NCBI RefSeq assembly: GCF_003946265.1
Contig: NZ_RHNO01000011.1
Location: forward strand, 28,326-92,325
Source: Levilactobacillus yonginensis
GTDB taxonomy: Bacteria > Bacillota > Bacilli > Lactobacillales > Lactobacillaceae
DNA length: 64,000 bases
Reading direction: 5' to 3'
Under the pieces are notes generated by a model. That model saw only the letters and a program-made list of their open reading frames with translations, was not told the DNA's origin and searched no databases. Position 1 is the stretch's first letter; each line of letters starts with the position of its first letter. Position numbers and translations under genes: made by a program. Positions 1 through 64,000 of this stretch are shown here, in pieces.

Positions 1-16
1 TCGAAAGGAGCGGAAC

Positions 17-2683
17 ATGGCGGAAAAACGTTTATTATTGATTGATGGTAACAGTGTCACTTTTAAGGCTTTTTTCGCGCTATACACGGCATTGGGGAAG
101 TTCACCAACAGTGAGGGCCTCCATACCAACGCCATTTACGGCTTCAATACGATGCTGGAAACGATGTTAGATGTGGTCAAGCCCACACACGCATTAGTAG
201 CTTTTGATGCGGGGAAGACAACGTTTCGGACAAAAATGTACGACAACTATAAGGGTGGCCGGGCCAAGACGGCACCAGAACTCTCGGAACAGTTCCCTTA
301 CGTTAAGGAACTCTTGGCTGCACGAGGCATCCAAACCTACGAATTGCCCGACTTTGAAGCTGATGACATCATCGGGACCTTGGCTCGTCAAGCTGAGGAA
401 GATGGGTTTACCACGACCATCGTGACCGGTGACCGGGACTTGACGCAATTGGCTGACGAACATACAACAGTTTCAATTTCCAAAAAAGGTGTTAGTGAGA
501 TTGAACACTACACGCCCGCTTACGTGAAAGAAAAGATGGGTGTGACGCCAGAGCAAATCATTGACATCAAGGGGTTACAGGGGGATAACTCTGACAATTA
601 TCCAGGGGTCGCTGGTGTTGGCCCTAAGCGTGCCGTTGATTTGGTTGGCAAATACGGTAGCATCGAGAACATCTATGATCATATTGATGAGATTACCGCT
701 AAGAAGCTAAAGGAACATCTGCTTGAGGACCACGACCAGGCACTTCTAGCCAAACAATTAGCCACAATTAAACGGGATGCGCCCGTAGCCAAGCGCGTTG
801 AGGACTTGGTTTACACCGGAGATGATACGGACAGTTTGGTGGCCTTCTATCAACGGATGAACTTCAATCAATTTTTAAGCAAAATGAGCATTGACGGTGA
901 GGCACCAACGGCAACGCCAGGTTTGGAAGAAATTACTTACACGGTCTTAACGGCGGACAATTTACAGAAATTGCCAGCATTTGAGAGTGGTTGTGAATTT
1001 TATTTAGAAATGTTAGCCGATAATTATCATTTAGCGGACTTGGCTGGATTCGCGATCGGTAATGAAGATCATTGGTGGGTCAGTCGAGATGTCAGCCTCT
1101 TACAGCAGGCACCCTTAAAGACGCTTTTAGAGTCGTCTAAGGTTGCTAAACAAGTCTTTGACGCCAAGCGGACATACGTGGCTTTACAACGCTTAGGCAT
1201 TACTCTAGCAGGGGTTGATTTTGACCTACTCCTGAGTTCATACCTTTTGAACACCTATGACAATAGCAATGATTTGGGCCGAGTTGCGATGGAACATGGC
1301 TATCACCAAGTTGCTACGGACGAAGATGTCTATGGGAAGGGTGCTAAGGAGGCTATTCCCGATGACGATGATGTCTTCTTCAAGCACCTAGCACGGAAGA
1401 CCCGAGCCATTGAGCAGTTGCGGCCGCAATTATTTAAAGGGCTAGAGGAAAATGAACAGACGAAACTTTACCGTGAGATTGAATTGCCAATGGCCTTTGT
1501 CTTGGCACGAATGGAAGTTGCCGGCATTACGGTTCAAGCCTCAGAACTGGAGGCCATGGGTAGCAAATTCACGGAACAGTTGGCTGAAATTGAACAGACC
1601 ATTTACAACGAAGCGGGCGAAGAGTTTAATATTGGCTCACCTAAGCAACTGGGGCACATCTTGTTCGAGAAGATGGGGTTACCCGTTATCAAGAAGACCA
1701 AGACAGGTTATTCTACGGCCGTTGGTGTTCTGGAAAAACTAGCAGCTGAGGCACCTATCGCTGAAAATATTTTACGCTACCGGAAGATTGCGAAGATTCA
1801 GTCCACCTACGTTGAAGGATTGTTGAAGGTGATTCATCCGGATGACCATAAGGTTCACACGCGGTACCTTCAAACGTTGACGCAGACGGGGCGGCTATCA
1901 TCCGTTGATCCTAATCTGCAAAACATTCCAGTGCGCAATGAAGAGGGGCGAGCCATTCGTAAGGCGTTTGTCCCCCGGCACCCTGATTGGGAAATCTTTT
2001 CTTCTGACTACTCGCAAATTGAATTGCGGGTGCTAGCTCATATGAGTCACGACGCCAATATGCAGGAGGCCTTCCGCGAGGGTCAAGATATTCATGCCGC
2101 TACTGCGCGTCGAATCTTCAAGATGGGGCCGGACGAAGAAGTTACACCGAATATTCGGCGGCAGGCCAAGGCCGTGAATTTTGGAATTGTCTATGGTATC
2201 AGCGACTTTGGATTGTCACAAAATATTGGTATTTCACGTAAACAGGCCAAGAACTTTATTGACACCTACTTTGAGGAGTACCCTGGGGTTAAGGCGTACA
2301 CGGAGCGAATGGTCCAACAAGCCCACGAACTTGGGTATGTAGAAACGATTGCGCACCGGCGGCGGTATTTACCGGACATCAATTCCCGCAACTTTAATCA
2401 GCGTTCTTTTGCTGAACGGACGGCGATGAACACGCCAATTCAGGGGAGTGCAGCTGATATTATTAAGATTGCTATGATCCGGATGGAAGCGGCCTTAAAG
2501 GAAAAGAAGCTACAAGCTACCATGTTGCTACAGGTTCATGATGAGTTGATTTTTGAAGCACCAGCTGAAGAAATTGAAACGCTGGCCAAATTGGTGCCCA
2601 GTGTGATGGACTCTGCCATTGACTTAGAAATTCCGTTGAAGGTGGAAAGTCATTACGGACCAACCTGGTATGACGCTAAATAG
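17..2683 (+). CDS. polA: DNA polymerase I
   Basis: Repair and Okazaki-fragment polymerase, 888 aa, a normal full length. The N-terminal third is the 5'-3' exonuclease (FLAP) domain with the acidic clusters of the family. The middle domain corresponds to the 3'-5' exonuclease but shows FYLEML where an active proofreader has an FDTET-type motif, so proofreading is probably lost, as in many Firmicutes. Polymerase motifs are intact: motif A DYSQIELRV near residue 664, motif B RRQAKAVNFG near 714, motif C HDE at 841-843. An AAAGGAG site at 4-10 lies 6 bases before the ATG. It is the first gene of a run of closely spaced genes, with mutM 21 bases downstream. Confidence 0.97.
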   Translation: MAEKRLLLIDGNSVTFKAFFALYTALGKFTNSEGLHTNAIYGFNTMLETMLDVVKPTHALVAFDAGKTTFRTKMYDNYKGGRAKTAPELSEQFPYVKELLAARGIQTYELPDFEADDIIGTLARQAEEDGFTTTIVTGDRDLTQLADEHTTVSISKKGVSEIEHYTPAYVKEKMGVTPEQIIDIKGLQGDNSDNYPGVAGVGPKRAVDLVGKYGSIENIYDHIDEITAKKLKEHLLEDHDQALLAKQLATIKRDAPVAKRVEDLVYTGDDTDSLVAFYQRMNFNQFLSKMSIDGEAPTATPGLEEITYTVLTADNLQKLPAFESGCEFYLEMLADNYHLADLAGFAIGNEDHWWVSRDVSLLQQAPLKTLLESSKVAKQVFDAKRTYVALQRLGITLAGVDFDLLLSSYLLNTYDNSNDLGRVAMEHGYHQVATDEDVYGKGAKEAIPDDDDVFFKHLARKTRAIEQLRPQLFKGLEENEQTKLYREIELPMAFVLARMEVAGITVQASELEAMGSKFTEQLAEIEQTIYNEAGEEFNIGSPKQLGHILFEKMGLPVIKKTKTGYSTAVGVLEKLAAEAPIAENILRYRKIAKIQSTYVEGLLKVIHPDDHKVHTRYLQTLTQTGRLSSVDPNLQNIPVRNEEGRAIRKAFVPRHPDWEIFSSDYSQIELRVLAHMSHDANMQEAFREGQDIHAATARRIFKMGPDEEVTPNIRRQAKAVNFGIVYGISDFGLSQNIGISRKQAKNFIDTYFEEYPGVKAYTERMVQQAHELGYVETIAHRRRYLPDINSRNFNQRSFAERTAMNTPIQGSAADIIKIAMIRMEAALKEKKLQATMLLQVHDELIFEAPAEEIETLAKLVPSVMDSAIDLEIPLKVESHYGPTWYDAK

Positions 2684-2704
2684 TCGGTAAAAGGAGAGGT
2701 CAGT

Positions 2705-3565
2705 ATGCCAGAATTACCTGAAGTTGAAACAGTTCGACGGGGGTTGACCCGCCTAGTTGAGGGGGCCACGATTGATCACGTTGAGGTTTTTTATCGTAAG
2801 ATGGTGACACCTGAAGCCGAGGTGTTTACCGTGGAGTTAATTGGCAGAAAGATTGAGCGAATTGATCGACGGGGAAAGTATCTCCTCTTTCGATTTAGTG
2901 GTGACCTAACACTGGTTTCACACCTGCGGATGGAAGGAAAGTATGATGTCCAGCCGGAGGGTAGCCCGGTTTTGAAGCACACCCACGTGGTTTTTCATTT
3001 GACGGACAATCGTGAGCTTCGCTATACCGATACCCGGAAGTTTGGTCGGATGCGCCTAGTGCCGACTGGTACTGAGGAAACGGCTCTGCCATCGTTAGGC
3101 AAGTTAGGGCCAGAACCGACTGAGGACTCGTTAACGCTGGCTTACATGCAGACGATTTTTGGTAAGTCTCACAAAATTGTGAAACCATTTTTGCTGGATC
3201 AAACGAAAATTGCTGGTTTGGGCAATATTTATGCGGATGAAGTCCTCTGGTTATCCAAAATTAATCCATTGACGCCAGTCGATGAATTGACGAATGCACA
3301 ATTGGAAACCTTACGGGAAAACATCATTCAAGAATTGGCCATGGCAATTCAGGGACACGGAACAACCGTGCATTCATTTTCGACCGCTTTTGGTGAGGCC
3401 GGTCAGTTTCAAAATCAGCTTCATGTTTATGGCCGAGAGGGCGAAGCCTGCGAACGTTGTGGAACTGAACTGGTTAAAATCAAGGTGGCTCAACGTGGTA
3501 CGCACTACTGTCCACATTGCCAGCCACTGCCACCTGAAGCTTTAGAGGCGGTAACCGATGAGTGA
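2705..3565 (+). CDS. mutM: formamidopyrimidine-DNA glycosylase
   Basis: Base-excision glycosylase and AP lyase that removes 8-oxoguanine and formamidopyrimidines. The start MPELPEVETVRRGL supplies the catalytic N-terminal proline (after Met removal) and the following glutamate. A C-terminal zinc finger with two CxxC pairs lies at about residues 249-272. Length 286 aa is slightly above the usual 270-280. It sits between polA and coaE, as in other Firmicutes, and its last 8 bases overlap coaE, so the two are probably translationally coupled. Confidence 0.97.
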   Translation: MPELPEVETVRRGLTRLVEGATIDHVEVFYRKMVTPEAEVFTVELIGRKIERIDRRGKYLLFRFSGDLTLVSHLRMEGKYDVQPEGSPVLKHTHVVFHLTDNRELRYTDTRKFGRMRLVPTGTEETALPSLGKLGPEPTEDSLTLAYMQTIFGKSHKIVKPFLLDQTKIAGLGNIYADEVLWLSKINPLTPVDELTNAQLETLRENIIQELAMAIQGHGTTVHSFSTAFGEAGQFQNQLHVYGREGEACERCGTELVKIKVAQRGTHYCPHCQPLPPEALEAVTDE

Positions 3566-4187
3566 AATCTGGGGGCTGACCGGTGGCATTGCGACGGGTA
3601 AATCGACGGTCAGTACCTGGTTACGTGAGGCAGGACTGCCGATTATTGATGCGGATGTGATTGCCCGCCAAGTGGTGGCACCTGGGACGCCAGGACTTAG
3701 TCGAATTGAACAGGCTTTTGGTGCTGAATTTATTCACGATGGTGCGTTGGACCGGCAGAAATTGGGCCAACTTGTCTTTCATGATCCCGAACAACTGCAC
3801 CAACTAGAAAGCATCACGACGCCACGGATTCAAGCTGAGATTCAACGCCAATTGGCTGTCTATCGTGCGGCTAAGGCGCCTGTTGTCGTGATTGATGCCC
3901 CGACCCTTTTTGAGGTGGGTTACTTGGTAGACCTCGTCGACCATATTCTAGTGGTAGCTACGGACTCAGTCACACAACAGCAACGGTTAATGGCTAGGAA
4001 TCACCTCTCTGCAGTGGATGCTCAGGCCCGTATGGCGCGACAATGGCCCATTGAGGAAAAGATTGCCCGCGCTACCGTTGTTATTGATAACGGGGGAACG
4101 ATTGCCCAAACGTTACAACAAGTGGTAAAATGGCTTGACACGAACAATTTTGGAAAAAGTCAACAAATTAAACGAGGTGACCAATAA
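3558..4187 (+). CDS. coaE: dephospho-CoA kinase
   Basis: Catalyses the last step of coenzyme A synthesis, ATP-dependent phosphorylation of dephospho-CoA. The P-loop GGIATGKS is at residues 9-16, followed by the DAD motif of the CoaE lid region. Length 209 aa is typical. It overlaps mutM by 8 bases at its start, and its stop shares one base with the nrdR start (TAATG), so it is internal to a tight operon. Confidence 0.95.
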
Positions 4188-4708
4188 TGCAGTGTCCGCA
4201 CTGTCATCATAATGGATCGCGGGTCGTCGATAGCCGGCCCACAGACGACGGACGAGTTATTCGCCGGCGCCGGGAGTGTGAGAGCTGCGGCTTTCGTTTC
4301 ACGACGTTTGAACGGGTCGAAGTGACGCCGTTGTTGGTGATCAAGAAGAATGGGACTCGTGAAGAGTTCAACCGCGAAAAGATTTTGCGAGGGATTATTC
4401 GTTCAGCAGAAAAGCGACCAGTCGGCATGGACGTTATGACGAACGTTGTCGATGAGGTTGAAAACAAGATTCGGGCGCTGGGCGTCAACGAAATTTCAAG
4501 TCAGTTAATCGGGGAATATGTGATGAACCGGTTAGTGGATGTCGATGAGATTGCCTATATCCGATTTGCTAGTGTCTATCGGCAATTCAAGGATACTGGT
4601 GTCTTCTTTAATGAATTAAAGGACATGCTAGACAAGGATAAGATTAAAGCGACTAAAGAAAAGGATTCAAGTAAAAAACGAACGAACCACCAAAGTGAGG
4701 CGAAATAA
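4187..4708 (+). CDS. nrdR: transcriptional repressor NrdR
   Basis: ATP/dATP-sensing repressor of ribonucleotide reductase genes. An N-terminal zinc ribbon has CPHC at residues 3-6 and CESC at 31-34, followed by an ATP-cone domain starting near residue 46. The lysine-rich tail (about 20 residues) is longer than in the usual 150-160 aa protein; total 173 aa. Its place between coaE and dnaB matches the conserved Bacillales/Lactobacillales order. No ribonucleotide reductase genes are in this window. Confidence 0.95.
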
Positions 4709-4711
4709 GGC

Positions 4712-6091
4712 ATGGAGGATTCCTGGCACCAGTTGCAACCAAAGACCGGCTTTTTGGTTCGGTTGGCAGACCGGTTGACCGATCAAAGTTGGCAAACTTT
4801 GACGCAGCTTTACCAGCCGATTATTGGACCGAGTGCCGCGGGGCTCTACTCGGCCCTTTTTTGGCTCCCTGAACGGTCTAATTATAAGCGACATGCCACG
4901 ATTTTAGGCTTACTCGGGATGGACCTGGCAAATTTTTATCAGGCACGATTGCGGTTGGAAGCGACCGGACTCTTGGTGACAACTTACAAGACGCGTGATG
5001 AACTGACGAGTTTTACCTACGAGTTGCACGCGCCCTTGTTACCAGTGGACTTTTTCAAGGATGATCTTCTCAGTGTGCAGCTTTTAGGGGTTGTGGGTGA
5101 AGAGTTGTATCGCACGCTCGTTACCAATACGACGTCTAAACCGCTGCCAGCTAATGATGAGCAAGACATCACCAAAAACTTTTTGGATGTTTTTCATGTC
5201 GACGGACAGGAACTCAGTCGCTTGCCGGCTGCAATTACGGCTACTCGAGAAACACTACCGACGAGCAGTGCGGCTCCGGCAATTTTACCCACGCAGGATG
5301 AGGATTTTGATTTCAAACTCTTAGGTGAAATTCTAGAACATTCATTCATCGAAACCCAGGCATTGCGCGGACAACGTCAGTTACTTTTGACTGAGCATGC
5401 CACCTATGGCCTGGACGAGGTTACAATGGCCCGTTACGTCGGAGAGGCAACGGATCTGGCTACCAATCAATTTAATGCCGAACAGTTTAAACGGATTATT
5501 GCTCAGCACTTTGGGCAGCAGCATCGAGGGGTGACGGCAGCTGCTATGGGCACTCAGGCCACGCCGGCAGCTCAGCCAGCGAGTCAGGTATCCCGGGCAA
5601 ACTCTGCCGAACAGGCTTTACTCCAGGTTGCTAGCAAGACAGCACCCGCAGTCTTTTTGCAGGCCATCAAGCAAAAGAACGGGGGGTATGTCACGGATGG
5701 GGAACAAAGGATCGTTCGTGATTTAGTCAGCCGACAGTTGTTCCCAGAAGCCGTCTTGAATTTAATGATTTACCACGTCTTGGTAGACGAGGACCGGCCA
5801 ACCCTGAACAAGAATCTACTGGATACGATTGCGAATGATTGGAGTCGGTCTAAGATTACGACGCCGCAGTTGGCGATTCAGAAGATTCGTGAACGACAGC
5901 AGGCCGCACGTAAGCCACGCCAATCCCGGCCCCGGCAGTCAACCGTTAAGGAGACTTTGCCGGATTGGGCTAAGAAACCCGCCGCAAATGAAGAGACGGC
6001 AACGGCGAAGCTGACGCCGGAACAGCAAACCCAATTACAGGCACGAATCGCAAAACTCAAAGATCGTAACGCACAAGGGAAGGAGGAATAA
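4712..6091 (+). CDS. dnaB: replication initiation and membrane attachment protein DnaB
   Basis: Firmicute primosome protein (not the helicase) that acts with DnaD and DnaI to load the replicative helicase. 459 aa, the usual length; the N-terminal part resembles the DnaB/DnaD winged-helix region and the C-terminal third is the DnaB/DnaD-type helical domain followed by a Gln/Lys/Arg-rich tail. It starts 3 bases after nrdR and ends 3 bases before dnaI, so it is co-transcribed and partnered with dnaI. Confidence 0.93.
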   Translation: MEDSWHQLQPKTGFLVRLADRLTDQSWQTLTQLYQPIIGPSAAGLYSALFWLPERSNYKRHATILGLLGMDLANFYQARLRLEATGLLVTTYKTRDELTSFTYELHAPLLPVDFFKDDLLSVQLLGVVGEELYRTLVTNTTSKPLPANDEQDITKNFLDVFHVDGQELSRLPAAITATRETLPTSSAAPAILPTQDEDFDFKLLGEILEHSFIETQALRGQRQLLLTEHATYGLDEVTMARYVGEATDLATNQFNAEQFKRIIAQHFGQQHRGVTAAAMGTQATPAAQPASQVSRANSAEQALLQVASKTAPAVFLQAIKQKNGGYVTDGEQRIVRDLVSRQLFPEAVLNLMIYHVLVDEDRPTLNKNLLDTIANDWSRSKITTPQLAIQKIRERQQAARKPRQSRPRQSTVKETLPDWAKKPAANEETATAKLTPEQQTQLQARIAKLKDRNAQGKEE

Positions 6092-6094
6092 GCG

Positions 6095-7021
6095 ATGGAG
6101 GATCTCAGTAAAACCATGCAACAATTGATGAATTCTCGTCATTTGAACGACAACTATCGGCAATTGATGGCTAAGGTCTACGACGACCCTAAGGTGACAG
6201 CCTTTTATCAGGCCCACAAGGAAGAATTAACTGAGGACGTTCTGACCCGGTCCGCTGCTAAACTCTATGAATTCGTTTCGGAACGTGAAAAATTGGCTAA
6301 GGGTGGGACCACTTTTGCAACTGGTTATGAACCGCAGTTAATTGTCTCCAATCATTTGATCGATGTGGCCTATGTTCCAACGGCGGCGACACAAGAAAAG
6401 CAAGCCCAGCAACAGCTTCGTCAGCGAGTGAAGTCGATTGCCATGCCTAAGAGTATTCGTGAGGCAAGTCTAGATAATTTTGACCAGGATTCTGATCGCG
6501 CGGAGGCTTTAATGGCCGCATTAGATTTTGTGGATGCCTATGAAGCCAGTCCGAAACGGCGACACCAGGCACTTTATTTAGCTGGTAGTTTTGGCGTTGG
6601 AAAGACGTATTTGCTGGCCGCCGTTGCCAATCAATTAGCGGCTGATGGATTTTCCACCACGTTAGTTCATTTCCCTAGCTTTGCGGTGGAGATGAAGAAT
6701 GCCATCGCCCAGAATGGGGTAGCAGACAAGCTAGATGCTTTGAAGCGGGCCCCTATCTTGATGGTTGATGATATTGGGGCGGACGCTATGTCGGCCTGGG
6801 TTCGCGATGATGTCTTAGGCGTTATCCTGGAATATCGGATGCAGGAGGAGCTGCCAACCTTTTTCAGCTCGAATTTTTCGATGGCTCAGTTAGAGAAAGA
6901 GCATCTAAGAATTTCGACGCGAGGGGACGATGAACCCTTGAAAGCGCAGCGTTTGATGCAGCGAATTCGGTTCTTAGCACGAGAAATCACAATGGTGGGA
7001 GTTAACCGCCGACCACAATAA
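6095..7021 (+). CDS. dnaI: primosomal protein DnaI (helicase loader)
   Basis: AAA+ ATPase that loads the replicative helicase. An N-terminal DnaI-specific domain is followed by an ATPase core with Walker A GSFGVGKTYLL (Lys about residue 170) and Walker B ILMVDDIGAD. Length 308 aa fits the family. A GGAGG site precedes the ATG inside the end of dnaB. It is the last gene of the operon; after its stop the sequence passes into the thrS leader region, and I see no strong terminator between them. Confidence 0.95.
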   Translation: MEDLSKTMQQLMNSRHLNDNYRQLMAKVYDDPKVTAFYQAHKEELTEDVLTRSAAKLYEFVSEREKLAKGGTTFATGYEPQLIVSNHLIDVAYVPTAATQEKQAQQQLRQRVKSIAMPKSIREASLDNFDQDSDRAEALMAALDFVDAYEASPKRRHQALYLAGSFGVGKTYLLAAVANQLAADGFSTTLVHFPSFAVEMKNAIAQNGVADKLDALKRAPILMVDDIGADAMSAWVRDDVLGVILEYRMQEELPTFFSSNFSMAQLEKEHLRISTRGDDEPLKAQRLMQRIRFLAREITMVGVNRRPQ

Positions 7022-7169
7022 ATTCCGTTATATCGGGGATGAACTTACCTTGTGCTAAAACCATGGTGCCGTAATGGTTTGCCATTGTGAACGAATGGTT
7101 AATTAAAAATTTTCACAATTTATTTTAATATTGTCCTTGACAATAATTCTAGAATGGTGTTTACTGTAT

Positions 7170-7410
7170 GTATTGAAGCGGTGATGAGAAACACAATAAC
7201 CACTTAGCACTCACAGGAAGAGTTGGTCTTGCTTGGAAGCCGGCTCGTGTGCTGATGATTATTACCATTCTCTAGCTATCGGGAGGAAATTTCCGGTCGG
7301 GTCGTTCCGTTATTAACGAGTTGAGTCCATGGAACTTAGTTCTGTGGAAAAATCGGGTGGAACCACGTTACGACGTCCCCAGTATCTATGATGATACTGG
7401 GGACTTTTTC
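7170..7410 (+). promoter_or_regulatory. T-box leader of thrS
   Basis: tRNA-sensing transcription attenuator. The conserved T-box GGGTGGAACCACG is at 7355-7367. It is followed by a terminator with a perfect 12-base stem (7375-7386 with 7393-7404) and a T run at 7405-7409. An ACC triplet at 7264-7266 in the upstream stem region followed by A is a plausible threonine specifier, matching the downstream gene. The 5' boundary is approximate; a TTGACA at 7137-7142 may be part of the promoter, but no good -10 is correctly spaced. Confidence 0.9.
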
Positions 7411-7452
7411 GTTCTTTCCCCCAAAATCATAACAAGAAGGAGATCATGTATT

Positions 7453-9432
7453 ATGGCAGATATTTCTATTAAGTTCCCTGATGGTAAAGTAAAGGCATTC
7501 CCAGCTGGCTCATCCGCAGCAGATGTCGCAAAGTCAATTTCCATCAGTTTAGCAAAAGAAGCTGTTGCCGCTAAATTTAACGGCAAGCTGGTTGATTACT
7601 TAGCACCACTTTCTGATTATGGGAGCATCGAAATCGTCACCAAGAAGGATGCTGAAGGCTTAGCTGTTTTACGGAACACAACCGCTGCCTTATTACGGAT
7701 CGCGTTAAAGAAAGCATTCCCAGCTATTCGTTTAGGTGAAGTTAGTGCCGACGAAGATGGGTTCTACGTTGATACCGACAAGGACGAACAACAAGTTAGT
7801 GTTGATGAATTAGACTCCTTAGCCGTTATCGTTGAAAAGCTGGTGTCTGACAAGTTAGACATCAAGCGGATCTCCTTAAGCAAGGATGACGCCTTAGCTT
7901 CAGTAAAGGGCGACCAATACAGTTCAGAATTAATTAAAGCCATCGATGGCGACGAAGTTTCCTTCCTCCAAATCGGTGAATACCAAGTACTTAGTGACGG
8001 TGCCCAATTAGTAAACACTGGCGACGTTAAGCACTTCAAGTTCCTCTCAGTTGCTGGTGCCTATTGGCAAGGCAAGTCTTCAAACCCAATGTTACAACGG
8101 ATTTACGGGACTGCTTTCTACAACCAAGCTGATTTAGATGAAGATTTGAAGAAGCGCCAAGAAGCACGTGAACGTGACCACCGGGTTATCGGGAACCAAT
8201 TGGATCTGTTCTTCGTTGATCCTAAAGTTGGTGCCGGCTTACCATACTGGATGCCAAACGGTGCAACTATCCGTCGTGTGATTGAACGTTACATCATTGA
8301 CAAAGAAGTTGCTAACGGTTACCAACACGTTTACACGCCAGTCTTAGCTAACCTTGATCTTTACAAGCAATCAGGTCACTGGGCTCACTACCGTGAAGAC
8401 ATGTTCCCACCAATGGATATGGGTGATGGCGAAGAACTTGAATTACGGCCAATGAACTGCCCTAGCCATATTCAAATTTACAACCACCACATCCGTTCTT
8501 ACCGTGAATTACCAATGCGGATCGCTGAATTAGGGATGATGCACCGTTACGAAAAGTCTGGTGCTCTGAGTGGTTTGCAACGTGTTCGTGAAATGACGTT
8601 GAACGATGGTCACACGTTCGTTGCTCCTGATCAAATTCAAGAAGAATTCAAGAGTATCTTACGGTTGATGGTTAAGGTTTACGATGACTTTGACATCAAG
8701 GACTACACTTTCCGTCTGAGCTACCGTGACCCTAAGAACACTGAAAAGTACTTCGATGACGATGAAATGTGGAACAAGGCACAAGCTATGTTGAAGGGTG
8801 CCATGGACGAATTAGGCTTTGACTATGTTGAAGCTGAAGGTGAAGCCGCATTCTACGGTCCTAAGTTGGATGTACAAACGAAGACTGCCTTGGGTAACGA
8901 AGAAACGTTATCAACTATCCAATTAGACTTCATGATGCCAGAACGCTTCGACTTACACTATGTTGGTGCCGATGGTGAAGAACACCGTCCAGTTATGATT
9001 CACCGTGGGTTAGTTTCAACGATGGAACGTTTCGTTGCCTACCTGACGGAAATCTACAAGGGTGCCTTCCCAACCTGGTTAGCTCCTAAGCAAGTTACGA
9101 TTATCCCAGTCTCTGAACAAAAGAACGGGGCATACGCTGACAAGCTGGCTGCTGAATTGAAGGCTGCTGATGTTCGGGTCAACGTCGACAAGCGTGGTGA
9201 AAAGATGGGCTACCTGATTCGGGATGCTCAAACGCACAAGATTCCATACACGTTGGTTGTTGGTGACGACGAAATGAATAACGGTAGTGTTTCTGTACGT
9301 AAGTACGGTGAAGAAGACTCTGTTTCCGAAAGTAGCGATGCTTTCGTTAAGCAAGTCTTAGCTGACATTGCTTCTTACAGTCGTGATGCTGACGCCGAAG
9401 AAAGCGCCGTTGAACAAAAATTGGAAAACTAA
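7453..9432 (+). CDS. thrS: threonine--tRNA ligase
   Basis: Class II aminoacyl-tRNA synthetase, 659 aa. An N-terminal TGS domain ([12 protein letters not shown]) is followed by the SAD editing domain, the catalytic core with [10 protein letters not shown] and class II motifs, and the C-terminal anticodon-binding domain. The ATG at 7453 is chosen because it has AAGAAGGAG at 7434-7442 and matches the family start. The frame stays open upstream to 7321, but that would read through the T-box and its terminator and cannot be coding. Expression is expected to respond to uncharged tRNA-Thr through the leader. Confidence 0.96.
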
Positions 9433-9501
9433 TTACTTGCTAACTAACTACATGTAAAAACTACTTCCTTCCTATTATATAAACAAGTAAATAGATTTCT
9501 T

Positions 9502-9542
9502 CCAGCCACCTTCGATTGCGTTCGAGGTGGCTGGTTTTGTTT
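9502..9542 (+). terminator. thrS terminator
   Basis: The hairpin CCAGCCACCT with AGGTGGCTGG (9503-9534) is followed by TTTTGTTT. It lies about 70 bases after the thrS stop. Confidence 0.85.
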
Positions 9543-9830
9543 AGGTAGATTCCAAGGTTAAATCGATGATATATTCCAAACGGGGTTGTCGACCATGGCA
9601 ATCCCGGTTTGTTAGTCTTTAAAGGGGACTAGAGCGATTAAACAATCTGTGTTACGCTTTACTCTGTTATGCGATTGAATTTGTGATCGTGGTCTTGGTT
9701 ATTGTGATCAATCGCTTCGATCACCGTAATGAGATACTTGGTGTTAAATCCGAGCAGTAGCCTGGTTGGACACCTGATAGAGGGTCCTGGTGAAATTTAA
9801 CGGGTCTTTCTGTAAGTATTTGGAAATGCC
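9543..9830 (+). other. intergenic region without a gene, several stems
   Basis: No convincing open frame lies between the thrS terminator and the infC promoter. It holds a hairpin with a single-base bulge at 9577-9611, an 8-base perfect stem GCGATTGA/TCAATCGC at 9671-9715, and an alternative pairing GTGATCG (9683-9689) with CGATCAC (9718-9724) that would compete with it. It may encode a small RNA or be a decayed leader; function unknown. Confidence 0.35.
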
Positions 9831-9832
9831 CG

Positions 9833-9861
9833 TTGACAGGTAACCAGTTAGCTGGTATGAT
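9833..9861 (+). promoter_or_regulatory. promoter of infC-rpmI-rplT
   Basis: TTGACA at 9833-9838 and TATGAT at 9856-9861, with a 17-base spacer, just upstream of the L20 leader. A near-consensus housekeeping sigma promoter. Confidence 0.85.
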
Positions 9862-9867
9862 AAATAA

Positions 9868-10008
9868 GTTGAGAAATTAAGCAGAGGCTTCCGCTTCTCG
9901 CCCTGTGGCTAACGCTGCTGGGCTGGATATGCACGTTAGTTCGACTATTTTAGTTGGATTTCATGCGGGAGCCGTTTGATTGTTGATCAGAGGTTCCCGC
10001 ATTTTTTT
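9868..10008 (+). promoter_or_regulatory. L20-type ribosomal protein leader with attenuator
   Basis: An untranslated leader before infC-rpmI-rplT. It carries a GC-rich folded region (9882-9930) and ends in an intrinsic terminator: ATGCGGGAGCC (9963-9973) pairs with GGTTCCCGCAT (9992-10002), followed by seven T. In Firmicutes this operon is autoregulated by L20 through such a leader. The assignment rests on position and architecture; I could not run a covariance model. Confidence 0.7.
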
Positions 10009-10057
10009 GTGAGTGAGATTTCTGCAGTTCTCGAGAATTTTTTGGAGGTGGATTACC

Positions 10058-10576
10058 ATAGCAAACGACACGATTGTCAACGAGGGGATTCGCGCACGTG
10101 AGGTTCGATTGATTGCCGGCGACGGTGAACAATTGGGGATCAAGTCTAAAAGCGAAGCTTTAAAAATTGCTGAAGAAGCAAACCTCGATTTAGTTTTGGT
10201 TGCACCGAAAGCTAAGCCACCAGTAGCCCGGATTATGGACTACGGGAAATACCGCTTTGAGTTGCAAAAGAAGCAACGCGAAGCTCGTAAGAAGCAAAAA
10301 GTGATCAGTGTCAAAGAAGTACGGTTAAGTCCTACGATTGATACCAACGACTTTAATACCAAGTTAAAGAACGCTAAAAAGTTCTTGGCTAAGGGTGAAA
10401 AGGTTCGTGTATCGATTCGGTTTAAGGGTCGGGCCATCACTCATAAAGACATTGGTCGTGAGGTGCTCAACCGAATGGCTCAGGAAACTTCTGATGTCGC
10501 TACCGTTGAACAACGACCAAAGATGGACGGTCGGAGCATGTTCTTGATGCTTTCGCCCATCGCTGAGAATAAGTAG
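10058..10576 (+). CDS. infC: translation initiation factor IF-3
   Basis: Binds the 30S subunit and checks the initiator tRNA and start codon. The sequence [17 protein letters not shown] aligns with the family N terminus directly after the initiator. The preceding codon is ATA (10058-10060), 9 bases after GGAGG at 10044-10048. ATT at 10052 is an alternative that adds two residues but is only 3 bases from GGAGG. The first conventional start in frame, GTG at 10013, has no ribosome site and would add an unrelated sequence. Non-canonical starts are known for infC and let IF-3 repress itself. About 172 aa, the normal length. Confidence 0.93.
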
Positions 10577-10626
10577 AGTTGATTGTGGTAGCTTCGGCTA
10601 CCGATTTAAGGAGGATATTTCGTATT

Positions 10627-10821
10627 ATGCCAAAGATGAAGACTAACCGCGCCGCAGCTAAGCGTTTCAGAGTAACTGCCAAGGGCGGTATCAAGAGTGC
10701 CAACGCTTACACGTCTCACCGTTTCCACGGTAAGACCAAGAAGCAACGCCGGAACCTTCGTGGTACCCGGATGATGAACGAAACGACCATCAAGACTTAC
10801 CGTTCTCTGTTACAAAAGTAA
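10627..10821 (+). CDS. rpmI: 50S ribosomal protein L35
   Basis: Small basic large-subunit protein, 64 aa, starting [14 protein letters not shown], the family signature. AGGAGG precedes the ATG (10611-10616). The frame is open upstream to 10579 but the family start is here. It lies between infC and rplT, the universal order. Confidence 0.96.
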
Positions 10822-10890
10822 GCGGGTCACCAATTTTCGGGTCGACGAAGAGTCGACATAATGTTTGAATTGATTTAGGAGGAAAAGATT

Positions 10891-11250
10891 ATGCCACGAG
10901 TTAAAGGCGGTACTGTTACACGCGCACGTCGTAAGAAAGTTTTAAAGTTAGCTAAGGGTTACCGTGGTTCAAAGCACCGTTTATTCAAGGTTGCTAAGGA
11001 CCAAGTCATGAAGGGTCGTCAATACGCCTTCCGTGACCGTAAAGCCACTAAGCGTAACTTCCGGAAGCTCTGGATTGCCCGGATCAACGCCGCAGCCCGG
11101 ATGAACGGTCTGAGCTACAGCAAGTTGATGCACGGTTTGAAGTTAGCCAACATCGACGTAAACCGTAAGATGTTAGCCGACTTAGCAGTGAACGATGCTG
11201 CTGCATTCAAGGCTTTAGCTGACCAAGCTAAGGAAGCTTTGGCTGCTTAA
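10891..11250 (+). CDS. rplT: 50S ribosomal protein L20
   Basis: Large-subunit assembly protein, 119 aa, [19 protein letters not shown] with the conserved C-terminal domain. TTAGGAGG is 9 bases upstream. In Firmicutes L20 represses its own operon through the leader; here the leader is 1 kb upstream, before infC. Confidence 0.97.
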
Positions 11251-11262
11251 TCAGTCGATTGG

Positions 11263-11291
11263 AAAAGACTTCGCGTATGCGGAGTCTTTTT
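11263..11291 (+). terminator. rplT operon terminator
   Basis: AAAAGACT at 11263-11270 pairs with AGTCTTTT, with a T run to 11291, 12 bases after the rplT stop. Confidence 0.85.
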
Positions 11292-11441
11292 TAGATTCTA
11301 GGAAATGGTTTAATCAAAGATCAATTTCAGTTAGACATGCAAACCTAACCGTTCCTGGTGGTAAAATAGACCTAGATTGCGTATAATAAAAAGCTAGACA
11401 TGCCGGTAACGGTAATAGGACGAAGGGGGGCAGTCACCCGC

Positions 11442-11984
11442 ATGGTTTCTGGATTCAAACCCACGTGGATGGTTACGAACATATACGATTTGACACCGGG
11501 GCAGCTAAAAGCAAACGGGGTCCGGGCGGTGTTGACCGACCTGGACAATACGTTGATTGCCTGGAATAATCCGGATGGGACACCAGAACTGCGTCACTGG
11601 TTGACACTACTCGAAATGGCTGATATTCAGGTCATTGTCGTGTCAAATAACAGTCGTGCTCGGGTCGATCGGGCCGTGGCACCTTTTGAGTTGCCCTACA
11701 TTCATCGCGCGTTAAAACCACTACCATGGGGGTTGAATCGCGCACTTCATCGTTGGCATCTACGCCGTGATGAGGTGGTCATGGTGGGTGATCAGCTGTT
11801 GACTGACGTCTGGGCAGCACACCATAGTGGTGTCCGGAGCGTTTTAGTGAAGCCCATTTTAAAGTCAGATGCGTGGATCACAAAAGGTAATCGATTATTA
11901 GAAAAGGTGGTTATGTGGCGTTTACGGCATGACTATCCCGAATTAACTTGGCAGGAGGATCTTGATGAACGACAAAGACATTGA
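11442..11984 (+). CDS. YqeG family HAD-IIIA phosphatase
   Basis: HAD-superfamily phosphatase of the YqeG type, 180 aa. Motif I DLDNTLIAW supplies both aspartates, motif II is VSNNS, and GDQLLTD is motif IV. The ATG at 11442 is preferred because it matches the YqeG start (about 7-10 residues before NIYDLTP) and has GAAGGGGG at 11422-11429. The upstream ATG at 11400 lies only about 12 bases after a TATAAT (11382-11387), so would be almost leaderless. It overlaps yqeH by 20 bases and heads the yqeG-yqeH-yhbY-nadD-yqeK-rsfS-yqeM run known from Bacillus. Substrate unknown. Confidence 0.9.
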   Translation: MVSGFKPTWMVTNIYDLTPGQLKANGVRAVLTDLDNTLIAWNNPDGTPELRHWLTLLEMADIQVIVVSNNSRARVDRAVAPFELPYIHRALKPLPWGLNRALHRWHLRRDEVVMVGDQLLTDVWAAHHSGVRSVLVKPILKSDAWITKGNRLLEKVVMWRLRHDYPELTWQEDLDERQRH

Positions 11985-13107
11985 ACCCGTCTTAATTGAC
12001 GGTGAGCCACTACACTGTATTGGGTGTGGTGCAGAGATTCAAACGACGGATAAGACGGCACCGGGTTACACGCCGCAATCTGCATTAGATAAGGGATTGG
12101 AAAAGGAAGAGGTCTATTGTCAGCGGTGCTTCCGGTTGCGTCACTATAACGAAATCGTCCCCGTTGGCTTAACGGATGATGACTTTCTGAACCTATTGAC
12201 CCAGATTCAGGACGCCAACGCCCTGATTGTTTACGTCGTGGACATCTTTGATTTCAATGGGAGTGTCATTCCTGGTCTGCATCGGTTCGTTGGGAGCAAT
12301 CCTATCTTACTGGTGGGGAACAAGGAAGACCTGCTACCCCGCTCCTTAAAACGCAGTAAGTTACAGGATTGGCTGCGTCAACGGGCTAATGAACAGGGGT
12401 TACGCCCAATTGATGTGACGCTGTTGAGTGCTAAGACTAATCAGTCCGTTGATGGCCTGCTTCAGTTGATCAATAAGTACCGGGGCGACCGTGATGTGTA
12501 CGTGGTTGGGGTCACTAATGTTGGGAAGTCAACGTTGATTAATCAAATTATCCGGCAAAACACTGGGGTTAAGGATTTGATCACGACTTCCCGGTTCCCC
12601 GGGACCACGTTGGACAAGATTGAATTACCTTTGGATGACGATCACGTCTTGGTCGATACTCCTGGGATTATTCAAAATCAACAAATGGCGCACTTCATTG
12701 ATGGTAAAGATCTGAAGATTGTCACGCCACAGAAGCCTGTCAAACCTAAAAATTACCAATTAAATGAACAACAAACCTTGTTCTTAGGTGGTGTTGCGCG
12801 GTTTGATTACACCAAGGGTCCTAAGACGGGATTTACGGCGTACTTCGAAAATAATTTGTACCTTCACCGGACTAAATTGGAAAATGCGGATGATTTCTAT
12901 GAACGGCAACTGGGACAGTTATTAACACCACCACGGGCCGAAAATATGGATGATTTCCCACCGTTAGTGCCACATGAATTCAAGACCACCATGAAGAGTG
13001 ATTTGGTTTTTGAAGGATTGGGTTGGATCACCGTTCCAGCCGACGCACATGTGACGGGCTGGGCACCAGCCGGTGTTGGCGTATTACTACGTCGCGCAAT
13101 GATTTAA
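11965..13107 (+). CDS. yqeH: ribosome biogenesis GTPase YqeH
   Basis: Circularly permuted GTPase needed for 30S maturation, 380 aa. The N-terminal zinc finger has CIGC and CQRC. The G motifs occur in permuted order: NKED at about residue 119 comes before the P-loop GVTNVGKST (Lys about 188) and DTPG. The ATG at 11965 follows AGGAGG (11953-11958) by 6 bases; a TTG just before it is less well placed. It sits in a cluster of ribosome assembly genes. Confidence 0.95.
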   Translation: MNDKDIEPVLIDGEPLHCIGCGAEIQTTDKTAPGYTPQSALDKGLEKEEVYCQRCFRLRHYNEIVPVGLTDDDFLNLLTQIQDANALIVYVVDIFDFNGSVIPGLHRFVGSNPILLVGNKEDLLPRSLKRSKLQDWLRQRANEQGLRPIDVTLLSAKTNQSVDGLLQLINKYRGDRDVYVVGVTNVGKSTLINQIIRQNTGVKDLITTSRFPGTTLDKIELPLDDDHVLVDTPGIIQNQQMAHFIDGKDLKIVTPQKPVKPKNYQLNEQQTLFLGGVARFDYTKGPKTGFTAYFENNLYLHRTKLENADDFYERQLGQLLTPPRAENMDDFPPLVPHEFKTTMKSDLVFEGLGWITVPADAHVTGWAPAGVGVLLRRAMI

Positions 13108-13124
13108 AAATGGAGGACGACAAC

Positions 13125-13433
13125 TTGTTACGAGGGAAACAGAAGCGTTACTTACGGGCCCATGCCCACAATATGCGACCATTATTTTCTATTGGGAAAA
13201 ATGGTTTAACGAGTGCTTGGCTGGATCAATTGACTGGTGCCTTGGAAAACCGGGAACTGATCAAGGTTAATTTACAGCAGAGTGCAGAAGTCTCCGTTGA
13301 TGAGACAAAAGCATTTATTGAAGATAATACGGACATTCAAGTGGTTCAAACAATCGGCCGGGTGCTAGTCTTGTACCGGGTTGCGACGGACCAAGAAAAT
13401 CAAAAGATTTCACCAATCGTGGAAAACATGTAG
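13125..13433 (+). CDS. yhbY: YhbY family ribosome assembly RNA-binding protein
   Basis: CRM-domain RNA-binding protein associated with the pre-50S subunit, 102 aa. The family N terminus (LLRGKQKRYLRAHAHN) begins at a TTG (13125), 8 bases after GGAGG at 13112-13116; earlier starts in the frame would lie inside yqeH. The conserved GKNG loop for RNA contact is present. It lies between yqeH and nadD as in Bacillus (yqeI). Confidence 0.92.
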   Translation: MLRGKQKRYLRAHAHNMRPLFSIGKNGLTSAWLDQLTGALENRELIKVNLQQSAEVSVDETKAFIEDNTDIQVVQTIGRVLVLYRVATDQENQKISPIVENM

Positions 13434-13448
13434 GGAGGTCTTGCAGTC

Positions 13449-14081
13449 GTGGTAAAAATTCAAGAGCGAACGAGTACGCAGGTCGTGACTGAAATGACAG
13501 CGACCGCTAAGAAACGGCGCATCGGAATTTTGGGAGGAACGTTTAATCCGCCGCATCTGGGACATCTAGTCATTGCTGACCAGGTTGCTACCCAATTGGG
13601 GCTGGATCGGGTCCTTTTCATGCCGGATGCTGAGCCGCCTCACGTTGACCGCAAATTGACGATTCCTGCGAAGGACCGCGTGGCCATGGTTAGGGGTGCA
13701 ATTGCGGACAATCCTCGGTTTGATTTAGAGTTAACGGAAGTTGAACGGGGGGGACGTAGTTATACCTATGACACAATGTTTCAGCTGACGCGGGCTCATC
13801 CGGAGAACCAATATTACTTTATTATTGGTGGCGACATGGTGGCTTACTTGCCCAAGTGGTATCGCATTGATGAACTCCTAAAATTAGTTCAATTTGTAGG
13901 TGTCTGTCGCCAAGGATTTTCGCATCAATCACCGTATCCGGTACTATGGGTGGACGTGCCACAAATTGGTATTAGTTCCACAATGGTTCGGGATCAGGTT
14001 CGGCGCGGCCAGTCGGTCCGTTATTTAGTGCCGACCATGGTTGATCTCTATATAAAGGAGCATCTCTTATATCGTGACTGA
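13449..14081 (+). CDS. nadD: nicotinate-nucleotide adenylyltransferase
   Basis: Converts nicotinate mononucleotide and ATP to deamido-NAD. The nucleotidyltransferase motif GGTFNPPHLGHL contains the HxGH signature, and ISSTMVR is the second motif. At 210 aa it has an N-terminal extension of about 23 residues before the core; the GTG start follows GGGAGG (13433-13438). Its last 8 bases overlap yqeK. Confidence 0.95.
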   Translation: MVKIQERTSTQVVTEMTATAKKRRIGILGGTFNPPHLGHLVIADQVATQLGLDRVLFMPDAEPPHVDRKLTIPAKDRVAMVRGAIADNPRFDLELTEVERGGRSYTYDTMFQLTRAHPENQYYFIIGGDMVAYLPKWYRIDELLKLVQFVGVCRQGFSHQSPYPVLWVDVPQIGISSTMVRDQVRRGQSVRYLVPTMVDLYIKEHLLYRD

Positions 14082-14679
14082 ATTGACCTATCACGCAAAC
14101 ATTTTTCCTGGGACTCGGGATGAACTATTAGCAAAAATTGAAAAACAGTTGAAACCCAAGCGTTTTAAGCACGTCCAACGTGTGGAACAAACGGCGCTGC
14201 GATTGGCAAAAGCGAATGGTGTTGATCTGGAAAAAGCTAGTATCGCAGGTTTGACGCACGATTACGCTAAGCAACGACCAGCTGAAGACTTTATTCAGGC
14301 AATCAAAGACTATCAGCTTGCGCCGGAATTATTGAACTACGGGAACGCAATCTGGCATGGCGTGGTTGGTGCTGAGCTGATTAAGCATGAGCTGGGTATT
14401 TATGACGAAGACATTCTCAATGCCGTTCGACACCATACCACTGGTGCGGCGTACATGTCGCCACTGGAGCAAGTCGTCTACATGGCGGACTTTATTGAGC
14501 CGGCCCGGGATTTTCCCGGTGTTGATGATGCGCGACGGTTAACGGACAAAGAATTGGCCATGGGTGTGGCTTATCAGGCCAAACATACACTGGCTTACCT
14601 GATTGACAATAATCAACCAATTTATCCAAAATCTCTAGATACCTACAATGCGTGGGTACCCCAATATCCAAACGTTTGA
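14074..14679 (+). CDS. yqeK: YqeK family HD-domain hydrolase (predicted Ap4A hydrolase)
   Basis: HD-domain protein, 201 aa, with metal-binding HD in LTHDYAKQ, followed by HGVVGAEL and RHHTTG motifs. Family members hydrolyse diadenosine tetraphosphate symmetrically to ADP. It starts with GTG overlapping the end of nadD, so is translationally coupled to it; rsfS follows after 13 bases. Confidence 0.92.
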   Translation: MTELTYHANIFPGTRDELLAKIEKQLKPKRFKHVQRVEQTALRLAKANGVDLEKASIAGLTHDYAKQRPAEDFIQAIKDYQLAPELLNYGNAIWHGVVGAELIKHELGIYDEDILNAVRHHTTGAAYMSPLEQVVYMADFIEPARDFPGVDDARRLTDKELAMGVAYQAKHTLAYLIDNNQPIYPKSLDTYNAWVPQYPNV

Positions 14680-14692
14680 GAGGAGAAAAGGC

Positions 14693-15049
14693 ATGGAAAG
14701 TAAACAAATTTTAGAAATTGCGGTTAAAGCCGCAGAGAACAAACGGGCAGAGGAATTAACTGCCTTAGATATGACCAAAGTTAGCTTGTTAGCCGATTAC
14801 TTTTTAATCATGGAAGCAAATTCGACGCGGCAAGTCCAAGCCATTGCAGATGAAATTACGGACCAAATGGCTGCTAACAACGTTGAGGTTCGTGACGTTG
14901 AAGGTAAGGATGCCGCTAGCTGGATCCTGATTGACTTGGGTGACGTGGTTGTTCACGTCTTCCAGAAGGATCAACGGAGCCATTACAACTTGGAAAAGCT
15001 TTGGTCCGATGCGCCAACCATGGATCTGGGCGAATGGGTTGAAGCATGA
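14693..15049 (+). CDS. rsfS: ribosome silencing factor RsfS
   Basis: Binds L14 and blocks subunit joining when nutrients are low. 118 aa with the RsfS core (SLLADYFLIMEANSTRQ) and the C-terminal RDVEGKDAASWILIDLGD and HVFQ segments. The ATG at 14693 has GAGAGGAG upstream. It overlaps the next gene by 4 bases (ATGA). Confidence 0.95.
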   Translation: MESKQILEIAVKAAENKRAEELTALDMTKVSLLADYFLIMEANSTRQVQAIADEITDQMAANNVEVRDVEGKDAASWILIDLGDVVVHVFQKDQRSHYNLEKLWSDAPTMDLGEWVEA

Positions 15050-15789
15050 TTTATCAATCCTTTGCTGAGCTTTACGACGAACTTTTCGATCCAGCCATGT
15101 ATGATCAGTGGCTGGATTTTGTCGCTAAGCGTGTGCAGCCGCAGAGTGGGAGTGTATTAGATCTCGCGTGTGGAAGTGGCCGCTTAGGCGTCTTATTGGC
15201 TGAACAAGGCTATGATGTAAGTGGCCTGGACCTCTCAGAGGAAATGCTGGCCCTTGCTGCTGAACACGCGGAAGAGGCCAATGTGACCATGCCGTTGATG
15301 GCGGGGAACATGTTAGACTTGAGTGAAATTGAGACGTATCAAACGATTACATGTTTTGCGGACTCATTTTGCTATTTGCCCGACTTACCAGCCGTGACTA
15401 AGGCCTTTCGCGAGGTTCATGGTCACCTGGCCGTTGGTGGAAAGTTTTTATTTGATGTGATTACGCCACATCAAACGGACGACGTGTACCCAGGATACAT
15501 GTACAACTACGTCGATGACACGCGGGCCTTTGTCTGGACCAGTTACGGGATTGAAGACGAGGATCACGCTGCCGAACATGAACTGGCTTTCTTTACGCTG
15601 GACCAAGAGACTGGACAGTATCGTAAGGTGACGGAACTGCACCATGAGCGGACCTATGAGCTAGCGGATTATCAGACGGCCTTAGCGGATGCAGGGTTAA
15701 CGTTACAACGAGTCAGTGCTGATTTTGGTGAACATGAAGTGGCCGCAGATACCACCCGGTGGTTCTTCGAGGTCACACGGGAGGCATAG
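15046..15789 (+). CDS. yqeM: class I SAM-dependent methyltransferase (YqeM-like)
   Basis: Predicted small-molecule or RNA methyltransferase, 247 aa. SAM-binding motif I is VLDLACGSGRLGVLLA, followed by GLDLSEEML and a motif IV-like stretch CFADSFCYL. The substrate is not known; location directly after rsfS, overlapping by 4 bases, matches yqeM of Bacillus. It ends just before tmcAL. Confidence 0.88.
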   Translation: MIYQSFAELYDELFDPAMYDQWLDFVAKRVQPQSGSVLDLACGSGRLGVLLAEQGYDVSGLDLSEEMLALAAEHAEEANVTMPLMAGNMLDLSEIETYQTITCFADSFCYLPDLPAVTKAFREVHGHLAVGGKFLFDVITPHQTDDVYPGYMYNYVDDTRAFVWTSYGIEDEDHAAEHELAFFTLDQETGQYRKVTELHHERTYELADYQTALADAGLTLQRVSADFGEHEVAADTTRWFFEVTREA

Positions 15790-15790
15790 A

Positions 15791-16957
15791 ATGCTACAGG
15801 CTGTGGGAATCATTGCGGAATATAATCCATTTCATAATGGGCACGCCTATCAGGTAGCCACGGCCAAACGCCAGACGGGTGCTGACGTGGTTGTTGCGGC
15901 AATGAGCGGTAACTGGGTCCAGCGGGGCGAACCCGCCCTACTGGACAAGTGGCAGCGAGCGGAAGCAGCGGTGGCTGGTGGTGTTGATCTGGTGATTGAA
16001 TTACCGGGGGCCGCGGCGTTACAGCCTGCTCACCTGTTTGCACAGGGTGGCGTCGCCTTGCTAACGGCAATGCAGTGTCACTGGTTAGCCTTTGGGACGG
16101 AACATCCGAATATGGATTACCGGCGGCTGATGGCCCACTTACCAGATGATCCGACGACCTTTAAGCAATTTGACCAGACCTATGCGTCCCTGTTTCAGGG
16201 GTATCTCCGGGAACAAACGGGGATTACTTTGAATCTAGGGAATGATATTCTAGGATTCTTCTACGCCTTGGCGAACCAGCGACTAGGAGACCCCCTAGAA
16301 TTGCTTCCTCTGGCACGAAAGGGTAGTCAGCATGCCGATACCAAGATTGCCACAGATGGCGCGTATGCGAGTGCTACGGCAGTTAGGCGAGCAGTGTTGC
16401 ATCAGGATTGGGCAGAGGTCCAATCTGTGGTGCCCCCCCGGACACTGGCATTGGTTCAGCAGGGCCCGTTGGTGACCTGGGAGCACTATTGGCCAGCTTT
16501 ACGCTACTTGCTGCTTAGCGGGCACGTGGCTGATTTGCGGCGCAATTACCAGATTACAGAGGGGGTCGAGTACCGCTTGAAACGGGCGGCGTTGACCAGT
16601 GATAGTTTCGAAGCATTCATGCACACAGTGAAGACCAAACGCTACACTTACACGCGCTTGCAGCGGCAAGCGGCGTACCTATTAGTTCAGGCACGGCCGG
16701 CCGAAATGAATCCAGAACCGACGTATTTGCGGGTGTTAGGGTATTCGGCAGCAGGCCGGTCCTACCTACATCAAATTAAGAAGCAGGTCACTTTGCCGTT
16801 GATCAGTCGAGCTGACCGTGATTGGCAAAAGGGACCGGGTGAATTTGATGACCGGCTGGGCACGCTACGAACCATGCTAACGGGAATTCCACAAGATTAT
16901 GGCCGAATTCCCGTAAAAATAGCGGATTCAGACAGACTATCAAGGAAATTACCTTGA
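15791..16957 (+). CDS. tmcAL: tRNA(Met) cytidine acetate ligase
   Basis: Ligase that makes ac4C34 in elongator tRNA-Met using acetate and ATP (formerly YlbM), 388 aa. The N-terminal GIIAEYNPFHNGH is the HxGH nucleotidyltransferase signature; MSGNWVQRGEPA is also diagnostic. The ATG at 15791 is 6 bases after GGGAGG (15779-15784); the frame is open further upstream into yqeM but without a start site. Its stop overlaps the promoter of the next operon. Confidence 0.94.
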   Translation: MLQAVGIIAEYNPFHNGHAYQVATAKRQTGADVVVAAMSGNWVQRGEPALLDKWQRAEAAVAGGVDLVIELPGAAALQPAHLFAQGGVALLTAMQCHWLAFGTEHPNMDYRRLMAHLPDDPTTFKQFDQTYASLFQGYLREQTGITLNLGNDILGFFYALANQRLGDPLELLPLARKGSQHADTKIATDGAYASATAVRRAVLHQDWAEVQSVVPPRTLALVQQGPLVTWEHYWPALRYLLLSGHVADLRRNYQITEGVEYRLKRAALTSDSFEAFMHTVKTKRYTYTRLQRQAAYLLVQARPAEMNPEPTYLRVLGYSAAGRSYLHQIKKQVTLPLISRADRDWQKGPGEFDDRLGTLRTMLTGIPQDYGRIPVKIADSDRLSRKLP

Positions 16958-16982
16958 CATCACATTTTTTGACAGGTATAAT
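16954..16982 (+). promoter_or_regulatory. consensus promoter of yceD-rpmF
   Basis: TTGACA at 16954-16959 and TATAAT at 16977-16982, spacer 17: both hexamers are exact consensus. The -35 overlaps the tmcAL stop codon. Confidence 0.9.
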
Positions 16983-17009
16983 TTATCTCGTTGCATTGGA
17001 GGGATTGCG

Positions 17010-17561
17010 ATGAAATGGTCGTTGACCGAGCTCCGCAAGAATTACCGAAACGAGCCGCTTTCTTTTGAAGAAACACTTGATTTAAAGGCGGACTTAATGG
17101 AACGCTATGGCGACGATGTGCTTGATTTAAGCCCCGTCCACGTGAAGGGTATTGCTTCTGTCGTGGATGGTGACGTCGTTGTCGATGCGCAGGTTCAGGC
17201 GGACTTAACGGTTCCATCCAGCCGGTCATTAACGCCGGTGGACTTGCCTGTAGATTTCAAGATGACGGAATTTTATGTTTCCGACCCCGCCGCAACCCAA
17301 CGGTTTGAAAAAACCGACGTTGTGATGGTAGTTAAGGATGACCAAATCGATTTTGATAAGGCTATCGGGGATAACATTCTTTTACAGATTCCGATGCACA
17401 TTCTTTCAAAGGCCGAACAACAAGGTGCCGAGATGCCGACTGGTCAAGACTGGGAAGTTGTCGCGGAAGAGGACCTTGAAAAGGTTGAGAAGGAAAATCA
17501 ATCAGTTGATCCACGTCTTGCAAAGTTAAAGGATTTCTTCCCTGATCAGGATGATCAATAA
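17010..17561 (+). CDS. YceD family protein (DUF177)
   Basis: 183 aa protein of the YceD/YlbN family, whose gene is nearly always next to rpmF; members are linked to 23S rRNA accumulation and 50S assembly. The N terminus MKWSLTELRK and the acidic C terminus fit the Firmicute branch. Position-based identity is strong because rpmF follows after 66 bases, and tmcAL (ylbM) precedes it as in Bacillus. The molecular role is not established by sequence. Confidence 0.9.
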   Translation: MKWSLTELRKNYRNEPLSFEETLDLKADLMERYGDDVLDLSPVHVKGIASVVDGDVVVDAQVQADLTVPSSRSLTPVDLPVDFKMTEFYVSDPAATQRFEKTDVVMVVKDDQIDFDKAIGDNILLQIPMHILSKAEQQGAEMPTGQDWEVVAEEDLEKVEKENQSVDPRLAKLKDFFPDQDDQ

Positions 17562-17627
17562 TCCTCTTTGTAAGCCTTAAAATTTTTTCACTAGTGGATA
17601 TAATTTTATTTGAAGGAGGTGTTTTCT

Positions 17628-17816
17628 TTGGCTGTACCTAAGCGGAAAACGTCTAAGACGAAAAAGGCTATGCGTCGTGGTCACATCAAGTTGACTATGC
17701 CTAATTTAACTGCTTGCCCTAACTGTGGTGAATTACGTAAGTCACACATGGTTTGCCCAAGTTGTGGTTTCTACGATGGCCGTCAGGTCGTTGCGGTTAA
17801 GAACGCAAACAACTAA
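17628..17816 (+). CDS. rpmF: 50S ribosomal protein L32
   Basis: Zinc-ribbon large-subunit protein, 62 aa, [18 protein letters not shown] with CPNC and CPSC pairs, so the zinc-binding form. It starts at TTG (17628) after AAGGAGGTG (17612-17620). A TATAAT at 17599-17604 could give an extra internal promoter. Confidence 0.95.
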
Positions 17817-17827
17817 TTTTATTAGTT

Positions 17828-17869
17828 TAAAAAACTCCCATGAAGTCCGCGGCTTCTGGGAGTTTTTTT
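17828..17869 (+). terminator. rpmF terminator
   Basis: AAAACTCCCA (17831-17840) pairs with TGGGAGTTTT (17857-17866), with a T run to 17869. Confidence 0.85.
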
Positions 17870-18159
17870 GTGGATTCAAATCGTAACTATGAAGGGTAAG
17901 TCAGCTGCTTTCGTCCAGCATTGGCAAGTATCAATATTACTATCATGTACACCGGAGATCAAAGTGTCAAGCAAAAGGCGGCTTTACCTTTGGTTTGAAG
18001 CCACGAACGAAGGTCTGTTTCTAAAGGCGTTGTTTGCGCAGCCCTTTTAAGGATGACCTGTAACATATTTTATGGATAGCTTACTTGGCAACGGAACACT
18101 AGGGCACTTAATTTACTTGCTAATATTGTTGTTATAATCATCGAATGGATCTGGCAAGG
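17870..18159. other. intergenic stretch, nothing recognised
   Basis: About 290 bases between the rpmF terminator and the convergent secreted-protein gene. The only open frame (60 codons) lacks a ribosome site and resembles nothing I know. Confidence 0.3.
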
Positions 18160-18939
18160 TTACCGGGCGGCTGGTGCCAGTAGATAGATGACTGATTCAC
18201 CATACTTAGCGTGGTTCTTCGGATAAGCGTAGGCACCGATTCGATAACGGTTAAAACTATTGAAAGTCAGACCGGCTTGGTTGAGTGCACGACCTAATTG
18301 GCGTCGTTGCGCTGTTAGAAAGTTCGTAGATTTGGCAATTTTAGTGTTGGCTGAAAATGATAAAATGTCTTCAGAGGCCTCTCCAAAGTAATAAACCAAA
18401 CAGTTCATCACGCCGTCACTCATGGTCAGTGACGGAATCAACAGATTAGCTGATACCTGGAGTTTTTTATCGGCTACGGTGCCAGGAAAGAGGCTGGTGA
18501 GCTGTTGATTAAGGTGCGCGTCGATTAGTCGTTTGTCCACGGCATATCCGGGGGGACCAGCCAATGTACCAGCGGTGACACGGTTGGGATTCAGCCCTTT
18601 ACTGAGATTGCCGTGCCACACGTAACCGTGAACCCTTTTGTTGGCGCTACGGACCTCATAGTAGGTATCGCGGCCCTTTGATGGTGATTGTAGGATAACC
18701 TTGCGTTGGACGATCCAAGTGGTTCTGGGATAATTCTGTAGATTATGAATTTTTTTGGTATGTGCCCGATTCCACATGGGTTTCGGTTGCCCGAGCTTGA
18801 AATAGGTCGGGTAAGGGCGAACCTTCTTAGAACTGACCCAGGTGTATTGGGGCTTAGTGGTGGGTTTAGCCTGGGCGGTGACGGACAGTCCAAGTAATGG
18901 CCCAGTAAGCGCTAGTAGGAACCAGCCTAACTTTTTCAC
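18160..18939 (-). CDS. secreted protein of unknown function (paralogue 1)
   Basis: About 259 aa exported protein. The start is taken as GTG at 18939, just after AAGGAGGAG on the minus strand, giving a clean signal peptide (KK, hydrophobic LGWFLLALTGPLLGLSV, then AQA cleavage). The mature part shares its layout with the protein at 24736-25608: WNxxHTKK, PxTTW, a YYxV strand, then GYVWHGNLSKGL, and a C-terminal YRIGAY segment. No catalytic motif is recognised. It stands alone and faces rpmF. Confidence 0.75.
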   Translation of the reverse strand: MKKLGWFLLALTGPLLGLSVTAQAKPTTKPQYTWVSSKKVRPYPTYFKLGQPKPMWNRAHTKKIHNLQNYPRTTWIVQRKVILQSPSKGRDTYYEVRSANKRVHGYVWHGNLSKGLNPNRVTAGTLAGPPGYAVDKRLIDAHLNQQLTSLFPGTVADKKLQVSANLLIPSLTMSDGVMNCLVYYFGEASEDILSFSANTKIAKSTNFLTAQRRQLGRALNQAGLTFNSFNRYRIGAYAYPKNHAKYGESVIYLLAPAAR

Positions 18940-19083
18940 AATATTCTCCTCCTTGAAGTTGGACGTGCACTGCCAGTGTAGCAAATTGAGGTGCAACTCA
19001 GGAGTTGGAAGCAAAAATGGTTGCAGCGATGGTGAAATTTGACTGTCTGCGACTTATTTGTGGGAATTTTTTCGTAAAAGAAC

Positions 19084-19113
19084 TTGGGACCGACCTGACA
19101 TTTCGCGTATAAT
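19084..19113 (+). promoter_or_regulatory. promoter of the HAD hydrolase gene
   Basis: TTGGGA at 19084-19089 and TATAAT at 19108-19113, spacer 18, about 30 bases before the GTG start. Confidence 0.65.
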
Positions 19114-19145
19114 GAACCACACGAAGAAAATTGAGGAGTGAGATT

Positions 19146-19964
19146 GTGGCAATTAAACTTATTGCAACGGACTTGAATGGAACGCTGTTGCACGATGACC
19201 AGAGCTTTAACCAGGCGATGTTCACGGAAACTTTAGCAGAATTAACGAAGCACAATGTAAAATTGGTTCTGTCTTCTGGCAACCAATTTGCCCATCTCCG
19301 GGAGTTATTTGCTGACGTACTCACACCAGAGTTGGGTATCATCGCTGAGAATGGAGCGTCGATCTACCACGACAACCAGTTGGTCTTTGATGGTAGCTTG
19401 ACGGCCAGTCAGTTGCAGACGTTTGTTGAAACTGATCGTTTTTTACCGTGTCTCAAAGGGGCCTACATCATTCTGACGGGGGCCAAGGGTTCATACACGG
19501 AAATTGGGGTGCCGCAGCAACTGATTGACGCTGCGGAAAAGTTCTACGACAATCTCCACCAGGTCACGAGTTTGCAGGCCGTGACGGATAAGATCAAGAA
19601 AATTAGTGTCTCGGTGCTACCAGGGCAGGCGGCACAATTGGTCCAGTCGCTAAATACAGCATTAGCTGGTCGATTGGTCGCGCATGATAGCGGCTATGGG
19701 GTCGTTGACCTGGTGACGACTAACGTAGGTAAGCTTCCAGCGGTTCAGTGGTTGGCCCGGCACTGGCACATTCAGGCTGAAGAGATCATGGCGTTTGGTG
19801 ATGGTGCGAATGATGTACCATTGTTACAGTTTGCTGGTCAGGGTGTGGCCATGAAGAATGCGCCTGTAGAAATTCAGCGTACTGGTAACCTGATTTCCGA
19901 ATGGTCGAATCAAGAGGATGGGGTCTTGAAAACTATTCAACAGGTGATTGCCAAGCTTGCTTAG
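19146..19964 (+). CDS. Cof-type HAD-IIB hydrolase, SupH/YbiV-like
   Basis: 272 aa, HAD superfamily with a IIB cap. Motif I reads ATDLNGTLL: the first aspartate (nucleophile) is kept but the second, the usual acid/base, is asparagine (AAT codon). Motif II is LSSGNQ, the lysine motif lies in the C-terminal half, and motif IV is GDGANDVPLL. The SGNQFAHLRELF and IAENGA segments resemble E. coli SupH, a sugar phosphatase. The GTG start at 19146 follows GAGGAG. With Asn in motif I, normal phosphatase activity is uncertain. Confidence 0.85.
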   Translation: MAIKLIATDLNGTLLHDDQSFNQAMFTETLAELTKHNVKLVLSSGNQFAHLRELFADVLTPELGIIAENGASIYHDNQLVFDGSLTASQLQTFVETDRFLPCLKGAYIILTGAKGSYTEIGVPQQLIDAAEKFYDNLHQVTSLQAVTDKIKKISVSVLPGQAAQLVQSLNTALAGRLVAHDSGYGVVDLVTTNVGKLPAVQWLARHWHIQAEEIMAFGDGANDVPLLQFAGQGVAMKNAPVEIQRTGNLISEWSNQEDGVLKTIQQVIAKLA

Positions 19965-20156
19965 CTCGCCGAGCGAATACTAGCCGGTGGCGATTGTTAT
20001 AATTATAAATTTAATGGAGGAAATCATCGAATTGTCAAATTCCGATGGATGGTCATCGTTAAGTGAAAGAAATTTGAATTTTACTTGGTTTCTGCTAGTT
20101 TCCTGGGTACACTGGCTTAAGTTAGTTCAGTTACCGAGTGAATAAGGAGAATCTGA

Positions 20157-20828
20157 ATGCGGAAACGTTGGTTAGTGCTAATCTTACTGGTCGTGAGTGG
20201 TCTGAGTGTGTTGTATGTGCGGCATGATTTGCCGCAGGTCGTGCGTTCTTCCCAGGTGACGGTCGCTAAAGCGGCAAGCCGGCTAGGCATTAAGTTGCCA
20301 TTGGTTGGGCGCAAGGAGACTGCCGGAGCGACGCCCGTTGAGAAAATTGTTAAACCCGGGCAGCTTAAGCCGACCTATTATTATCATTTCGAACCGCGGA
20401 CGCCCCCAAAGACTCAGGCGCTATTTGAACGGGCAATTGCCGTCTACAACGCTACGGGCATCGTTAATTTGGTAGCAGGCCGACCGGGACTCGGGCAAAA
20501 TGGCATAAGCTTATATACGTATCACAAGGATCTATCAAACCAACCGGGGTACTTGGAGTTGGGAAAGGGTGGTCCAGAGATTCAAACGATTAGTGGTATC
20601 AATCTGCTAACGGTTAATCGCGGTCGCGCGGGATTGAATGCACACTATCCTGACAGGGGTCTCCAGGAGTCCGTGGCTATTCATGAGATTGGACATGTGC
20701 TGGGGCTAGATCACAGTCAGAACCGAGGATCGGTAATGTATGCGATTGATCAGGGACATCTACGATTGTCGACGGGGGATCTCCTAGCTCTGCAGTATCT
20801 GTATCCGAAAAAAGGACAAAAAAAGTAG
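20157..20828 (+). CDS. membrane-anchored matrixin-like zinc protease
   Basis: 223 aa, starting MRKRWLVLILLVVSGLSVLYV, a signal-anchor. The C-terminal half has HEIGHVLGLDH at residues 176-186 (three zinc ligands and the catalytic Glu) and SVMY with Met 194 as the Met-turn, the metzincin/M10 signature. It therefore acts outside the membrane on peptides or proteins. AAGGAG precedes the ATG. It ends at a shared hairpin with the convergent adh gene. Substrate unknown. Confidence 0.88.
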   Translation: MRKRWLVLILLVVSGLSVLYVRHDLPQVVRSSQVTVAKAASRLGIKLPLVGRKETAGATPVEKIVKPGQLKPTYYYHFEPRTPPKTQALFERAIAVYNATGIVNLVAGRPGLGQNGISLYTYHKDLSNQPGYLELGKGGPEIQTISGINLLTVNRGRAGLNAHYPDRGLQESVAIHEIGHVLGLDHSQNRGSVMYAIDQGHLRLSTGDLLALQYLYPKKGQKK

Positions 20829-20854
20829 CGTTCCTCACGGGAAACGCTACTTTT
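20821..20854. terminator. bidirectional terminator between the protease and adh
   Basis: AAAAGTAGCGTTTCC-type stem: AAAAGTAGCGTT (20821-20832) pairs with AACGCTACTTTT (20843-20854). Runs of A before and T after let it serve both converging genes. Confidence 0.85.
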
Positions 20855-20871
20855 GATGTTTTTAGAGGAGA

Positions 20872-21888
20872 TTACTTCGTGAAATCAACGACCATCCGAC
20901 CAACGATTGAGTTGCTCTTCATTTCGTCAATGATGTCGTTAACTTCGTCCAAACGACGTGTCTTAACGATAGGGTGAACCTTACCTTCAGCACCGAATTG
21001 GAAAGCTTCAGCTAAGTCTTGACGGGTACCAACTAAGGAACCACGAACTGAGATACCATCCAGAACGGTCTTAGCAATGTTCAATTCCATATCACCTTGT
21101 GGTAAAGCAACGGCAACTAACTTGCCATCTGGCTTCAAAGCGTTAACGGATTGGGTGAAGGCGTCTTTCGTAACGGCCGTAACTTGGGCGTTATCAACAC
21201 CACCAACTTTTTCCTGAATTTGTTCAGCAACGTTGTCATCATGACGGTTGATCAGGATTTCGGCACCGTCTTTCTTAGCAGCAGCTAACTTGTCAGGGTT
21301 ACCATCAACGGCAACAACGTGAGCACCGAAGACATTGTGTGCGTATTGGATAGCCAGGTTACCTAAACCACCGGCACCAACAACTTCAACCCATTGGCCT
21401 GGCTTCGTTTCACCAGTCTTCAAAGCTTTGTACATCGTAACACCGGCACAAGTCAGGGAAGTTGCTTCTACTGGGTCCAAGCCTTCTGGGACCTTAACGG
21501 CGTAGTTAGCATCAACGATGCATTCTTCAGCCATGGCACCATCAACGGTAAAACCGGAGTTTTGAACGTTACGGCAAAGAGTTTCACGACCGGTTAAGCA
21601 GTATTCACAGTGGCCACAGCCCTTGAAGAACCAAGCAACGGAAACCCGGTCACCAATCTTCAAATTATCAACATCGTCGGCAACTTGGATAACTTTACCA
21701 ACACCTTCATGGCCAATGATCCGGCCTGGTTGCTTGCCAAAGTCACCAGCGGCAACGTGCAAGTCGGTGTGGCAAAGACCACAATACTCCATCTTAACTA
21801 AGGCTTCACCATGGGTAATGGGACGTAAAGTAACATCTTTAATATCAACGTAACCGTCGACTGAATCGCGAATAACAGCAGCTTTCAT
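20872..21888 (-). CDS. adhP: zinc-dependent alcohol dehydrogenase, AdhP-like
   Basis: Medium-chain NAD-dependent alcohol dehydrogenase, 338 aa. The catalytic zinc site is CGLCHTDLH and GHEGVG; the four-cysteine structural zinc loop is [29 protein letters not shown] is the cofactor-binding turn. It most likely reduces acetaldehyde or oxidises ethanol. Codon use looks like that of a highly expressed gene. AAGGGGA is the ribosome site. It is monocistronic. Confidence 0.93.
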
Positions 21889-21923
21889 GAAAAAATCCCC
21901 TTTTCTTTTTTGTCTACATGCTC

Positions 21924-21951
21924 AGTATACAGCAAGTCCAAATAGTTTCAA
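21924..21951 (-). promoter_or_regulatory. promoter of adhP
   Basis: Read on the minus strand: TTGAAA (21951-21946), a 16-base spacer, then TATACT (21929-21924), about 35 bases before the ATG. Confidence 0.65.
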
Positions 21952-22305
21952 GTGAATTTTTTAACATATACCATCTTTTTTTGTGAAAGTATTTAAACCA
22001 TTCGCAGTAGCACTGACTTGGCCTGATTAGTTTGCTCAATAAACGGATGTGAATAGTGAAACTAGCGAGCTTTCATAGGCAACAATAAATTTTCGGGACA
22101 ATCGGTTGCACGTTTTCAGAAAAGGTTAAAAAAGTCTATAGATGATTAAATTCACAAGTTTTCTGTGAACGGCGCAGGGGTTTTCGCATACAATTATGAG
22201 AAAATATGATAAAATTAAATGTTGAATGAATATCGGACGTTCGCTCATTCGTTGGGACACTTGAAGGGCGAGCGCGGTTAATTATCCTAGAGGAGTTAAA
22301 GCGCA
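21952..22305. other. divergent intergenic region between adhP and the response regulator
   Basis: About 350 bases with no coding signal. A TATGAT at 22205-22210 could be the -10 of the two-component operon, but its -35 is weak. Confidence 0.35.
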
Positions 22306-22992
22306 ATGAGTCGAATTTTAATTATTGAAGATGAAAAAAACCTTGCCCGTTTCGTGGAATTGGAACTCAAACACGAAGGGTATGAAACCAACGTGCAATT
22401 CAATGGCCGGACGGGGCTAGAAGCAGCATTATCACAGGATTTCGACGTTATTTTACTTGATTTGATGTTGCCAGAATTAAATGGGATTGAAGTCGCCCGG
22501 CGGGTTCGTGAAGAAAAAAGCACGCCAATCATTATGATGACAGCCCGTGATTCAGTGATCGACCGAGTTTCCGGCTTGGATCATGGTGCGGATGACTACA
22601 TTGTTAAGCCATTTGCTATTGAAGAATTATTGGCCCGGGTGCGGGCACTTCTTCGGCGGATTCATCTGGAAGGTGAACAGAAGAACACCAAGCAGACGAC
22701 GGTTAAGTTCAAGGACCTGACGATTGAAAAAGAAAACCGAATCGTTCGTCGTGGTGATGAAGTGATTAACCTGACGAAGCGGGAATATGAGTTACTGTTA
22801 GCCTTAATGGAAAACATCAATGTGGTGTTGGCCAGAGATGTGTTACTGACAAAGGTTTGGGGTTACGAATCCGAAGTTGAAACTAACGTGGTGGACGTAT
22901 ACGTGCGTTACCTTCGGAACAAAATTGATGTCGCCGGTCAGAAGAGTTATATCCAGACTGTCCGGGGTACAGGGTACGTGATGCGTTCGTGA
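22306..22992 (+). CDS. arlR: OmpR-family response regulator, ArlR-like
   Basis: 228 aa. The receiver domain has the acidic pair E8/D9, phospho-acceptor D52 (DVILLDLMLPEL), the conserved T (MMTARD) and K (IVKPF). A winged-helix DNA-binding domain follows (LTKREYELLLALMEN, RGTGYVM). GAGGAG lies upstream of the ATG. The stop overlaps the kinase start by 4 bases. The sequence is closest in my judgement to ArlR/CsrR-type regulators; the regulon is not evident. Confidence 0.9.
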   Translation: MSRILIIEDEKNLARFVELELKHEGYETNVQFNGRTGLEAALSQDFDVILLDLMLPELNGIEVARRVREEKSTPIIMMTARDSVIDRVSGLDHGADDYIVKPFAIEELLARVRALLRRIHLEGEQKNTKQTTVKFKDLTIEKENRIVRRGDEVINLTKREYELLLALMENINVVLARDVLLTKVWGYESEVETNVVDVYVRYLRNKIDVAGQKSYIQTVRGTGYVMRS

Positions 22993-24623
22993 GATCGCCA
23001 CAAGTCGATGAATCTTTGAATGATGAGCCAAAGAAATCTAAGGGCTTCCGTTTTTCACTGAAGTGGGAATGGGCGCTGTCCACCGTTTTTGGCGTATTAG
23101 TCATTTTTGGGGTCATCGTTTTTCTTATTTTTAACAGCTTTATGACGGTATTGATGCGGCAGGAAAAGACCCATGTTGCGGATTCAATGAACGTAGTGGT
23201 TGAACGGTTGAATAGCCAGCAAACACCGTTGACTAGTGCGGGGGTGAACCGCCAGTTGCGGCCACGAGCAGTGCTCGGAACGACCAAACAACCGGGTGCT
23301 TCTTATAATAATGCTGTAATTACGAGTTTAGCGCGTGATAGTCAAACGGTAACTGTTTTCGATGCACAGGGCAGGGAACTGTTTGCCACGGGCCAAAGTA
23401 AAACGGCTTTCAAACAAACCCGCAGTCAGCGAATTGTGACTCAGACGATTAACCACCGTAAACACTTGGTGGGCCGCATGCCTATCAAGGCTAAGCAGGG
23501 AAATCTCCTGCTGGGTTACGTGCAGGTCACTGATAATCTCCGGGATTATCACAGCACTCAAGTGACCCTGTTGCAGGTTGAAATTGTGCTCGGGTTGATG
23601 GCAGCGTTAGCAGCGGCGGTTCTGAGCTATAGCTTGGCAACCTTCCTGTTACGACCGGTCGAGGCCATTAGGGATGCTATTCATGCCGTTAGGGAGGATC
23701 CGCAGACGGATGTCCGTGTACCCGAGATGCACCATCAAGATGAGCTGAGCGACCTGGGAGCACTGTTTAACGACATGTTAGACACGACCCAGCGCTATAT
23801 GGACCAGCAACAGCAATTTGTGGAGGACGTTTCCCATGAGTTAAGAACGCCAGTGGCCATTATTCAAGGACACATGGAGATGCTTAATCGGTGGGGCAAG
23901 GACGACCCAGAGGTGCTGGATGAGTCCATCAAAGCTTCCTTACAGGAAACGAAACGGATGCAGAGTCTGGTTCAAGAAATGTTGGATCTCCAGCGGGCGG
24001 AACAGATTGAGGTCAATTACCCGAACGAAGTCACTGATGTCAGTGAAGTGGTTCTACAAGTCTTTGACAACTTCAAGATGATCCATCCGGACTACGTCTT
24101 CATCTTAGATGACGATGTCCGTCACACCTTACAGGCGCAGATCTACCGGAATCACTTGGAACAGATTCTGATTATTTTGTTAGATAATGCGGTCAAGTAT
24201 TCTCAAAAACGTAAAGAGGTTCATCTGACGTACGAAAGTGATCGTCGAAACCTCGAAATTGCCGTTCAAGACTTCGGGGAAGGTATCTCTCAGGAGAACC
24301 GCGACCGAGTCTTCAACCGTTTCTACCGGGTGGATAAGGCTCGTTCTCGAACCAAGGGGGGCAATGGCTTGGGACTATCGATCGCCAAACGGTTGATTGA
24401 GGCTTACCATGGCCGAATCACCATCGAAAGTGCCTTGGGTCACGGCTCCGTTTTCCGGATCTCGCTACCGATTTTGTCGGATGCAGATGCCCAGGTCTTA
24501 AATGCGAAGAAGGAGCAGATTCAAGCAGCCAATGATATTCCGGGTATCCAGTCACAATTATTGGAGGATGCACCGGTGGATTCGCCTAAACCGTCAGACG
24601 ATTCATCTAAATCAGATCTTTAG
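22989..24623 (+). CDS. arlS: sensor histidine kinase, ArlS-like
   Basis: 544 aa. Two membrane segments flank an extracellular domain of about 130 residues; then HAMP (LLRPVEAIRDAI), dimerisation domain with H-box SHELRTPVAI (His about residue 283), and an ATPase domain with N box (DNAVKYS), G1 (DFGEGIS) and G2 (GNGLGLSIAK). A long acidic/serine tail follows the catalytic core. It starts at GTG overlapping the regulator and is its partner. A bidirectional terminator follows. Confidence 0.92.
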   Translation: MRSPQVDESLNDEPKKSKGFRFSLKWEWALSTVFGVLVIFGVIVFLIFNSFMTVLMRQEKTHVADSMNVVVERLNSQQTPLTSAGVNRQLRPRAVLGTTKQPGASYNNAVITSLARDSQTVTVFDAQGRELFATGQSKTAFKQTRSQRIVTQTINHRKHLVGRMPIKAKQGNLLLGYVQVTDNLRDYHSTQVTLLQVEIVLGLMAALAAAVLSYSLATFLLRPVEAIRDAIHAVREDPQTDVRVPEMHHQDELSDLGALFNDMLDTTQRYMDQQQQFVEDVSHELRTPVAIIQGHMEMLNRWGKDDPEVLDESIKASLQETKRMQSLVQEMLDLQRAEQIEVNYPNEVTDVSEVVLQVFDNFKMIHPDYVFILDDDVRHTLQAQIYRNHLEQILIILLDNAVKYSQKRKEVHLTYESDRRNLEIAVQDFGEGISQENRDRVFNRFYRVDKARSRTKGGNGLGLSIAKRLIEAYHGRITIESALGHGSVFRISLPILSDADAQVLNAKKEQIQAANDIPGIQSQLLEDAPVDSPKPSDDSSKSDL

Positions 24624-24655
24624 CCTTCGTTAGTTGCTAGAAAATTAATATAATT

Positions 24656-24697
24656 AAAAATGGGAGATAGGCCATACGGGTCCATCTCCCATTTTTT
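24656..24697. terminator. bidirectional terminator after the two-component operon
   Basis: AAAAATGGGAGAT pairs with ATCTCCCATTTTT around a 14-base loop; serves the kinase gene and the converging secreted-protein gene. Confidence 0.85.
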
Positions 24698-24735
24698 GAT
24701 GAATTAATTATTCTCTGGCTATAACCATTGGGTAA

Positions 24736-25608
24736 TTACTTCACTCTCTGGGCAATAGCAAAAGCATAGAACTTAACGGTAAGAGGAGTATTATCTTTAG
24801 CCTTATTGCCAGTTGTATTTTCGGCAATATTTAGCCCAATTTGATAGTTCTTCAAACGTTTTAGCTTTGCAGTTGTTAATCCGTAGTCTTTTGCTAGAAT
24901 ACGCTTAACTTTCTTAACTCGGGTAGCAGTTGCGACATTATTGCTCTGCTTTAAATAGGCAGTAACCTTAGGGAAATATGTAATATGCTTATAGTTTTTG
25001 GTCTTTAGAGAGCTAAATTTAACATCGGGAAGAGACGAATCTTCATCGGACATGGTTTCCGCGAATTTATAAGCAGCAATATTAGTTAAATCTAAGTTTA
25101 ACTTCATATTTGGTAATGCTTTGACTAAAGCCTTAGTAATTTTTTGTGATTTAGAGTATTTAATGTAATTGGCATAGTCTGCGTTGTTAGAAAACTTTGC
25201 TAGTCGAACATAACGGCTTTTGAGCCGATCCATTGCTAATCCTTTGGTCAAATATCCACGCCAAACATAGCCAAGCGTTCCTTTAGGATGCTTTTTGGTG
25301 CCACCAGCATCGACATAATAATAGACGGCTTTTGTATTTCCATGTTTAAGAACCGCAATTGAATTAAGTGTGAACGTCGTGTTGGGACGATCGGTCAAAT
25401 ATCCGTATCGTTTAGTGTGCTTCTTATTCCAAAGAGCAACCCGTTTATTGGGGTGCTTTGCCCGATAAGAAGTTGCTGGCACGTTGTACCACTTCTCTGA
25501 AACTACTGTGTACTTTGTTGCAGCTTGAGCCGATGGGGAAGATATGAGACATAATGCAATGCCAAGTGTTACGCCCAAAACAATACCTAGTCCATTTCTT
25601 AATTTCAT
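24736..25608 (-). CDS. secreted protein of unknown function (paralogue 2)
   Basis: 290 aa exported protein. The ATG at 25608 is chosen because GAGGAG is 8 bases before it; a second ATG three codons earlier is too close. The signal peptide is MKLRNGLGIVLGVTLG then hydrophobic residues and a QAA/SAQA-type cleavage site. It shares the WNxxHTK, PxTT, YYxV, GYVWRGYLTKGL and YQIG blocks with the protein at 18160-18939 and is probably its diverged paralogue. The mature part is lysine-rich. Codon use is more AT-rich than the neighbouring genes. Function unknown. Confidence 0.8.
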   Translation of the reverse strand: MKLRNGLGIVLGVTLGIALCLISSPSAQAATKYTVVSEKWYNVPATSYRAKHPNKRVALWNKKHTKRYGYLTDRPNTTFTLNSIAVLKHGNTKAVYYYVDAGGTKKHPKGTLGYVWRGYLTKGLAMDRLKSRYVRLAKFSNNADYANYIKYSKSQKITKALVKALPNMKLNLDLTNIAAYKFAETMSDEDSSLPDVKFSSLKTKNYKHITYFPKVTAYLKQSNNVATATRVKKVKRILAKDYGLTTAKLKRLKNYQIGLNIAENTTGNKAKDNTPLTVKFYAFAIAQRVK

Positions 25609-25807
25609 AGCATTCACTCCTCTTACTTGAGTCTACCATGAATTGGAGATGGATTAAAACAATGCTCGATGGCTAAGACAGGCCGTTCAGTTCCGTAAAA
25701 TAGGCTATATCAAGGGATTAGGCGGTAAAATTCTAGGATTCATATCCAAGATAGCGGTCTTCTCACCACTTTTAAGGTGGATTGTTTTTTCGGTAGGGAA
25801 CTTGATT

Positions 25808-26044
25808 TCACACTTTCCTTTCAACGTCGTTTAAACGATTATTTTTAAAGAAAGTCTCAAACGGTCTTGGGTAAATAACAGTAGATTCAAAATAAACAAC
25901 TGGATTAGTCGTTAGATTGCAAGGCTTTAAAACCGGTAATCGTATGGGCAAAGGTGAAATTATAAAGATGCTTCTTTTGGTGGTAGATAGCCCAACTGCT
26001 TTTCCCATTGAGACATCAATACCAATAACATCAGGTTGTTCCAA
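25808..26044 (-). pseudogene. IS110-family transposase remnant, N-terminal piece
   Basis: The minus strand begins DVIGIDVSMGKAVG, the DEDD-domain start of IS110 transposases. It then leaves frame: the expected continuation (FTFAHTITGFKALQSND) is read in another frame at about 25995-25920, and VVYFES with YPRPFETFFKNNRL returns in the first frame. So there are at least two frameshifts. Only about 75 codons remain; the rest of the catalytic domain, the Tnp20 domain and the right end are missing. It is not functional. Confidence 0.8.
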
Positions 26045-26168
26045 AACTAACGTTTCCTAAAACGGAACTATGCTAAGATTAACTCCGGCTATCTTCATTT
26101 CCTAACCACGGTTCCGAAGACCCCCATATTTAAACCTGAATTGCAGTAGGATTTTTTCAAAAGCGGGG

Positions 26169-26197
26169 TTGACAGCCTCTATAAATTTCGCTATTCT
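26169..26197 (+). promoter_or_regulatory. promoter of the YxeA-like gene
   Basis: TTGACA at 26169-26174 and TATTCT at 26192-26197, spacer 17. Confidence 0.75.
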
Positions 26198-26208
26198 GTG
26201 GTAACTAC

Positions 26209-26228
26209 TTAATTACTATAGTAATTAA
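26209..26228. promoter_or_regulatory. perfect 20-base palindrome, probable operator
   Basis: TTAATTACTATAGTAATTAA is an exact 20-base palindrome lying just downstream of the -10 and before the ribosome site of the YxeA-like gene, where a bound repressor would block transcription. The cognate regulator is not identified. Confidence 0.75.
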
Positions 26229-26246
26229 CCAATGCAGGAGGATATT

Positions 26247-26651
26247 ATGAAAATTTGGGGGAAATTTGGTTTATTTATCATTGGACTCGCGGCCGTTGCT
26301 GGGGTAGGCGCAATTTTATTGCCAGCCTTGACCAAAAATAGACATTCGGAATTGGCAATGGCTATCGATAATGTGAACCCGTTAGTGAAGAATGAAACGG
26401 TTTATGCGTCGACATCTGCTAAGCCGGTACGCCAGTTTATTGGTGGGGGTGGTGAGAAGGAATATACGTACCAGCTGGTAACTTACAATCAGCAAGGAAA
26501 ATCGCGGACGTTGACCTTTGATTCTCAGTGGCGGTTGAAACCACAGCGCTTTTTGAAAATTGAAACAAAGGGACAAAATGTGGAGTCTTGGTCTGAAGCG
26601 AAAAAAGAGTCAGTCCCCAGCGGAGTTCGGCAGAATTTGATGATGTCGTAA
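26247..26651 (+). CDS. YxeA family protein (DUF1093)
   Basis: 134 aa small exported or membrane-anchored protein: MKIWGKFGLFIIGLAAVAGVG is an N-terminal membrane segment, followed by a predicted beta-rich OB-like domain (EYTYQLVTYNQQGKSRTLTF, then FLKIETKGQNVESWSEAKKE) that fits the YxeA family. The ATG at 26247 follows AGGAGG (26236-26241). Function of the family is unknown; in Firmicutes these genes often lie under cell-envelope regulators. It is monocistronic. Confidence 0.75.
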   Translation: MKIWGKFGLFIIGLAAVAGVGAILLPALTKNRHSELAMAIDNVNPLVKNETVYASTSAKPVRQFIGGGGEKEYTYQLVTYNQQGKSRTLTFDSQWRLKPQRFLKIETKGQNVESWSEAKKESVPSGVRQNLMMS

Positions 26652-27049
26652 GCAAGTTCCCCTTAGATGGGGTGACTAAATACCTAATTTACACTTTCTG
26701 TATCTAACAACATCGGAGCGTTTTGTAATATGGTCAAGTGTTGACATGACTTGTGACGATTACGCTAGGGTAGCAATTGATTGACAACTATCTGAATTTC
26801 CAGAAGAGGTCTAGATGGATAGCTGAAGGGTGAAAGTAAGCCTCTTGTAATAGGCAATCATAATGAATATTGTCCTGATTTCACGATGACTAACCATTTT
26901 GGCAAATTTGGCGGTAGTTCGGCAGACTGCGGTCGTCGATGGTCGTCGATTCTTAGCTGTTAAGTTGATGCTTGTATTAATCAATAAGCCAAGTAATGCG
27001 GTTTGCCAATTGGCCAGCCAATCACGCTTCTTTTTAAAAAGGTTACACA
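26652..27049. other. intergenic stretch, nothing recognised
   Basis: About 400 bases. A minus-strand frame of 79 codons (26811-27050) has no ribosome site and matches nothing I know. A short direct repeat GTCGTCGATG occurs at about 26931-26950. The stretch may be decayed mobile DNA. Confidence 0.3.
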
Positions 27050-27088
27050 AAAACCGCCATCCCAGGACTAATCTGGAATGGCGGTTTT
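27050..27088 (-). terminator. yidC terminator
   Basis: AAAACCGCCATCCCAG and CTGGAATGGCGGTTTT form a long stem just after the yidC stop on the minus strand. Confidence 0.85.
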
Positions 27089-27110
27089 AAGCTGCGTTAG
27101 TCAGAATTGC

Positions 27111-28025
27111 TTAATGGTGATGCTGTTGTTTGCCAGCATTCCGATTGCGATTCTTGGTACTCGTTTGTTTGGCAGCGAGGGCCTTCTTTTCGGGCTCAGC
27201 TGGCTTAGCAACAACGGGTTCAACTACTGGTGCGGGATTTTCCTTCATCTTGGCTTGGATTTCTTTACGAATCCGTGGTCGGTAGAAGTTGATGATCAAC
27301 GTTTGGATGCAGGCAAATAACCCACCGACGAAGAAGTATAAGCCTAACCCGGCCGGTGAACTCATCGTGAAGAACAGAATCATCACGGGTGAGAGCAACA
27401 AGGTCATACGCATTTGTTTTTTCTGATCGTCAGGCATCCCCAACATGGATAGGTACCCTTGTAACAGGTAAGAGGCGAAGGAGAGAATTGCCAGAATCCA
27501 ACTTGACTTCCCTAAGGGGATGTTCATGAAGACGGAACTCGATAACTCTGGTGAGTACCGAATGGCGGCGTACAGTGCAGCAAAGATCGGCATTTGAATC
27601 AACAATGGCAAACAGCCGATTCCACCGGTCATACTGATACCGTTATTCCGGTAGAGAGCCATCATGGCTTGACTGGCAGCCTGTTGTTCTTCGGGTGTCT
27701 TTGCAGCCTTCTGTTGTTTTTGCAAGGCCGTCATTTGCGGTCGAACCATGGAAATCTTTTCCTGTTGAACCGTGGCGCCACGCATTTGCTTGACCATGAT
27801 TGGCAAGAGCACCATCCGTACGATAACGGTTAGGGCGATAATGGCCCAACCATAACTACCGCCGAAGATGTTGGCAAACCAGTTCATGACGTGTTGTCCA
27901 GGAACGGCTAAATAATCGTACACGAACCCGTAAGGTTTACCGTTTTTGGTCTGCACACAGCCGCTTAGCAGAAGTGCGAGTCCGGCCAGCGAACCGAGCG
28001 CTGTGACTTTCTTGGATATTTTCAT
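27111..28025 (-). CDS. yidC: membrane protein insertase YidC (lipoprotein form)
   Basis: YidC/Oxa1 insertase, 304 aa, which inserts proteins into the membrane with or without SecYEG. The signal ends in a lipobox LLSGC, so it is a lipoprotein. Five membrane segments follow, with the conserved Arg in the groove helix (VRMVLLPIMVKQMR). The C-terminal tail is basic and ends in three His codons. It is next to acyP, as for the second YidC copy in many lactobacilli; the rnpA-linked copy is not in this window. AAGGGG lies 11 bases before the ATG. Confidence 0.95.
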   Translation of the reverse strand: MKISKKVTALGSLAGLALLLSGCVQTKNGKPYGFVYDYLAVPGQHVMNWFANIFGGSYGWAIIALTVIVRMVLLPIMVKQMRGATVQQEKISMVRPQMTALQKQQKAAKTPEEQQAASQAMMALYRNNGISMTGGIGCLPLLIQMPIFAALYAAIRYSPELSSSVFMNIPLGKSSWILAILSFASYLLQGYLSMLGMPDDQKKQMRMTLLLSPVMILFFTMSSPAGLGLYFFVGGLFACIQTLIINFYRPRIRKEIQAKMKENPAPVVEPVVAKPAEPEKKALAAKQTSTKNRNRNAGKQQHHH

Positions 28026-28250
28026 TTTATGTTTTGAACCCCTTTATAATTGCTGTGTAGAGCGTGAACGCTCCCGACGACGAAAACGCCGTCAACATCA
28101 AACATCTTACTTGATTTAGAGGCCTTTTTCAAATAATAACCAAAAGTTATCCATAAAATAATATTCACGGTGGTGAGTGCTCTTAAGCATATAGTTGAAT
28201 CAGTCCATGAAATTGGACTCATTGGTGCAGATAACGTTATTTAGCATCGG

Positions 28251-28523
28251 CTAAGCAATGATCTGAAAACCGTTAAAGTGGTGTAGGGGGAGGTCCGTTA
28301 CGTCGATGGCTTGAACGGAAATCCAGGGAGCTAGGCCATGATTGAGCTGGGTTTGAAAGTCAACGAGTTGGTGTGAGTCGCCGGTGGCCAATACTTCGAC
28401 CTGACCGTTGCTACAATTTCTGACGGTGCCGGTGACACCTAGTTGCTGGGCTACCTTGGCTGCTGACCACCGAAAACCGACGCCCTGAACCAGACCACTA
28501 ATAATGAGTTTTTGGGTTTGCAC
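28251..28523 (-). CDS. acyP: acylphosphatase
   Basis: 90 aa enzyme hydrolysing acyl phosphates. The catalytic loop GLVQGVGFR carries the essential Arg, and the Asn expected at the second catalytic position lies in TGTVRNCSNGQVEV. GTG start after AGGAGG on the minus strand. It is divergent from the rRNA methylase gene, and upstream of yidC in the same direction with a 225-base gap. Confidence 0.93.
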   Translation of the reverse strand: MQTQKLIISGLVQGVGFRWSAAKVAQQLGVTGTVRNCSNGQVEVLATGDSHQLVDFQTQLNHGLAPWISVQAIDVTDLPLHHFNGFQIIA

Positions 28524-28639
28524 AGTGTTGATTGCCTCCTTCTAAGCGTGATTTCTTTCTTAATCATACCGCGTAACGCCCTAGAGCAACTAGCAATATG
28601 GTAAACTTAGGAAAACAAATTGGATGGGAGTAAGCGACC

Positions 28640-29410
28640 GTGAGAGAAAAGATAACGTCAGGGCAAAATAAGCGCGTCAAGCAGTGGCGGGCTTTGACTA
28701 GTAAAAAGGGACGGAAAGCAACTCAAACCTACCTATTAGAAAGTTGGCATTTGGTTCAGGAGGCAATCAAGGCTCAGCAACCACTGACTGCCATCTTGGG
28801 AACGGCTGAGCAGTTGGACCGGCACGCTGCTGAGCTACCGGATAACGTCGATATTTTCGAACTGACTGAAAGTATTGCCAATACAATCGGGGATACTGGT
28901 ACCCCCCAAGGAATTTTTGCAACTGCGCCGTTAACACGCGATGAAGACGTTGATCCAGCTGTGGCGACTGGTGTCTGGCTCTTCCTCGACTACGTACAAG
29001 ATCCCGGTAACATTGGGACCATGGTGCGGACGGCAGATGCGGCGGGTCTGGCCGGGGTAGTCTTTGGCAAGGGAACGGCGAGTCACTACCTGCCTAAAGT
29101 TCTGCGATCCATGCAAGGGAGTCAGTTTCACATCCAAGTGGTGGAAGCCGACCTGCATGACTGGATCAGTGCCTTCACGAGTCGGCACTTACCCGTCTAT
29201 GGAACGAATCTAGATCCACAGGCGAAAGATTACCGGGATGTGCCCGCTCTCAGTGCAGGTGCTATCATCATGGGTAACGAGGGTAATGGAATGGCGCCCG
29301 ACCTCCAGCAGATGACGACTAGAAACCTGTATATTCCCATCAAGGGTCAGGCAGAATCACTGAACGTGGCGATTGCTGCGGGAGTCGTGATGTTTCGGCT
29401 AGTGGGCTGA
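28640..29410 (+). CDS. SpoU-family RNA 2'-O-methyltransferase (TrmH/YsgA type)
   Basis: 256 aa SPOUT methyltransferase with an N-terminal substrate-binding domain (ITSGQNKRVKQWRALTSKKGR). Motif 1 is VQDPGNIGTMVRTADAAG, motif 2 MGNEGNGM, motif 3 IPIKGQAESLNVAIA, all intact. Likely modifies 23S rRNA; Bacillus ysgA occupies the same place before pheS. GTG start after GGGAG. Confidence 0.92.
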   Translation: MREKITSGQNKRVKQWRALTSKKGRKATQTYLLESWHLVQEAIKAQQPLTAILGTAEQLDRHAAELPDNVDIFELTESIANTIGDTGTPQGIFATAPLTRDEDVDPAVATGVWLFLDYVQDPGNIGTMVRTADAAGLAGVVFGKGTASHYLPKVLRSMQGSQFHIQVVEADLHDWISAFTSRHLPVYGTNLDPQAKDYRDVPALSAGAIIMGNEGNGMAPDLQQMTTRNLYIPIKGQAESLNVAIAAGVVMFRLVG

Positions 29411-29533
29411 TGGTTAAGAAACGGTAAACCCGCTCAAAAATGAAGCGTAATGGTTGCAATTTAGCCAAAAGCAAGTAAGATATAGGGTTAAGAAGACTGA
29501 AAATCATAATTTCAAATGAAAAGGAAGCATTCT

Positions 29534-30031
29534 ATGACCAAACTTACTTGGCGCGATGACCCCGAGTACCTTGCTTTAGTTTCTGACTTGTTGGCACAGG
29601 AGCCGGTTCAACGCCTGGCGAATTATACCCAGCATCACCACTCTAACCGATTAGACCACTCTATTTCGGTTTCCTACAATAGCTATTTGATTGCAAAGAA
29701 ACTTGGTTTGAATACCCGGGCCACTGCGCGGGGTGGGTTGTTACATGACTTGTTTTATTATGATTGGCGCACGACGAAGTTCAATCTGGGCTCGCACGCA
29801 TTCATCCATCCACGAGTTTCCCTCCGGAACGCTGAGAAGCTGACGGACCTGAGCCCAATGGAAAAAGATATTATTCTGAAGCATATGTGGGGTGCCACCC
29901 TCGCTATGCCTAAATACCGGGAGAGTGTCATTGTTTCTTTGGTGGATGACTATGAAGCTGTTCATGAATTCTGTGGACCAGCCCGTAAGCGTGTTGAAGC
30001 TCTGATGGACAAGGTTACGCCTAACGCCTAG
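29534..30031 (+). CDS. HD domain-containing protein
   Basis: 165 aa HD-superfamily metal-dependent phosphohydrolase of unknown substrate. Metal ligands visible: HHSNRLDHSISV at the start of the domain, the HD pair in GGLLHDLFYYDW, and HMWG later. Start ATG at 29534 with AAGGAA upstream; an in-frame ATG six codons earlier has no ribosome site. Followed after 29 bases by an HxlR regulator. Confidence 0.85.
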   Translation: MTKLTWRDDPEYLALVSDLLAQEPVQRLANYTQHHHSNRLDHSISVSYNSYLIAKKLGLNTRATARGGLLHDLFYYDWRTTKFNLGSHAFIHPRVSLRNAEKLTDLSPMEKDIILKHMWGATLAMPKYRESVIVSLVDDYEAVHEFCGPARKRVEALMDKVTPNA

Positions 30032-30060
30032 TTTCAGTGAAACCTGGATGGGAGGCAACG

Positions 30061-30435
30061 ATGAAGATGCAAACAATGTCACCAAAGGTGCCTGACGAAT
30101 CCACTGTGGATTTCACACTTTGTCCACGATTCGAACAGACTTTTTCTTTTTTGGGTAAGAAGTGGAATGGCTTAATTATTGATGTTCTGCTTCAAGAAGG
30201 TCCACAACGATTCCGTGATTTAGCGCGGAAGATTCCGCGTTGCAGCGATCGGGTCCTGGTTGAGCGTTTAAAGGAATTGGAAGTTAATGGCGTGATTGTT
30301 CGCCGGACCTTTCCAGACAACGCGTTGATCGAATACGAATTAACCCAAAAGGGGCAAGAGTTCAAAGATATCATGTTGGCCGTTCACGCTTGGTCAGATA
30401 AGTGGTATTGCCCAACGGAAACCAACCAGAAGTAG
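30061..30435 (+). CDS. HxlR family transcriptional regulator
   Basis: 124 aa winged-helix regulator. LCPRFEQTFSFLGKKWNGLII, then RFRDLARKIPRCSDRVLVERLKEL, match the HxlR domain (residue blocks given in parts: CPRFEQTF, GKKWNGLI, CSDRVLVERL). One cysteine precedes the helix and one lies in the recognition region. ATG at 30061 follows GGGAGG by 5 bases. The target is unknown; the HD gene just upstream is a candidate. Confidence 0.88.
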   Translation: MKMQTMSPKVPDESTVDFTLCPRFEQTFSFLGKKWNGLIIDVLLQEGPQRFRDLARKIPRCSDRVLVERLKELEVNGVIVRRTFPDNALIEYELTQKGQEFKDIMLAVHAWSDKWYCPTETNQK

Positions 30436-30469
30436 TTGACAGTTTTCAGAAAATCCGCTAGGCTAAGAG

Positions 30470-30730
30470 AACGTAATAGTTAAAAACGATGATAGAAAAG
30501 CAGTAGCCGGTATCGTTTGTCAGGAAGAGTTTGCCTAGACTGTAAGCAAACTTCAGACGGGTTGGTGAATTCAGTTCTTGAGTTGCCATCGGGATTCGTG
30601 GAAACACGATGAATGATCGACCGGTAAGTGACCGTTATCACGACTGAGTGTGGTCAAAGTCTTGGACTTTGGCTGAAATCAGGGTGGTACCGCGAAGCTT
30701 CGTCCCTAGTTAAGGGGCGGAGCTTTTTTG
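30470..30730 (+). promoter_or_regulatory. T-box leader of pheST
   Basis: The T-box AGGGTGGTACCGCG is at 30681-30694. The terminator stem AAGCTTCGTCCC (30695-30706) with GGGGCGGAGCTT is followed by a T run to 30729. A TTC triplet at 30570-30572 followed by A is a plausible phenylalanine specifier. The 5' end is approximate. Confidence 0.9.
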
Positions 30731-30814
30731 TTTGCCCAGAACGCGACTGAATCTTTGCTACCAGTGTCGTAAAACTATGATTAGAAGCAGAACATTAAAA
30801 ATGGAGGATGTTGT

Positions 30815-31861
30815 ATGTCGTTAAAAGATAAATTAAGCGAACTGCACCAACGCGGTTTGGCTGAAATTCAGAAATCAAGCGACCTCAAGGACGTGAACCA
30901 AGTCCGGGTATCGTTGTTAGGTAAAAAGGGTCCCATCACGGAAGTTTTGCGGGGCATGCGGGACTTAGACGCCGAAGAACGGCCCAAGGTTGGTGCCTTT
31001 GCCAATGAAATTCGTGATGATTTAACGGCAGCTTTGACCAAGCGTCGTGAAGAATTGGAAAATGCCGTTTTGAACGCCCGATTGGCGAATGAAAAAATCG
31101 ATGTAACGTTGCCTGGGACACCAGTAGCCAAGGGTGAACCACACGTGATTCAACAAATTATCGATCAAATCGAAGACCTCTTCTTGGGAATGGGTTACCA
31201 GGTTTTGAGTGGACCTGAAGTTGAAGAAGATAAGTACAACTTTGAAATGATGAATTTGCCCAAGAATCACCCAGCTCGGGATATGCAGGATACGTTCTAC
31301 ATTACGAAGGAAATCTTGATGCGGACACAGACATCACCAATGCAAGCACGGACACTGGAAAAGCACGATTTTAGTCAAGGGCCGTTGAAGATGATCTCGC
31401 CTGGAGTTGTTTACCGTCGCGATACCGATGACCCAACCCACTCCCACCAATTTCATCAGGTGGAAGGGCTGGTTATCGACAAGCACGTCACCATGGCTGA
31501 CCTGAAGGGGACCCTTCAAGTTCTGGCTCACGAATTGTTTGGGGATAAGTTTGACGTTCGCTTGCGGCCAAGCTACTTCCCATTTACTGAACCTTCCGTT
31601 GAAGCTGACATTACCTGCTTTAACTGTGGTGGTAAGGGCTGCGGTGTTTGCAAGAATACCGGTTGGATCGAAGTTCTCGGTGCCGGCATGGTTCACCCGA
31701 ACGTCTTGAAGATGGCCGGTGTGGATCCTGATGTTTACGGTGGGTTTGCCTTCGGTGTGGGCCCAGACCGGTTCGCTATGTTGAAGTATGGGGTCGATGA
31801 CATCCGGAACTTCTACTTAAATGATGTTCGCTTCCTTACGCAATTCACGAAGAAAGGATAA
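30815..31861 (+). CDS. pheS: phenylalanine--tRNA ligase alpha subunit
   Basis: Catalytic subunit of the heterotetrameric PheRS, 348 aa. An N-terminal coiled coil is followed by class II motifs: [11 protein letters not shown], the motif 2 region ([15 protein letters not shown]) and motif 3 ([17 protein letters not shown]). [14 protein letters not shown] cysteine cluster lies before motif 3, as in Firmicute enzymes. ATG with TGGAGG upstream. Followed by pheT after 9 bases. Confidence 0.97.
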
Positions 31862-31870
31862 CCGCCAACC

Positions 31871-34279
31871 ATGAAGATTTCATACAATTGGATTAAAGAA
31901 TATCTAGATTTAAACGTATCACCCGCTGATTTGGCGGAAAAAATCGAACGGACTTCCGTTGAAGTTGATGACGTCGTTAAGCCTAGTGACGGTTTAAAGA
32001 AAATCGTTGTTGGCCACGTCTTGTCGATTGAAATGCATCCAGATTCAGACCACTTGCACATTTGTCAAGTAGACGTAGGCGAAGACGAACCCTTACAAAT
32101 TGTGTGTGGCGCGCCTAATATTGATAAGGGTCAAAGGGTTATTGTTGCTTTGCCTGGTTCCCGCATTGCCGGCAACGTTAAAATCAAGAAGTCTAAGATG
32201 CGCGGTGTTCCTTCCGCCGGTATGATCTGTGCTCTACAAGAAATTGGTTTTTCAGATGATGTGGTTCCTAAGGAATACGCCGATGGAATCTATGTTTTAC
32301 CAGCCGATGCCACGCCGGGTGACGATGTGTACGATTACCTGGGGATGAACGACAGCCTGATCGACTTGGATGTGACACCTAACCGGGGTGACATGCTGAG
32401 CTTGAACGGAACGTTGCATGATTTGGCAGCCATCTACGACCGACCAGTTACCCTTGATCAAGTTGATTTGAAGGAAGCCGGTCACGCCATCGAAGGTCAA
32501 TTGGCTGTTCACGTAGATGCTGATTTAGCCCCTCAATACCGGATGCGGTTAGTCAAGCAGGTTAAGCTGGCTCCAAGTCCAATGTGGTTACAGGTTCGTT
32601 TGTGGAACGCTGGTTACCGGCCAATCAACAACGTGGTCGATATCACGAACTACATTATGCTGAAATATGGTCAACCTTTGCACGCTTTTGACTACGACAA
32701 GTTTGCTGGCCAAGACGTTTACGTCCGGACGGCTAAAGCTGGCGAAAAGCTGACGACCTTGGATGAAGGCGAACACGACTTAGACCCACAAGATATCGTC
32801 ATTGCCGACGACAAAGCCCCAATCGCGTTGGCTGGTGTGATGGGTGGATTAAGCACGGCTATTTCCGATGAGACCGTTACGGTGGCCATTGAATCTGCCG
32901 TTTTTGAACATGATCACATCCGGAAGGCGGCCCAACGGCATCACTTACACACGGATGCTTCTCAACGGTTCGAACGTGGTGTCAACCAAGCAGGGGTGCA
33001 AGAAGCCTTAGACGCTGCTGCGCAAATGATGAACGAACTGGCCGCGGGTGAAGTGCAACTGGGTTCCGTTGTGGGTTCAGCAAACATTCCTGATCCAGCG
33101 GTCATTACGATTACGTTAGGCCACATCAATGCCGTCTTGGGAACTGACCTTGACCTCACTAAAGTTACCCATATCCTGGAAAGCTTAGGCTTTGACGTCG
33201 CTAGCGAAGGCGAAACGCTTACGGTGACGGTGCCGGTTCGGCGGAACGACATTCACATTCCGGCTGATTTATTGGAAGAAATTTCCCGGATCTACGGTTA
33301 CGATGAGTTACCAACGACGTTACCCACTGGGCGGATGACGATGGGGACGTTGACTTCCGCACAAAAATTGATGCGAGCAACGCGGCACTCACTGGAAGGT
33401 TTGGGCTTGAACCAAGCGATTTCTTACGCATTGACGACGGAAGATAAGGCCAAGATGTTCTTGATGCAAGACAGTGAAACGACCCAATTGGCTTGGCCAA
33501 TGAGTGTTGATCACGCGGTTTTGCGGATGAACGTTGTCACGGGGCTCTTAGACGATATTGCCTACAATTCTGCTCGTAAAGTGAAGGATGTGGCTTTGTA
33601 CGAACAAGGCCGGGTCTTCTATCGTGAGGATGGTACTGACCGTCCAAACGAACAGGAACACATTGCTGGTGCAATCACCGGGACGCTGATGCCTGCTGGT
33701 TGGAACCAACCTGCCCAAGAAGTTGATTTCTATCAAATCAAGGGGATCGTTGAAGCTTATCTGAAGGACATGGCCGTTAACGGGGATGTCACTTACGAAG
33801 CCAATACCGATATGCCTGAAATGCATCCAGGTCGAACCGCAGATATCTTAGTTCACGGTCACCGGATCGGTTTCATGGGTCAAGTTCACCCTACGATTGC
33901 TAAGCAATTTAAGATTGGTGCCACTTACGTCTTTGAACTCAACTTGCAGGCAATCATCGATATGCCTAAGCAGGAAAACCAATACGACGTGATTTCACGT
34001 TACCCAGCGATTACGCGGGACATTGCCATGCTGGTAGCCGATGACGTGACGAACGAACAAATCGTGGCCTTGATTGAAAAGCGGGGCGGAGCATTCCTGC
34101 AGTCCGTCAAGCTGTTTGACGTTTACGATGGTGTCAAGGTCCCTAAGGGGAAGAAGTCATTGGCTTACACCCTGACTTACCAAGACAAGAATGAAACGTT
34201 GGTCGATGACGCCGTTACGCAAGCCTTCGAAAAGGTTGAGAAACGCTTGCAAGATGACTTAGGTGCTGAAATTCGTTAA
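31871..34279 (+). CDS. pheT: phenylalanine--tRNA ligase beta subunit
   Basis: 802 aa, the expected length. Domain order: N-terminal tRNA-binding (EMAP-like) domain, B3/B4 editing domain, B5, the pseudo-catalytic core, and a C-terminal anticodon-binding FDX-ACB domain (SRYPAITRDIAMLV). It pairs with pheS in the same transcript and is controlled by the same T-box. Confidence 0.97.
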   Translation: MKISYNWIKEYLDLNVSPADLAEKIERTSVEVDDVVKPSDGLKKIVVGHVLSIEMHPDSDHLHICQVDVGEDEPLQIVCGAPNIDKGQRVIVALPGSRIAGNVKIKKSKMRGVPSAGMICALQEIGFSDDVVPKEYADGIYVLPADATPGDDVYDYLGMNDSLIDLDVTPNRGDMLSLNGTLHDLAAIYDRPVTLDQVDLKEAGHAIEGQLAVHVDADLAPQYRMRLVKQVKLAPSPMWLQVRLWNAGYRPINNVVDITNYIMLKYGQPLHAFDYDKFAGQDVYVRTAKAGEKLTTLDEGEHDLDPQDIVIADDKAPIALAGVMGGLSTAISDETVTVAIESAVFEHDHIRKAAQRHHLHTDASQRFERGVNQAGVQEALDAAAQMMNELAAGEVQLGSVVGSANIPDPAVITITLGHINAVLGTDLDLTKVTHILESLGFDVASEGETLTVTVPVRRNDIHIPADLLEEISRIYGYDELPTTLPTGRMTMGTLTSAQKLMRATRHSLEGLGLNQAISYALTTEDKAKMFLMQDSETTQLAWPMSVDHAVLRMNVVTGLLDDIAYNSARKVKDVALYEQGRVFYREDGTDRPNEQEHIAGAITGTLMPAGWNQPAQEVDFYQIKGIVEAYLKDMAVNGDVTYEANTDMPEMHPGRTADILVHGHRIGFMGQVHPTIAKQFKIGATYVFELNLQAIIDMPKQENQYDVISRYPAITRDIAMLVADDVTNEQIVALIEKRGGAFLQSVKLFDVYDGVKVPKGKKSLAYTLTYQDKNETLVDDAVTQAFEKVEKRLQDDLGAEIR

Positions 34280-34615
34280 TTTTCTCCTGATTACCGCTTT
34301 CGGTTGGTAGGAATACGACAGTGAACAGTTATTTCGAAATTGATAATTGGTATCATGAAATTTTAACGATTTCAGATGAATCACCTTGTTAACGTCTCTC
34401 ATTTATATTTTTAAAAAACCAACTAAAAACGTGTTTGATTTTCTTGCGGGAAGATTGAACACGTTTTTGTTAAAAACGATCGTTGGTTGGGTCAGGTTGC
34501 CAACTGATTGCTGAAAAAAAGATTACATTTTCATCAAAGTCCCATTTTCATGTTCCCGCTTAGGGGGAAGTTCTGTATAATGGAGAAGACTATGGCATAG
34601 AACGGAGGAAATAAG
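34280..34615 (+). other. pheT-mltG intergenic region with terminator
   Basis: About 335 bases. It holds one clear terminator (listed separately), and TATAAT at 34576-34581 that is probably the mltG -10 with a weak -35. Nothing else recognised. Confidence 0.5.
34425..34470 (+). terminator. pheST terminator
   Basis: AAAAACGTGTT (34425-34435) pairs with AACACGTTTTT (34458-34468), ending in a T run. Confidence 0.8.
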
Positions 34616-35749
34616 TTGGATAATGGCACAGATCCCACGCCTACACGGCATGAAGCGGGGAATAAACGTTCATTTGGACGACGCATTATCATTGGTGTGG
34701 CAAGTCTGCTTGTGATTCTGGCAGTAGCAATTGGTGTCTTCGGGTACCACTACTTCCAGACGTCACTGAAGCCCTATGATGCTGATGATCAAAACGTGGT
34801 TCAAGTTCACGTTCCCCTTGGAGCGACCTCGAATAAGATTGGTCAGATTCTCCAGGATAAAAAAGTGGTTAAGAGTGGTATGGTTTTCAACTACTACGTC
34901 AAATCAAATAAATTCACGAATTTTCAGGCAGGTTATTATCAATTGAAACCTTCAATGAGTTTGAAGCAAATTGCTACGCAGCTTCAAAAGGGTGGTTCGG
35001 CGGAACCAATTCAGAGCCAAGCTGGTAAGGTCCTGGTTCGTGAAGGTGAGACAATTGATCAACTAGCCGCTGAGATTCCACAAACCACTGATTTCACCAA
35101 GAAGGAATTCATGAGTCTGATGAAAGATCAGGCTTTCTTCAATCAGTTGGCGGTCAAGTATCCACAGCTGTTGGGTTCAGCCAAACAGGCTAAGCACGTC
35201 CGGTATCGGTTGGAAGGTTATCTAGCTCCGGCCACGTATCAGGCTAGCAAGAAGATGACCTTGAAACAGATTGTGACCCAGATGGTTGGTAACATGAACC
35301 AGCAATTGCAACCGAGCTACGCTGCCATCAAGAAGCAAGGCCGTAGCGTTCAAGAAGTTCTGACCCTAGCGTCCTTAGTCGAACGTGAAGGGGTCACGCA
35401 ATCTGACCGAGACAAGATTGCGGGGGTTTTCTTAAACCGGATCAAGGCAGGAATGGCGCTTCAATCTGATATTACCGTTCAGTATGCGTTGAAGACGACT
35501 AAGAAGACGTTGACTTACAAGGATTTGAAGGTCAAGTCACCGTATAACTTGTACATTCATACGGGATACGGGCCTGGTCCATTTGCGAACCCAAGCGCTT
35601 CATCGATCAAGGCGGTCTTACATCCGGCTGACCGAAAGAAGGGGTACTACTACTTCATCGCCAATACCAAGACGGGAAAGGTATACTTCTCAGAAACCTA
35701 TGCGCAACATCAAGAAAAAACAAGTTCATTAGCAAGCGATAATAAATAA
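34616..35749 (+). CDS. mltG: endolytic murein transglycosylase MltG
   Basis: Cleaves nascent glycan strands and sets their length; 377 aa. A cytoplasmic tail of about 25 residues is followed by one membrane segment (IIIGVASLLVILAVAIGVFG), a LysM-like region and the YceG catalytic domain with ASLVEREG (catalytic Glu about residue 256). TTG start 7 bases after GGAGG (34604-34608). Udk follows within 20 bases. Confidence 0.93.
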   Translation: MDNGTDPTPTRHEAGNKRSFGRRIIIGVASLLVILAVAIGVFGYHYFQTSLKPYDADDQNVVQVHVPLGATSNKIGQILQDKKVVKSGMVFNYYVKSNKFTNFQAGYYQLKPSMSLKQIATQLQKGGSAEPIQSQAGKVLVREGETIDQLAAEIPQTTDFTKKEFMSLMKDQAFFNQLAVKYPQLLGSAKQAKHVRYRLEGYLAPATYQASKKMTLKQIVTQMVGNMNQQLQPSYAAIKKQGRSVQEVLTLASLVEREGVTQSDRDKIAGVFLNRIKAGMALQSDITVQYALKTTKKTLTYKDLKVKSPYNLYIHTGYGPGPFANPSASSIKAVLHPADRKKGYYYFIANTKTGKVYFSETYAQHQEKTSSLASDNK

Positions 35750-35761
35750 AGGATGGCGACA

Positions 35762-36436
35762 GTGTTGGCAGACAAAAAGCGACCGATCATTATTGGGGTA
35801 ACTGGGGGTTCTGGTAGCGGTAAGACGACCGTTAGTCGGGCAATCTTCAATCAGTTGATTGGACATTCAATCATGATTTTGCAACAGGATTCGTATTACA
35901 ATGATCAGTCTGAAATGACCATGGAAGAACGGGCAGCGGTGAACTATGATCACCCACTGGCCTTCGATACAGACCTTTTAATTTCCCAGTTAAAGCAACT
36001 TTTAGATCGTCAGGCAATTGAGAAGCCTGTGTATGATTACACGCTCTCAACACGTAGTGACAAGACGATTCATCAGGAACCACGGGATGTCATTATTTTG
36101 GAAGGTATCTTAATTCTAGATGATGAACGGTTGCGGGATTTGATGGACATCAAGGTCTTCGTCGATACTGATGATGATATTCGGATTATTCGGCGGATCG
36201 AACGGGACATGAATGAACGGGGCCGGTCGTTGGAATCCATTATTCAACAGTACCTAGCGACGGTTAAGCCAACTTACCATCAATTTGTTGAACCAACCAA
36301 ACGTTACGCTGACCTGATTGTGCCTGAAGGTGGCGAGAACCAAGTCGCCATCGACCTGTTAGTTACCAAGATTCGGGCAATTCTTGAGGCTAGTGGTAAC
36401 GAACAAGTTTTTGACAATCCAGATACAACCATATAG
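35762..36436 (+). CDS. udk: uridine kinase
   Basis: Phosphorylates uridine and cytidine in pyrimidine salvage. The P-loop is [12 protein letters not shown] and the substrate loop includes [16 protein letters not shown] is characteristic. About 224 aa. The start is uncertain: an ATG at 35753 overlaps the AAAGGATGG ribosome site, so GTG at 35762 or TTG at 35765, 7-10 bases downstream of AAAGGA, is more likely. Same transcript as mltG. Confidence 0.94.
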
Positions 36437-36542
36437 AATAGGACGGGTTAGCTGACAAAACAGCTAGCCTTTTCTAAATCACAATAAATTTAAGTCGTAG
36501 GGAAACTCACGACATTTAAAAACTGTTAAAGGGGTGGCCAAA

Positions 36543-37019
36543 GTGGCACAAGACAAAATGTATCCAATGACCGAGGAAGGCAAGGAGAAGCTTGAAGCCG
36601 AACTCGAAGATTTAAAAATTAACCAACGTCCTAAGGTAATCGATCGGATCAAGATTGCTCGTTCTTACGGGGACCTTTCAGAAAACTCTGAATACGAGTC
36701 AGCTAAGGACGAACAGAGTATGTTGGAAACGCGGATCAGCACCGTTGAACGGATGCTCCAATACGCGCAGATCATTGACAACGGTGGGACTGACAAAGAC
36801 GAGATCACTGTTGGTAAGAAGGTCGTCTTCAAGGAGCTTCCCGATGAAGAGCCTGAAGAATACACGATCGTTGGGGCGGCAGAAGCTGACCCAATGTCAG
36901 GAAAAATCTCTAATGATTCACCTATTGCTAAGGGTCTTCTAGGTCATCGTAAGGGTGAAAAGGTTACGTTCGAAACGCCGGGCGGTGACATGTCCGTCGA
37001 AGTTTTAGACGTTGAATAA
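36543..37019 (+). CDS. greA: transcription elongation factor GreA
   Basis: Rescues backtracked RNA polymerase by stimulating transcript cleavage. An N-terminal coiled coil carries the acidic tip ([17 protein letters not shown]), and a C-terminal FKBP-like domain follows. GTG at 36543 is 8 bases after AAAGGGG (36528-36534) and gives 158 aa, the family length; the GTG at 36534 is inside the ribosome site. Confidence 0.95.
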
Positions 37020-37038
37020 AGTTTTTTAAAGTGATACT

Positions 37039-37093
37039 AAAAAGGATCGGGTTGCTGCTTGCTCAAAAGCTGGCGCTAACCTGATCCTTTTTT
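37039..37093 (+). terminator. greA terminator
   Basis: AAAAGGATCGGGTT (from 37040) pairs with AACCTGATCCTTTT, with a T run at the end and a 21-base loop. Confidence 0.8.
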
Positions 37094-37204
37094 AATCAAC
37101 TATTTTCCAATGAAAACTTGGATGAGCGTGATGACGACGGTGCTTGAGCGTTTTGCTCGTAATACACAATTAAATCGTGCATAATAGAGTTAGTGAAATG
37201 ATAC

Positions 37205-37234
37205 TTGCAAACTACCCGTTTTTCGTGGTATAAA
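37205..37234 (+). promoter_or_regulatory. promoter of the YneR-like gene
   Basis: TTGCAA at 37205-37210, spacer 18, and TATAAA at 37229-37234 with an upstream TGG (extended -10). Confidence 0.7.
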
Positions 37235-37280
37235 TAGAATGAAAACGGATTCATAGTCTGTCTAAGAGGAGTCTTATATT

Positions 37281-37589
37281 ATGAAAATTAAGGTTACTGA
37301 TGCAGCAAGTAAATGGTTTCGGGAAGACATGGGCATGACCGGCCGTGGTGTTCGTTTCTTTGGTAAAGTTTACGGCAAGACCCCGGTCCACGAAGGATTT
37401 TCACTGGGAATGACGCCTGACGATCATCCCCGCCACCCAGTTGTTGCGGAGAAGAAGGATGATGTGACCTATTACATTACTGAGGGCGACCAATGGTTCT
37501 TCGTGGGTTATGATTTAACAATTGATTACGACGCCAAGACGGATGGTCCCGTCTACCAATACGATGACAATGGTGAACTTGATAAATAG
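37281..37589 (+). CDS. HesB/YneR-like protein without cysteines
   Basis: 102 aa protein of the HesB-like fold, a Firmicute subgroup (YneR/HesB-YadR-YfhF). The fold pattern is visible (KVTDAASKWFREDM, VRFFGKVYGK, TYYITEGDQWFFVGYDLTIDYD), but A-type iron-sulfur carriers need three cysteines and this protein has none. So it is unlikely to carry a cluster in the usual way. GAGGAG precedes the ATG; monocistronic. Function unknown. Confidence 0.8.
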   Translation: MKIKVTDAASKWFREDMGMTGRGVRFFGKVYGKTPVHEGFSLGMTPDDHPRHPVVAEKKDDVTYYITEGDQWFFVGYDLTIDYDAKTDGPVYQYDDNGELDK

Positions 37590-37629
37590 CTATTGTCAGT
37601 CGGACTATCGCTAAATTGCTTCACAAGTA

Positions 37630-37662
37630 AAAAGGTCATCGTCAATTTTGACGATGACCTTT
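37630..37662. terminator. bidirectional terminator
   Basis: AAAGGTCATCGTCA (from 37631) and TGACGATGACCTTT form a perfect stem around a short loop. Confidence 0.85.
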
Positions 37663-37742
37663 GTTTTGTATATCAGAGGTGGTAATCCAAGCAGCTTAAA
37701 GCCGCTTCTGTATCTGATTAAGCCGAAACCTAGGAAAATAGG

Positions 37743-40373
37743 TTAATGCCGACGGTGGTAAAGATACCAGCCACCAGTCAAGGTGATCAGTGTTCCTAAA
37801 CTAATTAAAATACCGACATTCAGGAGAGGGGGCCAGTAGGCGAGTGTCACTGTGTTGTTGCCTTTAGGTAATTTAACAGCAGTGAACATCCCCACAGTTT
37901 TGAATGTTTTAGCGGGACGACCGTTGACGGTCGCGTGCCAACCTTGTGAATAAGGAATAGAGGTGTTCAGCACTTGTCCAGACCTTTGACTTGTCACCGT
38001 TCCCTTAAAGTAACGGCTGGTGTGCTTCGTCAGGTGCCAAGGTTGCGTCTTTAGTTGGGTAACCGCTGACTGAAAGCGGTGCGTATCTAATCGGTATAAC
38101 GTGAAGTTATCCAACCAGAGGGACCCCTTCTTGAGTTGAATCGTCAGCTTCATCGGTTGGCCTTGATCGTGATCAGCCGCGCTCACCATGATGGTGTTGC
38201 GGTAGGTCTTATATTGATTCAGGGCCTTGCCGTTTAAAACAAAGTTTGCGTTATCGGGGTTCACGGTGGAGCCAAACGTCAGATAATAGGCGTCGTTGTC
38301 TTGCGGTACGAACGTCAGCGTAATCTTGGCTGGCTTCAGCAGATTCTTCTTTTGCAAAACTGCGCCAGTGATTTTAGTCTGCTGATTAATATTTTGGAAT
38401 GTGACTTGATTGAAGTTTTGTGCCATGTAAAGTTTCTGATCGGCGGGGTTCCCAGTCAACGCTGCTAACCAGTTAGCCTGGTACTGGGCGGGGTCAGCCG
38501 TCTTATTCTTCAACCTGAGAATTTGGGAATTGGCCGCGTAGCCCATCGGGAGTGCGTAGGGGTTACGATAAGTCGTTGCCCAGTGGTCGGACCCAATCTT
38601 TTGGTAATCCGCTAGGTCGGCGGCATTAGTCGCGGCCGGTAGTAGACTGCTACCGCTGAGGGCGCCAGACAATTCTTTTTGTTGGAAATAGTATTTCATG
38701 TTCAACAGAGAATCGGTGACCAGGGTCCCATTAGTGTACGCAACGAATCCGTCTCCATCGGGGTTTCCAATGTTGCCATAGAAAGTGGGTGTCGTTTTGG
38801 TCAAGACGGATGAGAAGACACCACCGCCATTGTATCCCGTCTGAAAGGCATCCCCCTTAGTCCGGAGAAAGGTCTTGCCAATTCGGTAGGCCCCAGAGTC
38901 TCTCTGCTGGACCTTGGTGACCAATTGTTGGAGTTCATTGGTATAGTTGCCATATTCACCTTGGGAGACGTAGCTGATGTTATTGAGCGACATAAAGGCG
39001 TTGGCGGAAAATTCAGTCAGACCAATCACGAAGAATGTCAGCGGGTAGATCCAGTGAGTCTTCATGGGTAGGGTCGTTAAGGCAAGCGCCAAAACAACGA
39101 AGAACAATCCTAAGAGAACCTGGTTCATTTGCAGGAACTTGAAGGCCTTTAGATTGAGTGCCACGTAGGCCCCACCAGCAGCAATCAGTAGCGTGGCAAT
39201 GGCAATTGCCAGCCATCCAGGTTGAAAGTCGTCGGTGAGCGTTCGTGCGGCCAGCCAAATCAGCCAGAAGCTGACAATAAATGAGAACCGGTACGGGTAC
39301 CAAACGGGGAACTGACCGGCGTGCCAGAGTAAATCTAATGGTTGAACGCAGAGTGAGAGAGCCAAGAAGATGGTCAACATGCCGGCGGTCAGTCGACTGC
39401 GTAGACGGACACGGCGGTCGCTAAAGAAGAAAATGCTTCCTAATAAAGCAATCGCCCCAATGAAGAGGTTGGCAGTCCCACTAGGCATTTGATCGAAGTT
39501 AAAACTGCCCATGAAGAACTTAGCCAACATTTTGGGTGGGAAGAATTCAAATTTCCATTTAAACGTGGTGACCGTGTATTGTGCTTTACTCTGGGCAAGT
39601 GACCACCAGGTTGGCAGGAGGATAAATGCGGCTAGTAACCCACTGACGATTGAGGTCAGTGCAAATTTACCGGTTTGAAGCAGTAGTGTCTTCCAAGTGG
39701 TGAATCGATCGACAGCCAGCCAGATAAAGGCCAGAATCATAAAAAGACAGATCATGTAGGCCATATAGTAGTTGACGACCAACATAATTGTCAGCCAGAT
39801 GACGTAGGTCCGCCACTTGCCGGAGTGCATCAGAAGATACAGACCATAGAAAATTAAAGGCAGTAGGTAGGCGGCGTCCAACCACATGATGTTTAACTGA
39901 TTGGCAATCGACCAGCCCATCAGGGCATAGGCCGTGGCAAAGGTCACCAACTTGAGTCCTGATTGGGCAGTCGTTTTGTCCAGCAACCAGCCGAAGGTTA
40001 ATCCCGCGAGGCCATATTTAAAGACGGTGAGAAAGAACACACCGGTGGTTAGTGATGCACCAGGACACAGTAACAGTAACCAATTCAAAGGACTCAACAA
40101 GTAGTAGGCCCAGGTTCCCAACATTTCGCCACCTAAGCCATTCGCAAACGAATAGAAAATGCTGCTAGGATCGTGAAGAATCGCTCGTCGTAGGTAAGCG
40201 AAGAAATCGATGTACTGCTGACCGAGGTCAACGGTGAGTAAACTACTTGATCCGAACGGCGCCATTTGTCGGTAAATAAAATAGGCTGTCATTAATATGA
40301 AGGGTGTGAAGAACGCACCCAATAAAGTTGCTTGGCGTCGGGAAAGGGACCAGCGCCGTTTTTTGTCTTGCAA
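37743..40373 (-). CDS. YfhO family membrane protein (predicted GT-C glycosyltransferase)
   Basis: About 876 aa with 12-14 membrane segments in the N-terminal 500 residues, then an extracellular domain and a final membrane helix. This is the YfhO architecture; in Bacillus YfhO works with CsbB in adding GlcNAc to lipoteichoic acid outside the membrane. The acidic motif in the first loop (LLTVDLGQQYIDFF) fits GT-C enzymes. The start is taken as TTG at 40373, 7 bases after GAGGTGG; a TTG at 40388 lies upstream of that site. No CsbB-like gene is in this window. Confidence 0.85.
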   Translation of the reverse strand: MQDKKRRWSLSRRQATLLGAFFTPFILMTAYFIYRQMAPFGSSSLLTVDLGQQYIDFFAYLRRAILHDPSSIFYSFANGLGGEMLGTWAYYLLSPLNWLLLLCPGASLTTGVFFLTVFKYGLAGLTFGWLLDKTTAQSGLKLVTFATAYALMGWSIANQLNIMWLDAAYLLPLIFYGLYLLMHSGKWRTYVIWLTIMLVVNYYMAYMICLFMILAFIWLAVDRFTTWKTLLLQTGKFALTSIVSGLLAAFILLPTWWSLAQSKAQYTVTTFKWKFEFFPPKMLAKFFMGSFNFDQMPSGTANLFIGAIALLGSIFFFSDRRVRLRSRLTAGMLTIFLALSLCVQPLDLLWHAGQFPVWYPYRFSFIVSFWLIWLAARTLTDDFQPGWLAIAIATLLIAAGGAYVALNLKAFKFLQMNQVLLGLFFVVLALALTTLPMKTHWIYPLTFFVIGLTEFSANAFMSLNNISYVSQGEYGNYTNELQQLVTKVQQRDSGAYRIGKTFLRTKGDAFQTGYNGGGVFSSVLTKTTPTFYGNIGNPDGDGFVAYTNGTLVTDSLLNMKYYFQQKELSGALSGSSLLPAATNAADLADYQKIGSDHWATTYRNPYALPMGYAANSQILRLKNKTADPAQYQANWLAALTGNPADQKLYMAQNFNQVTFQNINQQTKITGAVLQKKNLLKPAKITLTFVPQDNDAYYLTFGSTVNPDNANFVLNGKALNQYKTYRNTIMVSAADHDQGQPMKLTIQLKKGSLWLDNFTLYRLDTHRFQSAVTQLKTQPWHLTKHTSRYFKGTVTSQRSGQVLNTSIPYSQGWHATVNGRPAKTFKTVGMFTAVKLPKGNNTVTLAYWPPLLNVGILISLGTLITLTGGWYLYHRRH

Positions 40374-40539
40374 AAAAAGCCACCTCAATCTTTAGAAATT
40401 ATAAAAGTTAACTTGGAGCCTGTACATTTTCCGTTCAGGTCTCTAGAATAGCATAGAATGATTAAATTTCGGTAGTGGGATAGTGGCCGACGGCGAAGTT
40501 TGGTAAAATAGTAACTGTACAATAAGGAGCAGAGCTGTT

Positions 40540-42654
40540 GTGAAGAATTTTTATAATCGCGTTAGTAACCGAAACCAACGGTCTAGTGGCGGCCCTAGCA
40601 AGTCGCAAATTCCGTTCCGGTTAAACTTTCTTTTCTTTATCGTTGCCCTGTTATTTGTGGCGTTAATTGGTCAATTAGCGTACTTACAAGTGATTTACGG
40701 AACGAAGTTCAAGGCGGAGGTCAACCAGACCGATACCACGATTGAAACCACCAACGTACAACGGGGGATGGTTTATGATTCCAACGGCAAGGTGTTGGTC
40801 GGCAACAAGGCCCACCAAGCCATTTCCTACACGAAGGGTGTCAACGTCTTGTCTACGGACATGTACAAGATTGCCAATCGGTTGGGAACGTACTTAACGG
40901 TGTCAACCAGTTCGTTAACACCGCGTCAATCAATCGACTACTACTTAACGGATGTGGATCGATTGAAGGCTGTTGAAAGTAAGCTCTCCTTTCCTAAAGG
41001 GGCAACGGCCACGCAAAAGTATGATAAGGCTTTGAGTTATTTGCAGGACGATGCTTCCTTTAAATTAACTAAGAGTCAAAAGAATGCTGCGGAAATTTTT
41101 GCAAAGATGAGCGGTGCGTACGCCCTGTCAACCACGTATATCAAGGACTCAGGTGTTTCTAGTCAAGAAATTGCCGAAATTGGGGAGCATTTGTCCGAAA
41201 TGCCTGGTATCAAGGTGGGCACTAGCTGGTCACGGAACTACCCGAACGGGACGTCAATTCAGTCGATCATCGGGACCGTTTCTTCAGAGAAGACTGGGTT
41301 ACCAAGTGACAGGGTCAACGAACTGCTGGCACAAGGCTACTCTCGTAACGACAGTGTCGGACAGTCTTACCTGGAACAGGAATACGAGCCTGTTTTGCGG
41401 GGAACCAAGGCCGAAAAGCAGGTCGAGGTTGCCGGGAACAATACCGTTACCAAGGAAGTTCAGAAGTACGGTGGGCAGAAGGGGGATAACCTCCAATTGA
41501 CGATCAATTCGACCTTCCAAAGCAAGTTACAATCATTGGTTAAATCGGCTGAAGCTGGTGCTGGTGGTAACTCAACTGGAACCTACGCTGTCGTTATGAA
41601 TCCGAACACTGGGGCCGTCATTGGGATGGCCGGGGTGGACCGGAATCCATCGACGGGTAAGGTTACCGAAAATGCTTTGGGGACCATCAACAGTGATATC
41701 GTTATGGGGTCCGTCGTCAAGGGCGCCATGGTCTCTGGTGCCTTGATGAAGGGAGTCATTACGCCAACCAATAGTACCTTGACTGATATGCCAATCACAG
41801 TTGGTGGGGTCAAGAAGGCTTCTTGGTTTAATGCTAACGGTGGTGCCAATATGGCGGTCAACGCGGCTTCGGCACTGGAAGTTTCCTCTAACTCCTATAT
41901 GATGCAATTAGCCATGAAGGAAGCTGGATTCAAGTACTCATCTGGTGCGGCGTTGACCATGAGTTCGAAGGCCTTTGATATTGAACGGGGCTACTTCAAC
42001 CAATTTGGATTAGGTGTTAAGACTGGCATTGATCTCCCAGGCGAAAGCACTGGTTTGAAGGGGTCCAGTTCACGAGCCCACATCGGAAACGCACTTGACT
42101 TGGCGTACGGGAACTACGATGCCTACACGGTTATGCAAGTTGCCCAATATATGTCAACGGTGGCCAATGGAGGCACTCGGATTGCGCCGCACGTGGTTCA
42201 GTCCATTCGTGGGACTAAATCTGACGGATCACTTGGAGCTGTGAAGTCTTCTGTGACACCGAAGGTCTTGAACACCATTGGGATGACAGAAGCCGAGAAA
42301 AAGCTGGTTAAGGAAGGGCTCTATGACGTTGTTCATGGGACCAACACTTACAAGACCGGTGCCGAATTGGCTTCTATCTCCCCAGGTATCTCAGCAAAGA
42401 CTGGGACTGCCCAGACGTATTACAAGGGGAACGAAACGGTTACCTTGAGTTTAGCCTCCTATGCGCCTTCTAATGACCCACAAGTTGTCGTTGCGCTAGC
42501 AATGCCTAACTTGGGAGTCGGTGCCGAAGATAACAACATGAAGTTGGCCAAATCCATCTACGCTGCTTACTGGAAATACGTTCAATCGACCTCAACGTTG
42601 ACGAACCCAACCAAGGCAACAAAGTCGGGTGCGGCCCAGAACACCAACGGGTAA
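40540..42654 (+). CDS. pbpA: class B penicillin-binding protein 2 (PbpA-like transpeptidase)
   Basis: 704 aa cell-wall transpeptidase. Cytoplasmic tail, one membrane segment (LNFLFFIVALLFVALIGQLA), a dimerisation domain, then the penicillin-binding domain with SVVK (Ser 391, Lys 394), SSN (449-451) and KTGT (Lys 620). GTG start after AAGGAG (40523-40528). Upstream of rpmG-fthC-rhomboid-yqgQ-glcK, the same neighbourhood as pbpA in Bacillus, so an elongation-type PBP is likely. Confidence 0.92.
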   Translation: MKNFYNRVSNRNQRSSGGPSKSQIPFRLNFLFFIVALLFVALIGQLAYLQVIYGTKFKAEVNQTDTTIETTNVQRGMVYDSNGKVLVGNKAHQAISYTKGVNVLSTDMYKIANRLGTYLTVSTSSLTPRQSIDYYLTDVDRLKAVESKLSFPKGATATQKYDKALSYLQDDASFKLTKSQKNAAEIFAKMSGAYALSTTYIKDSGVSSQEIAEIGEHLSEMPGIKVGTSWSRNYPNGTSIQSIIGTVSSEKTGLPSDRVNELLAQGYSRNDSVGQSYLEQEYEPVLRGTKAEKQVEVAGNNTVTKEVQKYGGQKGDNLQLTINSTFQSKLQSLVKSAEAGAGGNSTGTYAVVMNPNTGAVIGMAGVDRNPSTGKVTENALGTINSDIVMGSVVKGAMVSGALMKGVITPTNSTLTDMPITVGGVKKASWFNANGGANMAVNAASALEVSSNSYMMQLAMKEAGFKYSSGAALTMSSKAFDIERGYFNQFGLGVKTGIDLPGESTGLKGSSSRAHIGNALDLAYGNYDAYTVMQVAQYMSTVANGGTRIAPHVVQSIRGTKSDGSLGAVKSSVTPKVLNTIGMTEAEKKLVKEGLYDVVHGTNTYKTGAELASISPGISAKTGTAQTYYKGNETVTLSLASYAPSNDPQVVVALAMPNLGVGAEDNNMKLAKSIYAAYWKYVQSTSTLTNPTKATKSGAAQNTNG

Positions 42655-42783
42655 TTTAGCTGTTAAGTATTTTTCCTTAACATATTTGAGATTATGACTG
42701 GTAATTGCCACGGATTAATGGTAATATATTACGAGTTAAGGGCTCTAGCCTGTAATTTTGAATAAGTTGGGAGGTTACCCACA

Positions 42784-42933
42784 ATGCGTGTACACATCAC
42801 TTTAGAATGTACAGAATGCCACGAACGCAATTACTTATCCAGCAAGAACCGGCGTAATAACCCGGACCGGGTTGAATTTAAGAAATACTGCCCACGTGAC
42901 CGGAAAGTAACTTTGCATCGTGAAACTAAGTAA
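42784..42933 (+). CDS. rpmG: 50S ribosomal protein L33
   Basis: 49 aa: [19 protein letters not shown] at the start and [20 protein letters not shown] at the end in overlapping parts. It has three of the four zinc-ligand cysteines (positions 9, 12 and 36); the fourth position reads Asp/Arg (CPRD). So it is an intermediate between zinc-binding and zinc-free forms. GGGAGG precedes the ATG. Located between pbpA and fthC as in Bacillus. Confidence 0.94.
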
Positions 42934-42962
42934 GGTACGGGCGAGAGTCCGCACCTTTTTTT
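42934..42962 (+). terminator. rpmG terminator
   Basis: GGTACGG pairs with CCGCACC (with one mismatch), with a long T run, directly after the rpmG stop. Confidence 0.8.
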
Positions 42963-42991
42963 ATTGAAATTTTTCTACAAGGGGGTAAACC

Positions 42992-43543
42992 ATGCCGACA
43001 AAAGCTGAACTACGACAACAAACTATTCAGGCGTTAAAGATGATGCCAGCTGAGCAACGCCGGGCAGCATCAGCCGACTTGTACCAACAGTTGTTTGCCA
43101 GCGATTACTGGCAAACAGCCCATACGGTTGCAACGACTGTCAGTGGTGACTTTGAACTGGCAACGCAACCCATTATCGAACGGGCACACGCCGAAGGTAA
43201 AACGATTGCGGTCCCTGAGACGCTGCCTAAGCGTCAGATGGCGTTTCACGTTCTCGATGATCAGACTCAGTTAGCTCGGACGAAATTTGGCTTGTTAGAG
43301 CCAACCAACGGGATGATTGTGGCTCCGGCGGATTTTGAGCTGATCATTGTGCCTGGGTTAGTCTTCGCTCCGACGGGAGAACGATTAGGCTTTGGCGGTG
43401 GTTACTATGACCGCTACTTGCCACGGACAGTGGGGGCCAAGGTGGCGTTAGCACTACCAGCCCAGCAGATTCAGCAAGCTAGTTGGCAGGTGGAATCCTT
43501 TGATGTTATCCTAGATGCGGTTTTGACCGCAACGGTAAAGTAG
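42992..43543 (+). CDS. fthC: 5-formyltetrahydrofolate cyclo-ligase
   Basis: Converts 5-formyl-THF to 5,10-methenyl-THF; 183 aa. The ATP-binding segment GERLGFGGGYYDRYL and the preceding IIVPGLVF are the family signature. ATG with AAGGGGG upstream. Followed by the rhomboid gene after 15 bases. Corresponds to yqgN of Bacillus. Confidence 0.95.
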   Translation: MPTKAELRQQTIQALKMMPAEQRRAASADLYQQLFASDYWQTAHTVATTVSGDFELATQPIIERAHAEGKTIAVPETLPKRQMAFHVLDDQTQLARTKFGLLEPTNGMIVAPADFELIIVPGLVFAPTGERLGFGGGYYDRYLPRTVGAKVALALPAQQIQQASWQVESFDVILDAVLTATVK

Positions 43544-43558
43544 AAAGGGAGCCTGACG

Positions 43559-44239
43559 GTGTCACAAATTAAATATCGATTGAGTCGCTGGAATCAGTAC
43601 CCATTCATGACGGTGGGCTTAATTGTCATTATGGTGCTTGTTTACGGTGCCATGACAGTGTCTGGTGGCAGTACGAACGTCAACGTCTTAATTACCTATG
43701 GCGCCAAGGTGAACGCTCTGATTCAACAAGGTGAGTGGTGGCGCCTTGCCACACCAATGTTCTTACACATTGGGTTCACCCACATCCTAATGAACATGAT
43801 CACACTGTACTTTGTTGGGATGCAGATTGAAGCAGCATTTGGTCACACGAGGTTCTTAGTGATGTTCTTAGTTTCTGGTATTGGGGGCAACATCGCGAGT
43901 TTTTGTTTCTCAGATAGTCTCTCTGCCGGTGCTAGTACGGCTATTTTCGGGTTGTTCGGGGCGTTCATGATGCTGGGAGAGTCCTTCTGGCAGAACCCCG
44001 TGATTCAGCAACTCGCTCGGACTTTCATGGCCTTTGTGGTGATGAACATTGCCTTTGATGTGTTTACCCCAGGGATTGACTTGGCGGGCCATATCGGTGG
44101 GTTGGCTGCTGGCTTTTTGGTAGCGTATACAGTGGGCGTTCCTAGAATTGGTCGAGTTAGTCTAGTCAAACGTATCGTGGCAACCGCGGTTCTAATCGGT
44201 GGATTGGTCTGGTTGTATTTACATGGTATGGCTCAGTAA
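43559..44239 (+). CDS. gluP: rhomboid family intramembrane serine protease
   Basis: 226 aa with six to seven membrane segments. Catalytic Ser in GASTAIFGLFGAF (GxSx motif) and His in AGHIGGLAAGF; HIGFTHILMNM is the conserved second-helix motif with the oxyanion Asn. It lacks the large soluble and TPR domains of Bacillus GluP (YqgP). GTG start after AAGGGAG. Confidence 0.93.
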   Translation: MSQIKYRLSRWNQYPFMTVGLIVIMVLVYGAMTVSGGSTNVNVLITYGAKVNALIQQGEWWRLATPMFLHIGFTHILMNMITLYFVGMQIEAAFGHTRFLVMFLVSGIGGNIASFCFSDSLSAGASTAIFGLFGAFMMLGESFWQNPVIQQLARTFMAFVVMNIAFDVFTPGIDLAGHIGGLAAGFLVAYTVGVPRIGRVSLVKRIVATAVLIGGLVWLYLHGMAQ

Positions 44240-44281
44240 GCAACGAAAAGTCTCGTGCAATTTTACGGAGGTTGTGGCACA

Positions 44282-44512
44282 ATGAAAACGTTATATGATG
44301 TCCAGCAGCTACTAAAACAATTCGGAATTTATGTGTATATTGGCAAACGCCTTTGGGACATTGAGGTCATGGCATTGGAATTGGATCACCTCCGGCAAGC
44401 CCGCGTAGTGGATGACAAAACCTTTGTTCAGGCTAAGATTGTTTTGACACATGAACACCGCTTAGAGGAACAACGAGCAAAAATTAAACACCAATCCATT
44501 GGAGGGATTTAG
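44282..44512 (+). CDS. yqgQ: YqgQ family protein (DUF910)
   Basis: 76 aa small helical protein (MKTLYDVQQLLKQFG, YIGKRLWDIEVMALEL). Always near gluP and glcK in Bacillales; function unknown. ATG preceded by GGAGG (44266-44270). glcK starts 4 bases after its stop, with its ribosome site inside this gene. Confidence 0.88.
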   Translation: MKTLYDVQQLLKQFGIYVYIGKRLWDIEVMALELDHLRQARVVDDKTFVQAKIVLTHEHRLEEQRAKIKHQSIGGI

Positions 44513-44516
44513 AGTT

Positions 44517-45488
44517 ATGGCACGGAATTTAATTGGAATCGATTTGGGTGGAACGACCACGAAAATGGCCTTCCTCTCAACTAATGGGGACATCCTTGCA
44601 AAGTGGAGCATTCCGACTGATATTAAGGATGAGGGCAGTCATATCGTTCCAAATATCATTGATTCAATCAATCAACACATTACAAATTCAGAATTTAGCA
44701 AAGATGATTTTCTGGGAATCGGTATGGGGACACCGGGTTCCGTTGATATTGAGAACGGAACAGTTATCGGTGCCTTTAATTTAAACTGGAAGAAACGGCA
44801 ACAGGTCCGTGACCAGATTCAAGCCGGAATCGGTCTGCAGTTCATCTTAGACAATGATGCGAACGTGGCTTCATTGGGTGAATACTGGAAGGGTGCCGGT
44901 GAAAAAGACAAGGACGTTGTCTTTGTTACCTTAGGAACTGGTGTCGGCGGTGGGGTCATCGCCGGTGGTCATCTCTTGCACGGTATCAATGGTGGAGCCG
45001 GTGAGTTGGGCCACGTGACGGTTCAACCCAACGGTTACCTATGTACTTGTGGAAAGCGTGGTTGTCTTGAACAGTACGCTTCCGCAACCGGGGTCGTACA
45101 CGTCGCTGCCGATATGGCCAAGGACTTCATGGGAACGTCTCGCTTGAAGGAAATGGAAGACAATCAAGAAAGCGTGACCTCTAAGATGGTCTTCTACTTG
45201 GCCGACAACGGTGATATCTTGGCTAACCAAGTGGTTGATCGAGTGACCTTCTACTTAGGTTTGGCATTGGCTAACGTAGCCAACATTTTGAATCCAGCTA
45301 ACATCATCATTGGTGGTGGGGTGTCTAACGCTGGTAACACGTTGTTACAACCAACGACGCGTTACTTCCAAGAAAATGCCTTTCCAGCTGTGCGGGATTC
45401 AACCAAGATTCGTTTAGCCCAATTGGGTAACGACGCTGGGGTTATCGGTGCCGCTTCGTTGGCTTTGCGTTTTCAAAAGACTAATTAA
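44517..45488 (+). CDS. glcK: ROK-family glucokinase
   Basis: Phosphorylates glucose with ATP; 323 aa. Phosphate loop GIDLGGTTTKMA, sugar site DNDANVASLGEYW, ROK zinc motif CTCGKRGCLEQY, and GGGVSNAG. ATG at 44517 with GGAGGG (44501-44506) upstream; an upstream in-frame TTG would overlap yqgQ. Provides glucose-6-phosphate to glycolysis or the phosphoketolase route. Confidence 0.95.
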   Translation: MARNLIGIDLGGTTTKMAFLSTNGDILAKWSIPTDIKDEGSHIVPNIIDSINQHITNSEFSKDDFLGIGMGTPGSVDIENGTVIGAFNLNWKKRQQVRDQIQAGIGLQFILDNDANVASLGEYWKGAGEKDKDVVFVTLGTGVGGGVIAGGHLLHGINGGAGELGHVTVQPNGYLCTCGKRGCLEQYASATGVVHVAADMAKDFMGTSRLKEMEDNQESVTSKMVFYLADNGDILANQVVDRVTFYLGLALANVANILNPANIIIGGGVSNAGNTLLQPTTRYFQENAFPAVRDSTKIRLAQLGNDAGVIGAASLALRFQKTN

Positions 45489-45517
45489 GTAAGTCGTTAA
45501 GGAAGGAAGATTTAGTT

Positions 45518-45934
45518 TTGGTTATTGGAGATAGTGGTCTTTCAGGGTGGACGGTCTATGGAATCGTCCTCCTGGTCTTAATTGTAGGCTGGGCAGCATG
45601 GCAAGGCGTGACGATTATGCGTCGCAACCGGGTTGCCACGGTCATCGATGAGGAGACCTTCCAAGCAGGGATGCGTAAGGCACAAGTCGTTGACTTACGT
45701 GAGAAGAAGGATTTTGATGCGGGGCACATTTTGGGTGCCCGGAACATCCCGTACTCGACATTTAAGACTTACCATCATCAATTGCGTGCGGACTTACCCG
45801 TTTACCTGTACGATTCAGGTAAAGCCCTCAGTACTCGGGCCGCTTTGGTTCTCAGTAAGGAAGATTTTCAGGATATTTCGATTCTGAAGACGGGTTACAC
45901 GCGTTGGCAAGGAAAGACTAAGAAGACAAAGTAG
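45518..45934 (+). CDS. membrane-anchored rhodanese-like protein
   Basis: 138 aa. One N-terminal membrane segment (VYGIVLLVLIVGWAAWQGV) and a cytoplasmic rhodanese domain (VVDLREKKDFDAGHILGARNIP). The active-site loop reads LYDSGKALSTRAA: the catalytic Cys is replaced by Asp, so sulfurtransferase activity is unlikely. TTG start after AAGGAAG. Same operon as glcK, 29 bases downstream; the role is unknown. Confidence 0.85.
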   Translation: MVIGDSGLSGWTVYGIVLLVLIVGWAAWQGVTIMRRNRVATVIDEETFQAGMRKAQVVDLREKKDFDAGHILGARNIPYSTFKTYHHQLRADLPVYLYDSGKALSTRAALVLSKEDFQDISILKTGYTRWQGKTKKTK

Positions 45935-45942
45935 CACTTATT

Positions 45943-45981
45943 AAAAAAGGTATCACGGAAGTTTTCCGTGATACCTTTTTT
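45943..45981. terminator. terminator between the rhodanese and DUF3042 genes
   Basis: AAAAAAGGTATCACGGAA pairs with TTCCGTGATACCTTTTTT (a 16-18 base stem); works in both directions. Confidence 0.9.
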
Positions 45982-46041
45982 TGATGGTTGGGCTAAAATC
46001 CCAGCTTGTTTTCTAACGCTAAATTTAGCTTACTAAAACGA

Positions 46042-46218
46042 TTAGTTATGGTGTGCAGCGTGGCTCTTGCGGTTAGCTCGCTTCCGGTTTTCTTCAAACC
46101 GGGCTTCTTGATCCTCAATTGGTTCAACAACCTTCTTCTTGAAGGAAAAGACCGCGCCAGCAACGGCACTTGCAGTCGCAACAACGCCAAATAAGAAACC
46201 TTTTGTGAAGTGCTTCAT
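46042..46218 (-). CDS. DUF3042 family small membrane protein
   Basis: 58 aa: MKHFTKGFLFGVVATASAV at the start, one short membrane segment, then FSFKKKVVEPIE and a basic helix ending RANRKSHAAHHN. This is the pattern of DUF3042, a small lactobacillal family of unknown function. ATG at 46218 with GGGAG upstream on the minus strand. Convergent with the glcK operon. Confidence 0.88.
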   Translation of the reverse strand: MKHFTKGFLFGVVATASAVAGAVFSFKKKVVEPIEDQEARFEENRKRANRKSHAAHHN

Positions 46219-46369
46219 ATCACTCGACTCCCATCGTTTAAGAATTTAAGTTATCCGCTTCCATTATGCTTGTTTTTTAAGTAAATTGCTAGCAATTTGC
46301 GGTGAAAATCGGGGATTCTGTGGTAACCTGAAAGAAGACAGAATTCAATGCGGAAGGAAGGCGTTTGCC

Positions 46370-47119
46370 TTGTTTAGACGACCACTGACTCAAATTATTG
46401 CGCACCGGGGCAGCAAGGGAACCCGACCTGAAAACACACTGGCTGCTTTTCAGACGGCCATCGACGCGGGGGCCGATGGGATTGAAACGGATGTTCAACT
46501 CACACGGGATGATCAGCTGGTTATCATGCACGATGAACGGGTCGACCGGACCACGGACGGGACCGGTTACCTTAAAGATTTCACATTGGCGGAGCTCAAA
46601 GCCTTGGATGCCGGGCGTTTTTTTAGTCCGGAGTATGCCGGCACGCCGGTTCCCACCCTGGACGAGGTGATTCAGCTGCTGATTCGCAATGATTTTCGGG
46701 GAGTCTTCAACCTGGAACTAAAGACCAATAAAGTTCCCTATCCCGGAATTGAACAACGGCTAGCAAGTTATTTTCAGCGACAACCGGTTCCGTTTCGAGT
46801 GGTTTTTTCTAGCTTTCGGGCAAAATCATTGATTACGCTGCGGACATTGTACCCGGAAGCTGAGTATGCCAAACTATTTAAGACGGCGGGGCAGCAGGCT
46901 CGGCGGATGCAGCGACGGCATCAGGTAGGTGCATTGCATCCGGATATTCATTGGGTCAAAGCGAACCGTTTTTGGCTGCCGCACGTGCAATTGCGGCCCT
47001 GGACGGTCAACAGTGAAGCTGACATGACGTATTGTTTCCGGCATCATTTTGCGGGAATGTTCACCGATTACCCAGCGCGGGCTGTCGCGGTACGTGAGGA
47101 AATACAAGGAGAATCTTAA
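46370..47119 (+). CDS. glycerophosphodiester phosphodiesterase
   Basis: Hydrolyses glycerophosphodiesters to glycerol-3-phosphate; 249 aa cytoplasmic TIM barrel. IIAHRGSKGTRPENTLAAF carries the catalytic His-Arg and ENT motif; GADGIETDVQLT the metal ligands; HDERVDRTT the second His. TTG at 46370 is 8 bases after GGAAGGAAGG (46352-46361). It is followed after 2 bases by miaA. Confidence 0.93.
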   Translation: MFRRPLTQIIAHRGSKGTRPENTLAAFQTAIDAGADGIETDVQLTRDDQLVIMHDERVDRTTDGTGYLKDFTLAELKALDAGRFFSPEYAGTPVPTLDEVIQLLIRNDFRGVFNLELKTNKVPYPGIEQRLASYFQRQPVPFRVVFSSFRAKSLITLRTLYPEAEYAKLFKTAGQQARRMQRRHQVGALHPDIHWVKANRFWLPHVQLRPWTVNSEADMTYCFRHHFAGMFTDYPARAVAVREEIQGES

Positions 47120-47121
47120 CT

Positions 47122-48039
47122 ATGGAAAAAGTGTTAGCAATCGTGGGACCAACGGCGGTGGGAAAGACGGCGTTGTCGATCCGCTTGGCGCAGCAGTTTA
47201 ATGGTGAGATCATCTCGGGCGACTCCATGCAAGTGTATCGGCACTTAGACATTGGGACGGCGAAGGCCACGGCCGAGGAACAAGCACAAGCGCCACACCA
47301 CTTAATCGATGTCCGCAATGTTGATCAGCAGTTTACGGTCGCACAATTTGTGGCGGCGGCTCAGAAATTGATTCGGGAGATTACGAGCCGGGGCCATTTG
47401 CCAATCATTGCCGGCGGAACCGGTTTTTACCTACAGGCCCTGTTTGACGGCTTGAAGCTAGGTGCAGAGGCACCGGGGGACCCCCAAATCCGTGAACAAC
47501 TGCGGACGGTAGCTAATGAACAAGGCCCGCAGTACCTCTGGCAACAGTTGGCTGAAAAGGATCCGGTGGCAGCAGCCAAGATTCCCGTTACCAATGTTCG
47601 ACGGACAGTGCGGGCGCTGGAAGTGATTCAGGTGACGGGTAAGCTTTTCTCTAATCAGGGGGATGCCGGTTCCCAGTACGATGAATGTTACCTAGCGCTG
47701 AATACGGACCGGAAACGCTTGTACGATCGAATCAATCAGCGGGTTGACTTAATGGTACAGTCGGGTCTACTGGATGAAGTCCATTGGTTGGCAACACAAG
47801 GCGGCACAGACTTACCGGCTGCCACTGGGATTGGATACCGCGAACTGTTACCAGTAATTGATCAGCCAGCGGCTTATCCAGCGGCAATCGACCAGATTAA
47901 GCAAGATTCTCGGCACTACGCCAAGCGGCAGCTGACGTGGTTCCGTAATCAGACGACCGCTACTTGGTATGATCTGGTCCAACATCCCGCTGAATTTGAA
48001 CAAATAACCCAACAAGTGGCTACCTGGTTAATCCGTTAA
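47122..48039 (+). CDS. miaA: tRNA dimethylallyltransferase
   Basis: Adds isopentenyl to A37 of tRNAs reading UNN codons; 305 aa. P-loop GPTAVGKTAL, DSMQVYRHLDIGTAK, and AGGTGFYL are the family motifs. ATG after AAGGAG. Between the phosphodiesterase and glnR; the hfq gene often found nearby is absent. Confidence 0.95.
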   Translation: MEKVLAIVGPTAVGKTALSIRLAQQFNGEIISGDSMQVYRHLDIGTAKATAEEQAQAPHHLIDVRNVDQQFTVAQFVAAAQKLIREITSRGHLPIIAGGTGFYLQALFDGLKLGAEAPGDPQIREQLRTVANEQGPQYLWQQLAEKDPVAAAKIPVTNVRRTVRALEVIQVTGKLFSNQGDAGSQYDECYLALNTDRKRLYDRINQRVDLMVQSGLLDEVHWLATQGGTDLPAATGIGYRELLPVIDQPAAYPAAIDQIKQDSRHYAKRQLTWFRNQTTATWYDLVQHPAEFEQITQQVATWLIR

Positions 48040-48080
48040 TTCTTACGATTAATTAAAGAACTAACTTTTTTGCCCCTTCA

Positions 48081-48097
48081 TGTTAGAAAATGTAACA
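48081..48097. promoter_or_regulatory. GlnR-binding site
   Basis: TGTTAGAAAATGTAACA is an exact match to the GlnR/TnrA consensus TGTnAn7TnACA. It lies 7 bases upstream of the -35 of glnR, so the operon is autoregulated. Confidence 0.9.
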
Positions 48098-48104
48098 TGA
48101 ACCC

Positions 48105-48132
48105 TTGACTCCCGTTTTCAGGGTGGTATGAT
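48105..48132 (+). promoter_or_regulatory. promoter of glnR-glnA
   Basis: TTGACT at 48105-48110, spacer 16, TATGAT at 48127-48132 with upstream TGG (extended -10). Confidence 0.8.
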
Positions 48133-48161
48133 TACCCCATAGTTAAAGGGGGCCAGTAGTG

Positions 48162-48548
48162 ATGAAGGAAAAAGAATTGCGGCGTTCATTGGCCGTGTTG
48201 CCAATGGGAACCGTTATGAAACTGACGAGCTTGACGGCTCGACAGATTCGCTACTATGAAGCTCAAGACCTGGTATTTCCTCAACGAAGTGACGGCAACC
48301 GGCGAATGTATTCGCTTAACGATGTTGATCGGTTACTGGAAATCAAGGATTACTTGGCCGATGGTGTCAATGTGGCGGGAATCAAGGCAATCTACAACCA
48401 GCAGCAACGTGCGGCCCAGGAGAAGAAGGTCGCTGAGAGCCAGCCACTAACGGATGATGATGTCCGGCGAATTTTACAGGACGAATTTATTCGACAGGGG
48501 GGCCTCGGCCACCCGTCACCAGGTATTCAGCAACAACGACCCTTTTAA
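48162..48548 (+). CDS. glnR: MerR-family nitrogen repressor GlnR
   Basis: 128 aa repressor of nitrogen assimilation genes. An N-terminal MerR helix-turn-helix (MKLTSLTARQIRYYEAQDLV with RSDGNRRMYSL) and a short C-terminal tail that senses feedback-inhibited glutamine synthetase. ATG at 48162 (or the GTG just before it) follows AAAGGGGG. glnA follows after 44 bases, and the GlnR box is in the promoter. Confidence 0.95.
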   Translation: MKEKELRRSLAVLPMGTVMKLTSLTARQIRYYEAQDLVFPQRSDGNRRMYSLNDVDRLLEIKDYLADGVNVAGIKAIYNQQQRAAQEKKVAESQPLTDDDVRRILQDEFIRQGGLGHPSPGIQQQRPF

Positions 48549-48592
48549 ACCACAGGTAATGAGACGCTAAAAACTAACAGGGAGCGATTTTA

Positions 48593-49933
48593 ATGGCAAA
48601 ACGGGACTATTCAAAAGATGATATTCGTCAAATGGCGAAGGATGAAAACGTTAAGTTTCTTCGTCTGATGTTCACTGACTTGTTCGGTACAATCAAGAAC
48701 GTCGAAGTACCAATTAGCCAACTCGGTAAGTTACTTGATAACAAGTTAATGTTCGATGGTTCTTCAATTGACGGATTTGTCCGGATTGAAGAAAGTGACA
48801 TGTACCTGTACCCAGACCTTTCCACGTGGATGATTTTCCCATGGAGTACGGAACGGGGTAAAATCGCTCGGGTTATTTGTGAAGTTTACACGACTGATGG
48901 GAAACCATTTGAAGGGGACCCACGGAACAACTTGATCCGGGTTCTTAACGACATGCGTAAGGCTGGTTTTACCGACTTTAACATTGGACCAGAACCTGAG
49001 TTCTTCTTGTTCAAGATGGATGAAAATGGCAAGCCAACGACTGAACTCAACGACAAGGGGAGTTACTTTGATATGGCCCCAATGGATTTGGGCGAAAATT
49101 GTCGGCGTGAAATTGTCTTGACCTTGGAAGAAATGGGCTTTGACGTTGAAGCAGCGCACCATGAAGTGGCGCCTGGCCAACATGAAATTGACTTTAAGTA
49201 TGCCGACGCATTGACTGCGGCCGACAACATTCAAACCTTTAAATTAGTTGTGAAGACCATCGCTCGGAAGTACGGTCTCTACGCAACGTTCATGCCGAAG
49301 CCTTTGGCTGGCATCAATGGTTCAGGGATGCATTTGAACATGTCGCTCTTCCACGACAAGGGGAACGCCTTCTTCGATGAAAAGGGCAAGATGCAATTGT
49401 CTGAAGACGCTTACCACTTCTTGGGTGGGTTGATGAAACATGCCCGAAGCTTCACAGCTATCTGCAACCCAATCGTTAACAGTTATAAGCGCTTAGTCCC
49501 TGGCTACGAAGCACCCGTTTACGTTGCTTGGTCTGGTTCTAACCGGTCACCATTGATTCGAGTACCAAACTCCCGTGGGTTATCCACCCGTTTGGAAGTT
49601 CGGAGTGTGGACCCAGCAGCTAACCCATACCTGGCTATCGCTGCCATGTTGGAAGCGGGGCTTGATGGATTACGAAACAAGCTGGCGCCACAAGAGGCTG
49701 TCGACCGGAACATTTATCGGATGGATGCCGAAGAACGTCAAGAAAACCACATTACGAACTTACCAGATACCTTGCACAACGCTTTGAAGGACTTAGCTGC
49801 CGACGACGTCATGCGTGGGGCCATGGGTAAGCACTTGTTCCAAAGCTTCATTGAAGCCAAAAACTTGGAATACAACTCTTACCGGACGCAAGTTTCCCAA
49901 TGGGAACGTGACCAGTATTTGGAATTGTACTAA
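48593..49933 (+). CDS. glnA: glutamine synthetase, type I
   Basis: Makes glutamine from glutamate, ammonia and ATP; dodecamer, 446 aa, the GSI-alpha length without the adenylylation insert. Motifs: [11 protein letters not shown] and DGSSIDGF (beta-grasp), [26 protein letters not shown], and [12 protein letters not shown]. Feedback-inhibited GlnA is the co-regulator of GlnR. Codon use is that of a highly expressed gene. Confidence 0.97.
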
Positions 49934-50051
49934 AAATCAAAAGATAAACAGCCTGGATGAACTTAAATACATTCGGGAGTGTGGGCACGCTGAGAGTGAA
50001 ATGGTTGGCAGTTAACCGCTGGCCAGGACACGTTTTGGCAATAGAAATTGG

Positions 50052-50083
50052 AAAAGCCTGAGAGGTGATCTCAGGCTTTTTTT
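50052..50083 (+). terminator. glnA operon terminator
   Basis: AAAAGCCTGAGA (from 50052) pairs with TCTCAGGCTTTT, with seven T at the end. Confidence 0.9.
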
Positions 50084-50084
50084 C

Positions 50085-50390
50085 TGTCTGAGTGCTGAAT
50101 ACTTGGCAACTTAGTGTGATCTTTCGCCTTACCGGCAGCCAGATATGGGCTGGAACGGTGCGGACACAACTTGAAGCCTCGAAAGCCCCGAGTCTACAAG
50201 GCTGGTCGTTCTGCTAAGTCAGTAGGAAAAGACGCCTACTAACTAAGCAGAACGACGCGCCTGAGCCCATATCTGGCTACCTCTCGGCTTACACAGTGTT
50301 CTATTGTCTATCAACGAGGCTGTTAGGAGTGGCTCAACTAAATCTCTGTCAGCGGTATTCATGTTAGACCACTATCAGAGCCGAAATCCC
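50085..50390 (+). repeat. structured intergenic repeat, copy A (core 50125-50294)
   Basis: Non-coding element starting right after the glnA terminator. Its core shares with copies B and C the blocks CGCCTTACCGG, GGGCTGGAACGGTG, CAACTT, GCGCCTGAGCCC and ACCTCTCGGCTTACAC. Predicted stems: CCAGATATGGGCT with AGCCCATATCTGG (closing stem), CTTG..CTCG with CGAG..CAAG, and GTCGTTCTGCT (50205-50215) with AGCAGAACGAC plus AGTAGG with CCTACT (inner hairpin). About 95 further bases after the core also match copy C. No gene inside. Confidence 0.85.
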
Positions 50391-50639
50391 TAGCCTCAAG
50401 AGCGCTTAGTTAGTGGTCGAAAATATTTAGCAGCTCATGGATTATTACCATAAAATGGGGGATGTTTGTCTTCAGAATGACCGTAATTTTTTAACAGTTC
50501 GGGGTTTGGGCTAAAAATTTCGTGGTTTTCACGCGAAATTCCTGCAAACTGCTTTATTCTGTGCGGATTTTTGGTAACATGAAGCTATAACCAAATGTTC
50601 GCGGCAAGCGCTAGAGAACATCAGAATGAGGGATAATTC
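50391..50639. other. intergenic stretch upstream of the three-gene operon
   Basis: About 250 bases with no gene and no well-formed promoter visible to me; TATAAC at 50586-50591 may be a -10. Confidence 0.3.
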
Positions 50640-51518
50640 ATGGATAATCAAGAACAACAAGCTAGTGCGGCCGATGTCTTAACGCAGGCAATCGCAAGTA
50701 AACTCGATTACTTAAGTACGTTGCAGGCTGCGGTTCAGCACAGCGATGACCGACAAGTTTACGAACTGCTTGACCAAGTTCGTTATTATGAAGAAGTTAA
50801 GAAGACCCGTTCGACGCGGTCAGTGAACCATTTAGCTGAATTAGTCGATAATATTCACCCCCAAATCGCGCACTATTTGAGTGATAAGTTGATTGATTAC
50901 TTGGGGCACATTTACCCATTCTTCTACTACGAAGAATACACGACGGGCCTGTTCCATATCTACTTTGGGAACTGGTGGGACCGGCGTCTATTTGGTGACC
51001 TGGATGTCATCAATGTTCGGTTCGATTTTGACAAGACTGAATATCAAAAACTACGAGATTCATTTGCCCTGGAAAGTCAGAATCAACGGCTCAACACGGC
51101 GAAAATTGAATCCATCTCCGCTGAAAGCGAACAACTACAAAGCTTAGTTGATGCCCAAGCAACGCGGGACAACCAAAAGTCTGAATTACGAGACCAATTA
51201 AAGGAAAATAGTGGCAAGAGCAGCCTTCCTTGGGACTCTGGCAAGCTGAAGGACGAACGTCAACGGATCATTGATCAATTGACTAAGCTCGCTGACGAGG
51301 ACGAAAAGGCTTTGAACGCTCACAAGTTAATCAAAGCCAATGACGATAAGATTTTGGTGCTGTCAAAAGAAGATACCATCTTGAACTACGAAAAGCAGAG
51401 TATTCGGGATTCCTTTGATGATTTCGAACACTTTGAGGCTCACAACGCCAGTCTGTACGCCGATTACCTAAATAGCTTATTAGGCAAGAGCGAGGGTGAG
51501 GTGACTGTCGATGATTAA
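50640..51518 (+). CDS. unrecognised protein, gene 1 of three-gene operon
   Basis: 292 aa, soluble, strongly acidic. The N-terminal 140 residues look globular (HPQIAHYLSDKLIDYLGHI, then a Phe/Tyr/Trp-rich FYYEEYTTGLFHIYFGNWWDRR). From about residue 150 to 265 it is a predicted coiled coil with Gln/Glu/Lys heptads. I do not recognise a catalytic motif; coiled-coil proteins of this type are sometimes labelled SbcC-like, but no ATPase motif is present. The ATG follows GAGGGA. It overlaps gene 2 by 8 bases. Confidence 0.7.
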   Translation: MDNQEQQASAADVLTQAIASKLDYLSTLQAAVQHSDDRQVYELLDQVRYYEEVKKTRSTRSVNHLAELVDNIHPQIAHYLSDKLIDYLGHIYPFFYYEEYTTGLFHIYFGNWWDRRLFGDLDVINVRFDFDKTEYQKLRDSFALESQNQRLNTAKIESISAESEQLQSLVDAQATRDNQKSELRDQLKENSGKSSLPWDSGKLKDERQRIIDQLTKLADEDEKALNAHKLIKANDDKILVLSKEDTILNYEKQSIRDSFDDFEHFEAHNASLYADYLNSLLGKSEGEVTVDD

Positions 51519-52452
51519 CGAAAATGATCCATCAACGTTGACGACGAGTGGTCGACTGGTCAACTATAACGACGCGATTAAGTCCGGGCTAGAAACTGGC
51601 TTGAAGTTTACCCAGTTAATGGACCAACTGATCAAAACGAACGATGCTGACAAATTGGTGGCAGCCGCAACCGAGTTGGCTAACTTTACGTTGGACTCTG
51701 ACTTCGTGACGTTTCCCCACCAATACAGCAACGCAGACTACTACCTGCTGTTCATGTCGCGGATGCTAGAACTCCATGATCAGGGGAAGAACGTTATTTT
51801 ACAGTCTCGTGATCACAGAGAAGAATTGACCCAACAATTGACGCCACTTGGTGACCGGGGAACGTTCAACTTCCGGGTTGAATCTTCCGAAAATGGTGGC
51901 GTCTTCTACCGGGAACGCGCAACGGGTCAATCCTTGTTCTACCTGAACTTGGAACGGAAGATGTTCCGCTTTAACAGCCACGCCTTGACTCAGTTGTTCA
52001 TCATCGATCTACACGATACGGTGCCAGCTGAAACGGTCAAGACGTCCGTTAAAATTCTCCTAGACTTTGCTCGTTACTTAAAAGAAGACTATGGCTATTC
52101 CGTGGACTTTAACATCCTGGATGCTGCCAATCGGCAAAACTATGCCGTACGGTCAGCTGATTTGCCGGCTGGCGTGGTTGATCGGTTGTTTGTGACCGCT
52201 GCCAAGAACGACTACATGCTGACCAACGGAGTCAACGGCAACGGTGCTGAAATTCAACTCGATAAGGGTGTGGTTTTAGATATCTTCAACAACCAACTTG
52301 AAGGACAACCAGAATGGGTTATGACGGTCCACGATGATGACCAAAAGGTTTCTTGGTTTGATGTGCTCCTGAAATACCCATTCATGCGCGACTGGTACTT
52401 AGAAGACCTCACGGACTTAGAGATTGCCTCAGATCCCTTGATTTTTGCATAG
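51511..52452 (+). CDS. unrecognised protein, gene 2 of three-gene operon
   Basis: 313 aa, soluble, acidic, no membrane segment or signal. Segments such as FVTFPHQYSNADYYLLFMSRML and VFYRERATGQSLFYLNLERK (read in shorter parts) are hydrophobic-aromatic but match no family I can name. It begins inside the end of gene 1 (8-base overlap), so the two are translationally coupled and their products probably act together. Confidence 0.7.
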   Translation: MINENDPSTLTTSGRLVNYNDAIKSGLETGLKFTQLMDQLIKTNDADKLVAAATELANFTLDSDFVTFPHQYSNADYYLLFMSRMLELHDQGKNVILQSRDHREELTQQLTPLGDRGTFNFRVESSENGGVFYRERATGQSLFYLNLERKMFRFNSHALTQLFIIDLHDTVPAETVKTSVKILLDFARYLKEDYGYSVDFNILDAANRQNYAVRSADLPAGVVDRLFVTAAKNDYMLTNGVNGNGAEIQLDKGVVLDIFNNQLEGQPEWVMTVHDDDQKVSWFDVLLKYPFMRDWYLEDLTDLEIASDPLIFA

Positions 52453-52465
52453 GAGGACCCACAGC

Positions 52466-53008
52466 GTGTTAGAATTAGCCAAATTAGTGCAACAATCGAT
52501 TGCTTTGGACGAACAGATTACCGCTGATCGTGATATTGAAATGACGCGCAAGAGTCAGATTGAAAATGCCTACGTGGCCCTAGATGTGGAATTGGCGGAG
52601 GTTGCCAATACATCAGAATGGTTTAAGGTTTGGAAGACGCACCGGGGGAAAGCTGATGAAGGCCAGACACCCGCAGAAACGTTATTGACGGAGTACACGG
52701 ATGCCATGGACTTCTTCTTCCTGGTAGCGGCCAAAAAGACCTGGACCCATTTGATCATGTTGACAGAAGAGGACCTAACGACGCTGGAAAATAGTCGACC
52801 CGCTAAAGATCTCGACCAACAGTATTTGATTTTGAAACGGATGCTGTTCAACAGTCATTTTGCTCACCGACAGGAAGATTTTCGCCACGCATGGCGGTTC
52901 TTCTTGAAGTGGGGATTCGTTGACTTTGGTTTTAAACAGGACCAGATTCAAGCGGCTTATGAAGCCAAACGCCAAGTCAATTTAGACCGGCAAGCACATA
53001 ACTATTAA
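52466..53008 (+). CDS. unrecognised protein, gene 3 of three-gene operon
   Basis: 180 aa, mostly helical, soluble. The start is GTG at 52466, 9 bases after AGGAGG (52451-52456), 13 bases after gene 2. The C-terminal half contains DFRHAWRFFLKWGFVDFGFKQ, rich in aromatic residues. No motif recognised. A terminator at 53014-53046 ends the operon. Confidence 0.7.
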   Translation: MLELAKLVQQSIALDEQITADRDIEMTRKSQIENAYVALDVELAEVANTSEWFKVWKTHRGKADEGQTPAETLLTEYTDAMDFFFLVAAKKTWTHLIMLTEEDLTTLENSRPAKDLDQQYLILKRMLFNSHFAHRQEDFRHAWRFFLKWGFVDFGFKQDQIQAAYEAKRQVNLDRQAHNY

Positions 53009-53013
53009 TTCGG

Positions 53014-53046
53014 AAGCTAGTCCGCTATCATAAGGGCTAGCTTTTT
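53014..53046 (+). terminator. terminator of the three-gene operon
   Basis: AAGCTAG (53014-53020) pairs with CTAGCTT (53037-53043), followed by T residues. Confidence 0.75.
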
Positions 53047-53688
53047 GTGCACGAGAAGGGAGTGACCATCATCAGTCAGACGGATCCACGGGTGGTGCGG
53101 ACGAATGAACGTCTGAGAACCGCGTTGAGCCACCTATTACAACAAAATTCCTTGAAACAAATTTCTGTTCAAAAGTTAACCCAAACGGCGGAAATTACGC
53201 GGGGAACGTTCTATCTACATTATCAAGATAAGGTTGATTTTTTTGAACAGACCGAACAGCAGGTAATTGATGAGTGGCTGGCAGCTGCTAAGACCACGTT
53301 AGCCCCCAATGGGGAACCAGTGAGCGGATTTGCGTTGGGCCCAGCGCTGCGGTTTGCGGACGACCACCATCAGATTTTAGCCGTTCTGCTACACCCGCAA
53401 TTTACCCAATTTCGCCCACGGTTGATTCAACGGTTCGAACGGGAATTGTCACACTTTGGCGAGCAGGTCGACCGGCTGAATGATGAGCCACCACTGGACG
53501 TGCAAGTGGCCTTCTTAGCTGCGGCGTTTATCGGCTTAGTACAACATTGGTTGCGCGATGATCGACGGTACCGGCCGGACTATTTGGCAAATTCTTTTTA
53601 CCAGATGATAACGCCGGAAACCATGCCAGTGGCGGCCTGGTTCGCTCCGGTGGGGTTAGATCTAACAGCTGGTGTAGAAAAAGCTTGA
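53047..53688 (+). CDS. TetR/AcrR family transcriptional regulator
   Basis: About 213 aa. N-terminal TetR helix-turn-helix: [21 protein letters not shown], then [18 protein letters not shown] (Tyr-Leu-His-Tyr recognition core). The C-terminal ligand domain is unassigned. The start is uncertain: GTG at 53047 sits at the end of a terminator, and GTG at 53062 lies directly against GAAGGGA. The gene is followed by the rplU promoter, which overlaps its last codons. Target unknown; the three-gene operon upstream is a candidate. Confidence 0.85.
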
Positions 53689-53713
53689 CGTGGCTGACCC
53701 CATCAAGTATAAT
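53685..53713 (+). promoter_or_regulatory. promoter of rplU-prp-rpmA
   Basis: TTGACG at 53685-53690 and TATAAT at 53708-53713, spacer 17. The -35 overlaps the end of the TetR gene. Confidence 0.85.
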
Positions 53714-53719
53714 TTTCAT

Positions 53720-53825
53720 GTTGTATTTGTGGACTTCCACAGCTGCAACCGCTCGGGACAAGTTAGTTAAGATTTTCGCTTGCGGAGCACTTGTTTTCGG
53801 CGAGTCTAAGTCTAAATATATAAGG
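53720..53825 (+). promoter_or_regulatory. L21-type ribosomal protein leader
   Basis: Structured leader: a small hairpin GTGGA/TCCAC (53729-53740) and a longer stem CTCG..ACAAGT (53752-53763) with ACTTGT..CGAG (53789-53804). Position before rplU matches the Firmicute L21 leader, which is thought to control the operon; not confirmed by a model search. Confidence 0.65.
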
Positions 53826-53837
53826 AGGTGCACATAC

Positions 53838-54146
53838 ATGTACGCAATTATCGTAACTGGTGGCAAGCAGTACAAGGTCGAAGCAGGCCAAGCTGTTTAT
53901 GTCGAAAAGTTGAACGTTGAAGCTGGTGAAAAGGTTACTTTTGACCAAGTTGTCTTTGTCGGTGGCGACACGCCTAAGATTGGGACACCAACTGTTGCAG
54001 GTGCAACTGTTACTGGGACTGTTGAAAAGCAGGGTCTGGAAAAGAAGGTTGTTACTTTCAAGTACAAGGCCAAGAAGGGCCAACATACGAAGAAGGGTCA
54101 CCGTCAACCATACACTAAGGTTGTCGTTGATGCTATCAACGCTTAA
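53838..54146 (+). CDS. rplU: 50S ribosomal protein L21
   Basis: 102 aa, [18 protein letters not shown] with the C-terminal [11 protein letters not shown] signature. TAAGGAGGTG is the ribosome site. The operon order rplU-prp-rpmA is universal in Firmicutes. The frame is open far upstream, but the family start is this ATG. Confidence 0.97.
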
Positions 54147-54173
54147 GCCTAAAGATTAAGAGAGGCGATCTCG

Positions 54174-54512
54174 ATGATTCACGCGACGTTCCATCATGGA
54201 ACTAACCGAATCGATTCATTCCAAATCACTGGCCACGCTGACTCAGGTGAGTATGGTCAAGATATTGTTTGTGCTGCGGTTTCGGTGCTTGCGATTACGA
54301 CGGTCAATGCTCTACAACGAATCGCTGAGATTCCAATAGAGGTTGAGAATCGTAATCAGGAAGGTGGTTATCTGGAAGTCCACCTTCCACCAAAGCTGGA
54401 AGCAACGACCGAATTAAAGGGACAAACACTCCTCCAGAGTTTTGCGGATGGGTTAAGAGATGTCGCCACAAATTACGCGGATTACATTCAATTCGCTGAA
54501 ACCAAAGATTGA
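54174..54512 (+). CDS. prp: ribosomal-processing cysteine protease Prp
   Basis: 112 aa protease that removes the N-terminal extension of L27. The catalytic dyad is His in ITGHADSGEYG and Cys in DIVCAAVSVL, the family pattern. Encoded between rplU and rpmA with its substrate downstream. ATG with AGAGGCG upstream. Confidence 0.95.
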   Translation: MIHATFHHGTNRIDSFQITGHADSGEYGQDIVCAAVSVLAITTVNALQRIAEIPIEVENRNQEGGYLEVHLPPKLEATTELKGQTLLQSFADGLRDVATNYADYIQFAETKD

Positions 54513-54530
54513 AACGCGGAGGTGAAACTT

Positions 54531-54830
54531 ATGCTGATGAACATGAACTTACAATTCTTCTCTCACCATAAAGGTGGTGGGTCTACTGCTAACGGTCGTG
54601 ACTCTGCTGGTCGTCGTCTTGGGACGAAGGCTGCTGACGGTTCTACTGTTACCGGTGGTTCTATCCTTTACCGTCAACGTGGGACGCACATCTACCCTGG
54701 CTTGAACGTAGGCCGCGGTGGTGACGATACTCTGTTTGCTAAGGTTGCTGGCGTCGTTAAATTCGAACGTCTTGGCCGTGACAAGCGTCAAGTATCCGTA
54801 TACCCAGTTGCAGAAGAAGCAGCTAAATAA
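54531..54830 (+). CDS. rpmA: 50S ribosomal protein L27
   Basis: 99 aa, with the Firmicute N-terminal leader MNLQFF before [15 protein letters not shown]. Prp cleaves after FF so that the mature tail reaches the peptidyl transferase centre. The ATG at 54531 is 8 bases after GGAGG (54518-54522); two more ATG follow within four codons. Confidence 0.95.
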
Positions 54831-54854
54831 CACGAGGTTTTCCTCGTAACGACT

Positions 54855-54905
54855 GAAGAGCTTGAGGCGAGACCAATTCGCTTTGAGTTCTTCTTTTTTC
54901 GCCTT
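54855..54905 (+). terminator. rpmA terminator
   Basis: GAAGAGCT..AGGCGA (54856 on) pairs imperfectly with TCGCTT..AGTTCTTC, followed by six T. A smaller ACGAGG/CCTCGT hairpin lies just before. Confidence 0.75.
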
Positions 54906-55036
54906 AAAATGGGGTGCCAGTTGGAAAAACATGATTAAGTGTCATTGTGAATTTACCAGGAACTTGAACGGCTAAAAACGTCGAGCATTGTTGACTGATG
55001 AAGAATAATTATGCCGGTTAATTGTGGTTAAAAGCT

Positions 55037-55191
55037 GTGTAAGCCGAGAGGTCGGCCTTCCTGGGCTCAGGCGCCTCGTTGTTCTTAGCCGTTTACGGCT
55101 TAGAACAAGACCAAGCTTTAAGACTTGTGGGTTTCAAGGCTTAAAGTTGTGTCGGCACCGTTCCAGCCCAGGAGGGCCGACCGGTAAGGCG
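55037..55191 (-). repeat. structured intergenic repeat, copy B (inverted)
   Basis: The same element as copies A and C on the minus strand, core only. The closing stem is CCTGGGCT with AGCCCAGG, where A and C have TATGGGCT with AGCCCATA: both arms changed together. The middle hairpin is CTTTAAG with CTTAAAG and CCTTG with CAAG, again co-varied. The inner hairpin is TTGTTCT..AGCCGT with ACGGCT..AGAACAA. It lies between rpmA and the M24 peptidase and is not coding. Confidence 0.85.
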
Positions 55192-55230
55192 AATTCCCAT
55201 GTTTAAGGGAACAATTTCAAGGAGGCGGTC

Positions 55231-56295
55231 ATGATGACTCGGATTGAACAGTTGCAGGCCAAGTTTGCTGACCTGAGTATCGATAGCTTTTTGGTTTCAT
55301 CACCCAGCAACCAGTTATATCTAGCTGGTGCGAGTGTCGAACCTGGTGACGGATATTTATTAGTGACGGCCAATTCGGCAGTCTTTGTGACCGATGCCCG
55401 CTATCAGAGTGAATTAGCGGCAACCATGCCGAACATGCCACAAACAATCACCCGTAACTATTTGCAGGCCGTTGACGACGCCTTAGAGGCTGCTCACGCG
55501 ACTGTATTGGGTATCGAGGATAGTTTGACCTTGGCCGAATTTGATTGGTTAGACGAGCACCTGATGACTGACATCGTGCCAATGGCTGGTGTGGTCGATG
55601 GGCTCCGTCAAATCAAGGAACCGACCGAGGTAGCCGCTATTCGGCACGCCACGACCCTGACGAGTGAAGGGCTATTAGCCCTCTTTGATGTACTCAAACC
55701 CGGGATGACTGAGCGGCAGGCTGCCCAGTGGCTCGAACGCTGGATGCAAGATCACGGTGCAACGGGTCCTAGCTTTGGGACCATCGTAGCTAGTGGGGAG
55801 CGTTCCGCCTGGCCACACGGACAAGCGAGCGACAAAGTGTTAGCTCACGGCGAACTCGTAACAGTCGATTGTGGCTTTTACGTGGATGGTTACACCTCTG
55901 ATGTGACCCGGACGGTAGCTTTGGGCGACCCTGGTGAAATGTTGAAGACGGCTTATCAGGCCGTTCAAAGTGCCCAAGAAAAAATCATGGCAGCGGTTAA
56001 ACCCGGTGTGACTGGCGGCGAACTGGACGCAATCGGTCGAAATTTCTTGACCGAACGCGGATTTGGCGAGGCGTTCATTCACGGAACCGGCCATGGAATT
56101 GGCCTGGACATTCACGAAGGCCCGAACATTGGGCATGGTTGGCCAGACGTAATGACTGCTAACGAGGTCGTTACGGTAGAACCCGGTGTTTACTTTGCCG
56201 GCAAGGGTGGTATCAGAATTGAGGACGACTTATTGGTGACGCCAACCGGTCACGAAGTCCTGACGACGGTACCCCGGAATTTAATTATTCTGTAA
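55231..56295 (+). CDS. M24 family Xaa-Pro peptidase
   Basis: 354 aa aminopeptidase-P/prolidase type. N-terminal creatinase-like domain, then pita-bread catalytic domain. Metal ligands: DCGFYVDGYTSDVTR (two Asp), GTGHGIGLDIHEGP (His), TVEPGVYF (Glu) and GIRIEDDLLV (Glu). Two ATG in a row follow GGAGG. It cuts proline-containing peptides in the cytoplasm. efp lies downstream, the usual neighbour in Firmicutes. Confidence 0.92.
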   Translation: MMTRIEQLQAKFADLSIDSFLVSSPSNQLYLAGASVEPGDGYLLVTANSAVFVTDARYQSELAATMPNMPQTITRNYLQAVDDALEAAHATVLGIEDSLTLAEFDWLDEHLMTDIVPMAGVVDGLRQIKEPTEVAAIRHATTLTSEGLLALFDVLKPGMTERQAAQWLERWMQDHGATGPSFGTIVASGERSAWPHGQASDKVLAHGELVTVDCGFYVDGYTSDVTRTVALGDPGEMLKTAYQAVQSAQEKIMAAVKPGVTGGELDAIGRNFLTERGFGEAFIHGTGHGIGLDIHEGPNIGHGWPDVMTANEVVTVEPGVYFAGKGGIRIEDDLLVTPTGHEVLTTVPRNLIIL

Positions 56296-56309
56296 GTGGC
56301 CCACGTATC

Positions 56310-56339
56310 TTGCTTTTTATGGGTAAGAATTGATATTAT
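56310..56339 (+). promoter_or_regulatory. promoter of efp-asp23-nusB
   Basis: TTGCTT at 56310-56315, spacer 18, TATTAT at 56334-56339 with TGA upstream (extended -10). Confidence 0.55.
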
Positions 56340-56372
56340 AAAGAGGACATATTTTAGGAGGCTGAACACATT

Positions 56373-56933
56373 ATGGCAATTTCTACTGCTGATTTTAAAA
56401 ACGGTTTAACTATTGAAGTCGATCACGCAATCTGGCGGATCATTGAATTCCAACACGTTAAGCCTGGTAAGGGTGGCGCTTTCGTTCGTTCAAAGCTTAA
56501 GAACTTACGGACGGGTGCCGTTCAAGAAAAGACTTTCCGTGCCGGTGCAAAGATGGAACGTGCTGACATCCAAACGCGTTCTATGCAATACCTGTACGAA
56601 GACGCTGACAACCGGGTCTTCATGGACACTGACAACTTCGAACAAATCGAAGTGCCAGATGACCAGATCAAGGATCAACTGCCATACTTACAAGAAAACA
56701 TGAACGTTGACTTGGTTCAATTCAATTCCGAAGTCTTAGGAATCGAAGTACCGAACACCGTTGTCTTGGAAGTTACGGCTACTGAACCTGGTATCAAGGG
56801 GAACACCGCTTCTGGTGGTTCCAAGCCTGCTACCATGAACACTGGCTTAGTCGTACAAGTGCCATTCTTCGTTAACGAAGGCGACAAGCTCTCCATCAAC
56901 ACCACCGACGGCACGTACATTTCTCGCGCCTAG
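56373..56933 (+). CDS. efp: elongation factor P
   Basis: Relieves ribosome stalling at polyproline; 186 aa, three OB-like domains. The conserved loop is [14 protein letters not shown] with Lys at the tip, the site modified in other bacteria. AGGAGG precedes the ATG. First gene of efp-asp23-nusB. Confidence 0.96.
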
Positions 56934-56971
56934 GTTTACCACACGTTTAATCAGTAAGGGAGGGTCAACGA

Positions 56972-57412
56972 ATGGCAGAAGATACTAATATTATTTTAGA
57001 ATCCAAGGAACCTGCTTTGGGCAAGATCGAAGTGGCACCGCAAGTCCTCGAAATCATCGTCGGCATCGCGGCTAGCCAAACTGAAGGGGTCGCTCGGATG
57101 CGGGGTTCTCTGGCAAACAGCGTCACCGAATTATTTGGTCGCAAGGAGCAACACGGCAAGGGCGTTAAGTTAGTCTTTGACGGCGACGAATTAGCGGTCG
57201 ATGTCTACGTTTACTTGAATTACGGGGTAGCGGTTCCCAAGGTTGCCTTGGCCATTCAAGATAGCGTGAAGCAACAATTGTTGTTCATGACGGACCTCGA
57301 TTTACGTGAAGTTAACGTTCACGTGGAAGGCGTCATTCCCGAAAAGACGGCGCAACAGGTCGATCCAGATAACCTGTTCAACCAGACCGATGAAGGAGAC
57401 AGTGACCAATAG
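56972..57412 (+). CDS. Asp23/Gls24 family envelope stress response protein
   Basis: 146 aa, YqhY type. GKIEVAPQVLEIIVGIAAS begins the Asp23 domain (read in parts: GKIEVAPQVL, IVGIAASQ), then VDVYVYLNYGVAVPKV. In Bacillus YqhY lies between accC and nusB; here it lies between efp and nusB. Possibly linked to lipid supply. GTG of nusB shares one base with its stop. Confidence 0.9.
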   Translation: MAEDTNIILESKEPALGKIEVAPQVLEIIVGIAASQTEGVARMRGSLANSVTELFGRKEQHGKGVKLVFDGDELAVDVYVYLNYGVAVPKVALAIQDSVKQQLLFMTDLDLREVNVHVEGVIPEKTAQQVDPDNLFNQTDEGDSDQ

Positions 57413-57843
57413 TGACACTTACACGACATCAAATTCGGGAACGCGCGTTTCAAATGCTTTTTGCCTTGAACGCCAATCCCGATGCCGATCATGATGCGTT
57501 GTTCCAACGTGTTTTGACGGATGACCCGAACCAACTCGTTCCAGTGCCAGATTACTTACAGACTCTGGTAGACGGCGTTTTAGCAAGCCAAAGTGATTTG
57601 GATGCGCAAATCGACCAATACCTGAGTACTGGGTGGCAATTAAAGCGGATCGCCAAGACTGATTTGGTGATCTTGCGGTTGGCATTTTACGAAATCGATG
57701 ACGTGGAAGAGGTTCCTAACCGAGTAGCCGTTAACGAAGCCTTGGAATTAGCCAAGAAGTTTAGTGACGACCGCTCCCGTCGATTCATCAACGGTGTGTT
57801 AGCACATACGTTAGATGGCGACGACGCGAACACAGAATCCTAG
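57412..57843 (+). CDS. nusB: transcription antitermination factor NusB
   Basis: 143 aa all-helical NusB: RHQIRERAFQMLFAL, then AKTDLVILRLAFYEI and VAVNEALELAKKFSDDRS with RFINGVLAH. Works with NusE/S10 on rRNA transcripts. GTG start overlapping the previous stop by one base. Confidence 0.95.
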   Translation: MTLTRHQIRERAFQMLFALNANPDADHDALFQRVLTDDPNQLVPVPDYLQTLVDGVLASQSDLDAQIDQYLSTGWQLKRIAKTDLVILRLAFYEIDDVEEVPNRVAVNEALELAKKFSDDRSRRFINGVLAHTLDGDDANTES

Positions 57844-57852
57844 TCATTTAAA

Positions 57853-57897
57853 TAAACGAGGACTCGCTGGCAATTAGCCGGTGGGTCCTCGTTTTTT
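57853..57897 (+). terminator. nusB terminator
   Basis: AACGAGGAC (from 57854) pairs with GTCCTCGTT, followed by T residues. Confidence 0.85.
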
Positions 57898-57902
57898 ATT
57901 CC

Positions 57903-58225
57903 CGTCTGAAGTCCGAAGGCCGAAAGCTGGGCAATCCGGTGTGAACTTCCGCCTTACCGGCCGCCAGATATGGGCTGGAACGGTGCAGACGCAACTTGAA
58001 GCCTCGAAAGACCCGAGTCTCCAAGCTTGGTCTTCTGCTAAGCCAGTAGGAAAAGCACCTACTGACAAAGCAGAACGATGCGCCTGAGCCCATATCCGGC
58101 GACCTCTCGGCTTACACCGGATTTTGCTATCAGTTATCAGCTCAGCTGTTTGCTATCGGCTAGATTGTCATGAGCGGTTCTACTAAATCCTGTTAGCGAG
58201 AAAAATGTTATACCATAATCAGAGC
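57903..58225 (+). repeat. structured intergenic repeat, copy C (core 57950-58117)
   Basis: Starts after the nusB terminator, as copy A does after that of glnA. It has near-palindromic ends: AATCCGGTGT (57933-57942) pairs with ACACCGGATT (58114-58123). Internal stems: ATATGGGCT with AGCCCATAT; CTTG..CTCG with CGAG..CAAG; TTCTGCT..CAGTAGG with CCTACTG..AGCAGAA. The tail to 58225 matches the tail of copy A (ACTAAATC, CTGT.AGCG, ATCAGAGCC). Small open frames inside are not conserved between copies. Confidence 0.85.
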
Positions 58226-58226
58226 C

Positions 58227-58396
58227 AGGGGAGGCCGGAGATGTATCCAGCCGTGATTGTGGTGTTTGCTGGTGATTTTCCAGCTTACAGCACGGGCGAA
58301 TTTGAAGACACGTGGTTTTCGTGGCTTCAAATCCAGCGAGAAGCCCGCTCTTTGGCCGAAGCATCCCCTCAGCAGGCGACATCTCTGTCCCCCTGA
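58227..58396 (+). other. strongly folded non-coding stretch after copy C
   Basis: CAGGGG (58227-58232) pairs with CCCCTG (58391-58396), GAGATGT (58239-58245) with ACATCTC (58380-58386), and inside ATTTGAAG..CACG (58301-58313) with CGTG..CTTCAAAT (58321-58333), closed by GGGC/GCCC; GCTGG/CCAGC is a further hairpin at 58269-58285. It reads as one multi-branched RNA. Not seen after copies A and B. The 63-codon frame over it has no ribosome site. Confidence 0.55.
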
Positions 58397-58437
58397 GTGC
58401 GACTAATTAGGTCAAGGCTGGAAAACAGACTCATTGG

Positions 58438-58498
58438 ACCGGTCAAAACCAAGGTGACAATTCTGAATGGAAATGAGTAGGCAACTTATTTGACCGGT
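58438..58498. repeat. 10-base inverted repeat upstream of folD
   Basis: ACCGGTCAAA (58438-58447) and TTTGACCGGT (58489-58498) are exact inverted copies 41 bases apart. Flanking copies of TGGAAAACA followed by ATTGG also occur on both sides. Possibly an operator pair or the ends of a small element. Confidence 0.5.
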
Positions 58499-58617
58499 TG
58501 GAAAACATCCGATTGGTTAAACTAAAAGTGCGACCTGAACTGAGGTGTTCGGTCCCGTTTTGCTGACGAATATGCTAAAATAATAGGTAACTTTAAATTT
58601 TGGGGAGGACGAGCTTC

Positions 58618-59469
58618 ATGACGACCATCATCGATGGCAAGCAACTTGCTAAGGAAGTTAACGCAAAGACTAAGGAACGGGTATCCGCACTGAAAGAGCG
58701 TGGCCTCGTTCCTGGGCTCGTGGTGATCATCGTGGGGGATGATCCAGCCAGTGCCATTTATGTGCGTAACAAGCACCGTAAGGCCACACAATTGGGCATC
58801 AATTCCATTGTGCGGGAGCTCCCCGCAACGGTTAGCCAGGAAGAACTGCTGGCCATCGTTGAAACCTACAATGTGGATCCGAGCGTTCACGGGATTCTGG
58901 TACAATCTCCGTTACCAGTGGGCTTGGATGAACAGGCCATTGTAGCGGCCATCGATCCTGCTAAGGATGTCGATGGGTTCCACCCCTTGAACGTTGGGCG
59001 GCTGTTTGCTAATTTGCCAGGGAATCATCCAGTTTCCTGCACTCCGCGGGGCATCATGACGATGCTGCATTCCTTACCTGTTCATTTGCGGGGCAAGCAT
59101 GCGGTGGTGGTTGGCCGGAGTATGATCGTTGGTCGGCCAATGGCAGCAATGCTGTTGAATGCCGACATGACGGTTAGTGTGGCCCACATTTATACGAAGA
59201 ATTTAAGCGAATTGACCCGGACTGCCGACGTTTTAGTCGTGGCGACCGGTGTGGCCCATTTGATCAAGGAAACCGACGTGAAGCCTGGCGCCATCGTCAT
59301 TGACGTGGGAATGGACCGTGATGAAAATGGCAAACTGACCGGAGATGTCGACTTTGATGGTGTTGCGGAGAAAACAGCAGCCATTACGCCGGTACCTGGT
59401 GGTGTTGGGCCAATGACGATTGCCACCTTGATGGAACAAACTGTTGATTTATGTGAGTGGAGTGAATAA
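58618..59469 (+). CDS. folD: bifunctional methylene-THF dehydrogenase/cyclohydrolase
   Basis: 283 aa one-carbon enzyme. YVRNKHRKATQLGI carries the catalytic Lys/Tyr motif, QSPLPVGL and DKDV-like DPAKDVDGFHP the folate site, and GRSMIVGRPMAAML the NADP site. ATG at 58618 follows GGGGAGG. The first gene of folD-xseA-xseB-ispA-tlyA-argR, as in Bacillus. Confidence 0.96.
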   Translation: MTTIIDGKQLAKEVNAKTKERVSALKERGLVPGLVVIIVGDDPASAIYVRNKHRKATQLGINSIVRELPATVSQEELLAIVETYNVDPSVHGILVQSPLPVGLDEQAIVAAIDPAKDVDGFHPLNVGRLFANLPGNHPVSCTPRGIMTMLHSLPVHLRGKHAVVVGRSMIVGRPMAAMLLNADMTVSVAHIYTKNLSELTRTADVLVVATGVAHLIKETDVKPGAIVIDVGMDRDENGKLTGDVDFDGVAEKTAAITPVPGGVGPMTIATLMEQTVDLCEWSE

Positions 59470-59470
59470 C

Positions 59471-60823
59471 TTGGCGACAAATGATTATCTGACGGTCACG
59501 GCGCTGACGCAGTATCTAAAGCGTAAGTTTGACGTGGATCCATACTTGGGCAAGGTCTATCTGACGGGGGAGATTTCTAACTTTCGTCTGCGACCACATG
59601 CGCATCAATATTTTAGTCTCAAGGATGACCACGCTAAAATCAGTGCCATCATGTTTAAATCAGCCTTTGAAAAATTAAAATTTACGCCCGAAGTCGGGAT
59701 GAAGGTCCTCGTGACCGGGCGCATTTCCCTGTATGAACCCAGTGGGAGTTATCAAATCTACGTGGAACGCATGGAGCCGGATGGTATTGGTCAGCTCTAT
59801 CAGGCGTACGAACAGTTGAAGAAAAAACTGGCTGCTGAAGGCTTGTTCGATGCACCTAAGCGGCTATTACCGCGTTTCCCGAAACGAATCGCCGTGGTAA
59901 CGAGTCCCAGTGGTGCCGTTATTCGTGATATTATTACGACTGCGCGGCGCCGCTATCCGATTGCCCAAATTGTGCTGTATCCGGCGGTAGTTCAAGGTGA
60001 CGCTGCGGCGCCCGACATTGTTCGCCAGATTCAACGCGCTAACGCGGCGGGAAACTTTGACACGCTGATTATTGGCCGGGGTGGTGGCTCAATCGAAGAC
60101 CTCTGGCCATTTAACGAAGAGAGTGTGGCCCGCGCAATTGCTGCCAGTGAGCTACCGGTGATCTCGTCCGTTGGTCATGAGACCGATACGACGATTGCTG
60201 ACCTGGTGGCCGATGTACGGGCGGCCACCCCAACGGCTGCGGCGGAGTTAGCGGTTCCAGTTTTGAACGACGAGCTGCTTAAGCTGCAGCAAGAGCGTAC
60301 GCGGCTCTATAACGCGATGAGTAACCGTCTTAATTTTCAACGTGAGCGGCTTAAGAAACTCATGACCGCCTACGTTTTTCGGCAACCACAGCGGCTGTAT
60401 GAGACCTATTTACAACGGCTTGATCGGGCCCAGCAGGGATTGACCCGTAACCTGCAAACGACATTGCGCCAACGGAACCAGCGCTTTCAGTTGGCTAAGC
60501 AGGGACTGGTCAGCCAGTCCCCACTGGAACGAGTGCACCGTGATCAATTGACGGTGAGCCAGATTAGTGCGCGGTTAAATACGGAAGCCAAACGGTATTT
60601 GACGACGAAACAAGAACACGTCGCGCAGTTAATTAATGGGCTAGACTACCTGAGTCCCTTAAAAATTATGGGACGTGGCTATAGTTACGTGACGCAGGAC
60701 GATCACGTTGTGCGTCAGGTCAGTGACTTGAAACCGGCTAAGGCAACCATCCACCTGAGTGATGGGACGGCTGAAGCCAACATTACGGCAATTAAACCAG
60801 CATCGGAGGATACACATGAGTGA
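59471..60823 (+). CDS. xseA: exodeoxyribonuclease VII large subunit
   Basis: 450 aa. N-terminal OB-fold ([16 protein letters not shown] and [20 protein letters not shown] in parts), catalytic domain with [16 protein letters not shown] [11 protein letters not shown] and [14 protein letters not shown], then a long coiled coil that holds XseB. TTG at 59471, one base after the folD stop, 8 bases after GGAG. Overlaps xseB by 8 bases. Confidence 0.96.
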
Positions 60824-61064
60824 AGATAAGAAACCAACCTTTGAAGAAAATTTAACGACCCTAGAAACCATTGTTTCACAACTTGAACAAGGCGATATTC
60901 CTTTGGAACAAGCTTTGGATCAATTTCAAAAGGGCGTTGCGCTCAGCAAAAACTTGCAGGCGACACTGCAGGATGCCGAGAAGACATTGACGACTATGAT
61001 GAATGATTCAGACCAAGAGGTGGCCTTTGAGGCGCCACAAGGGGGCACGGGTGATGCCGATTGA
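60816..61064 (+). CDS. xseB: exodeoxyribonuclease VII small subunit
   Basis: 82 aa, [19 protein letters not shown] then [17 protein letters not shown], the XseB helical hairpin. ATG inside the end of xseA, with GGAGG before it; its end overlaps the ispA start. Partner of XseA. Confidence 0.95.
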
Positions 61065-61962
61065 TGCGCAGTTAAAAGAATTTGAGACGACCTGGGTCCC
61101 ACAATTGAACGCGCCCTTAGCGGCAGCGATTGCCGCGGATAGTGGGGACGCGCGTTTGGCCGAAGCCATGCAGTATTCTGTCCTGGCTGGCGGCAAGCGG
61201 CTTCGGCCCTTGCTGACCGTGGCGACCATGCAGGCGCGTGGCGTATCTTTTGATGCCAATCGGCACTGGCGACCAGTGATGGCCCTGGAACTTTTGCACA
61301 CTTATTCACTGATCCATGACGATTTACCAGCCATGGATAATGATGACTTGCGTCGGGGTGAACCCACCAATCACGTTAAATTTGGTGCGGGGATGGCCAC
61401 CTTAGCTGGTGACGGCTTGCTGACGTTGGCTTTTCAGTGGCTGACGGCAACGGATTTGCCAGCACAGACCCAAGCAGCTTTGACCCAGGCGCTCGCCCAG
61501 GCGGCGGGACCTCATGGCATGGTTGCGGGTCAAGCAAAGGACGTTCAATCTGAACACGTGGACCTGCCATTGGCACGGTTACGAGTTCTGCACAAGGAAA
61601 AGACTGGCGCGTTGCTGCATTACGCAGTTCAAGCCGGCTTGATTCTGAGTGAAACACCGCAAAATCAATGGGCACCTTACCTTCAATTCGCAGACGCCTT
61701 TGGGCTGGCCTTTCAAATTTATGATGATATTTTGGATGTGGTCAGTACACCGCAAGAGTTGGGCAAGGCAACGCAGAAGGATGCCGGTGAAGCCAAGAAC
61801 ACGTATCCAGGCAAGCTCGGGCTACAAGGTGCCAACCAAGCCTTGATCGACACGATTCAGGTCGGTCAAACGGCTTTACAGACGTTGCCAGCTAGTGCTG
61901 CCCGGAATCAATTGGCCGCATTCTTTAGTTACTTTGACACGAAACGGGTGGAAAATAGATGA
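61054..61962 (+). CDS. ispA: farnesyl/geranyl diphosphate synthase
   Basis: Class I trans-prenyl synthase, about 302 aa. First aspartate-rich motif [14 protein letters not shown], second YDDILDVV, and GGKRLRPLL for the isopentenyl site. The start is ATG 61054 or the GTG just before it; both overlap xseB. Supplies C15 diphosphate for undecaprenyl phosphate. Confidence 0.94.
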
Positions 61963-62774
61963 AAAAGAAACGCGTCGCTGACCTTTTAGTTGAACAGGGT
62001 CTTTACACTTCATTGGATGAGGCAAAACGCGCCGTAATGGCGGGGGAAATCCTGGGAACCAACGAAGAGCGACTGGATAAGCCGGGATCAATGATTCCGG
62101 CAGATACCGAGCTCCATTTAAAGGGCCATCCGCTCCCATACGTTTCGCGGGGCGGATTTAAATTGGCTAAGGCGCTTGAAAGCTTTAACATTAGCGTTCA
62201 GGATCGCACCGTTTTGGATATTGGGTCTTCAACCGGTGGTTTTACGGATGTCATGCTGCAAAATGGAGCCAAACTTAGCTATGCGCTGGACGTTGGGAGT
62301 AATCAGTTAGTTTGGAAACTACGGCAGGATCCCCGCGTTATTGTGATGGAACACACCAATTTCCGTTACAGTAAGCTGGCCGACTTCACACAGGGACAAC
62401 CGACGTTTGCCTCAATTGACGTGTCATTTATTTCATTACGATTGATTTTACCGCCGTTGAAGGGCATTCTGCCTGAAAATGGGGAAGTGGTTGCCCTGAT
62501 TAAACCACAATTTGAAGCGGATCGGGAAGACGTTGGTCAGCATGGTATCGTTCGAGAACGGCGGGTCCATGAATCCGTGGTAACCGGGATTTTGGATTTT
62601 GCGGTGGCTACCGGTTACAGTGTCTTAGGACTCGATTTCTCACCAATTCGTGGTGGTGAAGGGAATATTGAGTTCTTAGTCCACTTACAGTCAGTTGATA
62701 AACATGCAGTTGTTGCAAGTTCTGTCTCAGTGGAACATACTATTGACAATGCTTATAAAGGCCTAAATCAGTAG
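61959..62774 (+). CDS. TlyA family rRNA (cytidine-2'-O)-methyltransferase
   Basis: 271 aa. N-terminal S4 RNA-binding domain (RVADLLVEQGLYTSLDEAK in parts) and an FtsJ/RrmJ-like SAM domain (VLDIGSSTGGFTDVML, then IDVSFISLRLILP). Family members methylate 16S and/or 23S rRNA; some are called haemolysins for historical reasons only. Overlaps ispA by 4 bases. Corresponds to yqxC of Bacillus. Confidence 0.93.
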   Translation: MKKKRVADLLVEQGLYTSLDEAKRAVMAGEILGTNEERLDKPGSMIPADTELHLKGHPLPYVSRGGFKLAKALESFNISVQDRTVLDIGSSTGGFTDVMLQNGAKLSYALDVGSNQLVWKLRQDPRVIVMEHTNFRYSKLADFTQGQPTFASIDVSFISLRLILPPLKGILPENGEVVALIKPQFEADREDVGQHGIVRERRVHESVVTGILDFAVATGYSVLGLDFSPIRGGEGNIEFLVHLQSVDKHAVVASSVSVEHTIDNAYKGLNQ

Positions 62775-62866
62775 ATTATGAGAAAATTATGAGAATATGC
62801 TTTCCAAATACTTAGGTCTGGTATATGATAAGATTATGCATTTTTATCACATAAGGGGGGCTAGGT

Positions 62867-63322
62867 ATGAAGAAGCAAGAACGTCAGCAATTACTTAAGC
62901 GGCTACTGACGACCCGAGAAATTGAACGACAAGAGGATTTTGTGCGGCTGTTAGCCGAAGACGGGATTCACGTGACGCAGGCCACCATCTCACGGGACAT
63001 TAAGGAAATGCAGCTGGTCAAGTTACCAGCTGATTCTGGTGGCTATCGGTACAGTTTACCCGTGCAAAAGAAAATCGATACGCAAAAGAAATTGCAGCGA
63101 ACCTTGCAGAACGCCTATATTTCCTTTGCTGTGCAAGATCAATTTACGATTTTAAAGGTTTTGCCAGGTAACGGACCCGTGATTGCTTCGTTGCTGGATC
63201 AGATGCGGTATGACTTTGTATTTGGTACGGTGGGCGATGACAGTTCCGTTTTGACGGTGTGCGTCAACCATCAAGGCGCCCTACAACTAGAAAAAACGAT
63301 TGACCGCATGCTTGCGGATTAA
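62867..63322 (+). CDS. argR: arginine repressor ArgR
   Basis: 151 aa. N-terminal winged helix (QQLLKRLLTTREIERQEDFV in parts, TQATISRDIKEMQLVK as recognition helix) and C-terminal hexamerisation and arginine-binding domain (GTVGDDSSVLTVC). ATG after AAGGGGGG. In related genomes recN usually follows; here a terminator and a TnpB gene do. Confidence 0.94.
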   Translation: MKKQERQQLLKRLLTTREIERQEDFVRLLAEDGIHVTQATISRDIKEMQLVKLPADSGGYRYSLPVQKKIDTQKKLQRTLQNAYISFAVQDQFTILKVLPGNGPVIASLLDQMRYDFVFGTVGDDSSVLTVCVNHQGALQLEKTIDRMLAD

Positions 63323-63327
63323 GACAC

Positions 63328-63381
63328 CGACCACGACTGACTCACCAGCATTAGCGCTGACGAAGCAGCGGTGGTCGTTTT
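63328..63381 (+). terminator. argR terminator
   Basis: CGACCAC (63328-63334) pairs with GTGGTCG (63371-63377), followed by TTTTATT, with a secondary TCAGCG-like stem in the loop. Confidence 0.7.
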
Positions 63382-63517
63382 ATTAAAAACCAAGCAGAAA
63401 GCCTGTAATCTTAATCGCGAGATGGATGCTGGAATTTAGTATTCTTTTTCAAAACATACGTTCCCCTAGGAATTTAAACATGGTATACTTAATCCAATCT
63501 ACAGGGGGAGGTAGCTA

Positions 63518-64000
63518 TTGGTTAAGTTAGGGCGAACAATCAAATTGAGACTCTATCCGGACACTGATCAGGCAGCCGCTTTTCTAGCAATGAGTCAAGA
63601 GTATCAACGATTAGCTAACATTGTCAGTCGATGGATTTTTGACCATGAGTTCCAGCTGAGTTGGTTAAAAATCAACCACCAGTTTTACAAACGATTTCGG
63701 CAAGAATCATCACTCAATAGTCAGATGATCCAATCTGTTTTTCGGACGGTCTCAGCTCGTTACAAAACTGTGCAGAAACAGATAAAACAGCATCCTTACC
63801 GTTACAAGAACGAAGAAAGCAAATGGGTTCAAGTTCCTAGAGACCTAACTTGGTTGGTGAAATCCATCCAGTTTCGTCGACCACAAGCAGATTTTGTTCG
63901 TCAGAGCAACTATTCTTTTGTAGGACGAATTGTCAAATCAAGTGTAACTTTGTCCCAAAGAAAACTTCAGATGGACTCTTCCAGCCTAAAATCTTGCGTG
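63518..64000 (+). CDS. tnpB: TnpB-family RNA-guided endonuclease, partial, possibly frameshifted
   Basis: 161 codons are open to the window edge. KLGRTIKLRLYPDTDQ at the start and RRPQADFVR near residue 128 are typical of the N-terminal half of IS200/IS605-type TnpB. TTG start with GGGGGAGGT 6-8 bases upstream and TATACT at 63484-63489 as a promoter element. After YSFVG the frame turns unfamiliar, while another frame reads IKCNFVPKKTSDGLFQP, as expected next; an indel near 63930 is suspected. No tnpA lies upstream. Confidence 0.75.
   Translation, partial: MVKLGRTIKLRLYPDTDQAAAFLAMSQEYQRLANIVSRWIFDHEFQLSWLKINHQFYKRFRQESSLNSQMIQSVFRTVSARYKTVQKQIKQHPYRYKNEESKWVQVPRDLTWLVKSIQFRRPQADFVRQSNYSFVGRIVKSSVTLSQRKLQMDSSSLKSCV

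Follow-up and report, generated by a model that had tools for sequence, protein, structure and literature searches.

The window analysed here, a 64,000-nucleotide stretch of the Levilactobacillus yonginensis genome, contains three copies (A, B and C) of a folded non-coding repeat, and the question raised by this locus is whether these are a dispersed structured RNA, an RNA-bearing small mobile element, or both. The three copies described in the original prediction were all found where it had placed them, with the invariant blocks that it listed (Table 1). The list was, however, incomplete: copy C is followed by an inverted homologous module, BLAST of copy A against its own genome returned 44 places, reduced to 41 copies, and the genome has more than 100 diverged module matches. 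Moreover, each copy does fold, but it represents one half, a single module, of a unit that usually has two.

Table 1. Features of the window around copies A, B and C (positions are those of the whole window; for the modules, the strand is the structured one).
Feature	Position	Strand	Basis or remark
Glutamine-synthetase-like ORF	3' end at 49933		Faced by the copy A module (outward strand minus)
Copy A, one fold module	50125..50294	-	Sequence; 170-nt self-match; aligned among 41 copies
Possible 20-nt remnant of the copy A partner module, CACTATCAGAGCCGAAATCC	50370..50389	+	Resembles the start of module 2; by eye against the alignment
Copy B, single fold module	55037..55191	+	Sequence; profile search
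Aminopeptidase-P-like ORF	55231-56295		By eye; its ATG lies 39 nt past the end of copy B
Intrinsic-terminator-like hairpin	57854..57894	+	Just upstream of copy C, after a nusB-like ORF; 1 found, shuffle mean 0.9
Copy C, left module	57950..58117	- (outward)	Copy alignment; profile search; strand folding
Spacer between the copy C modules	58118..58222		Profile hits on both sides
Copy C, right module (homologous to the left one, inverted)	58223..58401	+ (outward)	Profile hit of 154 bits, E 2.8e-46; right-type covariation
folD-like ORF	start near 58600		Copy C right module about 200 nt upstream

The possible remnant of the copy A partner gave no profile hit, and searches of the plasmid and phage collections with the 241 nt around copy A found nothing. 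A search for terminal repeats at A, B and C returned none beyond background, the best candidate, at the left of C and with 4 mismatches, being equalled or beaten by 34 of 500 random stretches. The three copies are taken to be old residents with decayed ends.

A second, inverted and diverged homologue was present within 700 nt for 20 of the first 41 copies, and the two modules faced outward in 48 of the 55 neighbouring pairs among the loci fetched from the same genome; of 20 loci taken from other genera, 11 had two modules, and these faced outward in 10 cases. By profile search, module 2 is homologous to the reverse complement of module 1, in a search in which weak opposite-strand hits to the same module also occur, the modules being partly palindromic. 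The inverted homology was also recovered from L035 (E 5.5e-10) and L038 (E 7e-15), loci in which the model matching the left module matches again after it, on the reverse strand. Intact relatives consist of a terminal repeat, a left module with its structured strand running leftward, a spacer, a right module running rightward and a second terminal repeat, often with a 7-bp duplication of the target on either side; each module is about 150-195 nt long with a branched fold. We also considered modules 1 and 2 as a single large RNA closed by pairing of its ends, and rejected it, because those ends pair simply as a consequence of module 2 being an inverted homologue of module 1.

The compensated stem changes claimed for A, B and C were confirmed in the sequences, and the covariation was upheld on 37 of the 41 own-genome copies, the 4 truncated ones being left out, against 500 shuffles. 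Standard pairs made up 95.8% of the fold (87.3% in shuffles), 127 cells were changed on both sides (28 in shuffles) and 19 pairs had both-side changes (11.9 in shuffles), none of these values being equalled by any of the 500 shuffles; the number of further pair types was equalled by 3 of them. When the partner was slid by 1-3 columns, the paired fraction fell to 28-44%. Covariation was found in the right-type module as well as in the left-type one, and the unpaired core blocks are strongly conserved.

As to the strand, the original prediction had described the wrong one: the reverse complement folds better and is the strand under structural constraint. With a fixed pair set, the outward strand of module 1 carries 28 G-U and 8 A-C cells. 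In 31/37, 23/26 and 18/18 sequences of three subfamilies, folding is more stable on the outward strand, and the two modules favour opposite strands of the DNA. Between orthologues, single changes gave 27 G-U to 6 A-C on the outward strand, a count over 25 module pairs; among these are one L318/L037 module paired with a tandem copy that is not its counterpart, and two cases in which a module seems to have been replaced. With RNAalifold G-U exceeded A-C on the complementary strand as well (42:24, 31:20 and 42:14), because the tool picks pairs suiting the strand that it is given. On both sides it is the outward strand that carries the structural signal, in resident copies as well as in mobile ones; two of the features expected of a functional structured RNA, namely covariation and pairing that is specific to one strand, were found.

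The family had not been recognised from the sequence, and the Rfam scan likewise gave no match for the repeats: with Rfam 15 at the gathering threshold only an L21 leader was matched in the window, and at relaxed E-values three elements, each of a different kind, gave nothing. No description of this element was found in the literature searched, which consisted mostly of listings and abstract openings. The modules occur in 76 of 301 Lactobacillaceae genomes and in 13 of the 40 genera sampled; every module match listed lies within the Lactobacillaceae. The rows listed by a pattern scan of genome contigs, by contrast with these module matches, include chance 16-mer hits in unrelated taxa.

The carrier is very probably a mobile element, and here the evidence comes from relatives rather than from A, B and C, which have no recognisable terminal repeats. 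Intact relatives are about 0.54-0.62 kb long and bear a 14-bp terminal repeat, CTAAAGGTTGAAAG. Exact target duplications of 6-9 bp, mostly 7, flank 15 of the 38 terminal-repeat pairings listed; 4 further pairings have a duplication with one mismatch and 19 have none. A clean empty site was found for L229 in two genomes (G050 and G049), and none was found for L206. Loci from other genera had no comparable terminal repeat, which suggests that the modules do not depend on this vehicle alone.

In a sister species, the insertion sequence L248 has 14-bp ends identical to those of the elements, at 14/14 positions and at both ends in several of them; terminal repeats shared with an insertion sequence, together with the target duplications and the empty site of L229, are features expected of a MITE that such an insertion sequence moves. 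L248 contains an open transposase frame that scores 470 bits with the NCBIfam IS4 model NF049925 (cut-off 250), and its translation has the YREK motif of IS4-family DDE transposases, YARRWQIEGYFKVAK, at what we take to be the proper spacing. Its length, 1559 bp with the ends included, lies within the 1500-1600 bp given for the ISPepr1 subgroup of IS4 in Table 1 of PMC2266710, and its target duplication of 8 bp, CTGATTAA, agrees with the 7-8 bp AT-rich duplications of this subgroup, with which L248 also shares 5'-CT ends. By eye, the L248 ends match 7 of the 8 fixed positions of the end consensus reported for the subgroup, YT-AA-YTT---A (PMC2266710), and miss one, whereas L232, with ends CTGAAACTTGAAAG and no target duplication by eye, matches 8/8. 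An ISPepr1-like IS4-family transposase is, from these sequences, the predicted mover. The elements differ from such an insertion sequence, however, in having two covarying modules, which it lacks, and no transposase.

Other known systems resemble the elements in part. REPINs are inverted pairs of REP sequences, short hairpins moved by RAYT, a Y1 transposase. They are likewise inverted pairs of structured units in many copies per genome, but the modules here are longer and branched, with terminal repeats and target duplications. The genome has 5 Y1_Tnp matches, the closest module match among those listed lying about 11 kb away; with no Y1 gene near the module matches listed, REPIN/RAYT was rejected. 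HEARO/IscB, the omega RNA of TnpB and the end hairpins of IS605 are also structured and mobile; they were rejected, since the terminal repeats and target duplications of intact elements, and the DDE insertion sequence that shares their ends, speak against them. BOX, NEMIS/Correia and ERIC are dispersed intergenic folding repeats, some thought to act in transcripts. The modules are also dispersed, intergenic and folding, but their sequences differ as far as tested (no Rfam match), and the elements have two homologous outward branched modules. GOLLD, the name of which refers partly to the Lactobacillales, ROOL and OLE are described in PMC12286853 as ornate large structured bacterial RNAs; unlike these, the modules are short, exceed 100 copies and have no Rfam match even at relaxed E-values.

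Resident copies were compared at orthologous loci of two species. The modules differed at 99 of 2403 sites (4.1%) and the spacers at 131 of 943 (13.9%), counts that keep L324/L041, with badly aligned flanks (24% differences), and L314/L044, with a replaced module. At paired columns we found 18 double changes, of which 16 kept the pair (1.3 expected), after 4 of the 19 pairs of left-type modules and 1 of the 8 pairs of right-type modules had been excluded for divergence above 11.5%; right-type modules gave 15 single and 0 double changes in 7 pairs. Pair counts from co-folded sequence pairs were left out, since co-folding favours standard pairs, as was a gene-orientation survey based on crude ORF calls. 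Orthologous two-module elements were flipped in place in 3 of 8 cases, without L311/L026, in which the arrangement differs; the flip of L323/L038 was called from the side on which each module scores high, and BLAST also aligns this palindromic element colinearly.

These comparisons bear on whether the modules could be merely the subterminal structure of a MITE, with no RNA function and with pairing kept by hairpin-templated correction, slippage or gene conversion between copies. In agreement with this, 13 of the 18 double changes sit in three modules of two flipped loci, a clustering to which conversion or hairpin-guided correction may contribute; two orthologous modules (L314/L044 and L316/L033) look wholly replaced, and in L158 and L207 one module was, by eye, lost between short direct repeats. 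Yet the modules evolved more slowly than the spacer of their own element in all five loci having one, the unpaired core is conserved, and the restoration of Watson-Crick pairs on duplex DNA would not be expected to leave one strand with more G-U than A-C; we consider this explanation rather unlikely.

The flips and the favouring of one strand would also suit single-strand DNA sites of the attC or REP kind, extruded hairpins that a recombinase or transposase recognises and through which the elements are flipped, and the genome does encode Y1 transposases. This is improbable, given that each module favours the DNA strand opposite to that of its partner, that the terminal repeats and duplications are those of a DDE transposase rather, and that no Y1 gene lies closer than about 11 kb to a listed module match. 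Small RNA genes acting in trans, by binding a host protein or regulating many targets, and only spread by the transposon, would account for modules that are more widely distributed than the ISPepr1-like vehicle and for pairs that also face outward in other genera. A single essential RNA, though, fits poorly with the more than 100 diverged matches of this genome and with a member of the same genus (G021) that has no module match, and a promoter scan around the spacer of C found none (shuffle mean 0.7), so that a role in trans also appears improbable.

The reading that we prefer, with a probability just short of even, is that the modules form an outward inverted pair in a 0.6-kb non-autonomous element, with the ISPepr1-like transposase as predicted mover, their folds likely being needed as RNA and most likely acting in cis on read-through transcripts. 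Of its parts, a role of the folds as RNA is probable, while the putative action in cis is more tentative. Since the modules point outward, a transcript crossing the element in either direction would exit through a correctly folded module just before the host sequence. The module could then act in cis as a processing or insulating structure, which may make an insertion beside genes tolerable, and selection for this tolerance would maintain the module.

Small bacterial repeats are often regarded as inert palindromes. A broader and more speculative possibility, which we hold to be unlikely, is a family-wide class of mobile RNAs built as mirror-image pairs, in which two copies of the same branched RNA face outward and, however the element lands or flips, the exiting transcript would end in a working fold controlling the processing or expression of the next gene; the more than 100 modules of one genome would then form a layer of RNA control in the Lactobacillaceae that is distributed and spreads by itself, with transposon ends that differ between genera. 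If the RNA works, these fermentation and gut bacteria would have a large regulatory layer that is transposon-borne and flips in place, and the annotation of Lactobacillaceae repeats would need revision. Two homologous mirror-oriented folds provide a clean strand test, and orthologous copies in close species make the question of an RNA role testable; copy B itself has its ortholog, L320, in G050, and two compensated double changes separate the two.

Inspection of the sequence placed the repeat copies A, B and C of the original prediction exactly where it had put them, and a BLAST search with copy A found 44 matching places in the genome of L. yonginensis (2.69 Mb in 63 contigs), which were condensed to 41 copies. 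A covariance model built from the 37 untruncated copies matched, with 150 candidates scored per genome, 123 places in this genome and 87 in that of a sister species, G050 (E up to 0.001). An Rfam scan assigned no known family to the repeats, which had gone unrecognised at the outset, and gave the L21 leader as the only hit in the window; one element from each of three kinds, scanned at relaxed E-values, had zero matches, and no description of this element was recognised in the literature searched. A ribosomal-protein L21-like ORF sits downstream of the leader.

Features of the window and of the fetched loci
Feature	Location	Strand or orientation	Remark
Copy A	window 50125-50294	+	one module kept, perhaps with a 20-nt partner remnant
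Three ORFs in a row (292, 313, 187 aa)	window 50640-53008	+	between copy A and a TetR-like ORF
L21 leader	window 53737-53817	+	Rfam RF00559, 58 bits; ordinary known leader
Copy B	window 55037-55191	-	one module kept
Copy C	window 57950-58117	+	both modules kept
Partner module of C	window 58223-58401	inverted relative to left module	profile searches
Tandem left-type modules	L030 1508-1886; L317 1361-1739		47 nt between; same locus of two species
Cluster of four modules, another genus	G128:C4:201751-202476	three alike, one reversed	~730 nt
Element, one module apparently lost	L158 3379-3819		short direct repeats (AGCCGGAG-like) at lost module's ends; by eye
Element, one module apparently lost	L207 1444-1831		short direct repeats (AGCCGGAG-like) at lost module's ends; by eye
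Element, one module apparently lost	L114 7034-7396		short direct repeats (AGCCGGAG-like); masked bases inside; by eye

The covariation claimed from three copies held over the 37 untruncated copies of this genome. In the left-type fold of the 37 copies, 95.8% of the cells are paired and 19 of 51 pairs have both sides changed; none of 500 shuffles matched the paired cells, the double-changed pairs, the double-changed cells or the covariation score, and the number of further pair types was equalled or exceeded in 3. Control structures slid out of register were 28-44% paired, and one manually added pair (columns 102 and 133) is broken in 35 of the 37 sequences. A conserved second block follows within 700 nt downstream in 20 of the 41 copies (19 distinct blocks, one tandem pair having one in common); profile searches identified it as a homologue of the reverse complement of the first, since each model finds the places of the other on the opposite strand, at E-values as low as ~1e-9. 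This right-type module covaries independently, with both-side changes in 28 of 37 pairs and as many in 0/500 shuffles. In the loci fetched from the same genome, an outward arrangement was seen in 48 of 55 adjacent module pairs (median spacer 91 nt). Other genera supplied 20 further loci, of which 11 had two modules, some of them weak, within 700 nt, and 10 of these 11 face outward. A second tandem copy is present at L318 and absent from the orthologous L037.

A third subfamily led to elements bounded by the ends CTAAAGGTTGAAAG...CTTTCAACCTTTAG, about 543-623 bp long with two modules and 327-441 bp with one. Among 38 listed pairings of such ends (at most 4 mismatches in total, one locus counted twice and some long chance pairings included), 15 show an exact target duplication (three of 6 bp, nine of 7 bp, two of 8 bp and a single one of 9 bp), a further 4 show a duplication with one mismatch, and the remaining 19 show none. 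The L229 insertion has its uninterrupted site in G050 (a single GTATATTAA) and in a further genome, G049; at L206 a clean empty site was sought and not found. The small mobile element that had been proposed is thus supported by ends, duplications and an empty site in related elements, but not in A, B and C themselves, where no terminal repeat beyond background was found (the best candidate, with 4 mismatches, lies left of C and was equalled or beaten by 34/500 random stretches); these three are assigned to the family because of their modules.

As for what moves the elements, the insertion sequence L248 of G018, another genome of the genus (1559 bp, 8-bp duplication), has 14-bp ends identical to theirs, and an insertion sequence of its type is therefore predicted to be the mover. 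Its 450-aa open frame scores 470 bits against an IS4-family model, and it conforms to the ISPepr1 subgroup as described in PMC2266710, save that it departs from the subgroup at one of the eight end positions that are fixed there. L. yonginensis itself has an insertion sequence with related ends, L232, which depart from those of the elements at 3 of 14 positions; matches to its transposase, L248 among them, occur in 14 of 35 genomes of the genus. IS200-like Y1 transposases also gave five matches in L. yonginensis (at C24:18128, C15:17346, C1:169208, C34:170816; some partial or with an internal stop), none near modules among the matches listed.

The original prediction had suggested looking in other Lactobacillaceae, and the model matched 76 of 301 genomes in 13 of the 40 genera of the family, under stricter filters than in the genus search and with at most nine scored matches per genome. 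Within the genus 34 of 35 genomes matched. In an order-wide draw of 295 genomes, the share outside Lactobacillaceae not being given, 10 matched, all Lactobacillaceae; BLAST gave no match in 16 genomes from other families. A search around the modules of other genera found no terminal repeats of the Levilactobacillus kind, so the modules are more widespread than this vehicle.

Many insertions are common to L. yonginensis and G050, so that resident copies could be compared locus by locus. At eight colinear loci the differences amounted to 99/2403 in modules, 131/943 in spacers, 106/1598 in 100-nt flanks and 1487/19141 in the remainder, mostly genes; the spacer was more diverged than the modules in all five loci having one. 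Once 4 of the 19 left-type modules with orthologues had been excluded for divergence >11.5%, paired columns in the remaining 15 carried 18 double changes, 1.3 being expected if the sides were independent, and 16 kept pairing, as did 15 of 27 single changes. The right-type modules (7 of 8 used) had 15 single changes, 9 keeping pairing, and zero double changes. At three of the eight orthologous loci with both modules in both species (L310/L010, L322/L035 and L323/L038), the two modules have traded positions between the species inside colinear flanks; in the first two, BLAST also shows the inversion, over 391 and 375 nt. Since 13 of the 18 double changes sit in three modules of two such flipped loci, conversion or hairpin-guided correction may account for part of the double-change signal.

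A fold selected on one strand tolerates G-U pairs on that strand and not A-C mismatches. On the outward strand of module 1, a fixed pair set gave 28 G-U against 8 A-C cells, as derived from a count on the complementary strand. The outward strand was the more stable when folded in 31/37, 23/26 and 18/18 sequences of three subfamilies, and its consensus energy was the lower one in each (-75.7 vs -58.1, -34.7 vs -27.5 and -72.2 vs -50.0). Strand-specific consensus folds gave outward G-U:A-C ratios of 101:6, 38:13 and 69:10, in cells that are not independent events across copies; on the complementary strand G-U also exceeded A-C (42:24, 31:20, 42:14), because RNAalifold chooses pairs suited to its input strand. 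Single changes between orthologous copies were 27 G-U and 6 A-C (one-sided binomial 1.6e-4) in 25 module pairs, including one mismatched L318/L037 tandem module and two apparent module replacements. A single-stranded DNA intermediate could also leave a strand bias; as an element carries one module on each DNA strand, an outward-read RNA would account for both more simply than one such intermediate. The preferred reading is that the modules probably work as RNA and may act on read-through transcripts. MITEs are a known kind of element, and no other MITE family is known to have paired outward structural modules; as judged from sequence, a non-autonomous element with mirror-image, covarying folds is well supported. 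In genus g38, the module loci L265/L283 and L279/L280/L286 are alignable between species over 1.4 kb at 84-92% identity, and are suited to further in-place comparisons.
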